This document shows positions 1 to 64,000 of a DNA stretch of 64,000 nucleotides, piece after piece. Position 1 is the first letter of the stretch. Each line of letters starts with the position of its first letter. Below the pieces are notes generated by a model. The model was not told the DNA's origin. It worked only from the letters and a program-made list of their open reading frames with translations, and searched no databases. The stretch is from Arenibacter sp. P308M17 (GTDB lineage: Bacteria > Bacteroidota > Bacteroidia > Flavobacteriales > Flavobacteriaceae): the NCBI RefSeq assembly GCF_003426735.1, contig NZ_QVON01000004.1:248001-312000 (forward strand), written 5' to 3'. The position numbers and the translations under genes are program-made.

Positions 1-23
1 TTAAAAACAATAAAACTAATCAG

Positions 24-170
24 ATGAAAGGTATGGAATATTTAAGGGAATTATTGGTGGGGAAAAGTGATGGGATCGAGGTTCCAATGACACTAAAATT
101 ATTATTGATCTTGGTCTTCCTATGCTTTTTCCTGGCCTTGTTCTCCATTTTGTTATACACTTTTGAATAA
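24..170 (+). CDS. Small single-pass membrane protein, 48 aa (putative)
   Basis: An ATG-to-TAA frame of 48 codons is open here. About 22 N-terminal polar residues are followed by a strongly hydrophobic stretch (residues 23-45, rich in L, F, I and V) and a short tail, which suggests a one-helix inner-membrane protein. The upstream bases are A-rich, as at many Bacteroidota starts, with no Shine-Dalgarno. It begins only 23 bases into the window, so it may be the last gene of an upstream operon. The function is unknown. It could be a chance frame; the membrane segment is the main argument for it. Confidence 0.35.
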   Translation: MKGMEYLRELLVGKSDGIEVPMTLKLLLILVFLCFFLALFSILLYTFE

Positions 171-343
171 CATGGCATTGTTGCAGAATCATGGGATTCC
201 GCAACCCTGAATACTGTACTGTTTTTTTTGATGGTTTGTAGGGATCAATCCCTAAAGCTGTGTGTACAAAAAGATAGAATTTGCTATCCAAATACATGCT
301 CTGTTCATTTTTTGCATCGCCAAAAAAACGACCAGGGCCGAAG

Positions 344-368
344 AACCAAGGTACAGTGTACCTTGGTT
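344..368. repeat. 25-bp palindrome with 12-bp arms
   Basis: The arms AACCAAGGTACA and TGTACCTTGGTT match perfectly around a single central G. It could be an operator for a dimeric regulator or a hairpin. No gene starts within 500 bases downstream on the plus strand, and no T-tract follows. Confidence 0.6.
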
Positions 369-465
369 AGAGGAGCCAGCTATGGCCTGGGCTAGGCTGA
401 TTTTATATTCCTTTTGAAAATTGTCTGCAAGGCCCGATGCTGGGTTCATCTTCTTCCGTAGTGGA

Positions 466-552
466 GATGGCATGGCCGTAGAGAATTATTGAAGCCTTGG
501 AAATAATTTAGGCCATGGCATCGGTCCTTAAAATCCAGAGATTTTAGGGACC
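466..552. repeat. Two adjacent hairpins
   Basis: GATGGCATGGCC (466-477) pairs with GGCCATGGCATC (511-522) with one mismatch. It is followed immediately by GGTCCTTAAAATC (523-535) pairing with GATTTTAGGGACC (540-552) with one G-U and a 4-base loop. The tandem arrangement suggests a structured RNA or the remnant of an inverted-repeat element. There is no T-tract, so it is not a typical intrinsic terminator. Confidence 0.5.
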
Positions 553-918
553 ACATAGTGAAGAAGGGTCTTTTCTCCTGCCCGACGGCAAGGCGGGTTT
601 GTTTCGTTTTATTCATTGCCCCTCTATTTTGGAAAAAGGTATTCATGAACCTCCTGCGTCGGTTTCTTTGGACAAGCAAAGAAAATGAAAAATGATTTAA
701 ATATAAATTTCAATCGATTCTTTCCATGAATTAAAATGAAGGCAATTTATTGTAATTACAATTTTTGCCTGAACACAACGAATAGACATTATTCTTTTAT
801 TATTTTCCCACTTGAACAATCTAAGCCTGACAGATTTTTTTTATTGGTCCAAGAATAAAATTGATCTTAAAATAAATTATGGATTTTATCCAATATATTG
901 GAAATATTCCATAATTTA

Positions 919-941
919 GCATACCTTTTTTTTAGGTATGC
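919..941. promoter_or_regulatory. Inverted repeat at the dinB start
   Basis: GCATACCT (919-926) and AGGTATGC (934-941) are perfect inverted arms separated by seven T, ending one base before the dinB ATG. In DNA this could be an operator, for example for an SOS-type repressor. In RNA it would place a hairpin against the start codon. Which of these applies is inference. Confidence 0.5.
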
Positions 942-942
942 C

Positions 943-2157
943 ATGAACAAAACAATACTTCATTTGGATTTGGATACCTTTTTTGTATCCGTAGAGCGAC
1001 TTCAGGACCGTAAATTGGAGCATAGGCCCATACTTGTTGGCGGGGTTGGCAACAGAGGGGTGGTAGCCGCATGTAGCTACGAGACCAGAGGTTTTGGGGT
1101 ACATTCCGGCATGCCCATGAAAATGGCCAAAGAACTCTGTCCGGAGGCCTTTGTCATAAAAGGGAATGCGGGAACCTACAGCAAACATTCGGATATAGTG
1201 GCCGATATTATCAAGGAGCAGGTACCGGTCTTCGAAAAATCGAGCATAGATGAATTTTATGCAGATCTTACGGGAATGGACCGTTTTTATGGTTGCCATC
1301 AATTCTCCACCGAACTGCGCCATAAAATTATCAAGGAAACCGGACTTCCCCTTTCCTTTGGCCTATCGGTAAACAAGGTAGTATCCAAAGTAGCTACCAA
1401 TGAGGCCAAACCCAACAATCAACTAAAAATAGAAATAGGCCAGGAAAAATCTTTTTTGGCGCCCTTATCCATTAAAAAAATACCAATGGTAGGTGACAAG
1501 ACCTATCAGACCCTCCGCAATTTGGGATTGCGTCAAATAAAGACCATCCAAGAAATGCCCATGGAAATGATGCAACGGGTATTGGGCGCCAATGGGGGCG
1601 TAATATGGAAACGGGCCAATGGTATAGACAACACCCCTGTTATTCCTTTTTCCGAACGCAAATCCATTTCCACCGAACGTACTTTTGATAGGGACACCAT
1701 AGATGTGGTTAAATTAAGGGGAATCCTTATAGCTATGACCGAGAATCTGGCCTATCAGTTGCGAAGGGGAAAAAAACTTACGGCCTGCATTGCCGTTAAG
1801 ATCCGCTATTCGGATTTTAACACCTATTCCAAACAATTGAAGATTCCGTACACCAGTGCGGACCATATCCTGATTCCCCAAATTTTGGACCTTTTCAATA
1901 CATTGTACAACAAAAGGTTGTTGATCAGGCTTATCGGTATTCGTTTCAGCCATCTGGTACATGGCAATTACCAGATAGATCTATTTGATGATACCGAAGA
2001 AATACTAAACCTGTACAACGCCCTGGACAGGATTAGGGAACGCTATGGGGACAAAAGCGTTATAAGGGCCTCCGGCATGGATGCCAAGACCATTGGCAGA
2101 ATGCACAATCCGTTCAACGGGCAGCCCCCTATTGTATTGGCACATCGGAAACAGTGA
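943..2157 (+). CDS. dinB: DNA polymerase IV (Y-family translesion polymerase)
   Basis: This 404-aa protein opens with LHLDLDTFFVSVE, the first catalytic motif of Y-family polymerases, and carries SIDEFYADLTG with the second acidic pair near residue 105. Helix-hairpin-helix and little-finger regions follow (roughly residues 160-350). It copies past damaged template bases with low fidelity. The frame is open upstream to 898, but ATG 943 is chosen because the family conservation starts within five residues of it. It is slightly longer than E. coli Pol IV, with a C-terminal extension. It stands alone, and the inverted repeat directly before the start suggests damage-dependent control. Confidence 0.93.
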   Translation: MNKTILHLDLDTFFVSVERLQDRKLEHRPILVGGVGNRGVVAACSYETRGFGVHSGMPMKMAKELCPEAFVIKGNAGTYSKHSDIVADIIKEQVPVFEKSSIDEFYADLTGMDRFYGCHQFSTELRHKIIKETGLPLSFGLSVNKVVSKVATNEAKPNNQLKIEIGQEKSFLAPLSIKKIPMVGDKTYQTLRNLGLRQIKTIQEMPMEMMQRVLGANGGVIWKRANGIDNTPVIPFSERKSISTERTFDRDTIDVVKLRGILIAMTENLAYQLRRGKKLTACIAVKIRYSDFNTYSKQLKIPYTSADHILIPQILDLFNTLYNKRLLIRLIGIRFSHLVHGNYQIDLFDDTEEILNLYNALDRIRERYGDKSVIRASGMDAKTIGRMHNPFNGQPPIVLAHRKQ

Positions 2158-2745
2158 GGCTGTATCCAAAGTTCAAAGTTGGAAAGTTCAAAGTTCAGGT
2201 TTTAAAAAAAGAACCAAGAATCTGGAGACTGGAGACTGGAAGAGATTCCAATGAACAATTAGCAGTGAGCAGTGGGCAGTAATCAGTATTGAGAAGTGAG
2301 AATTGAGTAGTGAGAGAAAAAGAACCTAGAATCTGGAATCTGGATACTAGAGATTAGAAGAGATTACAGTAATCAGTAGTGGGTGGGCAGTTTTGAGTAG
2401 TGGGAATGAGCAGTGGGAAAAGAGAATCTGGAATCTAGAGCCTAGAAACTAGATGTTCAAAGTAGTTCCGTCATTGCGAGTTTCGCTGCCGACAGGTAGG
2501 CGAAACACGGCAATCTGCCAATTGGAGTGTTAACATCCTTGTGGGCAGTCTGTTTTCAGTAGTGGGAATGAGCAGTGGGAAAAGAGAACCTAGAATCTAG
2601 AACCAAGATAGAAGAGATTACAGTAAATTAGCAATGAACCGTTAACAACCTAGAAGTTCTAATCAATTGCCTAATGAATACAAGCTACTGGCTACTGGCT
2701 CTTGGCTCTTGAATCTTGGCTCTTGGCTCTTGGCTCTTTAATAGC
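2158..2745. repeat. Intergenic arrays of degenerate 7-bp tandem repeats
   Basis: Almost the whole gap between dinB and queE reads as heptamer units. It holds GTTCAAA/GTTGGAA types near 2170-2200, GAGACTG types near 2220-2245, GCAGTGR/TGAGAAT types near 2262-2320, GAATCTG/GAATCTA types near 2325-2370 and again near 2425-2455, and CTCTTGG units at 2685-2740. A self-complementary GC-rich unit lies around 2485-2510. No gene is visible. Confidence 0.7.
2685..2740. repeat. Eight-unit heptamer array (CTACTGG/CTCTTGG)
   Basis: Eight consecutive 7-bp units occur here: two CTACTGG, then CTCTTGG variants with single-base changes, ending 5 bases from the queE stop codon. It is the cleanest heptamer array in the window and is likely to vary in copy number by slippage. 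Confidence 0.8.
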
Positions 2746-3378
2746 CTACGGTATATTCAAATACTTATGGGTCTGGAGCGAGACTTTCCATTTGGGATTT
2801 TGCATCACATACTCCACGATCATTGGGACCACCTTGTCCCTAACGCTCCATTCCGGCTGCAGGTACAAAATACAATCCTTATTGGTCTTGGCCGCCTGTT
2901 CCTCGGCAAAGATAAAGTCGTGCTTATTGTACACTATCATCTTTAGTTCGTGCGCCCTGTCATAGATAATGCCCTCGGGCAACTTGTTCTTTTTGGGGGA
3001 AAGGCAGATCCAATCCCAGGTTCCGGAAAGCGGATAGGCTCCGGAAGTCTCTATATGGGTCTTCAGGTTTTTGGCCTTTAGGGCTTCCGTTAAGGGGCCC
3101 ATATCCCAGGTAAGGGGTTCTCCCCCTGTAATGACAATGGTATCGGAATATTTGGCCGCATTGGTCACAATATGGGCTATCCCTGTTGGTGGGTGGGTTT
3201 CTGCATTCCAACTTTCCTTCACATCGCACCAATGGCAGCCCACGTCGCAACCGCCCACACGAATAAAATAAGCCGCGGTCCCCTTGTGGAAACCTTCGCC
3301 CTGAATGGTGTAAAACTCCTCCATTAGAGGCAGCATCTGGCCCTGATCTACCAAGGCTAAAACATCTTCTTTTACCAT
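2746..3378 (-). CDS. queE: 7-carboxy-7-deazaguanine synthase (radical SAM)
   Basis: The 210-aa protein carries the radical SAM cluster motif C-x3-C-x2-C (CDVGCHWC, residues 44-51), preceded by FYTIQGEG and followed by a TGGEPL segment that fits SAM binding. QueE converts 6-carboxytetrahydropterin to 7-carboxy-7-deazaguanine in the queuosine/preQ0 pathway. The frame is open to 3411, but the ATG at 3378 puts FYTIQGEG in the usual position and lies 4 bases after a TAnnTTTG box, so the mRNA may be nearly leaderless. No other que gene is in the window. Confidence 0.9.
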   Translation of the reverse strand: MVKEDVLALVDQGQMLPLMEEFYTIQGEGFHKGTAAYFIRVGGCDVGCHWCDVKESWNAETHPPTGIAHIVTNAAKYSDTIVITGGEPLTWDMGPLTEALKAKNLKTHIETSGAYPLSGTWDWICLSPKKNKLPEGIIYDRAHELKMIVYNKHDFIFAEEQAAKTNKDCILYLQPEWSVRDKVVPMIVEYVMQNPKWKVSLQTHKYLNIP

Positions 3379-3794
3379 GCCGCAAAGATAGAAAATACCC
3401 CGCTCCAGCACTACTAATTAAGGAAAAGATATTTTGGGAGGCCCTAAACCATGATTTTTTAAATAAAATTGTAAAAAAAATATTTTGCCTCACCCGGGAC
3501 CGCCGAAAAGGCAGTCCCGACCCTGACTACCGGCATGGGCGGATGGGAAGCCTTGGACTTAGGGGTCGGGAAACATTTAGGCCCAACTTTTATAACTACT
3601 GGTAGAAGGGGATTAATAACCTTTTACTACAAGAAAAGCTGATTATGATAAACCATACGGACCTCTTTTTACTATCTAAACAAAAACGGACCAATTAAGG
3701 AAACCAACATAATGTAAATTGAAAAATAAGATAAACGAAATTTTTGGGCTATTTTAGTTTACTTAAAAACTAACAATTTGTTACACTTTTATGT
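3379..3794. other. Intergenic region with dispersed repeat
   Basis: No gene is seen. The segment at about 3487-3545 is a copy of a repeat also found at about 25091-25145 (shared core GCAGTCCCGACCCTG, then CTACCGGCA). From about 3600 onward the base composition becomes AT-rich, marking the left edge of the Nudix/helicase island. Confidence 0.5.
3383..3390 (-). promoter_or_regulatory. Candidate -7 box of queE (TATCTTTG)
   Basis: TATCTTTG matches the Bacteroidota -7 consensus TAnnTTTG on the minus strand. It ends 4 bases before the queE ATG, which predicts a transcript starting at or very near the start codon. No good -33 TTG is seen at the expected distance. Confidence 0.4.
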
Positions 3795-4182
3795 ATGAAT
3801 AAAATCATTGTAACCTGTGCAATTATTGAAAGTGAAAATCAAGTGCTTGTGGTTCAAAGAAGTGAAAACATGAAATTGCCCTTAAAATGGGAATTTCCAG
3901 GTGGGAAAATCGAAAAAGGAGAATCTGAACAAGATTGTTTAATACGAGAAATTAGGGAAGAATTAAATATTGAAATTGAACTAATGAAAAGGTTAACTCC
4001 TTCACCCCTTTTTTTATCCGAACATATTTATCGAATTGATTCCATTCATTGCTAAACAAGTTGGAGGTAGATTAAAATTAAAAGAACATGCCGATTTCAA
4101 ATATCTTGATAAAAGTAAATTATTAAACTTAGATTGGGCTGAAGCTGATGTTCCTATTGCAATAGAGTATTTAGCATTATGA
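3795..4182 (+). pseudogene. Nudix (MutT-like) hydrolase, frameshifted at a T7 run
   Basis: The first frame encodes 86 aa with a complete Nudix box (GGKIEKGESEQDCLIREIRE with the downstream EEL; residues about 36-57) and runs to a stop at 4053-4055. Removing one T from the seven-T run at 4009-4015 restores a frame that continues PNIFIELIPFIAKQ, then GGRLKL, EHADFKYL and NLDWAEADVPI to a TGA at 4180-4182. This is exactly the C-terminal half expected for a MutT-type (d)NTP pyrophosphohydrolase of about 128 aa. The restored frame overlaps the helicase start by four bases (ATGA), so the two genes were or are translationally coupled. The cause may be mutation, sequencing error or slippage. Confidence 0.8.
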
Positions 4183-7100
4183 AGGAAGGAATTTACGAAG
4201 AATTAGTTACGCAATTGGTTTCTCAAAAACTTGGGGATATTGATAAAAATGTTTTTTACATCAACAAATCTCAAATAGATAAAGAGGAAGCATCTTCAAT
4301 ACTATCAAAGCACTTGGCTCAAACTATTAAAAACGCATTGAACATTGTTAGGGGTGAAAATCAAATTGAATTACAAATTGAAATTGCCAACAAAATAATT
4401 TCCTTTTTGAAAGATGAACTCAAAAAAGAAGAATTTGATGATGATTTGATTGCCATTGAAGGCGAAGTTTTAAAAGCAGTATTTTCTAAAGTAGATGCAT
4501 ATTTTTCTGATATCAATTTGCATTTAAAAGAAATAACGCCATATACTCGTTTAACGCACAGCGAATTGTTTACGGGTGGTAATGTTGGAATATCTCTTGA
4601 AAGTGAGTTGAAAAAAGAAATTTTATCATCGGACAAAATAGACCTTTTGGTTTCATTCATAAAATTTAAAGGAATAATAATTCTTGAAAGAGAATTTGAA
4701 GAATTTACGAGAAAAGGAGGTCAGCTAAGAGTAATCACTACTACATACATGGGTGCGTCAGATTATAAAGCAATTCAGTTACTCTCGAAACTGGAAAACA
4801 CTCAAGTCAAAATTTCTTACAACTCTGGAAATGAAAGACTTCATGCCAAAGCATACTTGTTTAAAAGAAACTCGGGATTTGATACAGGTTATATTGGGTC
4901 ATCAAATTTTTCTCGCTCAGCCTTAACAGATGGTTTAGAATGGAATCTTAAGATAACAACAAAAGAGGTTAGACACATTATTGACAAATTTCAAAAGACT
5001 TTTGATTCTTATTGGCAAAGTGATGATTTTGAATTATTTGATGATTCCATACATAAAGAAAAACTAATCCAATCTTTAAATCAGGGCAAATCAGGAAAAA
5101 TATCGGATTTAAATCTATCATTTTTTGATATAAAACCATTCCCATTTCAATCCGAGATTTTAGAAAAATTAGAGGTAGAACGAACTGTTCATGACAGGAA
5201 TAAAAATCTAATTGTAGCTGCCACAGGAACGGGAAAAACAGTAATTTCGGCTTTTGATTATAAGAACTTTAGGGCTTCAAACAAATCAGCCAAACTATTA
5301 TTTCTCGCCCATAGAAAAGAAATACTGTTGCAATCCTTAACAACTTTTAGAGGTATTTTGAGAGATAATAATTTTGGAGAATTATGGGTAGATGGATTGG
5401 TGCCGGATAATTATGAATTTATATTCGCATCTGTCCAAACTATCAATAATCGATTAAAAGACTTTCATTTATCACCCGAATTTTTCGATTTTATCGTTAT
5501 TGATGAATGTCATCACATGACTGCCAATAGCTATCGCGGTATACTCGATTATTTCCAACCCAAAATATTGCTTGGCCTAACTGCAACTCCGGAAAGAATG
5601 GACGGAGGCGATATTCAAGAAGATTTTCAAAATAGAATCGCGGCAGAAATTCGATTGCCCGAAGCTTTAAATAGAAAGCTTTTGTGTCCCTTTCAATATT
5701 TTGGTATAACAGATAGTATAGATCTTACTAATGTTGGCTGGGAAAGAGGACGCTATATTGCTAGTGAATTATCATCTATCTACACTGCAAATGATAGAAG
5801 AGTCAGAGAAATTATAGATACCCTAGAGAAGTACACTAAAGACTTGAATGATGTTCGTGCTATTGGTTTTTGTGTATCAATGGAACACGCCAGGTATATG
5901 GCAGAAAAATTTTGCTTACCTGGTCTTAAAGCCGACTACCTTACTAGTGCAAACAATCAAAATAGAGATAAGATCAGAAACCAATTACTTAGTAAGGATA
6001 TTAATTATCTTTTTGTTGTAGATATTTTTAATGAAGGAATTGACATACCTGAAATAGACACAGTACTTTTTTTAAGACCTACCGAAAGTTTGACCATCTT
6101 TTTGCAACAGCTTGGTAGAGGATTGCGATTAGCTGAAAATAAAGACTGCCTTACTGTTCTAGATTTTGTCGGAAATTCAAGACCAGAATACAATTTTGAA
6201 AATAAGTTTCGTGCTTTAATTGGTAAAACAGCTAGAACGGTAAAAAAAGAAATAGAAGATAATTTTCCTCATTTACCACTCGGATGTTCGATTATCTTAG
6301 AAAAAAAGGCCAAGCAAACTATTTTAGAAAATATTAGTACGGCAACATCAGTCAACAGAAATCAATTAATTCAGAAAATTCAAAATTTTCAGCATCAATC
6401 AACCTTAGCGTTGAATTTGAAAAACTTTGTAAGCTTATATAATATACCCCTGCAAACGATTTATAAACGTGGCGGATGGAAAAGATTATGCCATGACGCA
6501 GGGAAGTTGAATGAATTTACCTCGAACTATGAAAAAGAAATTGTTAGGGCTATTTCTAGTAAATGGTTGTCATGCAGTTCAAATAGCTATTTTCAGTTTG
6601 TATTGAATCTTGCAAAAAAGAACTTTAATGTTAACCTTTCAGATTTCACTGAACTGGAGCGACAAATGCTTTTAATGTTACACTATGACATATGGCAAAC
6701 GGCTGGTGGGTTTGAATCTCTCGAACGAAGCATTAAAGAAGTTGGGAAAAATATAATACTAGTCGAAGAGATAATTGAAGTACTTGAAATTCTTATAGAT
6801 AAAATAGATTTTAAGGAAATAGAAATCACTTTACCATACCAGCAGCCATTAAAAGTTCACGCTCGCTATACAAGAGACCAAATCTTGGCAGCATTTCGTT
6901 TAAGTACTTTCCAGCGAAAGTCACCAAGTCGAGAAGGAGTAGCAGAAAATTCAGAATTAAACACTGAGCTACTATTTATAAATCTTATTAAGTCTGAAGA
7001 AAACTTTTCGCCAACCACCATGTATGATGATTATGCGATCAATGAAACATTATTTCATTGGCAAAGTCAAAATTCAGCTGGACCTGATACACCAAAAGGT

Positions 7101-7319
7101 CTTTCATATATTAAACACAAGAGTGAGAAAAAGAAAATTTTACTATTCGTTCGTGAGAAGAATAAAGATGAATACGGAAACACAATGGGGTATGTATTTG
7201 TAGGTGAAGGAATATTAAAAGATCACTATGGCGCTAAACCCATGAGTATTAAATGGGGATTGAATGAACCTATGCCACACTATTTATGGAAAGATGCTGC
7301 GAAATTGAGAGTTGGGTAG
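4179..7319 (+). CDS. PLD-nuclease / superfamily II helicase / DUF3427 protein
   Basis: The protein has 1046 aa. Residues about 130-270 form a phospholipase-D-like nuclease domain with HAKAYLF (about 222) and GSSNFSRSAL (about 240), one HKD-type site. A superfamily II helicase core follows: ATGTGKT (about 348), DECHH (about 442), TATPER (about 469) and QLGRGLRL (about 650). The C-terminal third resembles DUF3427, ending in a KPMSIKW...LNEPMPHYLWKDA segment. Family members of this build are usually annotated as DEAD/DEAH helicases and are often found with defence genes. The gene is far more AT-rich than its neighbours, suggesting horizontal transfer. Its four-base overlap with the Nudix frame implies one operon. 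DNA or RNA restriction is inferred, not shown. Confidence 0.85.
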   Translation: MKEGIYEELVTQLVSQKLGDIDKNVFYINKSQIDKEEASSILSKHLAQTIKNALNIVRGENQIELQIEIANKIISFLKDELKKEEFDDDLIAIEGEVLKAVFSKVDAYFSDINLHLKEITPYTRLTHSELFTGGNVGISLESELKKEILSSDKIDLLVSFIKFKGIIILEREFEEFTRKGGQLRVITTTYMGASDYKAIQLLSKLENTQVKISYNSGNERLHAKAYLFKRNSGFDTGYIGSSNFSRSALTDGLEWNLKITTKEVRHIIDKFQKTFDSYWQSDDFELFDDSIHKEKLIQSLNQGKSGKISDLNLSFFDIKPFPFQSEILEKLEVERTVHDRNKNLIVAATGTGKTVISAFDYKNFRASNKSAKLLFLAHRKEILLQSLTTFRGILRDNNFGELWVDGLVPDNYEFIFASVQTINNRLKDFHLSPEFFDFIVIDECHHMTANSYRGILDYFQPKILLGLTATPERMDGGDIQEDFQNRIAAEIRLPEALNRKLLCPFQYFGITDSIDLTNVGWERGRYIASELSSIYTANDRRVREIIDTLEKYTKDLNDVRAIGFCVSMEHARYMAEKFCLPGLKADYLTSANNQNRDKIRNQLLSKDINYLFVVDIFNEGIDIPEIDTVLFLRPTESLTIFLQQLGRGLRLAENKDCLTVLDFVGNSRPEYNFENKFRALIGKTARTVKKEIEDNFPHLPLGCSIILEKKAKQTILENISTATSVNRNQLIQKIQNFQHQSTLALNLKNFVSLYNIPLQTIYKRGGWKRLCHDAGKLNEFTSNYEKEIVRAISSKWLSCSSNSYFQFVLNLAKKNFNVNLSDFTELERQMLLMLHYDIWQTAGGFESLERSIKEVGKNIILVEEIIEVLEILIDKIDFKEIEITLPYQQPLKVHARYTRDQILAAFRLSTFQRKSPSREGVAENSELNTELLFINLIKSEENFSPTTMYDDYAINETLFHWQSQNSAGPDTPKGLSYIKHKSEKKKILLFVREKNKDEYGNTMGYVFVGEGILKDHYGAKPMSIKWGLNEPMPHYLWKDAAKLRVG

Positions 7320-7665
7320 CATCTTTTACAATTATTCCAGGTCTTGCACTAGCAGATATTTATGAACAATATGGGGCTAGGATTTTAGAACAAAATGTTC
7401 GTTCATTTCTGCAATTCACAGGTAAAATAAACAAGGGATTCGTAACCTTGTGCGCCTACCTGTCCGTTAGGCAGGCTCGTGCCTCAACACCTTTTCCACG
7501 CTCGTGCCACAACCAATTTTCCTTAAAAACAAAAAGTATCTTGCGTTATTAAAGAAAAAATGTTGAATATAATGCTCTCCTAAAAAGGATAGGACTGAAA
7601 TTATAAAATACACCTAAGTACATGACAAAAATCGTCTTAACAAGGTTTATCGGAAAATCCGTTTT

Positions 7666-7743
7666 ACCCCAAACCCTAAAGCTTGCCTGTCCGGTAGGCA
7701 GGGGAGCCTGATTTTCCTTGATTTCTCCCTTTAGGGTCGGGGT
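7666..7743. repeat. Inverted repeat with nested GC-rich palindrome
   Basis: ACCCCAAACCCTAAAG (7666-7681) pairs imperfectly with CTTTAGGGTCGGGGT (7729-7743). A short self-complementary unit containing GCCTGTCCGGTAGGC sits just inside the left arm. Confidence 0.55.
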
Positions 7744-7947
7744 CAAAAATTGAGGAAAATCTTGCGAAATGGAATTTTGTCATGTACTAAAAAATTACTC
7801 TTATTATTTTTCAATTATTTTTGTTTATGAAATGGGCATAAACAGAATTAGTTTTTTTTGCATACCCGGCGGGAACACAGCGATTGATGTATGCAAAAAA
7901 ATTATTACTCTCATATTCAAAATAAAATATAAATAGATGAAACCGAC

Positions 7948-7996
7948 ATGTTTAAAATAATCATTAAACACACTGCGAAATGATTATTTTAAACAT
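7948..7996. repeat. Perfect 16-bp inverted repeat
   Basis: ATGTTTAAAATAATCA (7948-7963) is exactly complementary to 7981-7996 with a 17-base spacer. It lies about 70 bases upstream of the DUF502 gene. It could be an operator or a strong AT-rich hairpin. Confidence 0.7.
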
Positions 7997-8000
7997 CAAA

Positions 8001-8041
8001 GGTTACACCCGCCAGAATGACTTTGTCGGGCTGGTGTGACC
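8001..8041 (+). repeat. Dispersed repeat CCCGCCAGAATGA...TCGGGCTGG, copy 1
   Basis: This unit recurs on the opposite strand at 39431-39466 and in an interrupted form at 39489-39551. Here it lies in the leader of the DUF502 gene, ending 25 bases before its ATG. Confidence 0.6.
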
Positions 8042-8066
8042 ATTGTGAAACAATAAATATAAACAC

Positions 8067-8660
8067 ATGAAAAGAATAGTCAATTACTTTCTACAAGGCC
8101 TGTTATACATTGCGCCCTTGGGAATCACAGCCTACATTATTTATGTAGTGTTCCATTTTATAGATAATCTTTTGAAGGATAAACTGGAGGAAATTTTTAA
8201 TATTGATATCCCAGGATTGGGATTGGCAGTAATCTTTTTATTTCTGGTTTTGGTCGGGATAATCGGTCAAAGCATCTTGGCGAGACCCTTTAAAGACCTA
8301 TTTAAACGGATTATTGAAAAAACGCCTTTGCTCAAGCTGATATTTTCAGCCTTGAACGACCTTTTTTCCGCTTTTGTGGGCAAGGAAAAGAAATTCAATA
8401 AGCCTGTTATTGTTTTGGTAAACCCTATATCGAATTTGGAAAAGTTGGGTTTCCTCACCGAAGAAGACTTAAGCACCCTTGATGAAAAGGAAAAGGTAGC
8501 CGTTTATTTCCCGCATTCCTATAACTTTTCAGGGGAATTGTTCATTGTACCTAAAAATCAGGTTAGGCCAATAGATATAAGTCCTTCCGTGGTTATGAAA
8601 TTTATTATCTCAGGTGGGGTTTCGGGTATCTATGAAGACAAGGAAAGCACAAGTGATTAA
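8067..8660 (+). CDS. DUF502 family membrane protein
   Basis: The 197-aa protein has two hydrophobic segments (residues about 10-32, with GLLYIAPLGITAY, and about 50-72) and a soluble C-terminal half with PVIVLVNP and VAVYFPHS motifs. The N-terminal GLL-x3-P-LxIT pattern and the size match the DUF502 family of inner-membrane proteins, which has no settled function. The start is the first ATG after an AT-rich leader (aataaatataaacac). It stands alone between repeat-rich gaps. Confidence 0.8.
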   Translation: MKRIVNYFLQGLLYIAPLGITAYIIYVVFHFIDNLLKDKLEEIFNIDIPGLGLAVIFLFLVLVGIIGQSILARPFKDLFKRIIEKTPLLKLIFSALNDLFSAFVGKEKKFNKPVIVLVNPISNLEKLGFLTEEDLSTLDEKEKVAVYFPHSYNFSGELFIVPKNQVRPIDISPSVVMKFIISGGVSGIYEDKESTSD

Positions 8661-8669
8661 AAATAAATA

Positions 8670-8917
8670 GAACTTACCTTAATTGAACGTGAGTTCGACA
8701 TAAAAATATTATCAACACATTGTTTTAGCGTAAATTAAAATTAATGCTACGGTCCCCTCGAGCGCCGGCCCGTACCAAGCGGCCGTTCGGGCGGGGAGTC
8801 GAGAGGTTATTTGACTGTAATGTATTTAAAATGAGGTCTCGACTCCGCTCGACCGGACAGATGTCATATAAACAACTGATTTTAAATAAAATATATATCG
8901 AACTTACCTTAATTGAA
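8670..8917. repeat. Segment flanked by an 18-bp direct repeat
   Basis: GAACTTACCTTAATTGAA occurs at 8670-8687 and again at 8900-8917. Between the copies lie about 210 bases with a GC-rich self-complementary block (about 8752-8805, similar to 31921-31970) and a related short block near 8832-8860. The arrangement suggests a small insertion or duplication between two genes. Confidence 0.55.
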
Positions 8918-8944
8918 GATCAATACCTAAAGAAATCATATAGT

Positions 8945-9529
8945 ATGAATCCAAAAGTTGTCGATAGATTTTTAGACAGGGCCAAAAAATGGAAACCGGA
9001 AATGACATTGTTGAGGGAAATCTGCCAGGATTGTGGCCTCACAGAGGAATTTAAGTGGATGCACCCCTGTTATACCTACCAAGGAAAAAATATTGTTTTA
9101 ATCCATGGTTTTAAGGAATATTGTGCACTCCTTTTTCATAAGGGAGCCCTGTTAAAGGACACGGATAAGATTTTAATACAACAAACCCAGAACGTACAAT
9201 CGGCCCGTCAAATCCGCTTTACAGGCCTCCAGGAAATCATGGATCTAAAATCTACCATTAAAGCCTATATTTTTGAAGCTGTAGAAGTAGAAAAGGCGGG
9301 GTTGGAAGTGCCGATGAAAAAAACCTCCGAGTTTAAAATACCGGATGAATTTAAAGAGGCCCTGGATAAGGACCCGGATTTAAAAACGGCGTTCCAAAGT
9401 CTGACCCCGGGACGACAAAGAGGGTATTTGCTGTATTTCTCACAGGCCAAACAGTCCGCCACAAGAGCCAACAGAGTGGAAAAACTTATCCCTAAAATCC
9501 TACAGGGCAAGGGATTGAACGACCAGTAA
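8945..9529 (+). CDS. YdeI/OmpD-associated family protein (DUF1801 + OmdA-like)
   Basis: The 194-aa protein has a DUF1801-like N-terminal domain (EEFKWMHPCYTYQGKNI, residues about 40-56) and a C-terminal part ending in RQRGYLLYFSQAKQSATRANRVEK, typical of YdeI/OmdA proteins. The frame is open upstream to 8744, but that extension translates the GC-rich repeat block, so the ATG at 8945 is preferred. The family's biochemical role is not established. It stands alone. Confidence 0.8.
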   Translation: MNPKVVDRFLDRAKKWKPEMTLLREICQDCGLTEEFKWMHPCYTYQGKNIVLIHGFKEYCALLFHKGALLKDTDKILIQQTQNVQSARQIRFTGLQEIMDLKSTIKAYIFEAVEVEKAGLEVPMKKTSEFKIPDEFKEALDKDPDLKTAFQSLTPGRQRGYLLYFSQAKQSATRANRVEKLIPKILQGKGLNDQ

Positions 9530-9851
9530 TTGGGGTTGGCAATAGGCAAAAAAACAGATTTTACCGTGGACTACCAAAGCTTATGGAAACTGGAGCAACC
9601 GCAAAGAAATTTCATGCCAGCAAAGGCAGACAGGGGTTTTGGAACGGAATTCCATGGCAAACTATATTCCAGAGATATGGGATATGAGATTCTAGAATTG
9701 AGACTTTCAACAATTCAAACCTTCAACTTTCCAACCTTAAACTTTTTCCCTGCCAACTGTCACTGCCAACTGAAAACTCTTACTGCGCTCGATCCGAAAA
9801 AATTACCATAAACAACTCATTAACAATTAAATATAAATCCAACTCAAGTTA
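9530..9851. other. Intergenic region with heptamer-type repeats
   Basis: No credible gene. The part from about 9705 to 9780 is made of units of the GTTTAAG/GTTGGAA family (read on the minus strand) followed by CTGCCAA/CTGTCAC-type units, both found elsewhere in the window (31890-32060, 42647-42680). Confidence 0.5.
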
Positions 9852-11189
9852 TTAAACGTTTTCGGGAACTTCAAATCCTTCCCTATAATCCCGTCTTAAC
9901 ATTTTATCCGCCTCAGGGTCGTTTACGAACGACTCGGATTTTGGATTGAATGTAAGCACACGATCCAATCTATAGGCAATATTGCCCAAATGTGCCAGAC
10001 CGGAGGATAGGTGTGCCGTTTCCACAGGGCCGTTCAGGATAGTTTTATCGCGCTTGCGCACGGCTTCGATAAAATTGGCAAAATGTCCGTCCGTTCCACC
10101 GGCTCCACGGTCCATTCCGGTTCCCGACTCTCCCCCATCCTCGCCAGATTTGCCCGGGGTCCTATCCTTTCCTAAATAGGTTTTATACTTGTCATAACCA
10201 TCTACCACCAATATCCCCTTATCCCCATAAAAAATGTTGCCAACGGTGGCACCCTCTTCCGTATTGGTGCACCATGGGCGTACTTCGAACTGTATGATCT
10301 TTCTTTCTTCAGGGTAATTATATACCGAGGTAAGCACTTCCGGCACCTCCTTGCAATCGTCCCAAAGGAACTTGCCGCCCATGGAGGTGATCTTGGTAGG
10401 AAGCCCTACATCCAAGCCCCACATACATAGATCGGTTTCATGAATTCCCTGGTTTCCTACATCCCCATTGCCATAATCCCAGTGCCAGTGCCAATTGTAG
10501 TGTACCAAATTCCTGGTAAAGGGCCGTTTTGGGGCCGGTCCCGTCCACAGGTCATAATCTATTCCTGGAGGAACGGGAGAGAATCCTTGGTCCCCGATAT
10601 CCCCTCTCCAACGAAAAACAATACCTCTGGCCATATATACCCGTCCTATATATCCGTCCCGCATTAAATTAATGGCTTCGTTAACGGCGGGCGAACTCCT
10701 TAACTGAACCCCGTGCTGTACGATCCTATCGTATTTTGTGGCCGCCTCTACCATTTTACGGCCTTCCCAAATGTTGTGCGACCCAGGTTTTTCCACATAG
10801 GCATCCTTTCCGGCCTGACAGGCCCAAATTACGGAAAGTGCATGCCAGTGGTTGGGAGATGCAATACTAACTACATCAATATCCTTATTGTCCATAACCC
10901 TTCGCAGATCCTGCTCCAACGCAACCTCTTTGTTGTAGGTTTCCTTAAAGCTCTTTTGTCGCTCACCTAAAAGATTCATATCGGGATCGCACAATGTGGT
11001 GACCTGAACATTTTTCTGTCCCATTAGGCCTTCAATATGGCTTTTTCCACGTCCGTTAACGCCCAAAACCGCCGCGTTGATACGGTCGTTGGCCCCAAAA
11101 ACAGTGGATGAGATTATGGTAGGGGCCGCAATTACAGCGGAACTTGCTACAGCCGTTCTTTTAATAAAGGATCTTCTCGTTGATTTCAT
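9852..11189 (-). CDS. Gfo/Idh/MocA family oxidoreductase, Tat-exported
   Basis: The protein has 445 aa. The N-terminus MKSTRRSFIKRTAVASS is a twin-arginine signal, so it should fold with its cofactor and be exported to the periplasm. The Rossmann part begins INAAVLGVNGRGKSH, and the EKPGSHN motif (about residue 135) carries the family's catalytic lysine. A WHWHWDYGNGDVGNQG segment is typical of the glycan-acting subgroup with a GFO_IDH_MocA C-terminal domain. Such enzymes use tightly bound NAD(P) to oxidise or epimerise sugars. A second member lies at 53875-55143. It is monocistronic and the substrate is unknown. Confidence 0.88.
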   Translation of the reverse strand: MKSTRRSFIKRTAVASSAVIAAPTIISSTVFGANDRINAAVLGVNGRGKSHIEGLMGQKNVQVTTLCDPDMNLLGERQKSFKETYNKEVALEQDLRRVMDNKDIDVVSIASPNHWHALSVIWACQAGKDAYVEKPGSHNIWEGRKMVEAATKYDRIVQHGVQLRSSPAVNEAINLMRDGYIGRVYMARGIVFRWRGDIGDQGFSPVPPGIDYDLWTGPAPKRPFTRNLVHYNWHWHWDYGNGDVGNQGIHETDLCMWGLDVGLPTKITSMGGKFLWDDCKEVPEVLTSVYNYPEERKIIQFEVRPWCTNTEEGATVGNIFYGDKGILVVDGYDKYKTYLGKDRTPGKSGEDGGESGTGMDRGAGGTDGHFANFIEAVRKRDKTILNGPVETAHLSSGLAHLGNIAYRLDRVLTFNPKSESFVNDPEADKMLRRDYREGFEVPENV

Positions 11190-11535
11190 CTGACTCTATA
11201 TTTATAATTGGTATGGTTACACTTATATTAATACTATTCCAGTTTAAACCTTTAAGCTATGTAGGGAAATACCTATTTTTTTGATAAGCCAAGGCACATT
11301 TTCTTTCTCAAAAAAAGGCGTTTTAAAGGGAACAGAGTTTTAAGTCCTTGACCTCTAAAACAAAAGCTATTTAATTGTGCTATGAAAATAAGTATTATTT
11401 TCTTATTCGTTAACGTTAACAGCAATAGTTTTTTGTATTTTTTTACTTAATGCAAAGCAAACGAGGTATGGTAACCTCTATTTTGCCTATAATTTGGGTA
11501 AATTTGCTTTATACGCTGTTTGTTGATCGGGACCA
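11190..11535. other. Divergent intergenic region
   Basis: About 345 AT-rich bases separate the divergent oxidoreductase and DUF1801 genes and should hold both promoters. TTCGTTAACGTTAACAG near 11407 contains the palindrome GTTAACGTTAAC, a possible operator. Nothing else is recognised. Confidence 0.4.
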
Positions 11536-11985
11536 ATGCTAAATTCTGATAAGACTATGAAAAGACTTGAGATAAGGACAGATGCAAAGGTGGCATTGGT
11601 TTTTGATAACTACCCCCCGGATATTCGACCAAAGATGGAATACCTGAGAACACTGATCCTGACCACTGCCGAAAAAATAGAGGGTCTTGGCCTGTTGGAA
11701 GAAACTTTGAAATGGGGCGAGCCCAGTTATCTGACCAAAATTGGAAGTACCCTTAGAATAGATTGGAAAGCTAAAAACCCTAATCAGTACGCCATGTACT
11801 TCCAATGCACCAGTAAGTTGGTACCCACCTTTAAAATGATGTTCAACAATATGTTCAGGTTCAACGGCAATAGAGCAATCATATTCCATATTGCAGATCC
11901 CATTCCGGAAGAGGCATTAAAATTATGCATTACCACTGCCCTCACCTATCACAAGGTAAAACACCTACCTATATTGGGCATGTAA
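11536..11985 (+). CDS. DUF1801 domain protein
   Basis: The 149-aa protein has the features of DUF1801 (YdhG-like): TLKWGEPSY in the middle and a C-terminal KVKHLPILGM. An alternative start is the second Met (11557, MKRLEIRT). The function of the family is not known. It resembles the N-terminal half of the YdeI-like protein at 8945-9529. Confidence 0.78.
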   Translation: MLNSDKTMKRLEIRTDAKVALVFDNYPPDIRPKMEYLRTLILTTAEKIEGLGLLEETLKWGEPSYLTKIGSTLRIDWKAKNPNQYAMYFQCTSKLVPTFKMMFNNMFRFNGNRAIIFHIADPIPEEALKLCITTALTYHKVKHLPILGM

Positions 11986-12073
11986 ATTACAATCCCCAAA
12001 AAGTTTCCTTATACCCCTTAGTACATTGTGTAAAAGCCCTGAGCAATTTATTATTTAGATTTATTACAAATAA

Positions 12074-12105
12074 TTTGGTCTATTCAAATCTTCAAGATAT
12101 TTTTG
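12074..12105 (+). promoter_or_regulatory. Bacteroidota-type promoter of the TonB receptor gene
   Basis: TTTG (12074-12077) and TATTTTTG (12098-12105) match the -33 and -7 consensus elements TTTG and TAnnTTTG with a 20-base spacer. The ATG lies 40 bases downstream. This is the best promoter match noted in the window. Confidence 0.6.
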
Positions 12106-12145
12106 TCGCCCAGTAATTATTTATTTTTGGTCTAAATAAGCATAA

Positions 12146-14569
12146 ATGAAGCACCAACTCACATTACTACTTCTCCTTGGCTTAAGTTCCTTAGCTTTTT
12201 CACAGAACACAACAGTTAGTGGAACTATAAAGGACAACACCGATACCCCCTTACTTGGAGTGAATATCGCATTAAAAAATTCGCAGATCGGGACAGAGAG
12301 CGATGAAAATGGGCGTTTTGAGATCGCCAACCTTGATGAAGGTGGGCACATCCTATCCATTTCCTATCTTGGATTCAGGACCAGGGACATCCCATTTTCC
12401 ATCAGCAACGGAAAAGCAGTTGATCTGGGGGACTTGATATTATATGAAGGAAACGAAATACTTACCGAAGTGGTCGTTGAAGGAGAACGGATCAATAAAT
12501 TTTCAAGAAAGAAAACGGCCTATGTATCCAAACTCCCATTGAAGGATATAGAGAACACCCAGGTGTACAATACGATTACCACGGATCTATTGGAATCGCA
12601 AATAGTGACCAACTTTGACGATGCCCTTAAAAATGCCGCCGGGGTAGAAAACTTATGGACCTCCACCGGTAGGGGCGGTGATGGGGCCGGATACTATTCC
12701 ATGCGCGGATTCTCGGTGCAACCACAACTGGTAAATGGCCTGCCCGGTCTGACCAACGGCACCATAAACCCGGCAAATATTGAACGGATAGAAGTTTTAA
12801 AAGGTCCATCCGCCACTTTGTTCGGCAATGCGGTAAGCTCCTATGGCGGACTAATAAATGTGGTCACCAAAAAACCCTATGCCGGTAACGGGGGCGAACT
12901 TTCCTTTACCTCTGGCACTTATGGGCTAAATCAGATTACGGGCGATTTCAATACCGCACTCAACAAAAGTGAAAACCTTTATTTTAGGCTCAACACCTCT
13001 TACTCCACAGAACAAAGTTTTCAGGATGCCGGCTTTAGAAAGTCCTTTTTTGTTGCCCCTTCCCTATCCTACAAGGTAAACAACCGATTATCCTTCTCGT
13101 TCTACGGTGAAATTACACAGGCGGAACAGACCAATCCCATGTTTTTGTTCTTGAACAGAAGTGGGCCAACAGAGGCAGAAAATCTTGACGAACTGGGCTA
13201 CAACAATAAACTATCGTTTACCAGTAACGACCTGACCTTAGAAAATCCTACCCAGAATTACAGGGTAGAAATGGACTATAAATTGTCCGACACCTGGCAA
13301 TCCCAAACGCTCCTATCTAAGAGTTCCACATCTACCAAAGGGTACTATTCCTATCTGTTCGATTACGGTATCCTAGGGAACGATACCTTTTCCCGATTTA
13401 TCAACAAACAGAATGCCAATACCCAAACCACGGATATCCAACAAAATTTTATTGGCGATTTTAAAATTGCCACATTGAGAAATCGTATAGTTATAGGCCT
13501 GGACTATTTTAATGCCACTGCAACGGACAATAGTACCGGCTATGCCTTTTATGGCAACGTTACCCCCGAAGGCGGTGCCAATGGAGACGATCCCTTTACC
13601 ACAGAGGTGGAAACAGATCCATACCCGCTGTCCACGGCCGGTGTAGATGCGGTTTTGGCCTCCCAGGCCGTAGGGAACAATAAGTCCAAATATCATATTT
13701 ATAGTCTTTATGCCTCCGATGTTATAAATATTACCAATACGCTATCGGCAATGCTTGGGCTGCGCCTGGATTATTTTGATAACGAAGGCGATATGGCCAA
13801 TGTGGATGACGATTACGACCAGACCACCCTGTCCCCCAAGTTTGGACTGCTGTACCAACCCCTCTTGGATCAGCTTTCTATTTTCGCCAATTATCAAAAT
13901 GGTTTTACCAATGTGGCCCCCCAATTGGTAGGGGATGCGGGCGCTGGACCACAGACATTGAAAACATTTGACCCGGAGCAGGCCAATCAGTTGGAATTTG
14001 GTGTGAAGACCAACCTCTTTAACAATAGATTGAACGCCACGCTTAGTTACTATGACATTACCGTAAAGGACCGTGTAATAACCGACCCCTCCTCTCCCTT
14101 TAACAAGATCCAGGGCGGAGAAGTGGAAAGCAAAGGATTTGAAATTGAAATCAATGCCAATCCCTTTAAAGGTTTGAACCTTAGGGCCGGCTTCAGCAAT
14201 AACGACAGCGAGACTACAAAATCCGACAATACCGAGATATTGAATAGAAGACCCTTGGAAGCTGGTCCGGAAACACAGTATAATTTTTGGGCCAATTATG
14301 AATTGCAAGAGGGCCAATTGGACGGTTTTGGAATAGGATTGGGATTTAACGGGGCAAGTGAGCGTTTTGCCATAAACTATGCTTCCACTGGAGAATTTAT
14401 CCTGCCAAGCTATACCATTGCCAATGCCTCCCTTTATTACCAAGCCAATAGGTACCGAATTGGCCTAAAGCTGAACAATGCCTTTAACAAGGAATATTAC
14501 AAAGGTTGGTCTACCATCAACCCCCAGACGCCTAGGGTGTTATTGGCCAATTTTACTTACAAATTTTAA
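12146..14569 (+). CDS. TonB-dependent siderophore-type receptor
   Basis: The 807-aa protein has a signal peptide (residues 1-19, ending AFSQ), a carboxypeptidase-D-like regulatory domain (25-100, TVSGTIKDNTDTPLLGVNI), a plug domain (about 115-235, with YSMRGFS and IERIEVLKGPSATLFGN) and a 22-strand barrel ending in an aromatic residue (NFTYKF). The plug wording is typical of ferric-siderophore receptors, so it probably imports an iron chelate across the outer membrane. A PepSY membrane protein follows after 36 bases, a common partner in iron-uptake loci. No Fur box was identified. Confidence 0.88.
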   Translation: MKHQLTLLLLLGLSSLAFSQNTTVSGTIKDNTDTPLLGVNIALKNSQIGTESDENGRFEIANLDEGGHILSISYLGFRTRDIPFSISNGKAVDLGDLILYEGNEILTEVVVEGERINKFSRKKTAYVSKLPLKDIENTQVYNTITTDLLESQIVTNFDDALKNAAGVENLWTSTGRGGDGAGYYSMRGFSVQPQLVNGLPGLTNGTINPANIERIEVLKGPSATLFGNAVSSYGGLINVVTKKPYAGNGGELSFTSGTYGLNQITGDFNTALNKSENLYFRLNTSYSTEQSFQDAGFRKSFFVAPSLSYKVNNRLSFSFYGEITQAEQTNPMFLFLNRSGPTEAENLDELGYNNKLSFTSNDLTLENPTQNYRVEMDYKLSDTWQSQTLLSKSSTSTKGYYSYLFDYGILGNDTFSRFINKQNANTQTTDIQQNFIGDFKIATLRNRIVIGLDYFNATATDNSTGYAFYGNVTPEGGANGDDPFTTEVETDPYPLSTAGVDAVLASQAVGNNKSKYHIYSLYASDVINITNTLSAMLGLRLDYFDNEGDMANVDDDYDQTTLSPKFGLLYQPLLDQLSIFANYQNGFTNVAPQLVGDAGAGPQTLKTFDPEQANQLEFGVKTNLFNNRLNATLSYYDITVKDRVITDPSSPFNKIQGGEVESKGFEIEINANPFKGLNLRAGFSNNDSETTKSDNTEILNRRPLEAGPETQYNFWANYELQEGQLDGFGIGLGFNGASERFAINYASTGEFILPSYTIANASLYYQANRYRIGLKLNNAFNKEYYKGWSTINPQTPRVLLANFTYKF

Positions 14570-14605
14570 AAACGACCATGAAAACCTTGAAACCCTCTAT
14601 ATAAT

Positions 14606-15760
14606 ATGAAATTTAGAAAAATCATTTTTGAACTTCATAAGATCCTAGGCCTTATTAGTGGTGTAGTGGTGTTCATTGTGGCCATTACGGGCTGTTGTTG
14701 GGTTTTTAAGGAGGAGTTGCAAGGCCTGAACGACGACTATAAAAAAGTGGTTCCGCAGGACAAACCCGTGCTTACGGTATCGGAGGCCAAAATGTTTGCC
14801 CAGGAAGTATTTCCCGATAAAAGCATTCATGGTTCCCTGTACCAAAAGGCGGACGATGCCATTGAGGTAATATTTTATGAACTGGAACCGGAATTTTACC
14901 AAAGTGTTTTTCTAAATCCATATTCGGGAAAGGTGATTCAGGTAGAAGACCATCTTTCGGGCTTTTTTGCCTTTGTTTTGAAAGGGCATATGCGGTTATG
15001 GCTACCCACAGAAATTGGTGAGCAGGTGGTAGGCGTATCTATCCTTGTCTTTATATTTATCCTTATTTCCGGGCTTGTTTTGTGGGTGCCAAAAAAACGA
15101 AAGAACTTGGATCAGCGTATAAAATTCAAGTGGAAAGATAGTACGCGATGGAAGCGTAAAAATTTTGACCTACATGCGATAATCGGATTTTATATTTGCT
15201 CCCTAGCCCTGATCCTTGCCTTTACAGGCTCCATAATGTCTTACGAATGGCTGCAGTCCGCCTTCTACAAATCGATTGGCGGGGAAAAGGAAATCTCCTT
15301 TTATATCCCTGAAAACAAGGCATCCGAAGGCCTTGACAAAGATACAAAACCAATAGACCTCTTACTTCCGAAGCTACAAAAGGAATCTCCCTTGGCCGAA
15401 GATTTTGAACTACATTATCCCCATTCTGATGATGAAAGTATCTATGTGGAAATTTCCAATAGCAAAGGGCTCTTTTACGATGCCGACTTCCGCTATTTTG
15501 ATCAACATACCTTGGAAGAAATAGAGACCGATGGCATTTACGGGAAATATAAGAATGCCAAGGTTGCGGATAAAATTATGCGTATGAATTACGACATCCA
15601 CATTGGGGCCATTGGTGGTATTGTTGGAAAGATTATTGCTTTTTTGGTCAGCCTACTGGCAGCAAGTTTGCCGGTTACCGGAATACTATTATGGTATGGT
15701 AGAACCTATAAAAAAAATAAACCTATAAAAAATAATCGTATTTTAAGCCCTAATAATTAA
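14606..15760 (+). CDS. PepSY-associated membrane protein
   Basis: The 384-aa protein has four probable membrane helices: residues about 12-35 (GLISGVVVFIVAITGCCWVF), 140-162, 195-215 and 340-365. The soluble parts between them fit PepSY domains. The start RKIIFELHKILGLISG and the HMRLWLP and DLHAIIGFY segments match the PepSY_TM family, thought to act in reductive iron release from siderophores at the inner membrane. Its place directly after a siderophore-type receptor supports that. It is probably co-transcribed with the receptor. Confidence 0.83.
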   Translation: MKFRKIIFELHKILGLISGVVVFIVAITGCCWVFKEELQGLNDDYKKVVPQDKPVLTVSEAKMFAQEVFPDKSIHGSLYQKADDAIEVIFYELEPEFYQSVFLNPYSGKVIQVEDHLSGFFAFVLKGHMRLWLPTEIGEQVVGVSILVFIFILISGLVLWVPKKRKNLDQRIKFKWKDSTRWKRKNFDLHAIIGFYICSLALILAFTGSIMSYEWLQSAFYKSIGGEKEISFYIPENKASEGLDKDTKPIDLLLPKLQKESPLAEDFELHYPHSDDESIYVEISNSKGLFYDADFRYFDQHTLEEIETDGIYGKYKNAKVADKIMRMNYDIHIGAIGGIVGKIIAFLVSLLAASLPVTGILLWYGRTYKKNKPIKNNRILSPNN

Positions 15761-15849
15761 CTGAACCCCAAATTCATACCTTGCATTTACACTTGGATAT
15801 TTAATAATATCGACTATACAGCAGTTGATCTAAATACGCAAGAGCGAAT

Positions 15850-16524
15850 ATGAAGTTTAGTTTTAAGTTTTTACCTCTAAAGGATCTGTTCTATTCCATT
15901 TTCCCAACTGTTGGGACCTACGGCGGATATATACAGGGGGTGGCCCCATCATTTTTTCCAAACTTATGGATCGCTGTTGGGATTGGGCTGGTCATCTCGG
16001 TAATCCTGGCCGTCATATTTTATAAGGAAAATGTAAAAGCGTTTAAAAAGTCGTTGGCCGAGATATTGGCCACCGGATATTTTATGAATTTTACAGGACG
16101 TTTTGGGAAACTTCTCAAGACCAGGACACCTATTCATTTTTCATTTCCGGACGATACTATAAGAACCTTTACCGCCGATAAAATAACCGTTGAAGTGGGT
16201 ATGCCCTCCAGCCTGAAATCCCTGACGGAATATGCCGAAATGGTAGAAAACAAATTTGATATTGTTTATGTTCGCGAAGCTACCTATAGTGAGCCATTTT
16301 GGCTACGGGCGCAAATAGTTGGGGACGATAGACTAATTATCCATGAATTTCCCAGAACTTTGTTCTCCCTCTCTAGGTATTTAAAGGACGATTTTTTGGA
16401 TCAGCACATGGCCGAAAAGAACTCGAAAAAAATCTATTCTTTTTTTCAACATAAAATAGAACAGTTGCGAATTGAATATTCCAGTGAAATTTCCAATGAC
16501 CGTTTAATTTTTAGACCCATCTAA
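15850..16524 (+). CDS. Membrane-anchored STING-like protein (TM-STING candidate)
   Basis: The 224-aa protein has an N-terminal membrane region (strong helix at about 36-58, weaker segment at about 10-32) and a soluble domain of about 150 residues. The soluble part begins LATGYFMNFTGRFGKLL (74-90), matching the first STING helix with its ligand-stacking aromatic. Later come a VYVREATY strand pair and LIIHEFPRTLFSLSRY (163-177), which lines up with the ligand-binding turn written EYATPLQTLF in human STING and, from memory, D-I-P-T-T-L in bacterial ones. Bacterial STINGs bind cyclic dinucleotides and trigger effectors in CBASS. No CD-NTase or GGDEF gene lies in the window, so this copy would be an orphan. 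The assignment is motif-based. Confidence 0.58.
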   Translation: MKFSFKFLPLKDLFYSIFPTVGTYGGYIQGVAPSFFPNLWIAVGIGLVISVILAVIFYKENVKAFKKSLAEILATGYFMNFTGRFGKLLKTRTPIHFSFPDDTIRTFTADKITVEVGMPSSLKSLTEYAEMVENKFDIVYVREATYSEPFWLRAQIVGDDRLIIHEFPRTLFSLSRYLKDDFLDQHMAEKNSKKIYSFFQHKIEQLRIEYSSEISNDRLIFRPI

Positions 16525-16651
16525 GTCCTGGACAATGAAGTAAAGATTATATGAACTGCAGGAACAGCCCAAAGTAATACTCTGTTGAGTCCCTAGACAA
16601 TTAAAGCGGCCCCCGAACAAACCCCTTCCAATGATCTAAATATTCAGCAAA

Positions 16652-17134
16652 ATGATATTCAATATCCAATTGAAATTGGCCCAAACCGCAAGCGACTTCG
16701 CACAAGCAAAAAAATTAATCTTGGAATATGTTGCCTGGTTGGGCATTGATCTGTCCTTTCAAAATTTTGACAAGGAAATGGAAACCCTTCCAAAAATGTA
16801 TGGCCCCAACGAAGGTGGGCTATTTATTGCCTTTAGGAACGGAGAAGCTGTTGGGATAGCCGGACTACGAAAATTCAACGGACAGGATGCCGAGCTAAAA
16901 AGAATGTATGTACGGCCCGAAAGTAGAGGTTTGGGTATAGGGCAATTGCTGTTAAGTGCATGCATGGAAACGGCAAAAAAGCTAAATTACAAGAGTATAA
17001 AACTGGATACTGCAGATTTTATGAAATCGGCTATTAAACTGTATACGGACAACGGTTTTGTTGAAATAGGGGCATACCGCCACAATCCCCATGAATCGGC
17101 ACGGTATTTTGAACTAAAATTGATTACGGAATAA
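16652..17134 (+). CDS. GNAT family N-acetyltransferase
   Basis: The 160-aa protein carries the acetyl-CoA-binding motif A (MYVRPESRGLGIGQLLL, residues about 88-104, R-G-x-G-x-G core) and a C-terminal KLYTDNGFVEIGAYR segment typical of small-molecule acetyltransferases. The substrate is not predictable. It lies 127 bases after the STING-like gene on the same strand; co-transcription is possible but not indicated. Confidence 0.85.
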   Translation: MIFNIQLKLAQTASDFAQAKKLILEYVAWLGIDLSFQNFDKEMETLPKMYGPNEGGLFIAFRNGEAVGIAGLRKFNGQDAELKRMYVRPESRGLGIGQLLLSACMETAKKLNYKSIKLDTADFMKSAIKLYTDNGFVEIGAYRHNPHESARYFELKLITE

Positions 17135-17254
17135 GAGGATAAATGATTCCTGACTTTGGATGGTCTTATTATTTTTACAGAACAGGGCATGAACTATAGC
17201 AATTTAGCTCCATAAAAATTCATTTATCTCAAAATATCCCTGTACCCAAAGTAT

Positions 17255-17413
17255 ACTACCTCGGGTCAAGCCTGTCTGCCGACAAAGGCAGGCCCACGAG
17301 GCATTGAAAGGAAATTCAAGTTTGATTTCGACGCCCGCCTGAACGGAACGGGCGAGCAAGCGTCGGAGCACCTGCCTGCGGCAGGCAGGTTTAAATCTCG
17401 ATTATCGAGTAAA
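17255..17413 (+). repeat. Dispersed repeat interrupted by three about 20-bp palindromic inserts
   Basis: Compared with the copy at 44112-44205, this copy shares ACTACCTCGGG, GGAAATTCAAGTTTGATTTC and TTTAAATCTCGATTATCGAG. It is longer by three self-complementary inserts at about 17271-17292, 17335-17357 and 17371-17389 (CCTGCCTGCGGCAGGCAGG). The rest of the gap 17135-17539 holds nothing recognisable. Confidence 0.75.
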
Positions 17414-17539
17414 TACAATGGAAAACTCCGGTTACCGATAGCCTGGCCTGCCGTACAAGCTCCCCTATTTATTTTTCGGAAGGCTTAAAAGGAAACCAGT
17501 TGATCTTACACGGTATGATCGATGAAAACCTGCATTTGC

Positions 17540-18670
17540 CTATTGAAATACCCTCACATAATCTACCTCCATCGTTGAAGACACAAAATCCGGATCAACG
17601 CTGAACCAACTGCCCCCCATGGCCACATTCAAAATAATAAACTGATCCGCTGTAAAAGGCCATGTATCCTTGTTTTTGACACTGGGATCATAGGCATAGA
17701 CATATTTATCATCTATAAAAAACCTCAGGGAATTCTTGGTCCATTCAACGGCATAAACATGAAATTCCGTGTTGTAATCCGTAATAGCCGTGGTGCCCAC
17801 AGTTACATCGGGGCATCCGCCATGGCAGGAAGTAGTATGGGTAGCACAGGAAACTTTCCCTGGTTCATGGCCCCAATGCTCCATAATGTCTATTTCACCA
17901 CATGTAGGCCAACCTACATTTTCAATATTGGACCCCAACATCCAAATAGCCGGCCAAGTCCCTTCTCCCTTTGGCAATTTTGCCCTTACCTCTACCCTCC
18001 CATAAGTAAAGGAAAAAAGGGAATTTAATCTGGCCGAAGTATATTCCTTGGTAGTCCCCTGGGCCGTGTACCGCTCTTTTTTTGCAACGATCTTCAATGT
18101 TCCGTCCGATACATAGACATTATCCGATCGGTTCGTATAGTGCTGCAATTCCCCATTATGCCAACTACCGTTGACGGGAGCAATCGTTTCCAGCTTCCAG
18201 TTTTGCGCAGAAAGTGCCCCATCTTTCTCAAATTCATCGGCCCAAACCAGCTCCGCTTCCTGCTCCTCCACAAAAACCGTAATTGTTTCCGAAACTTCTA
18301 TGGCATTGCCCGTACTGGAATAGGCGAAGACCGTTATCTTATGCCCATGCGTACCCTTCTCCTTAAAAGTATGGGTGAAGGTGCCCTCATTACTTACTTC
18401 CTCCGATCCGTCACTGAACCTATACCTATATTGGACGGCATTATTGGCTACTGCCGATAGCCTTACTTTTCCCGAACCATCGCCATGTGGATTATTGGCG
18501 TCCAATCCAACAATCCCAACGGACAGACTCAGTCCCTTAGGGATATTGGCCTCCGTCTCCAGTTCTTTATCCAGAAAAGAATCCCTATCGTATTCATGAA
18601 CTCCGCACGACAAAAACAAACCCATCAAAAAAAATAAGACTGTATACATATTATGTGTTTTCAACTTCAC
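17540..18670 (-). CDS. GH16 beta-glucanase (laminarinase-type) lipoprotein with PKD domain
   Basis: The 376-aa protein has a lipoprotein-type signal (Cys22), a PKD-like domain (about 50-135, YRYRFSDGSEE) and a GH16 domain (about 140-376). The active site GEIDIMEHWG (E259, D261, E264) has the extra-residue form E-I-D-I-M-E of laminarinases, and WPAIWMLG and a C-terminal MEVDYVRVFQ support this. It should cleave beta-1,3- or mixed-linkage glucans at the cell surface. It is the last gene of the SusC/SusD locus. A terminator-like hairpin lies 7-46 bases upstream of it, between it and the preceding lipoprotein gene. The second Met (residue 8) is an alternative start. Confidence 0.92.
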   Translation of the reverse strand: MKLKTHNMYTVLFFLMGLFLSCGVHEYDRDSFLDKELETEANIPKGLSLSVGIVGLDANNPHGDGSGKVRLSAVANNAVQYRYRFSDGSEEVSNEGTFTHTFKEKGTHGHKITVFAYSSTGNAIEVSETITVFVEEQEAELVWADEFEKDGALSAQNWKLETIAPVNGSWHNGELQHYTNRSDNVYVSDGTLKIVAKKERYTAQGTTKEYTSARLNSLFSFTYGRVEVRAKLPKGEGTWPAIWMLGSNIENVGWPTCGEIDIMEHWGHEPGKVSCATHTTSCHGGCPDVTVGTTAITDYNTEFHVYAVEWTKNSLRFFIDDKYVYAYDPSVKNKDTWPFTADQFIILNVAMGGSWFSVDPDFVSSTMEVDYVRVFQ

Positions 18671-18676
18671 AAATGA

Positions 18677-18716
18677 AAAGAAAAACCTTGTCGATCATAA
18701 CCACCGACCGACAAGG
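18677..18716 (-). terminator. Intrinsic terminator or attenuator between lipoprotein and GH16 genes
   Basis: CCTTGTCG (18686-18693) pairs with CGACAAGG (18709-18716). On the minus strand the stem is followed by TTTTTCTTTT. It could lower expression of the GH16 gene relative to the genes ahead of it, or protect the upstream mRNA. Confidence 0.6.
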
Positions 18717-18794
18717 CTTCCAAAAAAAACCAAACTAACCAACTTTAGTATATGAACTCATCTTGAGTTCCCAATATATCAGCCCTGACCAAAA

Positions 18795-19592
18795 TTATTC
18801 CGGTCTAAAAATCCATGTCCAACCGGTTCCCCCTGCATTGTTGGGCACGTAAAGGATCATCTCATCTTCTGTTAATGAAACAATGGTATAAAGTCCGTCC
18901 TGATTACCCTGTTCCGACCCCAAAATATCCCCATCATTGATCTGTAAGGTCTGATTGGCAACATCCAGTACAAAACTACTCACCTGTGGGCTGGCATCCG
19001 GACCGGAATAGTAGGTAAAATTGGCAGCACCATCCAAATCGAACTGCATCCTGCCCGCAGCATCTACTGGCGGACAACAGTCCCCTGCCGCATTCCACCA
19101 TGCTGTTTCCCATGCACCAGCATCATCCGGAGGCGACATATACCACCATCTCTGGCCATCAGGATCAGGGCCACCGGCAAACACCCATGTTTTCCCGATT
19201 CCCGTTTCATTGCTAACCAGATCGTACCAATCTTGATCTAAGGCATTGTCCAACTGATCTACTTGAACATCAATGGTCTTGGTAAAAAACTCTGCTCCCA
19301 AGGTACCGGTAAAAGTAAAGGTAGAGGAACCCGGAATAGGATATATAAACGACACCTTATCCGTAAAGGCCTTGCCCAAATTGTAATCCCAATACCCGGT
19401 AACTCCTGGGGTTACCATGCTCAACTCTATCAGATTTCCCCCGGGGGTACTTTGTGTGGCAACCAGTTCTACTCCGGATACATCGGTTGAATTTTCCAAA
19501 TAGTCCCTGTCTTCGATAGGTTCACACCCAGTAACGAACATAAGAACGCTGGTCAGGAAGAGTCCGATATACATTATATTGTTATTTTTCAT
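18795..19592 (-). CDS. Surface lipoprotein of the glucan locus (SusE/SGBP position)
   Basis: The 265-aa protein has a lipoprotein signal (MKNNNIMYIG..., Cys23 after MFVTG) followed by CEPIEDRDYLENSTDVSG and an Ig/PKD-like region, then a Trp- and Gly-rich C-terminal domain (GQRWWYMSPPDD, AWWNAAGDCC) consistent with carbohydrate binding. The frame is open to 19628, but the Met at 19592 starts the signal. It follows susD by 29 bases, the usual place of a surface glycan-binding protein. No close named family is recognised. Confidence 0.75.
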   Translation of the reverse strand: MKNNNIMYIGLFLTSVLMFVTGCEPIEDRDYLENSTDVSGVELVATQSTPGGNLIELSMVTPGVTGYWDYNLGKAFTDKVSFIYPIPGSSTFTFTGTLGAEFFTKTIDVQVDQLDNALDQDWYDLVSNETGIGKTWVFAGGPDPDGQRWWYMSPPDDAGAWETAWWNAAGDCCPPVDAAGRMQFDLDGAANFTYYSGPDASPQVSSFVLDVANQTLQINDGDILGSEQGNQDGLYTIVSLTEDEMILYVPNNAGGTGWTWIFRPE

Positions 19593-19621
19593 CTTTTTTT
19601 GTTTTATGATTAAGAATACTT

Positions 19622-21346
19622 CTACCAACCCGGATTTTGTTCATATACCCCGGAAGACAATCTTACCTCAGACTCCGGAATAGGCACCAAGCCTTTTGTT
19701 TCCGGCCTATAGGTAACATTATAAACGGCATCGATACCTGAGTTCCTAACATTGACACTTTCATCAAATGCGGTATCTACATCTCCCCATCTCACCAAAT
19801 CGAACCATCGCAGACCTTCAAAGGCAAATTCATGTAAGCGTTCTTGCTTTAAGGCGTCCAAAGAATACCCCACGCTTCCCAAACCTGCTCTTTCCCGAAC
19901 CAGGTTCATCCCGGTGGCCGTTTCCGAAATCTCCGAATGCATAAGCAAAACATCCGCATACCTCATCAAAATATAATCCTGGGCCGCCCATAATTGCATG
20001 GGATCACCATTAACCATGTTATAAAGAAAAAAGAACATTCCTTTAATCCCATCCTCTCCTTCGGGATCGGGGTCCTGATGTTGAATGGTCGTATATTTTT
20101 TATTAAAAAAACCGGTCTCATGGTCTCCTTTATTGGGCTCATATCCTGCGGTTCCCTGATCGGCATTCCCCAATTCCAAAATAGAGCCTTCCTTTCTGGG
20201 GTCGGCATCGTCCCATTGGCTCCAAAGTTTAGGATTAACGGTCCCCCAGCCCCAACCTGTTCCGAAAGGCACCATGGAATTATCACGGATCCCTAGGAAC
20301 AAGGGAAGTCTGTTATTGTATTTTTGACCTGCATCCCATGTCGTAGTAGAATATCTGATTGCGAACATGGTTTCATAGTTACCCGTCCCAAAAGTAGGGG
20401 TATGGCCATCCTGACCTACCCATTCCAATCCTGCCGCTTCTGCCCAAGGCAACACGGTATTATCATTAGCGCTTTCGTTTACGTAGGAATAGGGCCATAA
20501 ATTTCTAAAATCCCCTGCCAAATCATATCCGCTATTGGCGATACAATCATCCAAATAACCAAGGATATCAGTTTTGGTCAAGGATCCACCATCGGCCAAG
20601 GGCATATCACTTGTAGATTGCCCTTCCATATTCGTCATATACCCTGTATAGAACAAAAAGGCCCTGGCCATATACGCTTGGGCCGTCCACTTGTTCGCAT
20701 GCCCATAACTGGAGGTAGGAATACTTGAAAACGGTGTTGATGGCATGGTTTCTATCGCCATTTTAAAATCGGACGCAATTTGTGCAAAAGTTTCCGAGAA
20801 GGAAGCCCTTGGAACGTCCCTTGGATCATCTATGGCAAGAATAAGTGGTACCCCTCCAAAAAACTTGGCCGCCCTGAAATAATAGAAGGCCCGCATAAAA
20901 TAGGCTTCTCCTATGGCCTGCTTCTTAAAGGCAACTGCATCTGCTTCTATATCAAAGAAAGCACTAAAATCGGTATCCTCTACTTTCTCTATAATGGCAT
21001 TGGCACGGGTAACCCCATTATAGGTTTCTTTCCATAAATCATGGTAGGTATCTTCTTCCGGATCAACAAAATTATCCACATTTTTAGCGGATCTGTCATC
21101 CGGACCTCCCCCGCCCAGCATCATATCGGACATAAGATTGGCCGCGATGCCTTCATGGCTATGGATACCCCCTACATATAAAGCATTATACACTCCGGAC
21201 ATGGCCTCGTTGATGTCGGCCGGAGTCCGATAAAAACTTTCCAAACTTTTTTCAAAAAGGTTCTCCGTATCCAAAAGATCTTCACTGCAACCGGTGGCAA
21301 TAACCAAGGCTGCGATACATATATTATTTATTATTTTTTTCATCAT
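19622..21346 (-). CDS. SusD/RagB outer-membrane glycan-binding lipoprotein
   Basis: The 574-aa protein has a lipoprotein signal (MMKKIINNICIAALVIATGC) and the SusD fold markers: NLFEKSLESFYRTPADINEAMSG near the start, ANAIIEKV, a long helical TPR region (GEAYFMRAFYYFRAAKFFGGVPL) and C-terminal RLHEFAFEGLRWFDLVRWG. SusD proteins lie on the cell surface, bind the oligosaccharide and cap the SusC pore. It follows the SusC gene by 15 bases, so the two are co-transcribed. Confidence 0.95.
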   Translation of the reverse strand: MMKKIINNICIAALVIATGCSEDLLDTENLFEKSLESFYRTPADINEAMSGVYNALYVGGIHSHEGIAANLMSDMMLGGGGPDDRSAKNVDNFVDPEEDTYHDLWKETYNGVTRANAIIEKVEDTDFSAFFDIEADAVAFKKQAIGEAYFMRAFYYFRAAKFFGGVPLILAIDDPRDVPRASFSETFAQIASDFKMAIETMPSTPFSSIPTSSYGHANKWTAQAYMARAFLFYTGYMTNMEGQSTSDMPLADGGSLTKTDILGYLDDCIANSGYDLAGDFRNLWPYSYVNESANDNTVLPWAEAAGLEWVGQDGHTPTFGTGNYETMFAIRYSTTTWDAGQKYNNRLPLFLGIRDNSMVPFGTGWGWGTVNPKLWSQWDDADPRKEGSILELGNADQGTAGYEPNKGDHETGFFNKKYTTIQHQDPDPEGEDGIKGMFFFLYNMVNGDPMQLWAAQDYILMRYADVLLMHSEISETATGMNLVRERAGLGSVGYSLDALKQERLHEFAFEGLRWFDLVRWGDVDTAFDESVNVRNSGIDAVYNVTYRPETKGLVPIPESEVRLSSGVYEQNPGW

Positions 21347-21361
21347 CTGGTATTTTTAAAA

Positions 21362-24300
21362 TTAAAATTGGACATTTAAACCAAACATCACGGTACGCGG
21401 TAGTGGATATAGGCCCAGGTCGATACCTGAGGCCCAACCGGCATCATGACCAAACGATACTTCCGGATCCATACCCTGGAAGTTTGTGAAGGTGTATAGA
21501 TTGTTTACCGCACAATATAACTTCACTTCTTTTATGTAGTTGATATTGGATAAATATTCCCCTAATTTAACACCCACGGTCAAGTTGTTGATCCGTAAAT
21601 AATCGGCATCCTGCATATAGATGTCGGAAATCCAATTCGTGTTTCTGTTCGATACCGAACTTAAGCGGGGCAATCTATCCGAAGTTCCTTCCCCATGCCA
21701 GCGTCCAAAAATTTCAGTGGTATAATTTTGTGTAAAATTATCGGCAAAAGAACGGTAGGACTGCATTACCTGCATACCAAATTTCCCGGATAGGGTGGTA
21801 TTGGCATAAAACCCTTTATATTCGGCATTAAGCTGAATTCCCAATTCAAAATCGGGGTTTGGATTGCCCAACATAATTTTGTCCGCTTCATCAATGGCAC
21901 CATCATTGTTCTGATCTACAAACCGAACATCGCCCGGACGTTGATCGCTAAAATAAGGTGTGCCGTCCGTGGGTTTTACATAATTATCTACCTCATCCTG
22001 ATTTTGTAATATACCATCGGTTTGATACCCATAAAAGAATCCGATAGGTTTCCCCACTTCTACCCTGGATACCGCAGCAGTTCCTTGCGACAAAACATGC
22101 TGTGGCCCTTGAATGATTCCCTCCGCATTGGCAATTCTGGTTACTTCATTTTTATTGAACGCACCGCTCACTGTGGCACCGTACTTAAAATCGCCCGCAC
22201 TATCGTTCCAGGACAGCATAAGTTCATAACCAGAATTCTCTATGTCCCCTCCATTAATAAAAGGGGCTCCAGCACCGGAAGTTCCTAAAATGGGCGCCAC
22301 TACCAACCAATCTTTGGTGGTCTTCTTATACCAATCGGCAGTAAGGGCCAACCTGGAATTAAAGAAACGGGCATCCAAACCAAAATTCAACTGCTCGGAA
22401 GTTTCCCATTTTACATCAGGATTGGTAACCCGGGCAGGCACGGCAGTAGGTCCGGAGATAGGTTTGGTATCCCCAAAATAATAACCGGGATTAAGGTTGG
22501 CAATAGTGGAACTATAGATAAAATTATCTATGGATTGGTTACCGTTCTGGCCCCAACTCCCTCTTAATTTGGCAAAATTTAATACCCCTACATTTCCTAT
22601 AAAATCCTCATTGGTAAGTACCCAACCGGCGGAAACTGATGGAAAATACCCCCAACGATTTCCCTTGGCAAAATTAGATGACCCATCTGCCCTCATGGTC
22701 GCGGAAAGCAAGTACTTTTCCTTATAATCATATTGTGCCCTGGCCATGTAGGACAACAACCCTCCACCACCTGCTGCCCAATTGGCACCATAGGTACTTA
22801 TGGCATTTATATCGGTCTTGTCCACATTGTTCAAGAAGGCATATTGGGGCAATCCGAAGCGGGTATTGGCCATACTACCCCCCACTTCATTGTTCAGTAC
22901 ATTATTATATACCTCATTACCGATCAGTACATTCAATTTATGTTCTCCAAAGGAATGGTCGTATGATAAGGTATTCGTCCATGTGGTATTGGCACCCATA
23001 TACTGACTTTGGGCAGCTGCGTCCACAGAATTGCTGTAAAGCACCCCTAAACCATAGGTGGGTGTCCAGGAACGCCCATGGCCAAACCAGGAATCAAATC
23101 CGTAAGAAGATCGAAATTTAAGATCCTTAAAAGGTTCTATTTCCAAATACACATTTCCTACAAGGGTATTGTTCTTATTTCCCAGATTGCTGTAATTATG
23201 ACGGTAGAACATCACTGCCAAGGGATTGGTCTGTCCTCTGGCCCATCCGTCCAAGGTGGGCGTAAAACCGTTGGGATCTGGAGATTTGTCCCAATAGGCG
23301 GGCAGTAACGGATGTTGTACCAAGGCATTGTGCAAATCGTTCCAATAAATATTTCCTGTGGCCACACTTCTATTTTCAGTATTGGTGTAGGTTAGGTTTT
23401 CGCCCACGGTTACAATGCTGTGCTCTTCGTTTTTGAACAACACGAATTCGGTATTCATACGGGCCGTTAACCTTTTGTACCCTGCATCGGTAAGGTTGCC
23501 TCCAAGGATCCCCGTTTGGTCCAGGTAAGAGATGCCCAAGGCATAGGTATTGTCCTCGCCACCACCCGCAATATTTATGGCATGACTTGAAATTGGTGCA
23601 TTTTTAGTAGACATTTCATCAATCCAATTGGTACCTTCCCAACCATTTTGAAGCATTTGCCATACTTCTGTTCCCAATTGGGTACCCAAATTTTCTGGAT
23701 AATTGTCATTTAACCACACATTGTTCTGAAGGAGCATTTCCCAATTGTTTTCCGGCAAACCATCATTGACCCGGCCCTCGTCCATAATAAACATATACTC
23801 TTGGGCATTTAAGGGAGATACATTTTTATAAATATTTTGAAACCCGTAGTACGTATCGTAATTCACTTGGGCCTGTCGGCCTTTTTTTCCTTTATAGGTA
23901 GTAACCAAAACCACTCCATTGGCAGCTCTGGATCCATAAATGGCCGCAGAAGCCGCATCTTTCAGAACATCTATGGTTTCAATATCCGAACCGTTCAAAT
24001 AATCTATATTCCCAACGGCCACCCCATCAACAATATAAAGTGGACTGGAATTCCCGATGGTCCCCAAACCCCGAATGGTTACTTTGGTCCCGGCACCGGG
24101 CTGACCGTTATTTCTTGTGATATTGACACCTGGAGCAACACCTTGCAAGGCTTCCATTGCCGTACCGGTATTTAGGGCGGCAATATCCTCTCCTTTTACA
24201 TTGAGGTTGGCCCCTGTGGTCAAGGCCTTCTTTTGTACCCCGTACCCGACCACGACCACCTCATCCAGTGATTCAAAGGATTCTTCGAGCAAAATGTTTA

Positions 24301-24574
24301 TTATGGTTTTTTCACCCACCTGTACAGTTTGGGTGACCATCCCTAGATAGGCAAAGACAAGCCGATCGGACGGCTCCACATTTTGAATGGAATAATTACC
24401 GTCAAAATCGGTAGTAGTACCATTAACCGTTCCCTTCGCCACCACACTAACCCCGGGCAACGGTAGGCCCGAATTGTCCGTTACCAGACCTGTTATGGTC
24501 TTGGCCTGCGAAAAGACGTTCTGTGCGCAGACCATTACCAAAGTAATAATCAAGAATTTTAACTTTAGCATCAT
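21362..24574 (-). CDS. SusC/RagA TonB-linked outer-membrane receptor
   Basis: The 1070-aa protein has a signal peptide (to about residue 22, VFSQ), a carboxypeptidase-D-like domain (about 27-100, GLVTDNSGLPLPGVSVVAKG), a TonB box-like DEVVVVGYG (about 105-113), a plug (VTIRGLGTIG, PLYIVDGV, DIETIDVLKDAASAAIYGSRAANGVV) and a long barrel ending in FGLNVQF. SusC proteins import oligosaccharides across the outer membrane using TonB energy, paired with SusD. With the GH16 enzyme downstream, the likely substrate is a beta-glucan such as laminarin (inference). The HTCS at 25337-29518 is the probable activator. Confidence 0.96.
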   Translation of the reverse strand: MMLKLKFLIITLVMVCAQNVFSQAKTITGLVTDNSGLPLPGVSVVAKGTVNGTTTDFDGNYSIQNVEPSDRLVFAYLGMVTQTVQVGEKTIINILLEESFESLDEVVVVGYGVQKKALTTGANLNVKGEDIAALNTGTAMEALQGVAPGVNITRNNGQPGAGTKVTIRGLGTIGNSSPLYIVDGVAVGNIDYLNGSDIETIDVLKDAASAAIYGSRAANGVVLVTTYKGKKGRQAQVNYDTYYGFQNIYKNVSPLNAQEYMFIMDEGRVNDGLPENNWEMLLQNNVWLNDNYPENLGTQLGTEVWQMLQNGWEGTNWIDEMSTKNAPISSHAINIAGGGEDNTYALGISYLDQTGILGGNLTDAGYKRLTARMNTEFVLFKNEEHSIVTVGENLTYTNTENRSVATGNIYWNDLHNALVQHPLLPAYWDKSPDPNGFTPTLDGWARGQTNPLAVMFYRHNYSNLGNKNNTLVGNVYLEIEPFKDLKFRSSYGFDSWFGHGRSWTPTYGLGVLYSNSVDAAAQSQYMGANTTWTNTLSYDHSFGEHKLNVLIGNEVYNNVLNNEVGGSMANTRFGLPQYAFLNNVDKTDINAISTYGANWAAGGGGLLSYMARAQYDYKEKYLLSATMRADGSSNFAKGNRWGYFPSVSAGWVLTNEDFIGNVGVLNFAKLRGSWGQNGNQSIDNFIYSSTIANLNPGYYFGDTKPISGPTAVPARVTNPDVKWETSEQLNFGLDARFFNSRLALTADWYKKTTKDWLVVAPILGTSGAGAPFINGGDIENSGYELMLSWNDSAGDFKYGATVSGAFNKNEVTRIANAEGIIQGPQHVLSQGTAAVSRVEVGKPIGFFYGYQTDGILQNQDEVDNYVKPTDGTPYFSDQRPGDVRFVDQNNDGAIDEADKIMLGNPNPDFELGIQLNAEYKGFYANTTLSGKFGMQVMQSYRSFADNFTQNYTTEIFGRWHGEGTSDRLPRLSSVSNRNTNWISDIYMQDADYLRINNLTVGVKLGEYLSNINYIKEVKLYCAVNNLYTFTNFQGMDPEVSFGHDAGWASGIDLGLYPLPRTVMFGLNVQF

Positions 24575-24661
24575 ACAAAATAGTTTAGGTTAATTAATAG
24601 AGTTTTTGTTAGTATAAAATTTATGTATCCTCTGTAAACCAAAAGGCCAACAGGTGTGTTA

Positions 24662-24766
24662 TTAAAGAATATAAAGGATAACAAAAACCAACAATGCAAC
24701 GATTGCCATTATCAACATTACCTCGATCAACTGTTTCCATTTGAATTTTGAATCCTTGTTTTCCAT
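24662..24766 (-). CDS. 34-aa single-pass membrane peptide upstream of susC
   Basis: An ATG-to-TAA frame encodes a polar, Lys-rich head (MENKDSKFKWKQ) and one hydrophobic helix (about residues 13-34, LIEVMLIMAIVALLVFVILYIL). It lies 87 bases ahead of susC on the same strand, so it would be at or near the 5' end of the operon mRNA. The charge-then-helix layout looks like a real small membrane protein. The function is unknown, and it could be chance. Confidence 0.4.
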   Translation of the reverse strand: MENKDSKFKWKQLIEVMLIMAIVALLVFVILYIL

Positions 24767-24868
24767 TACTTCAAATGTTAAATAATTATTAAATCTTATG
24801 TAGCATTTATTCTGCATCAAGTAACAATTTTGCTGCATTTTTCCTACAATAAACTTATATGCTTCATG

Positions 24869-24887
24869 TGTTGCATGGCCTGCAACA
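24869..24887. promoter_or_regulatory. Inverted repeat TGTTGCA-N5-TGCAACA, candidate operator
   Basis: Perfect 7-bp arms with a 5-base spacer lie about 295 bases upstream of susC and 103 bases upstream of the small membrane peptide. It is a plausible regulator site, but AraC-type HTCS proteins more often bind direct repeats, so this is weak. Confidence 0.35.
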
Positions 24888-25090
24888 ATTTTTATAGGAA
24901 AGGCGGTCCAATGACCATCCGATACAATGGATATTGTAAATTATATTAAAGAAAATTTAAAATATGGGTAACAGGGATACCGTTAAAAAGTGTGATACAA
25001 ATACCGAAATACGGAGAGCATACGGTTCAAATCCAATGATTCGAAGAACGGGGAAGTATAGAATAGAAATTTCTAGAATATTTTTATTTT

Positions 25091-25270
25091 ACCTCACCCG
25101 GAACTACTGAAAAAGCAGTCCCGACCCTGCCTACCGGCAAAGGCAGGGTCTCCCAAGGAGAGGTAAACCCGCCCGTGCCGTTCGGGCGGGCCCGTCCGTG
25201 CCGGGCGGATTGGAAACCCTTTCCAACGAACAGGCAGGCCCGTCCGAACGGCGGACCCGAACCAAGGGCG
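25091..25270. repeat. Dispersed repeat plus GC-rich self-complementary blocks
   Basis: The first about 55 bases match 3487-3545 (GCAGTCCCGACCCTG core). The remainder consists of short GC-rich hairpin units with CCCGCCCG/CGGGCGGG and GGCAGGCCCGTCC words. Confidence 0.6.
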
Positions 25271-25336
25271 GAAAAATCTTCAGATTGAAGTAATATTGAA
25301 ATTATTTTGAACGGCAATAAGCAAATGGTAGCCGGT

Positions 25337-28300
25337 CTATGTTTTAATAGGATCTACCTCTGTTGGCAATATTCCAAAATAGGCCTTAAAACACTTGGTA
25401 AAATAGGATGGTGAAGAGAACCCGACCTGATAACAAACATCACTGATATTGGTATTTCCCATTTCTATTATCTGTTTAGCCCTTTCTATTCTTATATTCC
25501 TAAGGAATTCGTTGGCCGTCTGATTGGTCAGCGCCTTGATTTTTCTATAAAACTGACTTCTGCTCAAATTTAAGTTTGAGGCCAATACTTCCACACTTAA
25601 ATCTGGATCTCCTATATTTTTATTGATGTAGTTCATTACCTTTTCAATAAAATCCTTGTCCAGGGATGTGGTATTCCTGTTCATAGGAACATCGCTGATA
25701 ACACTAAAATATTTATTGAATATTAGTTGCCTGCTGGTTATAAGTTGGGACAACCGCAATCTGAGCAGTCTTAGATCAAAAGGCTTTACCATATAGGCAT
25801 CGGCACCGGTTTCTATCCCCTGCATTCTGTCGTCTATACGCGCTTTGGCCGTAAGCATCAACAATGGAATATGGCTGGTCCGCATATCCCCTTTAATTTT
25901 TTGGCAAAATTCGAACCCATCCATTTCTGGCATAATTACATCAGTTATTATAATATCCGGCAAGGCCGACTTGGCCATCTCCAAACCTTCCTTTCCATTT
26001 TTGGCCAAAAGTATCCTGTATTGGTTTTTAAGTTCATTGCGCAGGTAAGTCCTTAATTCCCCGTTATCCTCAACAATCAGTAAGGTATAGTTGATGGGTG
26101 CCTCCTCCTGACTTATAACGGATATGGCCTCAGTTTTGGAATTTACCAGGTTGACCCGCTCTTTTTGGGTATCAGGTTCCTTAAAATCCGTAAATATTTC
26201 GTTCCTTTCAAAATGTCCTGGTCCCTTGGGCAAAATTATTCTGAAGCTTGTTCCGCTTCCCACCTCGCTCTTCACTTCAATTTTACCTTTGTGCAGTTTC
26301 ACGAAACTTTGCACTACTTCCAAACCAATACCCGTACCCCCATAATAGGCCTTATTAAGGTTTTCTACTTGATAAAAACGTTCAAAGATCCGCTCCGTTT
26401 CCTCTTGTTTAAGACCGGGCCCAGTATCGGTAATTATCAATTCCAGTCCTTCGGTAGGTTTTTGAGTATCTACCAGTGGCAGGTTGTACAATTCATCCTT
26501 GGAAAGCAGTTGGATATTTATGGCCCCACCTTCCGGGGTGGCCTTAAAGGCATTGGAAAGCAAATTAAAGATTATTTTCTCCATCATACTCTCGTCCGCC
26601 CAAAGGGTCATATCCTCGGAATCCGCATCCAAACCAAGGTGTATGTTTTTATCCAAGGCCTCTTCCTTAAAATGGCCGACCACTTCCCGGGTTAAATTAA
26701 TCAAGTTGATTTCCTTGGCCCTTACACCAATTTTATTCAATTCCAGTTTTCTAAAGTCCAACAGCTCGTTCACCAATCTATATAACCGATCTGTATTCTT
26801 ATAGATTACATTGTGCTTTTCCTTTATTCTTGGGGATAAGCTTATACTATTGTCATTTAGAATATCCTTTAGCGGGTTGATAATTAAGGTGAGCGGAGTT
26901 CTAAATTCATGGGATATATTGGTAAAAAACTGGAATTTCTTTTCATCCAGATTTTTTTCCTGTAATCTTTTTTCCCGCTCGGAATGTATTAGTTGCTTTT
27001 CCCTTATCCTGGACTGCGTCATACTATTCAGGATATAAATCCCAAAAACGAACAAAGTGATATAGGATAACAAGGCCCAGTTGGTTTTCCACCAAGGCGA
27101 TAAAACGGTGATGTCCAATGTTAAGGGGGATTCGTTCCATATACCATCATTGTTGGCCGCCTTTAATTTAAAGGTATAGTTCCCCGGATCTAAGTTGGTA
27201 TAGGTAGCACTCCTTTTTTTTCCGACATAATTCCATGATTCCTCATAACCTTCCAAATAATAGGCATATTCATTTTTTTCCGGTCGGGTAAAGTTTATGC
27301 CCGAATATTCTATGGTAAAAACAGATTGGGTATGATTCAATACAATACTATCCGTCTCGGAAATAACTTTCCTTAAGGGTGAATCCTTTTGAGTGGGCAA
27401 TACATTTTCATTGAACAACTTAAAGCTGGATAGATACAATGAAGTCTTATTCCTATTCGTAATTATCTCCGAAGGATTAAAATAATTGATCCCCTCGTAA
27501 CTTCCAAAGTATATATTTCCCTGATCATCCCTAAAGACCGAATTGATATTAAAATCGTTGGCCAGGAGTCCGTCATCTATGGTATAGTTACTAAATTCCT
27601 CGGTCTTAACATCAAATTTTGAAATACCCGTATGACCGGACATCCAAATGTTGCCATCCAAGCCTTCAATAATTCCACATACATTTTCCTCTTCAAGGCC
27701 ATTAAATTTATCGTACCAAATAAATGTGTCGGTTTTGGGTAGGTAGTTGCAGAGACCAGCTCCCTTGGTTCCGATCCATATACTATGGTCGGTACTTTCA
27801 TAGAGAGAAAGAATATAGTTTGATGCAAAATTGTTAGTAGATTCCTGGGACATTCTATCTATCATGGACACCACTGAAAACTTTTGGTCTGCCAGCTTCG
27901 TTATTTTGTACAGCCCTTGGGTAGTTCCCAACCATAGGTTGTCCTCAAAATCCACCAAAACGTTATAAGCATTACTGCCACTGATTCCGAGGTCATTAAA
28001 GGGCTTGGAATCATAATGTTTAAAAAGCCCCGTATCTGGGTCATAGGAATGCAGCCCATTGTGATAGGTCCCGATCCAAATGGTACCGTCCCTATCCTCA
28101 TCGAAACTCATTACGGTATTGGACGTTAATCCCCCTTGGGTGTTACCAGTATTATAATTAATAAATACATTGGATCCTTTTTTCAAAAAATAGATTCCAC
28201 CATCCCAACTTCCTGCCCAAACATTGTCTTTGCTATCAAAAAAAATAGTCTGTATGTAATCACTGCCCAATCCGGAAAATGCACTGCTATTGGCCTTGTT

Positions 28301-29518
28301 GATATGGGTGTAATCGTTATTCTTCAAATCCAGAATATCTATCCCTCCGCCATCCATTGCTATCCACAACTTACCCGAGGCATTATTTGCGATGGAGGTC
28401 ACCGAACTTATCTGCAAGGAACGCGGGTTATTGTAGAGGCTTTCTATATCCTTGAACTTATCGTATAGCCTGTCGTATACCGCTACACCTTTGTTATAAT
28501 ATCCGAGCCAAATTTTTTCGTCATTATCCAAATACAAGGTCCAAATAGAATTTGACAAAAGACTCTTTTCGTCTTTTTTATTGGTGAGATAATGATTTAA
28601 TACCTCCCCATTTCCATTTATATGGAATAGGCCGTTGTTTTCGGTACCGCACATGATGGTACCGTCCGGAAGTGCCATTAAGGTAAAGAAGGGATGAGTT
28701 GAAAAAGAGTAGCTTTCCATAACCGATGGTTGCCCTATTTCCGTATTGGCCATTGTCACCTTATACAGCCCATCATTTAATGTCCCTATCCAAATATTAT
28801 CCGCATCATCTATCATCATTGACCTAATCGACTCCTCTATAAACTCCAATTGTCCCTGCTTCCAGATACCTAAACGTTGAAGTATCCCCGTTTTTCCATC
28901 AACGGTATACAGGCCCATATTGGTCCCGACAAAAATTTGCCCGCTAGAATCTGGCTGTACCGATCTCACTACCAAGGGATCTGCCATATCCGATTCTTTA
29001 ATAGCAAATTTTTCCACCTCAAAATTATCCAGGCCCATTTTGAACAACCCCAAACGGAAAGAGCCAATAAGCAAATTGCCCTCATTATCTTCCTCTAAAG
29101 CGCTAATGGGCATTGTTGGACCGTTCGGATCGTTGGCAGACAGCACTGGAATTCGCCTAAACTGATCTTTTTCCCGGTCATATAGGTTTAGCCCTACCTC
29201 CGTACCTACCCATAATCTATTTCTACTATCCAAATACGAGCAATTAATTTGGCTACTGCTTATAGAGGTAGAGTCGTTAATAATATGCTTGTATGATTTA
29301 TAATCTATCCCGTCATAGCGGTACAAGCCAGATCCGTTGGTCCCGATCCATATAAAACCATAGTCGTCCTGCAAAATGGAATATACCCCCACCTTGGATA
29401 TTCCCTCCTTGATATTTACAAAATTAAATTTTGAAACCTCCCCTTGTGCCCGCAAATCCGGAATAAAAACACTTAGAAGCATAAAGAAAAGACAGGTCCT
29501 TCTATAATCTAACGTCAT
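25337..29518 (-). CDS. Hybrid two-component system sensor/regulator (HTCS)
   Basis: The 1393-aa protein has a signal segment (1-24), about 14 beta-propeller repeats (about 30-690, each with an IWIGT-like strand), a Y_Y_Y domain (about 725-805) and a membrane helix (about 812-831). A histidine kinase follows (ISHEFRTPL, H870; N-box NLLSNAFKATPEGG; G-box GGTGIGLEVV), then a receiver (D1193 in ITDVIMPEMDG, K1245) and an AraC-type HTH (about 1290-1390). One polypeptide senses an oligosaccharide in the periplasm and switches on the adjacent SusC/SusD locus. It lies just upstream of susC on the same strand. Confidence 0.95.
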   Translation of the reverse strand: MTLDYRRTCLFFMLLSVFIPDLRAQGEVSKFNFVNIKEGISKVGVYSILQDDYGFIWIGTNGSGLYRYDGIDYKSYKHIINDSTSISSSQINCSYLDSRNRLWVGTEVGLNLYDREKDQFRRIPVLSANDPNGPTMPISALEEDNEGNLLIGSFRLGLFKMGLDNFEVEKFAIKESDMADPLVVRSVQPDSSGQIFVGTNMGLYTVDGKTGILQRLGIWKQGQLEFIEESIRSMMIDDADNIWIGTLNDGLYKVTMANTEIGQPSVMESYSFSTHPFFTLMALPDGTIMCGTENNGLFHINGNGEVLNHYLTNKKDEKSLLSNSIWTLYLDNDEKIWLGYYNKGVAVYDRLYDKFKDIESLYNNPRSLQISSVTSIANNASGKLWIAMDGGGIDILDLKNNDYTHINKANSSAFSGLGSDYIQTIFFDSKDNVWAGSWDGGIYFLKKGSNVFINYNTGNTQGGLTSNTVMSFDEDRDGTIWIGTYHNGLHSYDPDTGLFKHYDSKPFNDLGISGSNAYNVLVDFEDNLWLGTTQGLYKITKLADQKFSVVSMIDRMSQESTNNFASNYILSLYESTDHSIWIGTKGAGLCNYLPKTDTFIWYDKFNGLEEENVCGIIEGLDGNIWMSGHTGISKFDVKTEEFSNYTIDDGLLANDFNINSVFRDDQGNIYFGSYEGINYFNPSEIITNRNKTSLYLSSFKLFNENVLPTQKDSPLRKVISETDSIVLNHTQSVFTIEYSGINFTRPEKNEYAYYLEGYEESWNYVGKKRSATYTNLDPGNYTFKLKAANNDGIWNESPLTLDITVLSPWWKTNWALLSYITLFVFGIYILNSMTQSRIREKQLIHSEREKRLQEKNLDEKKFQFFTNISHEFRTPLTLIINPLKDILNDNSISLSPRIKEKHNVIYKNTDRLYRLVNELLDFRKLELNKIGVRAKEINLINLTREVVGHFKEEALDKNIHLGLDADSEDMTLWADESMMEKIIFNLLSNAFKATPEGGAINIQLLSKDELYNLPLVDTQKPTEGLELIITDTGPGLKQEETERIFERFYQVENLNKAYYGGTGIGLEVVQSFVKLHKGKIEVKSEVGSGTSFRIILPKGPGHFERNEIFTDFKEPDTQKERVNLVNSKTEAISVISQEEAPINYTLLIVEDNGELRTYLRNELKNQYRILLAKNGKEGLEMAKSALPDIIITDVIMPEMDGFEFCQKIKGDMRTSHIPLLMLTAKARIDDRMQGIETGADAYMVKPFDLRLLRLRLSQLITSRQLIFNKYFSVISDVPMNRNTTSLDKDFIEKVMNYINKNIGDPDLSVEVLASNLNLSRSQFYRKIKALTNQTANEFLRNIRIERAKQIIEMGNTNISDVCYQVGFSSPSYFTKCFKAYFGILPTEVDPIKT

Positions 29519-29750
29519 CTAGCTGATGTTTAAAGTAGCGGTAAAATAGTAATAAAAAGATAAACTCATTACATATTACACTATTAGAAATCAGAGTGTA
29601 AAGAAATACACGGAATACAAACCATGGAGCTGCAACATATTCTTCTTTGACAATGAGAGAACCAATAGGTAATAAAACATAGGTGCAACTAAAAAACCAA
29701 CCTCTTTTCTTTTGACTAAAATTAGCCTATTTTTATCAAAAATTAGCCCA

Positions 29751-31268
29751 ATGGACATCCAGGACAAATTCTTTGAACATATACGGGAAGGATATACCAC
29801 AAAAGGAGACTTTATTACTATGGGCTCTGCCATGTTGAATGGCGGGACCATAACCAATGCCCACGTAAAAATTCCATTAAAAACACTTAACAGGCATGGT
29901 CTCATTGCCGGGGCAACCGGTACCGGAAAGACCAAAACCCTTCAGGTAATTGCTGAAAACCTTTCGGATAAAGGAATTCCAGTATTGCTCATGGACCTAA
30001 AGGGGGATCTTAGTGGTCTGGCCCAGCCCGGTCCCGTAAACCCAAAAATTGATGAGCGTCACGCCAAAATTGGTGGATTACCTTTTACCCCTAAGGCCTT
30101 TCCGGTGGAAATACTATCGCTCTCCGAACAGGACGGTGTAAAATTACGTGCCACCGTTTCAGAATTTGGACCGGTGCTATTAAGCCGAATTTTGGACCTT
30201 TCCGATACACAGGAAGGTATTGTAGCGGTAGTCTTTAAATATTGTGACGACCATAAGCTTCCTTTGTTGGACCTAAAGGATTTTAAAAAGGTGTTGCAAT
30301 ACGCCACAGAGGAGGGTAAAAAGGAATTTTCAGATTCCTATGGGCGAATCTCTACCAGTTCTACCGGTACCATACTAAGAAAAATTATAGAACTGGAACA
30401 GCAGGGTGCCGAACTATTTTTTGGAGAAAAATCTTTTGATGTGGAAGACCTGACCCGAATCGATGAAAACGGCAGGGGTTATATCAACATTATACGTTTA
30501 ACCGATATACAGGACCGTCCTAAATTATTTTCGACCTTTATGTTGAGCCTGTTGGCGGAAATTTATGACACCTTTCCAGAACAGGGGGATACGGACAGAC
30601 CGGAATTGGTGCTTTTTATAGACGAGGCCCACCTCATTTTCAACGAGGCCTCAAAAGCTTTATTAAATCAGATAGAGAGTATCGTAAAATTGATACGATC
30701 CAAAGGCATTGGGGTGTATTTTGTAACCCAAAACCCTACAGACGTCCCGGAAGCAGTCCTTTCCCAATTGGGGTTAAAGGTACAGCACGCGCTTCGGGCA
30801 TTTACTGCAAAAGATAGGAAGGCCATAAAGCTAACCGCAGAAAATTATCCTATTTCAGAATTTTATGACACCAAGGAGGTTTTAACTTCCTTGGGAATAG
30901 GGGAGGCATTGATCAGTGCCCTCGATGAAAAGGGAAGGCCAACCCCCCTGGCGGCCACAATGTTAAGGGCACCCATGAGCAGGATGGACATACTTACCAA
31001 CCGTGAGCTTAAAGAAGTAATAGACACTTCCAAACTGATCAACAAATACAACGAGGCCATAGACAGGGAAAGTGCCTATGAACTCCTTAACGTTAAGATT
31101 GAACGAGCGGAAAAACTGGCCGAAGAGGAAAAGGAATCTTCCAACAACAGATCTACCCGATCTACCACGGGAAGGGCGAGTACACGCCAAAACCCTGTGA
31201 TAAAAGTATTGACCAGTGCTACTTTTATAAGGGGAGTACTGGGCGTATTAAAAAAAGTAATGCGATAG
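29751..31268 (+). CDS. HerA-like ATPase, DUF853 family (YjgR-like)
   Basis: The 505-aa protein has a Walker A GATGTGKT (residues 54-61), a Walker B LVLFIDEAHLIF (about 285) and a QNPTDVPEAVLSQLGLKVQHALRAFT segment, which together are typical of the DUF853 branch of HerA/FtsK-type ATPases. These are assumed to be hexameric motor proteins, but the cellular role is not established. A TTG at 29712 would extend the frame by 13 residues; the ATG at 29751 fits the family start (DIQDKFFEHI). A Ser/Arg/Thr-rich linker precedes the basic C-terminus. Two copies of AAAATTAGCC (29718 and 29739, 21-bp period) lie directly upstream. Confidence 0.87.
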   Translation: MDIQDKFFEHIREGYTTKGDFITMGSAMLNGGTITNAHVKIPLKTLNRHGLIAGATGTGKTKTLQVIAENLSDKGIPVLLMDLKGDLSGLAQPGPVNPKIDERHAKIGGLPFTPKAFPVEILSLSEQDGVKLRATVSEFGPVLLSRILDLSDTQEGIVAVVFKYCDDHKLPLLDLKDFKKVLQYATEEGKKEFSDSYGRISTSSTGTILRKIIELEQQGAELFFGEKSFDVEDLTRIDENGRGYINIIRLTDIQDRPKLFSTFMLSLLAEIYDTFPEQGDTDRPELVLFIDEAHLIFNEASKALLNQIESIVKLIRSKGIGVYFVTQNPTDVPEAVLSQLGLKVQHALRAFTAKDRKAIKLTAENYPISEFYDTKEVLTSLGIGEALISALDEKGRPTPLAATMLRAPMSRMDILTNRELKEVIDTSKLINKYNEAIDRESAYELLNVKIERAEKLAEEEKESSNNRSTRSTTGRASTRQNPVIKVLTSATFIRGVLGVLKKVMR

Positions 31269-31333
31269 TTGTCGGGTTTTTTGAACAACAAACCATAGTA
31301 TATTTAACTTTAAATCTAACCGTCACCCTTAAA

Positions 31334-31882
31334 ATGATAAAACAATCCATTTTTGCCGCATGCCTTAGCGCACTGCTCTTTATTCAATGCAATTCCAATT
31401 CAGATTTTGTAATTGCCAAAGATCAAGTAGGCAAACTGTTAAAATCCAATTCCATTGATGAACTTGAAACTGTATTTGCCGGCGATTCCATAGTTAGGGA
31501 CACGGCAATGACCCAGATTGGTACTGCTGTAAAGAAGATCAACATTTATGAAAAGGGGGGCAAACATTTAATGGCCCTCACCCCCAATATGGACAGTATT
31601 CCAAAAATAGACATTATCCGTATTTACGATCCACGATATGTTACCGAAAAGGGGGTTGGACTCAATAGTACCTTTAAGGATATCAAAGACAAGCATACCA
31701 TTAAAAAAATTGTTGCCGTGCTGAACAATGTAGTGATTTTCCTAAAAGACTCCGATGCCTATTTCACCATTGCAAAGTCCGAACTTCCCGCTAACCTGCA
31801 GTATGGCAACAACACCACTATTGAAGCCGTTCAGATACCGGACAGGGCAAAGATCAAATATATGATGGTGGGCTGGGAGTGA
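31334..31882 (+). CDS. Hypothetical lipoprotein
   Basis: The 182-aa protein has a lipoprotein-type signal (MIKQSIFAACLSALLFIQC, Cys19) and a compact mixed alpha/beta remainder with DQVGKLLKS, FKDIKDKHTIKKI and a C-terminal KIKYMMVGWE. This looks like a small periplasmic protein of a Flavobacteriaceae-conserved family, but no named family is recognised. It is on the same strand as the HerA-like gene, 65 bases downstream, with which it may be co-transcribed. Confidence 0.7.
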   Translation: MIKQSIFAACLSALLFIQCNSNSDFVIAKDQVGKLLKSNSIDELETVFAGDSIVRDTAMTQIGTAVKKINIYEKGGKHLMALTPNMDSIPKIDIIRIYDPRYVTEKGVGLNSTFKDIKDKHTIKKIVAVLNNVVIFLKDSDAYFTIAKSELPANLQYGNNTTIEAVQIPDRAKIKYMMVGWE

Positions 31883-32181
31883 AAACTGGTTCATGGTTCA
31901 AGGTTTAAAGTTGGAAAGTTGTCAGGTCGAGCGCCCGCCCGTACCGAACGGTCTGTTCGGGCGGGGATCGAGACCTAATTAAGTGGAGTGGGCAGTGACT
32001 GTTTTCAGTGGGCAGGGAAAAAGTTTAAGGTTTAAGGTTCAAAGTTACAAACGTAGTCCACAAAGTGGAGCATATAACCCAAAGCGGTAAGCGGTAAGCG
32101 GTAAGCAAATGAAAATTAAGTATTGATTATGGCCTACGGCTTAAAGCTCAAAAATATTATACAGGAATATCCCAAAAGTTG
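31883..32181. repeat. Heptamer-repeat gap with GC-rich palindrome
   Basis: GGTTCAT/GGTTCAA/GGTTTAA units (about 31889-31922), a GC-rich self-complementary block (about 31922-31970, close to 8752-8805), GGGCAGT-type units (about 31986-32015), AGTTTAA/GGTTTAA/GGTTCAA units (about 32022-32050) and three perfect GCGGTAA units (32084-32104) fill this gap. No gene is visible. Confidence 0.7.
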
Positions 32182-33045
32182 ATGGGGAATATGAAGATAA
32201 AATCCATGAACAAAACCCTTTACCGTGCATTGGCCCTATCCTACGGTGCCTTTTTCAATTTAACGGCCCTTTTCTCTGAAAAAGAGGCTGGAAAAAAAGC
32301 CTTCAAAACGTTTACAACCCCAAGAAAGGGCAGCATATTACCGGTACAGCAAGAATATCTACAAGAGTTCCTGGGCAAAAAAATTACAGTTAACAATTCT
32401 AGGCTGCAGACCTATGAATGGCCAGGAGCCGGAGAAACCGTTCTTCTTATGCACGGTTGGGAAAGCAACGCCTATAGGTGGCGATATCTCATTGAAAAAT
32501 TACAGGAAAGGGAATTCCACATCATTGCCTTTGATGCACCGGGCCATGGGTATTCCGAAGGAAACAGTTTAAATGTGGTCACCTATGCGGACAGTGCACG
32601 GCAACTTATAGACCTTTACCGGCCCAAACATATTATTGGGCATTCTATGGGGGGACTTGCCACCCTTCATAATCAATATCAAAACCCAAACCCATACATT
32701 GAAAAAATAGTTACTTTAGGTGCCCCTGCAGAACTGTCCGAATTAATGGTGCACTACCAAAAACTGGTCAGGTTCAACAAGAAGGTCCTAAGGGCTTTGG
32801 ACAAGCACATTTATGAACATTTCAACTATAGGATCCACGATATATCCACCCCAAAGTTTGCTAAATCCATCGAACAAAAAGGGCTGATCATCCATGATGA
32901 ACGGGATACGATAACCCCCTACAACGCCTCCGAACGCCTTCATCAAAACTGGAAGAACAGCCGCTTATTAAAAACCACCGGACTTGGCCACTCCCTGCAC
33001 CAAGAGGAGGTCAACTTACAGATAGTGGATTTTTTATTGTCTTAG
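32182..33045 (+). CDS. Alpha/beta hydrolase
   Basis: The protein has about 287 aa. It has LMHGWESNAYRW as oxyanion segment, the nucleophile elbow GHSMGG (Ser near residue 154), a late acidic DERDTITP and GLGHS for the catalytic histidine, which form a complete triad. The frame begins with a TTG at 32179; ATGs at 32182, 32191 and 32206 are all possible starts. The substrate is unknown; esterase or lipase-like activity is likely. Confidence 0.82.
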   Translation: MGNMKIKSMNKTLYRALALSYGAFFNLTALFSEKEAGKKAFKTFTTPRKGSILPVQQEYLQEFLGKKITVNNSRLQTYEWPGAGETVLLMHGWESNAYRWRYLIEKLQEREFHIIAFDAPGHGYSEGNSLNVVTYADSARQLIDLYRPKHIIGHSMGGLATLHNQYQNPNPYIEKIVTLGAPAELSELMVHYQKLVRFNKKVLRALDKHIYEHFNYRIHDISTPKFAKSIEQKGLIIHDERDTITPYNASERLHQNWKNSRLLKTTGLGHSLHQEEVNLQIVDFLLS

Positions 33046-33147
33046 AGACGGTCCAAGTTTTATCCTTTGTTTTTATTTCTATTTTAAAATATGATTATTT
33101 TTAGGAAATTATACAACTCGTTTTCATTAAAATAAAGCACTTGAAAT

Positions 33148-33573
33148 ATGAATAACATTACTCCCTTCCATATTGCCATTCCAGTCCATAATTTGGCCGA
33201 ATGCCGTAAGTTTTACGGAGAGATATTAAATTGTGAAGAAGGAAGAAGCAGTGATAATTGGGTAGACTTTAATCTTTTTGGACACCAATTGGTAATCCAC
33301 TATAAGCCTAAGGCCAAATCCGAAGAACTGCACCATAACCCTGTAGATGGCAAGGATGTACCCGTACCGCATTACGGCGTGGTCCTCCCCTGGGATATTT
33401 TTAGATCCTTTTCCGACGAACTTATGGCTAAAGGGGTCAAATTTGTTATTGAGCCCTATATCCGGTTTAAGGGCGACTTAGGTGAGCAGGCCACTATGTT
33501 CTTTTTGGATCCCGCGGGAAATGCGCTGGAATTCAAAGCCTTTAAGGATTTAGGGCAATTATTTGCCAAATAG
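33148..33573 (+). CDS. VOC (glyoxalase/dioxygenase) family protein
   Basis: The 141-aa protein has two beta-alpha-beta-beta-beta modules of the vicinal oxygen chelate fold: [21 protein letters not shown] at the start, [13 protein letters not shown] in the middle and [15 protein letters not shown] at the end with the metal-type Glu. It probably binds a divalent metal; the reaction cannot be predicted. It lies convergent with the next gene, 38 bases apart. Confidence 0.83.
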
Positions 33574-33611
33574 GGCTTCCCTAAACATGCAGCATAGGGA
33601 TACTTTAGCTT

Positions 33612-34448
33612 TTAAAGGTTTTTCATATACACCATATTATGGGACATACTTTCAAAAGGGGTACTGGCATACTCCTCTTGTTCGATAAATATATATTTCA
33701 GTCCGGATTCCTTTCCATTTTTTAGCATTTGGGCTATATCCAATCCTCCCTTTCCAAACTCGGTACTTTCCTTTTTCACCATGTCCATATCCTTCAAGTG
33801 CCATAATGGAAACCTTCCTTCATATTTTCTAAAATAATCCAAAGGTTCCTTTCCGGCAACCACTACCCAACCCAGATCAAGTTCCATATATACCAAGTCC
33901 GCTTGCGTATTTTTTAACAAGATGTCATAGAGCACCTCCCCGTTTTCGGATTCAAATTCATATTCGTGATTGTGGTATCCGAATTTAATATTTCGACGGC
34001 TACATTCCTCCCCTGCCTTATTAAAGGCCTCGGCCACTTTCTTATAATTATCCGCAGTTTGTCCTGCGGTGGGCAGGGAGGAACAGATCAGATATTCCTG
34101 ACCGGCCTCGGCCGCTTGGTCCATAGTCTCGTTCCAATGTTCGTCCAAGGCTACATGGCCGCTCCTAAGGGTCATCCCAAGATCTTCACAAACGCTTTTC
34201 ATTTCCTTAGGTGCCAAGCCGTAATAAAGCCCTTTGACACTCCTGGCCGATTCAATTTGTTTAATTCCCAATGCCGCTATCCGTTTTAAGGTACCAACAG
34301 CATCTTCCAACATTTCCTTACGAAAAGTATACAATTGAACCCCTAAATTCTTTTTTGGGTCCTTATACGGTAATGCAAAGGAGGGCATTAAAACTACTCC
34401 TGCCGCCAACATTCCTGACTGCATTAAAAATTCTTTTCTAGTTGTCAT
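33612..34448 (-). CDS. Sugar phosphate isomerase/epimerase-like TIM barrel, exported
   Basis: The 278-aa protein has an N-terminus MTTRKEFLMQSGMLAAGVVLMPSFA, which resembles a Tat-like or Sec signal although only one Arg is present. An AP-endonuclease-2-type TIM barrel follows, with LGVQLYTFR, FGYHNHEYEF, MELDLGW and FPLWHLKDMD supplying His, Glu and Asp metal ligands. Members act on sugars or keto-sugars. Exported versions are common next to Gfo/Idh and DUF1080 proteins. Here it may serve the same glycan-oxidation chemistry as 50453-55143 (inference). Confidence 0.8.
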   Translation of the reverse strand: MTTRKEFLMQSGMLAAGVVLMPSFALPYKDPKKNLGVQLYTFRKEMLEDAVGTLKRIAALGIKQIESARSVKGLYYGLAPKEMKSVCEDLGMTLRSGHVALDEHWNETMDQAAEAGQEYLICSSLPTAGQTADNYKKVAEAFNKAGEECSRRNIKFGYHNHEYEFESENGEVLYDILLKNTQADLVYMELDLGWVVVAGKEPLDYFRKYEGRFPLWHLKDMDMVKKESTEFGKGGLDIAQMLKNGKESGLKYIFIEQEEYASTPFESMSHNMVYMKNL

Positions 34449-34675
34449 TATCTATTATTTATTATTGTTGTCCGATAAAATATTTATGAATCATCATAAG
34501 TCCATTAAAAACAATTATTTAGAGTCATTGACGTCTTTTGTACCTTGCTTTTTGATTCGATACATCTTAATAAAAAGGGACGCTTTAAATCAGCTGATTG
34601 TGATAGGGTCATTTGTCTTAAGTCTTGCAACGAAGTGGTCTTTTGTCTTTAATCGGACACTACTGATTATTTATG

Positions 34676-35647
34676 TTATTGGGACCATGTGGTTGGTTTC
34701 CTGTCCCATCTATGGCCTTTTAATTCTTGATACAACCCAATGGGCAAACCTTTACCATCACTTAAGGCCGTATTCATTAAAACGTTCCTTTCCTTGCGCA
34801 TTCCGGGAATTATGGTATTTACCGTTTTGTTCATCGTTATAAATCGCAAAGCCATTTCCGCCATGGTCATCCCTTGCGGGACAACCGGTCTCAACAGATC
34901 TGCCCTTTCCGCACTTGCCATTAAATTTTCGGGAACAAAATAGGTCCCCCTCCAATCCCCTTCCGGAAACTTGGTCTCTTTGGTTATATTACCGGTCAAG
35001 GTACCTTCATCAAAAGGTACCCTAGCAATAACAGCAATATCCAACTCCTCACATAAGGGAAAGAGAACATCTTCCGGAGCCTGATCAAAAATATTGTAAA
35101 TTACCTGTACCGCATCCAGTATTCCTGTTTTGAGGGCCTTGATACCATTTTCGGGCTCCCATCTATTTACGCTGATGCCCATGGCCGCTACCTTTCCCGA
35201 TTTTTTTAAATCCTCCACCGCTCTTTGCCATTCTTCACGGTCGGACCAACCATCGTCCCAGGTATGGAACTGCATTAAATCCAATTGCTCCGCACCTAAA
35301 TTTTTAAGGGTTTTTTCGGTATAATCCACGATATGGGACCTTGGATAGGATTCCTCCAGACTATATTCCGCCTTTGCCGGCCATTTAAAATTTTTTGCCG
35401 GAATCTTACTGGCGGTATAAAGCTTTTTATGGGGAAACCTTCGCAACAGATCGCCTAGCAATTTCTCACTGTGCCCATGGCCATATGCCCAAGCCGTATC
35501 AAAAAAATTAACTCCGTTTTCCACGGCCAGATCCAATGACTTGGCGGACAATAGGTCGTCGGACTCCGTCCATCCGCCCATGCCCCACATTCCATATCCT
35601 ATTTCACCAACATCCCACTGGGTCCTACCAAATTTTCTTATAACCAT
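34676..35647 (-). CDS. Aldo/keto reductase
   Basis: The 323-aa protein has the family pattern GVNFFDTAWAYGHGHSEKLLGD with catalytic Asp and Tyr, followed by LYTASKIPAKNF (catalytic Lys), LMQFHTWDD (His) and the C-terminal IIPGMRKERNV cofactor segment. It reduces aldehydes or sugar ketones with NADPH. It lies 38 bases after the esterase gene on the same strand and may share an operon with it and the TIM-barrel protein. Confidence 0.88.
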   Translation of the reverse strand: MVIRKFGRTQWDVGEIGYGMWGMGGWTESDDLLSAKSLDLAVENGVNFFDTAWAYGHGHSEKLLGDLLRRFPHKKLYTASKIPAKNFKWPAKAEYSLEESYPRSHIVDYTEKTLKNLGAEQLDLMQFHTWDDGWSDREEWQRAVEDLKKSGKVAAMGISVNRWEPENGIKALKTGILDAVQVIYNIFDQAPEDVLFPLCEELDIAVIARVPFDEGTLTGNITKETKFPEGDWRGTYFVPENLMASAERADLLRPVVPQGMTMAEMALRFITMNKTVNTIIPGMRKERNVLMNTALSDGKGLPIGLYQELKGHRWDRKPTTWSQ

Positions 35648-35685
35648 ACTTCTATCTCCAAAGAATTCCCGAATCTATTTATTAT

Positions 35686-36546
35686 TCAATACTGATGGAA
35701 GGCATCGGACACAAATTCCAATACCACGGGCAGGGATTCCCGCCAGTAGGTCCAACTATGACGCCCTTCCCTTACCCTGTATTCATGGGGCACCTCCTTC
35801 TTTTTCATAGCAATATGGACCAAACTATTTCCTTCGTAAAGAAAATCATCGTCCCCACAGTCTATAAACCATCTAACCGACTTCAGATCCTCCAATGAGG
35901 ACGCCTGTATAAGGGACAGGGCATTGTGCCTTTCATAATAGGCACTGACAAGGTTATCTTCGTAGCTCTCATTGCCATTTTTAAGTCTTTGTTTAAAATC
36001 GTCCAAACTTAAGGGCCCAATATAGGCACTTAACGGACAGGCCGAAGAAAACAATTCTGGATGGCGCAAGGCATACATGAACGATCCACCGCCACCCATG
36101 GAAAGACCGGCTATGGCCCTAAAACGCTTCTCTCCCTTAATGCGATACTTCTTCTCTACATAGGGCATTAATTCCTCAAAAAAGAAATCCTCATACCTCC
36201 AATCCCCTTTTATGGAATTAAAATAGCCTCTGGTTCCCGTATTTGCATCCGGCATAACAATAACCATAGGAGTGGCCTTGCCCTCCTTAATGGCGTTATC
36301 GGTAATACGTAGCACCTCCCCAAATTGTACCCATCCCGTTTGGTCGTCCCCAGCTCCATGTAGTAAATACAGCACTGGGTAGCTCCTATTGGAAGTTTCG
36401 TAATCCGGAGGCAGGTATACGGCAAACTTCCTTTCGCTCTTGAGGATTTCACTCTTCATGGTAAGGGCGTCAAATACTTTTCCAGATTGGGCATTGGCAC
36501 TTGCCAAGCATACCAGCGTACATAACAACAATAGATAGTTTTTCAT
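35686..36546 (-). CDS. Secreted esterase (CE1/esterase D-like)
   Basis: The 286-aa protein has a signal peptide (MKNYLLLLCTLVCLASANAQ). The fold markers are YPVLYLLHGAGDDQTGW, nucleophile GLSMGG (about residue 148), DCGDDDF for the acid and GRHSWTYWRE for the histidine. This pattern is common to feruloyl/acetyl-xylan esterases and S-formylglutathione hydrolase-like proteins. Being secreted, it probably removes acyl groups from polysaccharides. It is first of a probable three-gene minus-strand group with 34676-35647 and 33612-34448. Confidence 0.87.
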   Translation of the reverse strand: MKNYLLLLCTLVCLASANAQSGKVFDALTMKSEILKSERKFAVYLPPDYETSNRSYPVLYLLHGAGDDQTGWVQFGEVLRITDNAIKEGKATPMVIVMPDANTGTRGYFNSIKGDWRYEDFFFEELMPYVEKKYRIKGEKRFRAIAGLSMGGGGSFMYALRHPELFSSACPLSAYIGPLSLDDFKQRLKNGNESYEDNLVSAYYERHNALSLIQASSLEDLKSVRWFIDCGDDDFLYEGNSLVHIAMKKKEVPHEYRVREGRHSWTYWRESLPVVLEFVSDAFHQY

Positions 36547-36695
36547 CTGTTCAAATTTATTGTTTTTTAAAGGTCAGATGGAATTCGCCATTGAACATAT
36601 CTGTTGGTATCAAGATTTGTTATGGCTCATTTCATATGTATCTAATTTCTACCAAACATGGCATACATTTATGATTGGATTGGGAATACAAATAA

Positions 36696-37883
36696 TTACT
36701 GAAGCCCTGGAATATCCACTATTTCGTCAACGTCCTCATTGTAGTCCACCCCCTCTACCATAAACCCGAACAAATTGAAGAAATCTTTCCCATAGCCCTT
36801 AAGGTCGCCTATTTCCGGCAAGGTTTCGGTAGTGGCCTTCTTCCAAAGTGCTGCTACCCGGGCCTGTACATCTTCGCGCATTTCCCAATCATCTATCCGT
36901 ATTCTTCCTTTGTCATCCAGAGGTATTTTTCCGGCATACAATCGATCTTGGAACAGGCGTTGAATTTGTTCTATACAGCCTTCGTGTATTCCTTCCTCCT
37001 TCATTATCTTGTACAATAGTGATATGTATAACGGTATTACCGGAATGGCAGAACTTGCCTGGGTTACCAAGGCCTTGTTTACGGAAACATAGGCCTTTCC
37101 GTTCAAAGGTTTTAAACTGTCCGATATGGTAAATGCAGTAGCCTCCAGATCATCCTTGGCACGGCCAATAGTTCCTTTTCTATATACCGCCTCCGTAAGT
37201 GAAGGGCCAATATAGGAGTAGGCTACAGTAGTAAATCCTTCGGAAAGCAAGCCTTCACCTTTCAGATCATCGATCCACATTTTCCAATCTTCACCGCCCA
37301 TAACGGCCACCGTATTTTCTATATCGTCCCCTTGGGCCGGTTCTATGGATACTTCGGATACTACCCCGGTATGAAAATCCACGGTTTTGTTTTGAAATTT
37401 GGCCCCTATTGGTTTTAAGACCGATTTATATTTTAGGCCGGTATCCGGATGTGTCCGTACCGGTGAAGCCAAACTATAAATAACCATATCTATTTGGCCA
37501 AGGTCCGCTTTGATCAGATCCAAGGTCTGTTTTTTTATTTCATTGGAGAAGGCGTCCCCGTTTATACTTTTGGCATACAATCCTGCCTTATGCGCTTCCT
37601 TTTCAAAGGCCGCACTGTTGTACCAACCTGGAGAGGCCGGCCTGCCCTCCGCGGGCGGCTTTTCAAAAAATACCCCTATAGTAGCTGCTCCGGCCCCAAA
37701 GGCACTGGTAATCCTGGAAGCCAGACCAAATCCTGTGGAAGCTCCGATTACCAGTACTTTTTTTGCCCCATCAATGGCTCCTTTAGACTTCACATACTCA
37801 ATTTGATCAATAACATTTTGTTCACACCCCTTGGGATGGGCGGTAAGACAAATAAATCCACGTGTTCTTGGCTCTATAATCAT
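36696..37883 (-). CDS. fabV: Trans-2-enoyl-ACP/CoA reductase FabV
   Basis: The 395-aa protein starts MIIEPRTRGFICLTAHPKGC, characteristic of FabV. It has the NADH-binding VLVIGASTGFGLASRI, MVIYSLASPVRTHP and the catalytic Y-x8-K (Y234, K243 in VYRKGTIGRAK). FabV does the last reduction in fatty-acid elongation and is resistant to triclosan in species studied. The length matches the family. It stands alone. Confidence 0.94.
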   Translation of the reverse strand: MIIEPRTRGFICLTAHPKGCEQNVIDQIEYVKSKGAIDGAKKVLVIGASTGFGLASRITSAFGAGAATIGVFFEKPPAEGRPASPGWYNSAAFEKEAHKAGLYAKSINGDAFSNEIKKQTLDLIKADLGQIDMVIYSLASPVRTHPDTGLKYKSVLKPIGAKFQNKTVDFHTGVVSEVSIEPAQGDDIENTVAVMGGEDWKMWIDDLKGEGLLSEGFTTVAYSYIGPSLTEAVYRKGTIGRAKDDLEATAFTISDSLKPLNGKAYVSVNKALVTQASSAIPVIPLYISLLYKIMKEEGIHEGCIEQIQRLFQDRLYAGKIPLDDKGRIRIDDWEMREDVQARVAALWKKATTETLPEIGDLKGYGKDFFNLFGFMVEGVDYNEDVDEIVDIPGLQ

Positions 37884-38044
37884 TTATTAATTTATTTTCT
37901 GCACTTTCCCAATATGGAAGTTTTAACAGTGCCTATTATTTATAATTTTCCAATTATCGAAGATATATAAAAGATTCAAAAGATAAAGTTGAAGTAGGGA
38001 AAATTGCATCCTACAATCCCGTTTTAAATAGAACTATTCCCACA

Positions 38045-39217
38045 CTAGGGCAATTGTTCCATTAAAAACCGCTTAACGTTACCGCCCATAATAGCTCTGA
38101 TCTCCAAATCCGAAAACCCTTGGTCCATTAATTCCTGGACTATAAAGGGAAGGCCGGTTACATCTATAGGTGTTGTGGCCGCACCGTCAAAATCGGAACC
38201 CAGGGCCACATGCTCAATACCTACCAAATCGCGGACATACTTTATGGCCTCCACAATATGTTTAATCTCCCCTTTTATGGCACCCCTAAAGAACCCGATA
38301 CCTATGAGCCCGCCCGATGCCGCAATTCTATTGATATGGTGATCAGATAGGTTCCTGGGGCTATCCTTGGTCCCCTTAACACCTGTATGCGATACCAGGA
38401 CCGGTCGGGTAGTTTGGTCGAGAATTTCATCCATCATTTTCGGGGAGACATGTGCCAAATCTATAATAATGCCCAAACGGTTCATCTCCTGAATAACCTC
38501 CTGACCAAAATCCGTAAGCCCTGCCCCGGAAAGACCATGTGCCGATCCCCCCAGTTCATTATCGAAGAAATGTGTAGGAGCCATCATTCTTACCCCTTCG
38601 TAATATAGATTCTGCACATTCTCCAAATTTCCCTCCAGACAATGAGCCCCCTCAATTCCCAAAAAACCTCCAATAACCTCTGGATCTGCTTGCTTTGATT
38701 CTATCAATTTTTTTAAATCTTGGCGCGATTTCACCAAAAAAAATTTAACGTCTAACTTCCCTTGGTACTTCTGTAAAGCCCTTGCCTGGTACTCGGCCCG
38801 TTTGTATAGACTAAACCACTTATCCGGTAGTTGGCCCTGAACAAAATTCAACATTGTAATATTATCGAATGCTCCTGCGCTATTCTGCTTAAAGTTCTGC
38901 CCTTTGGGAGATTTCGTGACAATGGTAAATGCCTGTAAGCTCATATTTGCCTTTTGCATTCGGGGAAAATCCAAATGCGCATAATCCAGTTTTTGGGTCA
39001 AGTCGCGATCCCATAGCAGGGCATCACAATGCAGGTCTGCAATGAACTCCAGTGAATTGTACAATTCTTGTGCTTCGGCCCCCAATTGTCTTGGATCACT
39101 ATATTCAACAAGGTTCAGTTGCCTGTCCAAAATTGGAGATACCATAAAAGTTGCCAAGAAATATAGAAGTAGCACTATGGCCAATATGTACCTAAGAAAT
39201 TTTTTCATCCAATCCAA
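38045..39217 (-). CDS. Membrane dipeptidase (M19, renal dipeptidase family)
   Basis: The 390-aa protein has an N-terminal membrane anchor or signal (about residues 7-28) and the M19 metal-site motifs ADLHCDALLWD, GIEGAHCLEGN, IIDLAHVS and VSHTGV, plus HVALGSDFDG. These zinc enzymes cleave dipeptides and some D-amino-acid or lactam substrates. The placement of the anchor suggests a periplasmic active site. It stands alone. Confidence 0.92.
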   Translation of the reverse strand: MDWMKKFLRYILAIVLLLYFLATFMVSPILDRQLNLVEYSDPRQLGAEAQELYNSLEFIADLHCDALLWDRDLTQKLDYAHLDFPRMQKANMSLQAFTIVTKSPKGQNFKQNSAGAFDNITMLNFVQGQLPDKWFSLYKRAEYQARALQKYQGKLDVKFFLVKSRQDLKKLIESKQADPEVIGGFLGIEGAHCLEGNLENVQNLYYEGVRMMAPTHFFDNELGGSAHGLSGAGLTDFGQEVIQEMNRLGIIIDLAHVSPKMMDEILDQTTRPVLVSHTGVKGTKDSPRNLSDHHINRIAASGGLIGIGFFRGAIKGEIKHIVEAIKYVRDLVGIEHVALGSDFDGAATTPIDVTGLPFIVQELMDQGFSDLEIRAIMGGNVKRFLMEQLP

Positions 39218-39430
39218 TTGGTTTTGTGAGCCAAAAATTAATCAAAATAAATTAAAAACAGTTACAATATAAAGTGTATCGATTTATATATTACAGACCC
39301 TAACTTTTTTGGTGTTCGCTACAAGCATTATAAACCATAAAACAAAAATTAAAATTATACGTTATAGAACTATATTGAATTTGGACACACCTACTAAAAT
39401 CTAAACTCATGAAATGAGCGTGACCAAAAT

Positions 39431-39466
39431 TTGGTCGCCAGCCCGAAAGATTCATTCTGGCGGGCA
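39431..39466 (-). repeat. Dispersed repeat CCCGCCAGAATGA..., copy 2
   Basis: On the minus strand it reads CCCGCCAGAATGA, a few variable bases, then CGGGCTGG, matching the unit at 8001-8041. CGCCAG and CTGGCG at its ends let it fold as a hairpin. Confidence 0.6.
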
Positions 39467-39488
39467 AACTCAAATGAAGATATGCGAA

Positions 39489-39551
39489 TTACACCCGCCT
39501 GTCCGCCCGTTCCGGTACGGACGGGAACGATGTAGTCGGGCAGGTATGACC
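39489..39551 (+). repeat. Dispersed repeat, copy 3, interrupted by a GC-rich insert
   Basis: TTACACCCGCC and GTCGGGCAGGTATGACC match the two halves of the 8001-8041 unit, with about 22 extra self-complementary bases between them. It lies in the leader of the small lipoprotein gene at 39601. Confidence 0.55.
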
Positions 39552-39600
39552 GCTAAAAAACCCATCCGTAACGGCACGGGCGGACAATAAATAACTACAT

Positions 39601-39750
39601 ATGAAAAAAATAATCCTATTGGCCACATTTCTGTTTTGCCTCCTTAGCATCGGCAGCTGCACCAACGACGAAGATGAGGAAAAAATTGATGTCCTTACCC
39701 CAGCGGACACTGCCAAAACCGAGCAAATGTTACAAGAACCGGTTGTTTAG
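39601..39750 (+). CDS. Small lipoprotein, 49 aa
   Basis: ATG 39601 to TAG 39748-39750 encodes a short signal with a good lipobox (LLSIGSC, Cys near residue 20), then an acidic tail (TNDEDEEKID) ending EQMLQEPVV. Cleavage would leave a lipid-anchored peptide of about 30 residues. The A-rich leader (aataaataactacat) resembles that of the DUF502 gene, which is also preceded by the same dispersed repeat. It may be a genuine small lipoprotein or the truncated start of a larger one. Confidence 0.55.
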   Translation: MKKIILLATFLFCLLSIGSCTNDEDEEKIDVLTPADTAKTEQMLQEPVV

Positions 39751-39918
39751 ACCAAACTATGCAATAAAATTACACACTTGCCGGTAAGCAGGAGTTTTGG
39801 AAAGGCATTGAATTCCTTGACAAGGACTGGATGACATGTTGGCAGTATGCAATAGGCTATATGTTGTAAGCAGTTGGCCAAAAAACGGATTTGCCCATTG
39901 CCTATGGCTTATAGCTTA

Positions 39919-40986
39919 TTATGCAAAGCTAATGGTAAAGGTAGTACCCTTATCCACCTCACTATCCACAGAAATTTTACCCCCTAGGCTTGTAATATGA
40001 TTGTACACCAAATATAGCCCAACCCCTTTACTATCACCGTTATTGTGGAATTTTTTATTTAATCCAAAGATTTTGTCCCCTACTTTTTCCATATCAAAAC
40101 CTAATCCGTTGTCCGTATATATCAACTGTTTCCTACCTTTTAAAATTCTTGATGTTATGAAAATAACAGGTGGTGTATTTGGCATTCCATATTTTATGGA
40201 ATTGGTTATCAGGTTAAGAAAAATACTTTCCATATAGTTCACATTATGCCTTACGCCCTTTAAGGTGGAAAAATCGACCTTAAAGGTTACATTGGCATTG
40301 ATCAATAGGGAACCGATGGACGATTTTACATGATTTAGGACCCATTCAAAATCTACCTCTTCCAACTCAAGATCCGAGCCTTCTTTCTTGCTTAATAGGT
40401 CCACATACGTATTTAGGGATTTATTGAGGCCCTCCGTGGCCTTCTTCATATAATTCAGGGTCTCCAATATTTCGTTATCATCAATTTTACTAAAATCCAG
40501 AACCTCAAATATGGATAGTAGATTATTTACGGGAGCCCTTAAATCATGGGAGGTGGTATAATTGAGCTGTTTCAACTCTTGGTTTTTATCTACCAAGCTT
40601 ATTAGGTAGTCTATACGCTCTTTCTCCAATTTCTTTTTGTGGGTAATATTTTTGGCTATCGCGTATACCAATTCTTCATCTTCCAAGGGGATTGAGGTCC
40701 AATGCAACCAAATGATTTCCCCTGATTTACAGACATATCTATTCTCATAATTTACTAAGGGTACATTATTTTTCAAATTTTCCCTGTACCTAGCCGTTAG
40801 ATCCCTATCTTCCACATAAATAAATTCCCTAATGGGCCTAGAGAATAATTCCTCTTCCGAATAACCCAAAAGTTTAACCAAAGCGGGATTTACTTTTTTG
40901 AAATAGCCATCATAACCGGCTATACATAATAAATCCATGGAAAGATTAAAAAAAGGGTCTAGACTAAGGCTTGTAGTTTCCTGCAT
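39919..40986 (-). CDS. PAS-domain sensor histidine kinase (cytoplasmic)
   Basis: The 355-aa protein has a PAS domain (about 10-118, with PAC-like ending AIAKNITHKKKLEKE), a coiled linker and a HisKA-type helix with YTTSHDLRAPVNNLLS (H147). An ATPase domain follows with NLITNSIKYG, DNGLGFDM and KGVGLYLVYN boxes. No membrane segment or receiver is present, so it should sense an intracellular signal and pass phosphate to a separate regulator. No response regulator is adjacent. A MITE-like element sits just upstream of its start codon. Confidence 0.9.
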   Translation of the reverse strand: MQETTSLSLDPFFNLSMDLLCIAGYDGYFKKVNPALVKLLGYSEEELFSRPIREFIYVEDRDLTARYRENLKNNVPLVNYENRYVCKSGEIIWLHWTSIPLEDEELVYAIAKNITHKKKLEKERIDYLISLVDKNQELKQLNYTTSHDLRAPVNNLLSIFEVLDFSKIDDNEILETLNYMKKATEGLNKSLNTYVDLLSKKEGSDLELEEVDFEWVLNHVKSSIGSLLINANVTFKVDFSTLKGVRHNVNYMESIFLNLITNSIKYGMPNTPPVIFITSRILKGRKQLIYTDNGLGFDMEKVGDKIFGLNKKFHNNGDSKGVGLYLVYNHITSLGGKISVDSEVDKGTTFTISFA

Positions 40987-41002
40987 ATTGCTCCTAAGAT
41001 AA

Positions 41003-41164
41003 TGAACTTATCTTGACTTTTTCTATTACCTGCAAAATCATCATTTTGCACCCTAATTTTGTCTTTTTCTCTCACCGTAGCGCTGCTATGCTGCTCTAAA
41101 AATCCTTCATTAGGATACAAAAGCATAACTTTTCGGTTCAAAACAAAAAGTCAAGATGAGTTCA
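41003..41164. mobile_element. MITE-like element with 20-bp terminal inverted repeats
   Basis: TGAACTTATCTTGACTTTTT (41003-41022) is complementary to 41145-41164 with one mismatch, enclosing 162 bp without a coding gene. Inside lies TGCAAAATCATCATTTTGCA (41031-41050), a second hairpin. It begins 17 bases upstream of the PAS kinase start codon, so it may carry or disrupt that promoter. No target-site duplication is obvious. Confidence 0.5.
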
Positions 41165-41321
41165 ATGGTAATATAAGGGTTTTTTAACGAAAAAATGAGT
41201 ACTTCCACTTGTCCTTCCCAAGACCAGGCCTAGGCATATTCGTAAAACATACTCAAAAAACTACTTATTTATGCAGCTGGCAGGGATCTGGATAAAACCA
41301 AAAGACCAGAGGTTAAATAAA

Positions 41322-42212
41322 CTACGGTCTTTTTTGACTTCTATGCCTTTCCCTGGCCAGCAGGGTATTTTTTAACAACATGGCAATGGTCATTGGGCCC
41401 ACACCTCCTGGAACCGGAGTAATATATGAAGCCTTCTTGCTTACATTTTCAAAATCAACATCCCCGGTAATATAATACCCTTTTTCCTTGGTGTCGTCGG
41501 CCACTCTTGTAATACCCACATCGATGATTACTGCATCATCCTTCACCATTTCGGCTTTTAAGAAATTGGGTACCCCGAGGGCAGAAATCACAATATCGGC
41601 CTGCGAGATTATCTGGGTAATATTCTTGGTATGGCTATGGGTCAAAGTAACCGTAGAATTGCCGGGCCATCCCTTCCTCCCCATCAGTATACTCATGGGC
41701 CTCCCTACTATATGACTACGGCCAATAACCACGGTATGTTTACCTTTGGTCTCTACCTTATACCTTTCCAAGAGTTCCAATATACCAAAAGGGGTGGCAG
41801 GAATGAAAGTGCTCATATCCAGCGCCATTTTTCCAAAATTGGTAGGATGAAATCCGTCTACATCCTTGTCGGGGTCTACCGCCAACAGTACACGCTGTGT
41901 ATTGATCTGCTCCGGCAAGGGCAGTTGCACAATAAACCCGTCAATATCATCATCTTGGTTAAGTTCCTCGATCTTGTTCAACAACTCCTGTTCCGAAGTG
42001 GTACTGGGCAACTGTACCAAGGTAGATTCGAATCCTACCCGCTCACAAGACTTTACCTTGCTCCCAACATAGGTAAGACTGGCACCGTCGCTTCCAACAA
42101 TGACCGCGGCCAAATGGGGCACTTTTTCTCCTCGCTCCCGCATTTTGGCCACTTCGGCCGCTATTTCCTCCTTAATTTGATTTGACACTTTTTTACCGTC
42201 TAGTATTTCCAT
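41322..42212 (-). CDS. folD: Bifunctional methylenetetrahydrofolate dehydrogenase/cyclohydrolase
   Basis: The 296-aa protein has the FolD signatures YVGSKVKSCERVG (catalytic Lys), DGFIVQLPLPEQI, PATPFGILELL, VIGRSHIVGRP (NADP loop) and PVPGGVGPMTIAML. It interconverts methylene-, methenyl- and formyl-tetrahydrofolate in one-carbon metabolism. The length is typical. It lies downstream of ffh on the same strand, with the four-helix-bundle pseudogene between them. Confidence 0.95.
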   Translation of the reverse strand: MEILDGKKVSNQIKEEIAAEVAKMRERGEKVPHLAAVIVGSDGASLTYVGSKVKSCERVGFESTLVQLPSTTSEQELLNKIEELNQDDDIDGFIVQLPLPEQINTQRVLLAVDPDKDVDGFHPTNFGKMALDMSTFIPATPFGILELLERYKVETKGKHTVVIGRSHIVGRPMSILMGRKGWPGNSTVTLTHSHTKNITQIISQADIVISALGVPNFLKAEMVKDDAVIIDVGITRVADDTKEKGYYITGDVDFENVSKKASYITPVPGGVGPMTIAMLLKNTLLARERHRSQKRP

Positions 42213-42250
42213 TTTTTAGTATTCAGTTCCCAGTGGCAGTTGGCAGTCCT

Positions 42251-42613
42251 TTACACAGCAAACTTGCCCGGGTTGTTAATCATGAATTGTAATAATCTTC
42301 CTATTTCCAAACTTCCTTCAATAAGGTCCCGTTTGTCATCCGCTGATATATACTTGCAAGATTCGGCAAATTCCAACCAAACCTGAGTTTCCGAATTTTC
42401 ACTATCGGCATCTGTCAACTTGCTGATAAAATGCTTTTCATATCTCCTTTTTCTATAGGCTTCAGAAATATTGGCACAAACAGAACGGGAAGACCTTCTA
42501 ATCTGGTCTGTCAAAGCATAGGTCTCATCTTAAGGAAAGGATTTTGACACTTCAAAAATATCCATCGCCAGCTTAAATCCTTTTTGATAGGCCAATAATT
42601 TTCTATATCCCAT
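42251..42613 (-). pseudogene. Four-helix-bundle (23S rRNA intervening-sequence type) gene with in-frame stop
   Basis: From ATG 42613 the frame reads MGYRKLLAYQKGFKLAMDIF...SKSFP, then TAA (42530-42532), then DETYALTDQIRRSSRSVCANISEAYRKR to the end at 42251. The family normally has SFPK-E-E-TY-LT-QIRR at this point, so an AAA or AAG lysine codon appears to have become TAA. The rest is intact at about 120 codons. The gene is flanked by inverted copies of CAGTTGGCAGT (42237-42247 and 42647-42657). It is probably inactive unless translation restarts at the TTG at 42514. The cellular role of this family is not well known. Confidence 0.8.
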
Positions 42614-42690
42614 GCCTTTATTTAGCTATAGAGCTTTTTGAAATTTACTGCCAACTGTCACTGAAAACTGTCAACTCATTCAAGAGAACC

Positions 42691-44028
42691 TTACTTCATC
42701 CCCTTCATGGCCCCCATCATCTGCATCATCTTTTTACCGCCGCCGCCCTGCATCATCTTCATCATCTTGCCCATTTGATCAAACTGCTTCAACAATTGAT
42801 TTATTTCCTGAATGCTGGTACCACTGCCCTTGGCTATTCTCTTTTTTCTGCTAGCGTTCAATTTTGCAGGGGTAGATCTTTCATCCGGAGTCATGGAATG
42901 TATAATGGCCTCTATATGCTTAAAGGCGTCATCATCAATATCCAAACCTTTTAACGCCTTTCCCGCACCTGGGATCATTCCCATAAGATCCTTAAGGCTG
43001 CCCATCTTTTTAATCTGTTGTATCTGGCTCAAAAAATCATCAAAACCAAATTTGTTCTTGGCTATCTTCTTCTGGATTTTTCTGGCCTCCTCTTCATCAA
43101 ACTGTTCCTGGGCCCTTTCCACCAAAGACACTACATCTCCCATACCCAGGATCCTTTCGGCCATACGGGAAGGATAGAAGACATCTATGGCATCCATCTT
43201 TTCCCCGGTACCTATAAACTTAATGGGTTTGTTTACGACCGATTTAATCGAGATAGCGGCTCCACCACGGGTATCCCCATCCAGTTTTGTTAATATGACC
43301 CCATCAAAATTAAGAACCTCGTTAAATGATTTGGCCGTGTTAACAGCATCCTGACCGGTCATGGAATCCACCACAAACAGGGTTTCCTGGGGCTGAACGG
43401 CTTTATGGATATCGGCAATTTCTTTCATCATTTGCTCATCCACAGCCAAACGACCTGCCGTATCTATAATAACTACGTTAAAACCATTTGCCTTGGCGTG
43501 GGCAATACCTGCTTTTGATATGGCAACGGGATCATTATTTCCCCTATCCGAAAAAACCTCGACACCGATCTGCTCCCCAACAACATGAAGTTGGTCTATA
43601 GCTGCAGGCCGATATACGTCACAGGCCACCAACAATGGTTTTTTGGCCTTTTTGGTCTTAAGATAATTGGCCAATTTTCCTGAAAAGGTAGTTTTACCGG
43701 AACCCTGCAGACCGGACATTAGGATTACCGAAGGCGTACCTGACAAATTGATGCCCTCTGCGTCTCCGCCCATAAGCTCGGTAAGTTCGTCCTTTACCAA
43801 TTTTACCATTAACTGGCCTGGCTGAAGGGAGGTCAATACATCCTGCCCCAGTGCCTTTTCCTTCACCTTATTGGTAAACTCCTTGGCAATTTTAAAGTTG
43901 ACATCTGCATCCAAAAGTGCCCTACGCACCTCCTTTAAGGTTTCCGCAACATTGATCTCTGTAATTTGTCCATGTCCTTTTAGAACATGCAACGCCTTAT
44001 CCAACTTTTCACTTAAATTATCAAACAT
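42691..44028 (-). CDS. ffh: Signal recognition particle protein Ffh
   Basis: The 445-aa protein has an N domain, a G domain (GLQGSGKTTFSGKLA, P-loop; DTAGRLAVDEQM; TKLDGDTRGGAA) and a methionine-rich M domain ending in a Met/Gly/Lys tail (MMKMMQGGGGKKMMQMMGAMKGMK, residues about 422-445). It binds 4.5S RNA and the signal sequences of membrane proteins and delivers ribosomes to FtsY. The length is standard. A TAAATTTG box lies 27 bases upstream of the start. Confidence 0.96.
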   Translation of the reverse strand: MFDNLSEKLDKALHVLKGHGQITEINVAETLKEVRRALLDADVNFKIAKEFTNKVKEKALGQDVLTSLQPGQLMVKLVKDELTELMGGDAEGINLSGTPSVILMSGLQGSGKTTFSGKLANYLKTKKAKKPLLVACDVYRPAAIDQLHVVGEQIGVEVFSDRGNNDPVAISKAGIAHAKANGFNVVIIDTAGRLAVDEQMMKEIADIHKAVQPQETLFVVDSMTGQDAVNTAKSFNEVLNFDGVILTKLDGDTRGGAAISIKSVVNKPIKFIGTGEKMDAIDVFYPSRMAERILGMGDVVSLVERAQEQFDEEEARKIQKKIAKNKFGFDDFLSQIQQIKKMGSLKDLMGMIPGAGKALKGLDIDDDAFKHIEAIIHSMTPDERSTPAKLNASRKKRIAKGSGTSIQEINQLLKQFDQMGKMMKMMQGGGGKKMMQMMGAMKGMK

Positions 44029-44054
44029 AGTCTTACTTTATTATCAGGAAAGCG

Positions 44055-44062
44055 CAAATTTA
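44055..44062 (-). promoter_or_regulatory. Candidate -7 box of ffh (TAAATTTG)
   Basis: On the minus strand TAAATTTG matches TAnnTTTG, ending 26 bases before the ffh ATG. No strong -33 element is seen at the usual spacing. Confidence 0.4.
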
Positions 44063-44111
44063 AGAATAACTACCGTAAGTGTGAAGCGTGGGAGGAAAAA
44101 TATAAAAGTAA

Positions 44112-44205
44112 ACTACCTCGGGGCAAGCCCACGAAGCATTTAAAGGAAATTCAAGTTTGATTTCGACGCAAGCGTCAGCGCATTTAAATCTCGATTATCG
44201 AGTAA
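44112..44205 (+). repeat. Dispersed repeat, uninterrupted copy
   Basis: About 94 bases match the longer copy at 17255-17413 but lack its three GC-rich palindromic inserts. Shared words include ACTACCTCGGG, GGAAATTCAAGTTTGATTTC and TTTAAATCTCGATTATCGAG. It appears to be the ancestral form. Confidence 0.75.
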
Positions 44206-44239
44206 AAAAAGGGCAACTTCCAAAAGAAGTCACCCTTTT
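44204..44239 (-). terminator. Intrinsic terminator of the acidic lipoprotein gene
   Basis: AAAAGGGCAACTTC (44207-44220) pairs with GAAGTCACCCTTTT (44226-44239) with two mismatches and a 5-base loop. On the minus strand the stem runs into seven T. It lies 22 bases beyond the stop codon of 44261-46006. Confidence 0.7.
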
Positions 44240-44260
44240 CCAAAAATTGGGGCAAAATTT

Positions 44261-46006
44261 TTACTTCTTTTCGAAGACTAGGATATCCATGCTTCCGTCG
44301 CTACTTATATCCTTAAGTTCCAATCTATCGGCATCGATGGAAACTATCTTCCAATCATCGCTCAGATCGGCCAAAGACTCCGTCAAACCAAAATTTAGAT
44401 AGAACTTCAACTCCCCTTCGCTATCCCTGATTATTCTCCATAATCCCGGATATGAAGGTTCGGCTTCCCCTGTGGTAGCTTGTAGTAGCAATCCGGCTTG
44501 GAAAGCAAAAGTATAGGGATCATAATTCTCGGTTTCATCAACCTCATCATCCGAATAATTCGCCACTATCCATTCGCCGCCCATCATAATATTTCTGATC
44601 TCGGCAACATCCCCGTCATCGGCATTGTCATCGCACACTCTTTCCAGAATAAGTTCGTAGTGCTCATCCTCTATATTAAACTTTAGGCGTTTGTCCTTAA
44701 GATCGGATAACAACCATTCAAAACTGACCCCTGGTTCATCGCCCATGGTAATGGCCATGACCAAACGTCCTTGGGCATTGGTAGTAATGGCCCATGTTCC
44801 TTCGGAAACATTGGATTCATTGCTTAGGGTAACCACTCCCTCGGCCTGAAAATTAAACCCGTATCCCAAAAGCCGATCCAATTCCTCATCATTTACTTCA
44901 ACCTTTTTAATGACCCAGCTACACTCCCCCAAAATTTCCCTCAAGGTATCCGGGGTGTTATCTATGATATTACACGCCTTTTTCATTATTATCTTCTCTC
45001 CTTCCCCGGCATACAGCTTAATTTTACCATCTCCAAGATCATACACCGGCCATTCTAGGGTGAAATCTACCAAAGCTTCAAACTCTAGTTTCAACAATAG
45101 CCTATTTTCTCCAATCCCAGTACTCCAAGTCCCCATTAAACTATTACCTCCCCTATCCTTCATAACTACATTTCCGTCTTCGGTAAAATTCATCACATAG
45201 TCAAAATACTGATCGGTGCTGTTTACATTGGCCCTTATTACCTCATTCACCAACCACGGACAGGCAACAAGATATTCTTGCAGACGCTCCTGGGTAAGCT
45301 CATCATCGTCATCATCGTCACATTCACTTTTTGCAGTTTCAATGGCATTGGCCAATTCGGCATTATTACTTACACTAACTTGGGTATCATCATATAACTT
45401 CAAGGTAATGGGAAAATCAAAACTAAGCAGGTCATCATCACCACGCTCCGCAAAATAACGTCTTAATTGCATATCATTTTCTACAGTTACATTACCGGTT
45501 TGCTGTAGATCGATATTAAAGGAATACACTACTATTGGGTACACAAAATCTATACATGAAATATCATCGTCATCCCCCCTTTCAATACATTCCTCGACCT
45601 TTTGACGGAGTTGCTCCTTGTTATTTATGGTTATTTCGGTATAATCCGACAAGGTTACCTGTATGGGAAATATGATTTCCAAGATATCATCATCTATCTC
45701 TACCTCATTAAACAGCTGCTTTATCAACTTTAGGTCTTCTTTGGCATCTATATTGACCTCTAGCCCATTTACCTTTACCACATAAGGAAAATTGATGGCA
45801 AAACAACTGGCCCCATCCACTATATTATCATAGGATCCATCTTTGGATGAAGTCCTTTTTATTAATTGTGCCGTACTGGAACTTGCCAATATGGCCTCCT
45901 GATCGTCCTCACCCGGTAATTCTTCAAATTCTTCCTGACAGGAGGTAAAACTTAATGCCGCAAGAAGTAGGCTCGAGAACATTAAATAAGACATAAACTT
46001 TTTCAT
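44261..46006 (-). CDS. Large acidic repeat lipoprotein, unknown function
   Basis: The 581-aa protein has a lipoprotein signal (MKKFMSYLMF..., SFTSC). Its N-terminal half has about three repeats of roughly 70 aa built on FP-x-V/I-T/K-L patterns (FPYVVKV, FPIQVTL, FPITLKL), separated by acidic runs such as ERGDDDDIS and ECDDDDDDE. The C-terminal half has three lipocalin-like repeats of about 90 aa that begin CPW/CSW/GEW and contain a GTW or GLW core. The frame is open to 46051, but the Met at 46006 starts the signal. It is divergent from a sigma/anti-sigma/TonB receptor operon. No named family is recognised; the acidic runs could bind calcium (inference). Confidence 0.75.
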   Translation of the reverse strand: MKKFMSYLMFSSLLLAALSFTSCQEEFEELPGEDDQEAILASSSTAQLIKRTSSKDGSYDNIVDGASCFAINFPYVVKVNGLEVNIDAKEDLKLIKQLFNEVEIDDDILEIIFPIQVTLSDYTEITINNKEQLRQKVEECIERGDDDDISCIDFVYPIVVYSFNIDLQQTGNVTVENDMQLRRYFAERGDDDLLSFDFPITLKLYDDTQVSVSNNAELANAIETAKSECDDDDDDELTQERLQEYLVACPWLVNEVIRANVNSTDQYFDYVMNFTEDGNVVMKDRGGNSLMGTWSTGIGENRLLLKLEFEALVDFTLEWPVYDLGDGKIKLYAGEGEKIIMKKACNIIDNTPDTLREILGECSWVIKKVEVNDEELDRLLGYGFNFQAEGVVTLSNESNVSEGTWAITTNAQGRLVMAITMGDEPGVSFEWLLSDLKDKRLKFNIEDEHYELILERVCDDNADDGDVAEIRNIMMGGEWIVANYSDDEVDETENYDPYTFAFQAGLLLQATTGEAEPSYPGLWRIIRDSEGELKFYLNFGLTESLADLSDDWKIVSIDADRLELKDISSDGSMDILVFEKK

Positions 46007-46090
46007 AACGATTTGGTTTTTATTTGTTCGTATATCCCTAAAACAACCCACTTTTAAAAAACCCTACCCTGTTTTTCGCTTTTTTTAAAA

Positions 46091-46098
46091 TATCTTTG
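46091..46098 (+). promoter_or_regulatory. Candidate -7 box of the sigma factor gene (TATCTTTG)
   Basis: TATCTTTG matches TAnnTTTG and ends 22 bases before the TTG start of the sigma factor. The -33 position is T-rich (GTTTTTCG) but has no exact TTG. Confidence 0.4.
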
Positions 46099-46120
46099 AA
46101 AAAACTAAAGACAAGCAGGC

Positions 46121-46633
46121 TTGAAAGCTATCAAAGAAGAACATATATGTAATGATGACGTTTACGCTTCCATCTTCAGCACCTATTCCAAAACGGTCTT
46201 CAACTATATATATTATAAGTTTGGCAATGAAGAAAAAGCGTATGATGTTGTACAGGAAGCATTTATAAAATTATGGGAAAACTGTTCCAAGGTTGCTCCA
46301 GACAAGGCGAAGTCCTATGTATATACCGTTGCCAACAATTTGTACCTGAACGTTCTAAAAGCCGAAAAAGTAAGATTAAAATATGCCCCGGATACCAATG
46401 CAGTGGTCCATGAGTCCCCGGAATTTATATTGGAAGAACAGGAATATAAGGAAAAATTGGAACGGGCATTGGCCGCTTTGCCGGAAAACCAACGTACCAC
46501 TTTTTTATTAAATAGGATAGACGGGAAGAAATATGCGGAAATTGCGGATATGGAAGGTGTAAGTGTAAAAGCCATTGAAAAAAGAATGCACCTTGCCCTC
46601 AAATCGCTCAGGGAACGGATCGAAGGAATATAA
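46121..46633 (+). CDS. ECF RNA polymerase sigma factor (FecI-like)
   Basis: The 170-aa protein has sigma region 2 (YKFGNEEKAYDVVQEAFIKLWEN, about 32-55) and region 4 (LPENQRTTFLLNRIDGKKYAEIADMEGVSVKAIEKRM, about 122-158). The start is TTG at 46121: no in-frame ATG exists early enough to keep region 2. FecR and a TonB receptor follow, so it belongs to the FecI/FecR/FecA signalling type, in which substrate binding at the outer membrane releases the sigma factor. The divergent lipoprotein gene may be a target. Confidence 0.9.
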   Translation: MKAIKEEHICNDDVYASIFSTYSKTVFNYIYYKFGNEEKAYDVVQEAFIKLWENCSKVAPDKAKSYVYTVANNLYLNVLKAEKVRLKYAPDTNAVVHESPEFILEEQEYKEKLERALAALPENQRTTFLLNRIDGKKYAEIADMEGVSVKAIEKRMHLALKSLRERIEGI

Positions 46634-46874
46634 AAGGGAGAATAGAGTATGGAGAGATTAGTATTGAGTATTGGGAAATTAGTGGAGCACTATTGGCCTC
46701 TAATATGATTTATAAATTATTATTTATCCAGATCAAGCTTATGGAATTTTCAATTTATGCTGAAAGCCAAACTCTAAATACTAAATACCCATTTCTTAAT
46801 ACCAATATAAATTATTGATCTAAAAGTAGGGTATTTCATTTATTGATTGTTATACCTAAATAAAGCTGGAAACC
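46634..46874. repeat. Gap with GAGTATT-type heptamers
   Basis: GAGAATA, GAGTATG, GAGAGAT, TAGTATT, GAGTATT and GGGAAAT follow each other at about 46639-46685, and TACTAAA-type units occur near 46770-46805. It lies between sigma factor and FecR, where such operons usually have a shorter gap. Confidence 0.5.
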
Positions 46875-47783
46875 ATGCAGGAAAATTATTTGGCAAAATG
46901 GCTCAACAATGAACTCACGGAAGAGGAGTTGGCCAAATTTAAGGAGTCCAAAGAGTATGCCCCGTATTTAAAACTTCGGGAAGCTACCGATAATTTGGAA
47001 GCGCCTGATTTTGATATGGCCAAGGCATGGGAAGACCTCAACAAACACAAAATTGGCACTAAGGGCAAAGTAATTAAACTTAATCCTTACAAGAAATACT
47101 TGGGTATTGCTGCTGCAGTAGCCCTACTTTTTATTGCCTCCTTTTTATACTATGGAAGTCTGAACGAAAAAATAAGTACACAATATGCAGAAAGGACCGA
47201 GATAGTACTACCGGATGCGTCGGAGGTTCAACTAAATGCCGATTCCCACATTTCGTACAGCAAAAAGAATTGGGCCAAAAAAAGGGATATAGCACTAGAA
47301 GGGGAAGCATATTTCAAGGTTGCCAAGGGTAAGCGTTTTACAGTAACGACCGCGCATGGAACCGTTAGCGTTTTGGGCACGCAATTTAATGTAGAAAACA
47401 GAAAAGACTTTTTTGAGGTTGCCTGCTATGAGGGGCTGGTAAGTGTGGTCTACAATAAAAAAGAAATAAAACTTCCCGCTGGTAATTCTTTGGTCGTAAT
47501 AAATGGGCAATTACAGGCTTTGGCAATCCCAAACACAAAGGAACCATCTTGGATTAGGAATGAAAGTAGCTTTAAGAGTATTCCCTTGAAATTTGTTTTG
47601 GATGAATTTCAAAGACAATTTAATATTGAGGTCGCTACCGAAAATATAGATACCGATCAATTATTTACAGGATCCTTTAGCAATACCGACAAGGAATTAG
47701 CGTTGCAAAGTATAAGTACTCCTTCTCAGATCAAGTTTAAATTAGAGGGGAATAAAGTGCTATTCTATGCTGAAACACCATAA
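46875..47783 (+). CDS. FecR-type anti-sigma factor
   Basis: The 302-aa protein has a cytoplasmic N-terminal part (about 1-73, LAKWLNNELTEEELAKF), one membrane helix (about 76-95, YLGIAAAVALLFIASFLYYG) and a periplasmic FecR domain (TEIVLPDASEVQLNADS, DIALEGEAYFKVAKG, FTVTTAHGTVSVLGTQFNV) followed by a C-terminal STN-like domain. It should hold the FecI-like sigma factor and read the state of the TonB receptor. Its end overlaps the receptor start by 17 bases, indicating tight coupling. Confidence 0.93.
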   Translation: MQENYLAKWLNNELTEEELAKFKESKEYAPYLKLREATDNLEAPDFDMAKAWEDLNKHKIGTKGKVIKLNPYKKYLGIAAAVALLFIASFLYYGSLNEKISTQYAERTEIVLPDASEVQLNADSHISYSKKNWAKKRDIALEGEAYFKVAKGKRFTVTTAHGTVSVLGTQFNVENRKDFFEVACYEGLVSVVYNKKEIKLPAGNSLVVINGQLQALAIPNTKEPSWIRNESSFKSIPLKFVLDEFQRQFNIEVATENIDTDQLFTGSFSNTDKELALQSISTPSQIKFKLEGNKVLFYAETP

Positions 47784-50331
47784 ATACATTGTATTTCATT
47801 TTATCCTATACTTTTTTCTTTTGGCCCCCAATCCCAACCGGGCACAAGAAAATAGCACACAAAAAGTAAACCTCATTGGCTATTTGGAGGAACTGGAACG
47901 CGAGTTCAACATTAAGTTCTCCTATGTAGATCAGGACCTGGGACAGCTGCGGTTCTCTATTCCCAGCACCAACTCCTTGCCCCTAATACTGGAAGAACTC
48001 CGCAAACAGACACTGCTGGACATTACCCAGCTCAACGACCGTTATTTTGCCTTGTCCAAAAGCAAGTTCGTGGATATCTGCGCCAATGTGGTGGACAATT
48101 TTGAGAACAGTACCATCGTGAATGCTACCGTAGAGGTTTTGGGCAGCAATATATCCCAAGTAACTGATATGAAAGGACAGTTCCAAATAACGAAGGTACC
48201 CAGGAATGCCAATATCGCGATCAAACACCTTGGTTTTAAGACCAAGTATTTAAGTGCGGAAGAATTGGCGGCCAACAATAGCTGCAAGACTATCCTATTG
48301 TCTCCAAATTACCAACAATTGGATGAAGTAGTTGTTTATCAATTTCTTACCACTGGCATCACCAAAGAACCGGATGCCAGCATTGAGCTCAATACGGATA
48401 AATTTGGAATTTTACCCGGTCTCATAGAACCCGATATACTACAGACCATACAGGCATTGCCCGGCATTAAAAGTGTGGATGAGACGGTATCCGATATTAA
48501 TGTTAGGGGAGGTACCAACGACCAAAATTTGGTTCTGTGGGATGGAATAAAAATGTACCACTCCGGACATTTTTTTGGTTTGATCTCTGCCTTTAATCCC
48601 TATTTGATCGAAAATGTGAACATCATAAAAAATGGGACCAGTGTACAATATGGCGATGGAGTGAGCAGTGTAATAAATATCAATACCAGAAACAAGATCA
48701 GTGATTCGTTGGTTGGAGGGGCTGGATTTAATCTATTAAGTGGCGATGTTTTTGGACAGCTGCCCCTGTCCAAGAAAATTTCCGTTCAGTTTTCCGGAAG
48801 GCGATCTACCACCGATTTTATAAATACCCCAACTTACAATCGGTTTTTTGACAAAGTTTTCCAGGATAGTGAGGTCAAGGAAAATGAAAACTCCCCCAAT
48901 CCCGAGAACACGGTGAGGGACGAAGATTTTTATTTCTATGATTTTACCGGAAAATTGCTTTACGACATCAATGAAAATCAAAAGGCCAGACTAAGTTTCA
49001 TCAATACCAACAACCACCTTAAATACACTGAAAAAACTGGGGATGGCACTGCCAAAAGTTTATTGGACCAGACCAATCTATCCTTTGGGGGAAGTTTGGA
49101 AAGTAAATGGACGCCCAGATGGAGTACCCATTTAAACCTATATTACACCCGTTACAATTTGGATTCCCAAAACATTCCTTCACCATCCCAGCAGCTTTTT
49201 CAGAGCAATCAGGTTTTGGAAAAGGCAATAAAGTTAAACACCTATTACCACTTGGGCCAAAATCTTGGTTGGCTGAACGGATATCAACTTAATGAGGTGG
49301 GCATAACCAACTTTACACAAGTTAGCCAACCTTCCTTTAAAAGCAATATAAAAGGGGTAATAATGACCCATTCCTTATTTTCCGAGTTGGATTATAGGTC
49401 GAAGAATGAAAAATTCCATGCCAGAGGCGGACTTAGATTGAATTATATTAAAAACCTCAAGACCTTTAAAACCTTTGAAGAAGTTATCCTAGAACCTAGA
49501 TTAAACATAAATTATGCTATCACCGATAGGATCAAGGCCGAACTACTGGGCGAATTTAAAAGTCAGACCACCAACCAAATAATAGATCTGGAACAAAATT
49601 TTCTAGGGATAGAGAAAAGGCGGTGGATGCTTTCGGACAACGACGTATTGCCCATTACAAAAAGTAAACAAATTTCGCTTGGACTAAACTATGATAAAAA
49701 TACGCTCTATGTTGGTGTGGAAGGATTCTATAAAAAGGTGGATGGTATAAGCACGACTACCCAGGGATTTCAAAACCAAGATCAATTTAACGGTGAAATA
49801 GGGAAGTACGATGTATCGGGAATCGAATTCCTGATCAATAAAAAAACTGCCACCTATAGCACATGGCTCAGTTACGCATATAACACCAACAATTACACTT
49901 TTGAGAATATAACGCCCCAACAATTCCCCAACAATTTGGACATTAGGCACACCCTGACCTTTGCGGGCACCTATACTTATAAGAGTTTCAGAATGGGCCT
50001 TGGGGCCAATTACCACACGGGAAGACCGTATACCAAGCCACAGGAGGGCAACAATGCTATAATCCAAAACATATTCCCCAACCAAATCAACTACATGGAA
50101 CCCAACAGCAGCAGACTCCCTGCCTACCTAAGGGCAGATGCTTCGTTTATCTACAACTTCAAAATGGGCCAAGGTATAAGATCTTCTGTAGGTGCTTCCG
50201 TACTTAACCTACTGAACAAAAAAAATATCCTGAACATCTATTACAGAATAAATGAACAAAACGAAATTGAAACTATAGAAAGGGTTTCCCTGGGCATTAC
50301 CCCAAACTTTAGTTTTCGTTTGAGCTTTTAA
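47767..50331 (+). CDS. TonB-dependent receptor with STN signalling domain
   Basis: The 854-aa protein has a signal peptide (1-27, NPNRAQ), an STN-type domain (about 35-105, VNLIGYLEELEREFNIKFSYVD), a carboxypeptidase-D-like region (about 115-185), a plug (LPGIKSVDETVSDINVRGGTNDQNLVLWDG) and a barrel ending in NFSFRLSF. The STN domain is the part that touches FecR, so this is a signal-transducing receptor. The substrate is unknown; iron or a glycan is plausible. The gene ends just before a terminator hairpin. Confidence 0.9.
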   Translation: MLKHHKYIVFHFILYFFLLAPNPNRAQENSTQKVNLIGYLEELEREFNIKFSYVDQDLGQLRFSIPSTNSLPLILEELRKQTLLDITQLNDRYFALSKSKFVDICANVVDNFENSTIVNATVEVLGSNISQVTDMKGQFQITKVPRNANIAIKHLGFKTKYLSAEELAANNSCKTILLSPNYQQLDEVVVYQFLTTGITKEPDASIELNTDKFGILPGLIEPDILQTIQALPGIKSVDETVSDINVRGGTNDQNLVLWDGIKMYHSGHFFGLISAFNPYLIENVNIIKNGTSVQYGDGVSSVININTRNKISDSLVGGAGFNLLSGDVFGQLPLSKKISVQFSGRRSTTDFINTPTYNRFFDKVFQDSEVKENENSPNPENTVRDEDFYFYDFTGKLLYDINENQKARLSFINTNNHLKYTEKTGDGTAKSLLDQTNLSFGGSLESKWTPRWSTHLNLYYTRYNLDSQNIPSPSQQLFQSNQVLEKAIKLNTYYHLGQNLGWLNGYQLNEVGITNFTQVSQPSFKSNIKGVIMTHSLFSELDYRSKNEKFHARGGLRLNYIKNLKTFKTFEEVILEPRLNINYAITDRIKAELLGEFKSQTTNQIIDLEQNFLGIEKRRWMLSDNDVLPITKSKQISLGLNYDKNTLYVGVEGFYKKVDGISTTTQGFQNQDQFNGEIGKYDVSGIEFLINKKTATYSTWLSYAYNTNNYTFENITPQQFPNNLDIRHTLTFAGTYTYKSFRMGLGANYHTGRPYTKPQEGNNAIIQNIFPNQINYMEPNSSRLPAYLRADASFIYNFKMGQGIRSSVGASVLNLLNKKNILNIYYRINEQNEIETIERVSLGITPNFSFRLSF

Positions 50332-50385
50332 TTTACTTCATTCCTTTGCAATAAAAATAAGTAATGGGCAGCTTGGTTATATTAC

Positions 50386-50433
50386 ATAAAAAAACCGGAA
50401 GCTTTGGAATAGCACCTATCCAAAACTTCCGGT
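50386..50433 (-). terminator. Intrinsic terminator of the DUF1080 operon
   Basis: ACCGGAAGCTTTGGA (50394-50408) pairs with TCCAAAACTTCCGGT (50419-50433) with one mismatch and a 10-base loop. On the minus strand a T7 tract follows directly. It lies between convergent genes and may also slow transcription from the plus strand. Confidence 0.8.
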
Positions 50434-50452
50434 ATATAAGTAATTGATCAAA

Positions 50453-53400
50453 TTATTTGCTCAAATCCTTGATTCTAATATTTCTAAAGGCCAGTTCGGC
50501 ACCATGCCCCAAGAAACCAATATGCCCTGTATTCCTTTCAAGACCTGGGTGTTCCTTATGGTCCGCCGTCCCGTTCTTTGACGCTTCTTTCCAATCCCCA
50601 TCCACTATGACAATGCCATTTAAGGTTATTTTGATATGATTCCCCTTAACGATTACTTCTTGTGAATTCCACTCCCCTACCGGGTTTAGGGCCCCTCTTT
50701 TGGCAGCCATTATTCCATAAACAGAACCGTGATATTGATAGGGTTGCAAATTGGCATAAATCTCGGCCGTATCGTCCAATATCTGCAATTCCTTGCCTTC
50801 ATAGGCAGCATCCCCTTCCAATGGCGCATGGATACCTAAACCGTTATTGGCACCCGGGGTCAATTTAAAATCAAATCTAAAAATGAAATCGGAATATTCC
50901 TCGGCCGTAAACAAATTACCGTGTCCCCCTCTCTTTGGGCGCACCAAAAGCTCATTGTTTTCCATGACATAATCGGTCTTATTTCCGATCCAGTGATCCA
51001 GGTCCTTTCCATTCAACAAGGATTTAAAACCTTCCTTCCTTTCCGCTTCCGTCAACTGATCATCCCCAGAACCAATTTCCCTTACATAAACGTTCCTAAA
51101 GCCCAAGTCCTCACCATGTGCCTGTAGTTCAATGGCCTCCTTTGCAAAAATGGCCTGTTTGCGATCCCAATAGTTCTCCAAGACCACATTATCCGTAACC
51201 AATACACCATTTAAATGTACGGTAACGCGTTCGCCCACCATTTTGATCCTAAAGGTATTCCATTCATCAATAGGGTTGTCCGCCACTTGTAGCGGCTTGC
51301 TCTCATGCTTCTGATTATTGTACAATCCGCCCGAGCCCACTTGGGCACCGGCATCAACTCTTGCAATATCCCAGATTTGTACTTGTGGGGTTCCCCTCAA
51401 ATAAATACCACTGTCGCCACCATTGGTAATCTTCCAATCTACCAACATTTCAAAATCGCCATAATCCTTTACCGTACAGATATTATTGTATCCTTCCCCT
51501 CTAAAACCGATAACCCCGTTTTCTATATACCAATCCTTCATCATTTGTTCATTGGCCTTGGCCTGTTCGGCCGCCAATTTTCTTGCGGACATTTTGGAAC
51601 GTGCAATTGGGTTTTGCACCAATCCTTCCCATCCTGTGAAGTCCTTTCCATTAAAGATCGGGACAAAGCCTTTGTCAGTAGGCATTTTTTCCAAAAACTC
51701 CCTAACATCAATTTTAATATATTGACTATCGGGGCCGGTAAGGTTATCGACACTTTTGGAGACGATATCCCTAACGACTTCTCCACTTAAACCGTCCTGC
51801 TTACCGGGGGTTGGCAAGGCAATGGCAATAGCTACATTGGATGCGGTTGTCAAAAGCTCCCTATCCTTTAAATACTCCGAAACAAAGATCAGGGCAAGAA
51901 AGGTCTTTATGTTCCCCGTAGCAGAAAGCACCTGTTTCTTTTCGGCGAGGGTTTTGGCCTCCGGCATCAATTTCCTTACCAACAGCAACTTTTGATCATT
52001 AGGATAATCGGATTGTCTTACCTTGGCAAGATAGTTGGCAAATGCATTTTTCCTTATGGCATCATCGGTACTAGCAGTGGCCGATTTAAACAAATATGGC
52101 AGGGCATTGTTATTTTTCCAGCTGGACATGGCATCCAAGGCAATCATTTTCTCATTATCATTACCTGTATCCAATCTTTGGGCTACCAATTCCAACGCCT
52201 CCTGGTTGCTTAAGGAAGCCAATACGGGCAACAATTTTGCCTTGTCCGACGCCGCTTTATATTCCTTGAACACAGTATCCGCATATTTGCCGTTACCATC
52301 ATCCAATATATTTAATATGGCCAACTGTGCATTTTTTATATTTTCCAACTTATCGGTCCCGTTCAATAGATTCAATAATGTGGAAAAATCCTTGTCCGAT
52401 GAAATGGACGGCAATGCCCTATATACCGCATCGGTAACATTTTCGCTACCAGCATCGATATACCCTACCAAAGTTTCAAATTGATCGGTGGCATTCCTTG
52501 CCGCCAGAACATTTACCAATACTTCCATGCCGGCCCCATCAACCTTGGCCAATTGCCCGGCCAGCAACCCACTGTCCTTGGCATCCACCAATCGCAATAA
52601 GGTTTCCTCAATGGCAATAAATTCTTCAGGGGAAGCAGCCAATTTAAAGCTGTTGAACAATACCGGCAAAGCCTTGTTCTTATCCTGATAGGACAAGGAT
52701 TTTATTCCAGCCTCACGCACAAGGGCATCCTTGTCTTCCACCGCCTTCAAAATTACCTTTTCAAAAACAACAGCTTCCCTGCTCTTTGCCAGCATTCTAA
52801 TGATAAGTGGTTTAACTACATCCGATGATTTCCCATACTGTTTTGTCCAAAGGGCAACCTCAGTGGGAGAAAGATCGGAACCGGCGGCATCCAATACGGC
52901 CCCAACGTAATTCTTGTTGCTGTTCTTGGATTCCTTCAACAAAGTCTTGGTAAAGGCAGTGCCTTCGTTGTCGCTTAATAAATGGATTCCCGCCGAGCGA
53001 TAGTGTAATTGGTCCTCCATCCTACAATTTTTAAGCAAAGCCTTGGCCACATTACTACTTAAATTTTTGTTACCCTTCTTTTGCAACCTATTGCCATAAA
53101 GAATAAAGGCCAAGATACTCTTAGTGTCATCCAATCTATAATCGGAGTTCCCAACGGCATTTTCCAATACCTCGTAAGAACTTGGACTGCCTATTTCGGC
53201 CAGTGCCATCAAGGCCCTTTGTTGAACGATTTTTGAGGATGAGTTTACCTTGGCTTTCAATACCTCTTCGGCCGGAGCAAATTGCAAGGCTGCCAAAGCC
53301 TCTATAAAAGCGGCCTGTTTTTCTACATCCCCATCTTCCGTAGCTTCCAAAATGGCCAAGGAAGCATCGGTGGTACCTATGGCCGTTAACGCGGCCAATG

Positions 53401-53854
53401 CAGGCTTAAAAAGATCGTTGTTGGACAGGTACTTGGTCAAGACCGGAACACTCACATTGGTCCCAACGTAAATTAGCCGATCCATTAAAAAGGTTTTAAC
53501 CTCATTGTTGGTGGCCGACTCCAGTGCTGTTATGAAGGTGTTTTCAACTAGCCCGTTCTCAATTTTGGGTAGTTTCCCACCACTGTATATGGCCACACTC
53601 TGAATGGCATATCTGGCCCGGGTATCGTCCCCGCTCCCAAGGGGAACAAGCTTATCCGTAATTTTTAGGATTCCATTCTGGTCCAGGTCCATTATTTCCT
53701 GCATCAAGCGATCCGAATGCTCCAGGTCTTCCGTTGGCAATTGCATCAAAATATCGGCCACCTTGGTATCCAAGGTTCTATTGTCCTGTGCACTAATGGC
53801 AAGTGTGCCCAAAAATAGCATCAGCACACCTATTTTTTTATGTAATGTATTCAT
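50453..53854 (-). CDS. HEAT-repeat protein with two DUF1080 (3-keto-glycoside hydrolase-type) domains
   Basis: The 1133-aa protein has a signal peptide (to about residue 22, AISAQ), HEAT/ARM-like helical repeats (about 60-700), then two DUF1080 domains: about 728-925 (FVPIFNGKDFTGWEG...DSGIYLRGTPQVQIWD) and about 935-1131 (FKSLLNGKDLDHWIG...NNGLGIHAP). DUF1080 is the concanavalin-type fold assigned to 3-keto-disaccharide hydrolases. A Tat-exported Gfo/Idh oxidoreductase is encoded 20 bases upstream, which fits a pair that oxidises C3 of a sugar and then cleaves the keto-glycoside. The HEAT region may be a scaffold (inference). Confidence 0.85.
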   Translation of the reverse strand: MNTLHKKIGVLMLFLGTLAISAQDNRTLDTKVADILMQLPTEDLEHSDRLMQEIMDLDQNGILKITDKLVPLGSGDDTRARYAIQSVAIYSGGKLPKIENGLVENTFITALESATNNEVKTFLMDRLIYVGTNVSVPVLTKYLSNNDLFKPALAALTAIGTTDASLAILEATEDGDVEKQAAFIEALAALQFAPAEEVLKAKVNSSSKIVQQRALMALAEIGSPSSYEVLENAVGNSDYRLDDTKSILAFILYGNRLQKKGNKNLSSNVAKALLKNCRMEDQLHYRSAGIHLLSDNEGTAFTKTLLKESKNSNKNYVGAVLDAAGSDLSPTEVALWTKQYGKSSDVVKPLIIRMLAKSREAVVFEKVILKAVEDKDALVREAGIKSLSYQDKNKALPVLFNSFKLAASPEEFIAIEETLLRLVDAKDSGLLAGQLAKVDGAGMEVLVNVLAARNATDQFETLVGYIDAGSENVTDAVYRALPSISSDKDFSTLLNLLNGTDKLENIKNAQLAILNILDDGNGKYADTVFKEYKAASDKAKLLPVLASLSNQEALELVAQRLDTGNDNEKMIALDAMSSWKNNNALPYLFKSATASTDDAIRKNAFANYLAKVRQSDYPNDQKLLLVRKLMPEAKTLAEKKQVLSATGNIKTFLALIFVSEYLKDRELLTTASNVAIAIALPTPGKQDGLSGEVVRDIVSKSVDNLTGPDSQYIKIDVREFLEKMPTDKGFVPIFNGKDFTGWEGLVQNPIARSKMSARKLAAEQAKANEQMMKDWYIENGVIGFRGEGYNNICTVKDYGDFEMLVDWKITNGGDSGIYLRGTPQVQIWDIARVDAGAQVGSGGLYNNQKHESKPLQVADNPIDEWNTFRIKMVGERVTVHLNGVLVTDNVVLENYWDRKQAIFAKEAIELQAHGEDLGFRNVYVREIGSGDDQLTEAERKEGFKSLLNGKDLDHWIGNKTDYVMENNELLVRPKRGGHGNLFTAEEYSDFIFRFDFKLTPGANNGLGIHAPLEGDAAYEGKELQILDDTAEIYANLQPYQYHGSVYGIMAAKRGALNPVGEWNSQEVIVKGNHIKITLNGIVIVDGDWKEASKNGTADHKEHPGLERNTGHIGFLGHGAELAFRNIRIKDLSK

Positions 53855-53874
53855 GTTATGATTCTAGTATTTGG

Positions 53875-55143
53875 TTAATAGGCCCAAGCGGACCTCATTG
53901 GTTGATCTATTAATCTATTGGCTTCCGCATCATTGATAAATTCCTGTTTTACCGGATCAAACTCCAATGTACGCCCCAATCTCAAAGCGATTATTCCCAT
54001 GTTCACAACGGTAGCGGAACGGTGGCCGTTCTCTTCGTTCAATGCAAATTTCTGTCTGGTCCTTACCGATTCCGAGAATACGGTAATCTGCTCCTCCGGG
54101 TCCGCAATACTATTGATCAGCCCTTCTATATTGGGGATGGTAGATTTAAATCCGTTATATATTTTCCCATTGGGCCCCTCAATATAAGCAGCATCCTTAT
54201 CCCTATTTTCTCCATCCAGGATAATTTGGCAACCATCGGCATAGGTATAGGTGATTCTTCTCCAAGTACCTATGGCATCATAGTGTTGCTGGGGTGCATC
54301 CACCTCCACTTTAATAGGACTAGTATTGTCCTTTCCTAAAAAGTATTGAACCGGATCTATATAATGCTGTCCCATATCGCCCAATCCTCCGCCATCATAA
54401 TCCCAATACCCCCTAAAGGTACCGTGCACCCTGTGCGGATGATAAGGTTTTTCCGGGGCCGGTCCCAACCACATATTATAGTCCAACTCCGCAGGCACAG
54501 GCTGAGGGGCTAAATTTTCTTTGCCCACCCAATAGAATTTCCAATTAAATCCGGTGATTCCGCTAATGGTAACCTTTAAGGGCCATCCAAGGGCTCCGCT
54601 ATCCACCACCTTCTTCAACTTTTTTACCGGGGTACCCATCCCGTAAAAATTGTCTTTGAACCGGAACCAGGTATTTAAACGAAACATCTTGCCGTGCTGC
54701 TGCATGGCCTCCACTACTTTCTTGCCTTCGCCCATGGTCCTCGTCATTGGCTTTTCGCACCAAACATCCTTTCCTGCCTCTGCTGCCATAATGGACATAA
54801 GCCCATGCCAGTGCGGAGGAGTGGCAATATGCACAATATCTACATCCGGTCGCTGCAAAACTTCCCTAAAATCACGGTATCCCTTTACACTGCCCCCCAC
54901 TTTTTGAAGGGTGCTGGATAGGTGATTGGCATCGGCATCGCAAATGGCCAAAAGCTTGGTTCCTTCATAATCCAAATGTCCCTGGCCCATGCCTCCAACA
55001 CCTATTACGGCCTTGGTCAATTGATCGCTGGGCGGAATAAAATTGACTCCTCCCATGACATGTCTAGGAATTATACTGATCCCTGCAGCTGCCACAAGCG
55101 ACTTTCTAACAAAATCCCTACGGCTGGTTGATTTTTTCTCCAT
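53875..55143 (-). CDS. Gfo/Idh/MocA oxidoreductase, Tat-exported
   Basis: The 422-aa protein begins MEKKSTSRRDFVRKSLVAAAG, a clear twin-arginine signal. The Rossmann part has AVIGVGGMGQGH. The catalytic EKPMTRTMGEGKKV segment sits at about residue 135, and YWDYDGGGLGDMGQHYIDPVQYF is a typical C-terminal domain motif. It should act in the periplasm with a bound NAD(P). With the DUF1080 gene immediately downstream it probably oxidises a glycoside to its 3-keto form (known chemistry for this pairing, inferred here). Confidence 0.9.
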   Translation of the reverse strand: MEKKSTSRRDFVRKSLVAAAGISIIPRHVMGGVNFIPPSDQLTKAVIGVGGMGQGHLDYEGTKLLAICDADANHLSSTLQKVGGSVKGYRDFREVLQRPDVDIVHIATPPHWHGLMSIMAAEAGKDVWCEKPMTRTMGEGKKVVEAMQQHGKMFRLNTWFRFKDNFYGMGTPVKKLKKVVDSGALGWPLKVTISGITGFNWKFYWVGKENLAPQPVPAELDYNMWLGPAPEKPYHPHRVHGTFRGYWDYDGGGLGDMGQHYIDPVQYFLGKDNTSPIKVEVDAPQQHYDAIGTWRRITYTYADGCQIILDGENRDKDAAYIEGPNGKIYNGFKSTIPNIEGLINSIADPEEQITVFSESVRTRQKFALNEENGHRSATVVNMGIIALRLGRTLEFDPVKQEFINDAEANRLIDQPMRSAWAY

Positions 55144-55286
55144 CTATACTTATTCTATTAATTATTTGAAATTTCAACATATAAACCCACAAAGAAAATC
55201 GGTAATGCGTAAAAAAAGGGGTAATATTTGGGGTAATGAAATTGAAAAAGAGCAGATTATGCAAATATTTTTTTCGCAGACAGGTT

Positions 55287-57608
55287 CTATAATAGGTTAT
55301 TCCCTACCATATCCTCAAATTTCACGGTATATATCTCCCCATAAATCTTTTCATAAAGCTTGGCAAAATTGTCATAGGCAGTATGTGCCAAACTTAATTT
55401 TCCCTGTCCAATAAGAATTTGCAATTTAATTTTCAGGGCATGTTCATTTAGATCATCGTATAAATACATCACGGATGCCAGATCGTACAATAAAGCACTA
55501 TGGTTATCCAAGTCCAATTTTTTGGAAATATCATAACAGAATTCTATGATTTTATTGCTGATATTTTCAACAATGGGATCCAACCACGAGTTGCTCATAT
55601 TTACAAAAAAACGATCAGCTTTCAAGATAGAGAACAATTGTGGCAATTGTTCTTCCAAATAGGGAACGGTTACATTGCTCCTACCCAAATCGTTCAAATA
55701 ATTTAAAACAACCTGATAATCGAAAAAACAATTTTTTCCTATTTCCAAAAACCAACTTTTTTCCCGAAATATTAAATGCATCCCTTTGGCTTCGGATAAA
55801 ATGGTCCTAAGATTTTGTATATTGGTCCCTCTGGTATTTTTTGAATTCTTTAGGCCCATTCCAGGCCAAAGAGCCTCGGTAAGCTTTTTGGTACTAATTC
55901 CATCCTTGTCCTTGGTACTATGCAGCAGGACAATAACAAACAGCTGTTTTAACTTTGGCGACAGTTTCTTGGCAATATCGATACCCTCAGAATTAATAAT
56001 ACGCAAAGATCCAAAACAAAGTATTTTTTCAGTGACATTCATTACGCTCTTTTGCTCCTTGTTGGAATTCATTTTTACCGGATCCTCCAATTTAGGAGAT
56101 AGTTTGGTCTTAATTACTCTTTTCTTCCAATACTGGAACGCCAATAAAATTAGAAAAAATGTAGCAATGGCTATTGCTATTATCACAAAAAGGGATGGGA
56201 TAGCAGCATCGTTTACTTCTATTTTTTGGTATTCCCTGGCAATTTCATGAGCATTAAGTTCCCGTTTCCAAATTTTAATATTTGTCAAGTATCCCTTAAA
56301 AAATTCTTGCCACAAATTACTGCCTATAACAACATTATAGTCGGACGTATCATAATCCTCAATGAGCTTTATCTTATCGGTCTGTACCCCATTTACAAAA
56401 AATAATAGTTCGTTGTTCACCTTGGAATGCACCAGAGCCACATGGGTCCATTCATTTAATGGTACCGGTGACGTCTGGGATATATAGTCCTTAACACCGG
56501 CCATGGTAAAAGTCAATAAGCCTTCGTGCAGCTTAAGGACAAAATTATCCCCTTTCCCCAGTATACTGTTGTTACTGGTTAGGACGGTAGGCTTTACCCA
56601 AGCCATTATGGTAAAACTTCCCTCCAGGGCCGTTCTACTGTCCAATCCGGCATCCACATAGGCCCCATCATCAAAATACCCCACCTTTCCATGAGCCTTG
56701 TCTTCTTTAATTTTTACATTATTGACTATTAGTTCCTTATCATTTTTTCTAGACACATTCTTAATGTCCGTTCCAAAAGTAAAATAGTCTGTTAGACCGT
56801 ATTGGATATCCAAGGGAAAACCGACAAACTCTTTAAGATTACCTCTGTTTTCGGGGGTAGTAAAAATAATGTCGGGAGAGAAATAATACCCGGCCTTGTG
56901 GGGAATAAATACCGGCGAACTCTCAGTTGGATCTATTGGAAGACTAAAATGTCCGTTGACAATAAGGTTCCTATGGTTTTTGAAGCTTACCCCATTCAAT
57001 AATCCACCTTTGGACCTTACCGTTCCAAATACCTTGTTTTTCTTATTAAGGCCATAGACGAGGCTATCTGCCAAAGGAAACCATTCGGGCTCAATTTGAA
57101 TAAAATTGGGCATTTTTCCGGAACGGCTCCAAATATCCACAAAAATACTATCTTTTAAAAATTCTTTTTCCAGCACCATCACTGCCCCCATCTCCTTGCC
57201 GGTCTCAAACACTGGGAGGTCTTTATTGACGAACTGAACGCCCAATGATAAAGTCTCCAGGTTTTGCTTCGCTAGCAATGGAACCCAGGATCGGGATAAA
57301 TAATCTTTGGCAAAAGGACTATCGGTCACTAGGATGAGCGAATCATTTTTTTTAACGAATTGCCGCAAAATAGTATCATAAACTTCCTTATAATTCGAAA
57401 TATAAAGGGCTATGGAAGTTTCACCTCCAAGAAGAACAGGTAAATTGTTAGCTGTAATTTGATCAATATCTATTAAAATATGGGAATGCAGACGTATATT
57501 CCATTTATCCCCATCCGACAGGAGCTGGTATTCCTGGGCTGTCCCCACTTCCAGAAATAGAAGCAGGAACAACCAACAAAGTTTGGAAAAAGGAATTCTT
57601 CTTAGCAA
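55287..57608 (-). CDS. Membrane-spanning one-component regulator: LamG sensor plus winged-helix output
   Basis: The 773-aa protein has a signal segment (1-25), a periplasmic region with a LamG/concanavalin-like domain (about 305-460, SFTIMAWVKPT, EWTHVALVHSK, LTNIKIWKREL) and a membrane helix (about 471-494). The cytoplasmic part has a SARP/OmpR-like winged helix (about 525-605, CFGSLRIIN, LTEALWPG, NIQNLRTILSE) and a helical TPR-like tail (about 630-770). The layout is ToxR-like: it binds a ligand outside and DNA inside. It lies upstream of the Gfo/Idh-DUF1080 genes on the same strand, suggesting control of them. The ligand is unknown. Confidence 0.78.
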   Translation of the reverse strand: MLRRIPFSKLCWLFLLLFLEVGTAQEYQLLSDGDKWNIRLHSHILIDIDQITANNLPVLLGGETSIALYISNYKEVYDTILRQFVKKNDSLILVTDSPFAKDYLSRSWVPLLAKQNLETLSLGVQFVNKDLPVFETGKEMGAVMVLEKEFLKDSIFVDIWSRSGKMPNFIQIEPEWFPLADSLVYGLNKKNKVFGTVRSKGGLLNGVSFKNHRNLIVNGHFSLPIDPTESSPVFIPHKAGYYFSPDIIFTTPENRGNLKEFVGFPLDIQYGLTDYFTFGTDIKNVSRKNDKELIVNNVKIKEDKAHGKVGYFDDGAYVDAGLDSRTALEGSFTIMAWVKPTVLTSNNSILGKGDNFVLKLHEGLLTFTMAGVKDYISQTSPVPLNEWTHVALVHSKVNNELLFFVNGVQTDKIKLIEDYDTSDYNVVIGSNLWQEFFKGYLTNIKIWKRELNAHEIAREYQKIEVNDAAIPSLFVIIAIAIATFFLILLAFQYWKKRVIKTKLSPKLEDPVKMNSNKEQKSVMNVTEKILCFGSLRIINSEGIDIAKKLSPKLKQLFVIVLLHSTKDKDGISTKKLTEALWPGMGLKNSKNTRGTNIQNLRTILSEAKGMHLIFREKSWFLEIGKNCFFDYQVVLNYLNDLGRSNVTVPYLEEQLPQLFSILKADRFFVNMSNSWLDPIVENISNKIIEFCYDISKKLDLDNHSALLYDLASVMYLYDDLNEHALKIKLQILIGQGKLSLAHTAYDNFAKLYEKIYGEIYTVKFEDMVGNNLL

Positions 57609-57733
57609 TATTTACGTAATAATCCCATTTAAGGCATTTCTATCAACTACGCAATTTAATAAGAATAACTAAACTAATATGCAATGAAATTAACTCAATG
57701 GAAATATTGCCCCATTGGTAAGGGTAGACATGC

Positions 57734-59518
57734 TTACATCCTATCCGGCACCTGTATTCCCAAAAGTCCAAAGGCCGATTTTATAACCTCCCCTACCTTT
57801 TTTGCCAATTGGACCCTAAATATTTTTTTGTTCTGATCCTGCTCCCCCAATATGGAAACATTTTGATAAAAAGAATTGAATTCCTTCACCAATTCATAGG
57901 TGTAATTGGCTACAAGGGCCGGACTATAGTTATCGGCCGCCAATTGGATGGTTTCCGGGTACAACTGCAATTGCTTTAACAACTCTTTCTCTTTAACATG
58001 TAAGTTGGTCAATTTTTGCGGGCTGTCCAAGTTTTGTTCCAATTCTGCCGCCTTTCTCAAAATTGATTGGATCCTGGCATAGGTATATTGGATAAAAGGT
58101 CCGGTATTTCCTTGAAAATCTACGGATTCTTCCGGATTGAACAAAATTCTCTTTTTGGGATCTACCTTTAGAATATAATACTTTAAGGCTCCCAGACCTA
58201 TCATTTTATACAGCTCTTGTTTCCCCTCTTGGGAGTAATCTTCCAGCTTGCCCAATTCTTCCGAAATATCGGCCGCAGTTTGGGTCATATCATCCATTAA
58301 TTCATCGGCATCCACTACGGTACCTTCCCTGCTCTTCATTTTCCCACTGGGCAGGTCTACCATACCATAACTTAGGTGATACAGTTTTTCCGCCCAAGAA
58401 AAACCGAGCTTCTGTAATATAAGGAACAGTACTTTAAAGTGGTAATCCTGTTCATTTCCAACGGTATAGACCATTCCCCCTACATCGGGGTTATCCTTTA
58501 CCCTTTGTATGGCCGTACCGATATCCTGGGTCATATATACAGCGGTACCATCCGAACGGAGTACAATTTTTTCATCCAGCCCCTCGCCCGTTAGGTCTAT
58601 CCAAACACTACCATCTTCCTTTTTAAAAAAGACTCCCCTACGCAATCCGTCCTCCACAAAGTCCTTTCCCAACAAATAAGTATCGCTCTCGTAATACATT
58701 TGATCAAAATCGACCCCCATGTTTTTGTAGGTGATCTCAAAACCATCATATACCCATTGGTTCATTGTCTTCCATAAACCTACCACCTCTTCATCCCCGG
58801 CCTCCCATTTTCTGAGCATTTCTTGAGCTTCCAATAAAATAGGTGCCTCTTTTTCCGCTACTTTTTCATCTATCCCCACAGAAACCATTGTAGCAATTTC
58901 TGTCTTATAGGCCTTATCAAAGGCAACGTAATAATTTCCCACTAATTTATCCCCCTTAAGTCCGGTACTTTGGGGTGTTTCCCCATTGCCAAAGCGTTGC
59001 CAGGCCAGCATACTTTTGCAAATGTGTATTCCCCTATCGTTAATGATCTGGGTCTTATAGACCTTCTTTCCTGAAGCTTTTAAGATTTCAGCTACGGAAT
59101 ATCCCAACAAATTGTTTCGAACATGGCCCAAATGCAGCGGCTTATTGGTATTGGGCGAGGAATATTCCACCATTATGGCCTCCTTGGTACTTTGGGAAAC
59201 AAAGCCAAAACCTTGAAGATTCCTTATCGCTTCAAAAAAATCGAGGTAATATGCATTGCCTATGGTAATATTCAAAAATCCTTTGACCACATTGAAATTG
59301 GCCACCTCTCTCACTTCATCCTTTAGGAACTGTCCTATTTGTTCCCCTATTTGCGCCGGATTCCCCTTAACAAATCGCAACATGGGAAAAATAACCACAG
59401 TGATATCGCCTTCAAAATCTTTACGTGTAGGTTGAAATTCTACTGTTGGCAATTCAACTTTAAAAATAGAGGTAACGGCCTCCTTTACCTTTTGTAAAAG
59501 GACTTCTTGAATGTTCAT
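57734..59518 (-). CDS. argS: Arginyl-tRNA synthetase
   Basis: The 594-aa protein has an N-terminal Add1-type domain (1-110), the class I signature SSPNTNKPLHLGHVRNN (HLGH form of HIGH), an SGKMKSREGTVV segment in the KMSKS position and the DALR anticodon-binding end (ALVANYTYELVKEFNSFYQ). It charges tRNA-Arg. The length is as expected. It stands alone. Confidence 0.96.
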   Translation of the reverse strand: MNIQEVLLQKVKEAVTSIFKVELPTVEFQPTRKDFEGDITVVIFPMLRFVKGNPAQIGEQIGQFLKDEVREVANFNVVKGFLNITIGNAYYLDFFEAIRNLQGFGFVSQSTKEAIMVEYSSPNTNKPLHLGHVRNNLLGYSVAEILKASGKKVYKTQIINDRGIHICKSMLAWQRFGNGETPQSTGLKGDKLVGNYYVAFDKAYKTEIATMVSVGIDEKVAEKEAPILLEAQEMLRKWEAGDEEVVGLWKTMNQWVYDGFEITYKNMGVDFDQMYYESDTYLLGKDFVEDGLRRGVFFKKEDGSVWIDLTGEGLDEKIVLRSDGTAVYMTQDIGTAIQRVKDNPDVGGMVYTVGNEQDYHFKVLFLILQKLGFSWAEKLYHLSYGMVDLPSGKMKSREGTVVDADELMDDMTQTAADISEELGKLEDYSQEGKQELYKMIGLGALKYYILKVDPKKRILFNPEESVDFQGNTGPFIQYTYARIQSILRKAAELEQNLDSPQKLTNLHVKEKELLKQLQLYPETIQLAADNYSPALVANYTYELVKEFNSFYQNVSILGEQDQNKKIFRVQLAKKVGEVIKSAFGLLGIQVPDRM

Positions 59519-59680
59519 TAATTTCGGCGTTTACGGCTGCAAAATTACGTAATTTTTATTCTTCCCCCCTATTGTTCGGGACAAGTAGGCCATAAAGATG
59601 GAGGATTTTTTTAACTTTATGATCTTAAATGGTTCGAAGTAGCCCGAAGTGTTGATTTTATCCGGATATCCTTAAAGTTT

Positions 59681-60106
59681 ATGTTACTGAACGTCTCCTA
59701 TAACAATAAAGAAATTACAAAAAAATTGGACGAAGCCGTAGGAAGACCATTCACCTTACGGGAACGTATGGCCTTGGACGGAATTGGATCACCCAAATTA
59801 TACATTGTTGATAGTAGCATTGAAATTCAGAATTTATTGATCTTGGACAACAACATCAACACCTGCACAATAGAATTGCGTCCAAAAGGGATCATAATTC
59901 GCTTTAGGGCCCTATTGGAAACCTTTGGCCTGGTTGTTCCTTACTACAAATTTACCCTCTACAAAACTGATTTCGGCCTATATACTATTTATAGGGACCA
60001 GTATTTCATCAAAATAAAATCTGACACCAAGGCCGTTCAGAAATTTTTTACAAAATTATTGGGCCATAGGGCGGACAATGCCCCTACCAATATAGAGGAC
60101 ATATAA
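59681..60106 (+). CDS. Hypothetical protein, 141 aa
   Basis: No family is recognised. The protein is soluble, with alternating strand-like segments (LYIVDSSIEIQNLLILDNN, CTIELRPKGIIIRFRALLETF, YYKFTLYKTDFGLYTIYRDQYFIKIKSD) and a helical end (VQKFFTKLLGHRADNAP), which suggests a PH-like or beta-barrel fold. The start fits the composition and codon use of neighbouring genes. It is divergent from argS. Confidence 0.7.
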   Translation: MLLNVSYNNKEITKKLDEAVGRPFTLRERMALDGIGSPKLYIVDSSIEIQNLLILDNNINTCTIELRPKGIIIRFRALLETFGLVVPYYKFTLYKTDFGLYTIYRDQYFIKIKSDTKAVQKFFTKLLGHRADNAPTNIEDI

Positions 60107-60178
60107 TAGGTCTTGACAAAAATGCCAAAAGATGACCAAAAACTTTAGCCCTAATCTCTCCTTTCGTTAATAAAACAA

Positions 60179-61108
60179 TCAATTCTTGGGCAGGAACACC
60201 TCTGCCATCATGCACCGGGCACTTCCACCGCCACAGGTTTCAATGGTATCCAAAGAGCTATGGATAATCTCAGAATGTTTCTCTAAGGCCTCAATCTGTT
60301 GAGGTCTTAAACTATTGTAAGCCGCCGTGCCCATTACCAAATATCGCTTTTCACCCATTCCCAGTACCTGTAGCATGTTCCCAGCAAATTGGTGCATTTG
60401 CTTTTCAGAAATGGTTATAATCTCTTTTCCATCTTGTTTTAAATGGCCCACTACATGCTTTCTTTCCTTTTTATCGTCAATGGAATCCAAACAGATAACG
60501 GCAAAAGTTTCTGCCACACACATCATTACATTGGTATGATAAATAGGTTTTCGCGCTCCCGATACGGATTGATTGGCCGTGAATACGACAGGGGTATATT
60601 CAAAATCTTCACAAAATTCTATAAACAAATCCTCATCCGCCCTGTCGGAAAGGGCACAATAGGCCTTTTCATTTACCCTATCCAATACAACACTTCCGGT
60701 ACCTTCCAAAAAGAAGCCTTCCTCCTCGGCAGAGGTATAGTCCATTACATTCTCTATGACAAATCCCCGCTGCTCCAAGAGTGCAAGAATATCTTCCCTG
60801 CGTTCGTTTCTTCTATTCTCTGCGAACATTGGATAAAGTCCCACTGTTCCATCGGCATGGAAGGAAACCCAATTATTGGGAAATATGGAATCCGGGGTAT
60901 CCCAATCCTTCCTATCCTCTACAACGATAACATTTACTCCCTTTTCCCTTAATACCTGTACAAAGGCATCAAACTCCTCCTGAGCCTTCAAATTTATCAC
61001 CTGGTTTTTTAAATCCAGGTCCTCCTGAAAAAAGTTGTTTATTGCGGTTTGCTCGTTCATTCGAAAATTCACTGGGCGCACCATTAAGATAGTATTGGTA
61101 ATTTGCAT
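60179..61108 (-). CDS. Citrulline/arginine-type guanidino hydrolase (CtlX-like)
   Basis: The 309-aa protein starts MQITNTILMVRPVNFRMN and has SIFPNNWVSFH, EGTGSVVLDR, HTNVMMCVAETFAV and C-terminal GGGSARCMMAEVF with the nucleophilic cysteine. These are marks of arginine-deiminase-superfamily proteins of the CtlX type (citrulline hydrolase). A GTG at 61120 would add four residues; ATG 61108 fits the family start. It lies downstream of a second deiminase-fold gene on the same strand. Confidence 0.82.
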   Translation of the reverse strand: MQITNTILMVRPVNFRMNEQTAINNFFQEDLDLKNQVINLKAQEEFDAFVQVLREKGVNVIVVEDRKDWDTPDSIFPNNWVSFHADGTVGLYPMFAENRRNERREDILALLEQRGFVIENVMDYTSAEEEGFFLEGTGSVVLDRVNEKAYCALSDRADEDLFIEFCEDFEYTPVVFTANQSVSGARKPIYHTNVMMCVAETFAVICLDSIDDKKERKHVVGHLKQDGKEIITISEKQMHQFAGNMLQVLGMGEKRYLVMGTAAYNSLRPQQIEALEKHSEIIHSSLDTIETCGGGSARCMMAEVFLPKN

Positions 61109-61219
61109 TTTATTAGCCACTTTTCAACTTGGATGTTACAGAATGTTCCCGATATCTATTTATGCAAAATTAGTTCAATTATTGCCCGGTACGGCCCAAA
61201 ACAAAAAAATAGAAATATA

Positions 61220-62134
61220 TTAATCCCTTACCAAGGGCAAGGTGCTACACCTTAATAGGCCTTCTTGTTTGGCAATCTCGGCATAGGATATTTCCTCGAC
61301 CGTAAAACCGTGTTCCCGCAACCAGTTGTTCAATCTAGTGAAATTACGCTCAGATACCACTACATTGGGGGATATGGAAAAAACATTGCTCACCATATTA
61401 TACATTTCCTCCTTCCCGATCTCGAATATATTGTCGTTTCCAAAATAATCCAACAGCCACTGATATTCCTCTTCCCTTAAAAATCCATTTTTATGTAAAA
61501 TAGCCTTATTTTTTCCAACAGGCTGAAAACAACAATCCAAATGCAGGGCATTTTCCCGGGCATTTATGTTCGACTTCCTAAGTTCAAAGGCCTTGACCTT
61601 TTTATGTGGGAATTGGTTTGCAATAAAGTTTACCGCCTCCTTATTGGTGCGGGCCGTAATATAATCCGCGTAGTCCGCCCCCGTATAAGTTCCCATAAAA
61701 ATATACTCTCCCCATGGCATAACATCGCCTCCCTCGACATGAACCTCCTTAGGGGGATAGATTATCTGATTCTCATCTATTTTATTAAGCACATATTTAA
61801 TGGCTTGAAATTCCTTTTCCCTATGCGGAAGAATATTCGCTTTCACCAGTTTATCTTCTATAACAAAAGCAATATCCCTTGAAAATATTTGGTTACAATC
61901 CTTCAAGACCTTAGGCCTAAAGACCTCAACATCATATTTGGCAAATACCTGGGCAAAACTGTCCATTTCCCGTACCATATCAGCTTCTATTGGATAGGTG
62001 CCGGCCAGTATATGTTCCAATGACTTGGGATCATAGGCCTCTTCCGGTCTTGGAATAGGCCCACAGCTATCGGCAGTTCCCAAAACTACTGCTCTTAACC
62101 TTGAAGTTTCATCCTGTACATTCAACTTTAGCAT
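61220..62134 (-). CDS. Arginine deiminase-superfamily protein (amidinotransferase/DDAH-type)
   Basis: The 304-aa protein has IFSRDIAFVIEDKLVKAN, VHVEGGDVMPWG, ENALHLDCCFQPVG with the catalytic His and GLLRCSTLPLVRD with the catalytic Cys near the end. The fold acts on guanidino compounds such as arginine, methylarginine or citrulline. The frame is open to 62221, but the ATG at 62134, 14 bases after a TATCTTTG box, is preferred. It pairs with the CtlX-like gene, suggesting linked arginine/citrulline turnover. Confidence 0.82.
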   Translation of the reverse strand: MLKLNVQDETSRLRAVVLGTADSCGPIPRPEEAYDPKSLEHILAGTYPIEADMVREMDSFAQVFAKYDVEVFRPKVLKDCNQIFSRDIAFVIEDKLVKANILPHREKEFQAIKYVLNKIDENQIIYPPKEVHVEGGDVMPWGEYIFMGTYTGADYADYITARTNKEAVNFIANQFPHKKVKAFELRKSNINARENALHLDCCFQPVGKNKAILHKNGFLREEEYQWLLDYFGNDNIFEIGKEEMYNMVSNVFSISPNVVVSERNFTRLNNWLREHGFTVEEISYAEIAKQEGLLRCSTLPLVRD

Positions 62135-62148
62135 GGCAGCTTTTTGGG

Positions 62149-62156
62149 CAAAGATA
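62149..62156 (-). promoter_or_regulatory. Candidate -7 box of the deiminase-type gene (TATCTTTG)
   Basis: TATCTTTG on the minus strand matches TAnnTTTG and lies 14 bases upstream of ATG 62134. It falls inside the longer open frame, which supports the shorter start. Confidence 0.45.
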
Positions 62157-62173
62157 GAAATACTAATTTTGAT

Positions 62174-62214
62174 AAATAAAAACTGCCCTTTGTATATCTC
62201 ACACATAGGGCAGT
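62174..62214 (-). terminator. Intrinsic terminator of gltA
   Basis: ACTGCCCT (62182-62189) pairs with AGGGCAGT (62207-62214). On the minus strand the stem is followed by TTTTTATTTATC. It lies 21 bases beyond the gltA stop and separates it from the next gene. Confidence 0.65.
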
Positions 62215-62235
62215 CATTCATTATTTGTTATATCC

Positions 62236-63519
62236 CTATCTCTTGTCCAAGGGAACAAAAGGTCTGCTCTTTTCCCCTATGTAGATCTGTCGTGGTCTCC
62301 CAATAGGCTCATTTTTCAATCTCATTTCCCTCCATTGGGCAATCCAGCCCGGTAGGCGCCCCAAAGCAAACATAACGGTGAACATTTCCGTTGGTATGCC
62401 CAAAGCCCTATATATTATTCCGGAGTAAAAATCTACGTTGGGATATAGTTTTCTGTCCACAAAATATTTATCTTCTAAGGCCTCTTTGGCCAAGCCCTTG
62501 GCAATATCCAGAATTGGATCGTCTATGCCCAGATCTCCCAAAACTTCATCTGCCGCCTGTTTAATAATCTTTGCCCTAGGATCAAAATTCTTATATACCC
62601 TGTGCCCAAAGCCCATTAAACGAAAAGGATCATTCTTGTCCTTGGCCTTGGCCATATATTTTTTGGTATCCCCCCCATCGGCCTCAATAGCCTCCAACAT
62701 TTCCAAAACTGCCTGATTGGCCCCTCCGTGCAGTGGTCCCCAAAGCGCACATATACCAGCAGAAATAGAAGCAAACAGTCCGGCATGGGAAGACCCAACA
62801 ATACGAACGGTTGAAGTAGAACAGTTTTGCTCATGGTCCGCATGTAAGATCAATAATTTATCCAAGGCATCAATAACGATCTTGTTTTTTTTGTATTCTT
62901 GGTTAGGCTTTTTGAACATCATTTTATGAATATTCTCCACATAACCTAAAGAGTCGTCCCCGTAATCCAACGGTAAACCCTTTTTTTTTCTCAAGGTCCA
63001 TGCCACCAATACGGGAAATTTGGCCAAGATCCTAACAATGGCCCAATACATTTCCTTTTCCGAGGACACGTTTACAGAGGTTGGGTTAAAGGCAATAAGG
63101 GCACTGGTTAAACTGGATAGTACCCCCATTGGATGCGCAGATTTTGGAAAACCGTCCAAAATCTTCTTCATCTCCTCATCTACATGGGACTCCGCTTTTA
63201 TATCCTGATGGAATTTATCCAATTGCCCTTGATTTGGCAATGTTCCAAAAATCAACAAATAGGCCACTTCCAAGAAATCGGCCTTTTCCGCCAATTCCTC
63301 AATAGAATATCCACGATATCTTAAAATCCCTTTTTCACCATCCAGAAAAGTAATGGCACTCTCACAGGAACCTGTATTCTTAAACCCAGGGTCTATCGTT
63401 ATCATTCCTGAATCGGCCCTCATTGTTTTGATATCTATAGCCAACTCATTTTCAGTACCTTCTATAACCGGAAATTCAAATTTCTTTCCGTTGTATTCCA
63501 ATGTTGCGTTATTCGCCAT
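62236..63519 (-). CDS. gltA: Citrate synthase (type II)
   Basis: The 427-aa protein has the citrate synthase signatures LHADHEQNCSTSTVRIVG (catalytic His), GPLHGGANQAVLEML and MGFGHRVYKNFDPRAKI (second His), with a C-terminal GRPRQIYIGEKSRPFVPL and an N-terminal domain typical of the hexameric type. It condenses acetyl-CoA and oxaloacetate in the TCA cycle. A 13-bp-arm palindrome lies 79-107 bases upstream of the start. Confidence 0.96.
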   Translation of the reverse strand: MANNATLEYNGKKFEFPVIEGTENELAIDIKTMRADSGMITIDPGFKNTGSCESAITFLDGEKGILRYRGYSIEELAEKADFLEVAYLLIFGTLPNQGQLDKFHQDIKAESHVDEEMKKILDGFPKSAHPMGVLSSLTSALIAFNPTSVNVSSEKEMYWAIVRILAKFPVLVAWTLRKKKGLPLDYGDDSLGYVENIHKMMFKKPNQEYKKNKIVIDALDKLLILHADHEQNCSTSTVRIVGSSHAGLFASISAGICALWGPLHGGANQAVLEMLEAIEADGGDTKKYMAKAKDKNDPFRLMGFGHRVYKNFDPRAKIIKQAADEVLGDLGIDDPILDIAKGLAKEALEDKYFVDRKLYPNVDFYSGIIYRALGIPTEMFTVMFALGRLPGWIAQWREMRLKNEPIGRPRQIYIGEKSRPFVPLDKR

Positions 63520-63597
63520 TTCTTAAATTCCTATTTTAATCGATTAATCGTAAAAATACTAAAAACACCCAAGGTTAACAATTGAAGATTTTGTTAT

Positions 63598-63626
63598 TTA
63601 ATGAATATTTATGAAATATTCATTAA
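63598..63626. promoter_or_regulatory. AT-rich palindrome upstream of gltA
   Basis: TTAATGAATATTT (63598-63610) is exactly complementary to AAATATTCATTAA (63614-63626) around ATG. It lies between the glycogen synthase stop and the gltA start. It may be an operator for gltA; as a terminator it lacks a T-tract. Confidence 0.45.
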
Positions 63627-63643
63627 ACCTTATTTGTTTTCTT

Positions 63644-64000
63644 CTATTGGTTGATGGAATATAGATATTTGTAGTAATCATCTACAGATTTTTCCCATGT
63701 GAACCTCATCTTTTTGGCGTTATCCTGAATCTCCTTCCACTTGGGCTTGTCATTTACAAATACATCCAAGGCCTGATCCAATGCCAAGATCATATTTTTA
63801 ATTTTATCATCATAGGTCTTGCCATCGAAACTAAAACCGGTTTTCATATGCTCCACCGTATCTCTCAAGCCACCTGTGTTGTGCACCAAACATGGATTGC
63901 CGTTACGCATCGCCAACATTTGGCTAATGCCGCAAGGTTCAAATAAACTAGGCATAAAATACAGGTCGGTTTCCAAATATATGGAATCGATCAAATCCTC
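63644..64000 (-). CDS. glgA: Glycogen synthase (GT5), C-terminal part, cut by window edge
   Basis: The 118 visible codons (5' end beyond 64000) contain DLYFMPSLFEPCGISQMLAMRNG, the GT5 acceptor/nucleotide loop with FEPCG, followed by PCLVHNTGGLRDTVEH. This is the conserved C-terminal half of ADP-glucose-type glycogen or starch synthases. The C-terminus is helical with an aromatic tail (YYKYLYSINQ). It should elongate glycogen; the N-terminal half is not visible. Confidence 0.85.
   Translation of the reverse strand, partial: EDLIDSIYLETDLYFMPSLFEPCGISQMLAMRNGNPCLVHNTGGLRDTVEHMKTGFSFDGKTYDDKIKNMILALDQALDVFVNDKPKWKEIQDNAKKMRFTWEKSVDDYYKYLYSINQ

Follow-up and report, generated by a model that had tools for sequence, protein, structure and literature searches.

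A single accessory gene in the 64,000-nucleotide stretch of Arenibacter sp. P308M17 DNA analysed here (the window) encodes a protein of the STING superfamily that has the STING fold and an N-terminal membrane segment, and its relatives constitute a conserved family, not a stray gene. The protein stands outside CBASS as defined and in neither lid class of bacterial STING. In the aligned sequences, the family, referred to here as orphan, retains the side of the ligand pocket that handles base stacking and phosphate, but the lid arginine that reads guanine has been lost and an invariant arginine has been gained in the pocket floor; given this altered pocket and the fact that no partner cyclase was found, the signal that these proteins recognise may differ from the messenger usual for bacterial STING.

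The gene occupies positions 15850..16524 of the forward strand, with an ATG at 15850, a stop codon ending at 16524 and a product of 224 aa, and stops interrupt the one antisense frame translated over the same interval. The product matched the Pfam profile prok_STING (PF20300) over residues 70-194 (16057..16431, forward strand) with E=1.2e-18 and 67.8 bits against a curated cut-off of 27.1, being the sole STING match in the genome; together with the Foldseek matches to PDB chains, this delimits the cyclic-dinucleotide-binding domain. NCBIfam yielded only chance matches below cut-off, and the sole PADLOC match was the TIR-STING model, reached via its STING part, the TIR domain being absent. When PDB chains were searched with the window sequence alone (phmmer), the best solved chain was the Larkinella arboricola STING 8hwi (E=3.8e-5), and FsSTING gave no match at E<=10. 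With a 25-row family profile, 8hwi was recovered at E=1.9e-12 along with five further bacterial STING chains, namely 8hwj, 7ebl, 9lmq, 6wt4 (FsSTING, 0.0019) and, weakly, 7ebd (0.051), plus one unrelated chain at 0.71. Two mCpol chains matched by phmmer (E 0.026-0.032) were taken as chance matches, as they disappeared in the family-profile search. Furthermore, an AlphaFold monomer model built from 25 family sequences (mean pLDDT 82.5, pTM 0.72, with residues 1-40 at about 50-61) matched only STINGs in the PDB at E<=0.001 (35/35 Foldseek matches, bacterial ranked ahead of animal). The best TM-score was 0.73 by target length (8hwj_B) and 0.53 by query length, the latter being low because the membrane part is unmatched; no viral fold was matched at E<=0.001. 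Thus, profile, PDB sequence match and predicted fold all bear out the STING-like identity proposed in a preliminary description, the matches being to STINGs and to no unrelated family. Both pocket peptides quoted in that description are present, displaced by about one residue from the numbering given there: LATGYFMNFTGRFGKLL corresponds to residues 73-89 and LIIHEFPRTLFSLSRY to residues 162-177.

The membrane anchoring proposed at the same time is confirmed for both the gene and the family, which display the TM-STING architecture, i.e., N-terminal membrane helices fused to STING. The transmembrane helix at residues 38-58 (15961..16023, forward strand; hydropathy 2.87) is continuous with the STING stem, the model placing both in a single helix spanning residues 39-90. 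This second membrane helix is strong in 27/27 family rows (hydropathy 1.99-3.08), and in all of them the 15 residues that follow it contain 3-4 K/R versus 1-2 D/E. The N-terminal helix at residues 10-28 (15877..15933, forward strand) is weakly hydrophobic (best 19-residue hydropathy 0.84) and could be either a first membrane segment or an amphipathic one; it is modelled as a helix at low confidence, with a block pLDDT of about 60. Hydropathy of this segment is weak in most family rows (0.68-1.37) and clearly higher in five (1.69-2.04; L034, L035, L036, L070 and L071). A two-pass hairpin with the N-terminus and the STING domain in the cytoplasm is thus a putative arrangement.

A contig scan recovered at least 24 relatives in 24 other Bacteroidota/Balneolota genomes, with 30-86% identity to the window protein, this count being a lower bound because the scan depends on two short patterns. 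They were found in Arenibacter, Confluentibacter, Marixanthotalea, Flaviramulus, Muriicola, Lentiprolixibacter, Mucilaginibacter and Rhodohalobacter, as well as in Chitinophagaceae MAGs and one Prolixibacteraceae MAG. The prok_STING profile was matched in 10/299 genomes of the window's taxonomic family (6/10 being of the window's type) and in 16/395 genomes of a phylum sample. In a 47-row tree, the 25 orphan rows form one side of a branch with a support of 87/84 (not starred), and the orphan grouping requires one change among grouped rows in 200/200 bootstrap trees, a count that leaves out seven ungrouped rows and comes from a tree with several long branches flagged. Values of dN/dS were 0.02-0.09 (two methods together) in the six measurable of nine pairs; synonymous sites were saturated in the other three, and the window's own pairs are near saturation (dS about 1.5). 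A viral or plasmid origin was considered and rejected, since tblastn gave no match to the orphan STING in phages or plasmids, and viral contigs contained no confirmed relative.

The ligand pocket was compared in a MAFFT alignment of 27 orphan rows against 22 others (18 other STING loci and four solved chains), taking the roles of pocket residues from PMC8748872 and PMC10739871. The stem-helix side, YFMNF (residues 77-81, 16078..16092, forward strand), is invariant in 27/27 rows; Y77, N80 and F81 match Y165, N168 and F169 of ElSTING, and F81 also matches F92 of FsSTING. These three residues, like P168, T170 and L171 of the floor, are invariant in the orphan family. The lid (residues 143-153, 16276..16308, forward strand) carries Y146 in place of the arginine, then the acidic E148, followed by P149-F-W151-L-R153, with W151 invariant and R153 kept in 24/27 orphan rows. 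Bacterial STINGs of class I and class II are recognised by the lid motifs Rx(Y/F) and RxR, respectively (Ko et al., 2022, PMC8748872); the window protein has Y146-S-E148 and matches neither. The arginine itself (R151 of FsSTING, R233 of PcSTING) is present in 1/27 orphan rows versus 20/22 others (Fisher 1.6e-10), and the stacking position (R153 of FsSTING, Y235 of PcSTING) is Glu or Asp in 21/27. Conversely, the floor, EFPRTL (residues 166-171, 16345..16362, forward strand), displays the family-specific R169 at the position of T255 of PcSTING, which is Arg in 27/27 orphan rows versus 1/22 others (Fisher 5.6e-13); both P-values overstate independence, as the rows are related. Mean identity across ten pocket positions was 0.96 versus 0.63 in the rest of the domain, these positions being hand-picked, with two of them (84 and 151) outside the contacts reported in PMC8748872 and PMC10739871.

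The preliminary description had singled out a Glu and an Arg at positions tied to c-di-GMP recognition. Both are present, and the Arg (R169) does distinguish the family; however, the Glu is uninformative, since at position 166 the acidic residue is Glu in 20 of the 27 rows and Asp in the other 7, and the Arg occupies a site in contact with phosphate and ribose and not with the base (PMC8748872). The strongest difference in the pocket, loss of the guanine-reading lid arginine in 26/27 rows, had been overlooked. Owing to this loss, the sequence argues against c-di-GMP as the ligand, and the orphan STING may reasonably be supposed to bind a different one.

The absence of a partner cyclase, which gave the gene its initial designation as an orphan, holds on wider inspection. 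No CD-NTase was found beside the gene; the window's own genome contained no SMODS CD-NTase at E<=1 and neither GGDEF nor mCpol at E<=0.001; and the PADLOC CdnE model (E<=0.01) found none in 25/25 orphan genomes, the window's included, while recovering CdnE in 3/3 control genomes, each time at the STING locus. Using a profile of three CdnE proteins against 409 locus proteins in all, none was found among the ORFs of 27 orphan loci, and CdnE adjoined 9/18 non-orphan STING loci (three of the nine being the profile's own seeds). A missing adjacent CdnE is not unique to the orphan family, as the other 9/18 non-orphan loci also lack it, including one TIR-STING (L069). Among the 24 other carriers, a SMODS-type CD-NTase was found elsewhere in the genome in 6 and in none of the remaining 18; GGDEF was found in 0/11 genomes searched, six of them carriers, and mCpol (OptS) in 0/25 carriers. 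These CD-NTase searches cover the SMODS and CdnE models, and many carrier genomes are MAGs.

Some STING loci outside the family deserve mention on their own account. In L003 (645-2073) and L074 (143-2100), a prok_STING gene is abutted upstream by a cytidine/MafB19-like deaminase gene (PF00383, 5.7e-15 and 2.7e-15), with no CdnE in the locus DNA examined, and the two genes may form a deaminase-STING pair. L072 and L073 encode RxR-type TM-STINGs with DFPTTL and no CdnE in the approximately 3.4 kb examined. L012 is the second STING of genome G110, which also carries an orphan-type STING; its membrane-type product resembles STING very distantly (31 bits), likewise with no CdnE in the DNA examined.

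We hold it to be an evenly balanced proposition that the protein is a single-gene, ligand-gated membrane effector acting without a dedicated cyclase, a reading in which both mechanism and ligand are conjectural. The protein would act as a dimer with its N-terminus and STING domain in the cytoplasm, and its ligand would be a phosphate-bearing compound from an enzyme outside the operon of the STING itself, probably a cyclic (di)nucleotide but not c-di-GMP. Binding between protomers would close the lid and turn the stem helices; as the stem runs on into the membrane helix, this could drive lateral oligomers like those of TIR-STING filaments (PMC9402430), which would disturb the inner membrane in the manner of other TM effectors (PMC10419184). 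The outcome would be a growth stop of infected or stressed cells, so that the overall logic would be that of a CBASS membrane effector with its cyclase uncoupled. A broader and more tentative proposal, in which we place somewhat less than even confidence, is that a whole branch of bacterial STING has left CBASS to become single-gene receptors without a dedicated cyclase, the key arginine having moved from lid to floor and the nucleotide having another origin; such a nucleotide could be a housekeeping messenger, come from a different defence system, or be a signal made by a phage or a neighbouring cell.

Among the alternatives, the protein could be a c-di-AMP receptor that reads the housekeeping c-di-AMP of a chromosomal CdaA-type cyclase and serves membrane signalling or gating instead of phage defence, which we regard as unlikely. 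According to PMC10739871, ElSTING holds c-di-AMP by Y165, N168, F169, P233, L234, T254 and T255, with the lid Arg and the aromatic residue pointing away; the orphan family keeps Y77, N80, F81, P149 and T170, and the two lid residues it has lost are precisely the outward-pointing ones, which favours this reading, although T254 of ElSTING corresponds to Arg in the family, and c-di-AMP bound ElTIR-STING without activating it (PMC10739871). A DAC-domain cyclase is encoded in 20/25 carriers, including the window's genome; however, its presence says little because nearly every genome of the window's taxonomic family has one (142/149), and an enrichment of DAC with the orphan STING was looked for and not seen. 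Further, the five carriers without a detectable DAC (four Chitinophagaceae MAGs and one unplaced Bacteroidetes MAG, a fifth Chitinophagaceae locus having DAC) speak against such a receptor, as does the patchy occurrence of the gene, found in 3/18 genomes of the genus Arenibacter, unlike a housekeeping receptor.

A second alternative, which we consider quite improbable, is a guard of inverted logic in the manner of Panoptes OptE, in which a resident nucleotide would keep the STING off, and phage enzymes or sponges removing this nucleotide would release it. OptE provides the precedent: this 2TM protein carries a cyclic-dinucleotide-binding domain, and its own ligand inhibits it (PMC12657218). 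The design also suits a lone receptor without an inducible cyclase. Against it, Panoptes carries its own synthase gene, of the mCpol type that was found in none of the 25 carriers, and neither a sequence nor a fold tie to OptE was found.

It is likewise quite improbable that the gene is a leftover of CBASS, or that it responds in trans to an unlinked CD-NTase. The SMODS-type enzymes found elsewhere in six of the other carriers would provide a source for an in-trans signal, yet the window's genome and the 18 others have neither a SMODS nor a CdnE match, within the clades covered above; and the low dN/dS and the invariant pocket argue against a decaying leftover.

As to a functional partnership with the adjacent PepSY/TonB iron-uptake genes, it is hardly credible: a PepSY-TM gene does lie within two genes of the STING at 6/25 loci, in two arrangements, but the TonB-PepSY pair occurs without STING in 4/7 Arenibacter genomes, Confluentibacter lentus L018 keeps the other neighbours with PepSY missing, and 19/25 loci have no PepSY among the clustered ORFs. 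The neighbours in the window, correctly described beforehand as PepSY (14606-15760) and GNAT (16652-17134), with a TonB receptor at 12146-14569, look instead like bystanders, since four sister genomes with the PepSY locus lack the STING. Seven Arenibacter genomes carry the TonB-PepSY locus, three of them with the STING after PepSY (in one, with an ORF between); among the four with no STING at the site, two continue directly from PepSY to GNAT across gaps of 65 and 77 bases, a third carries a 346-aa gene at this position, and the fourth has different downstream genes. Thus, the STING gene comes and goes between the same neighbours as a lone cargo gene, and PepSY, TonB and GNAT were rejected as its partners. 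Clustering of the ORFs of 25 loci revealed no conserved partner across unrelated contexts, shared neighbours being common to close relatives only, except for the PepSY-TM gene. The orphan STING genes lie outside defence islands, with PADLOC at 1e-5 matching 2/89 flanking proteins (mad2 and PDC-S11), and promoter and terminator scans around the gene were uninformative.

Other genes of these surroundings were recorded separately. At 4179-7316 (forward strand), about 8.5 kb from the STING, the window encodes a 1046-aa protein matching the PADLOC type IV methyl-directed restriction enzyme (4.8e-230), and the HerA, mad8, PD-T4-6 and PDC-M43B models each matched some window protein. In a Rhodohalobacter subclade, a small same-strand gene upstream of the orphan STING ends at or near the STING start (L034:7423-8639, L035:5683-6833, L070:808-1968 and L071:1411-2627); the L070 copy matches DUF4440/SnoaL, and those of L034 and L035 cluster together.

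The solo TM-STING resembles several known systems without coinciding with any. FsSTING-type TM-STINGs of CBASS (class II, RxR lid; 6WT4, L010 and L011) share the STING domain behind N-terminal membrane helices, a size of about 220-240 aa and an origin in Flavobacteriaceae, but they have CdnE directly upstream, an RxR lid and DFPNTL, and lie elsewhere in the tree; FsSTING itself is probably of TM type, judging from L010, L011 and PMC10732462. TIR-STING (Cap12) of CBASS (class I, Rx(Y/F) lid) shares the STING fold and the stacking aromatic, Asn, acidic residue and Pro of the pocket, whereas a TIR NADase effector replaces the membrane segment, the lid arginine is present and c-di-GMP comes from CdnE. 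Panoptes OptE and CBASS Cap15 (S-2TM-beta) likewise combine two membrane segments with a cyclic-nucleotide-binding domain, which is a beta-barrel sensor instead of STING, and their synthase gene is adjacent. The standalone STINGs of choanoflagellates also have no detectable cyclase in the genome; they are eukaryotic and bind 3'3'-c-di-GMP (PMC12424679), whereas the bacterial orphan family has no lid arginine.

The literature examined presents bacterial STING as an effector of CBASS that is supplied by a cyclase of its own; choanoflagellates and fungi are reported to have STING that lacks a cyclase (PMC12424679). Bacterial TM-STINGs are already known, and PMC10732462 calls their function unclear; PMC10739871, citing Burroughs and Aravind, mentions bacterial STINGs lacking the lid motifs and a DisA-linked STING. 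No bacterial family of lone STINGs was found in these sources, and it may have been noticed before in Morehouse et al. (2020) or Burroughs and Aravind (2020). If the proposed reading is true, bacteria too would have separated STING sensing from cGAS-like enzymes, as has recently been reported for some choanoflagellates, and the orphan family offers small, single-gene and directly testable proteins for learning how bacterial TM-STINGs work.
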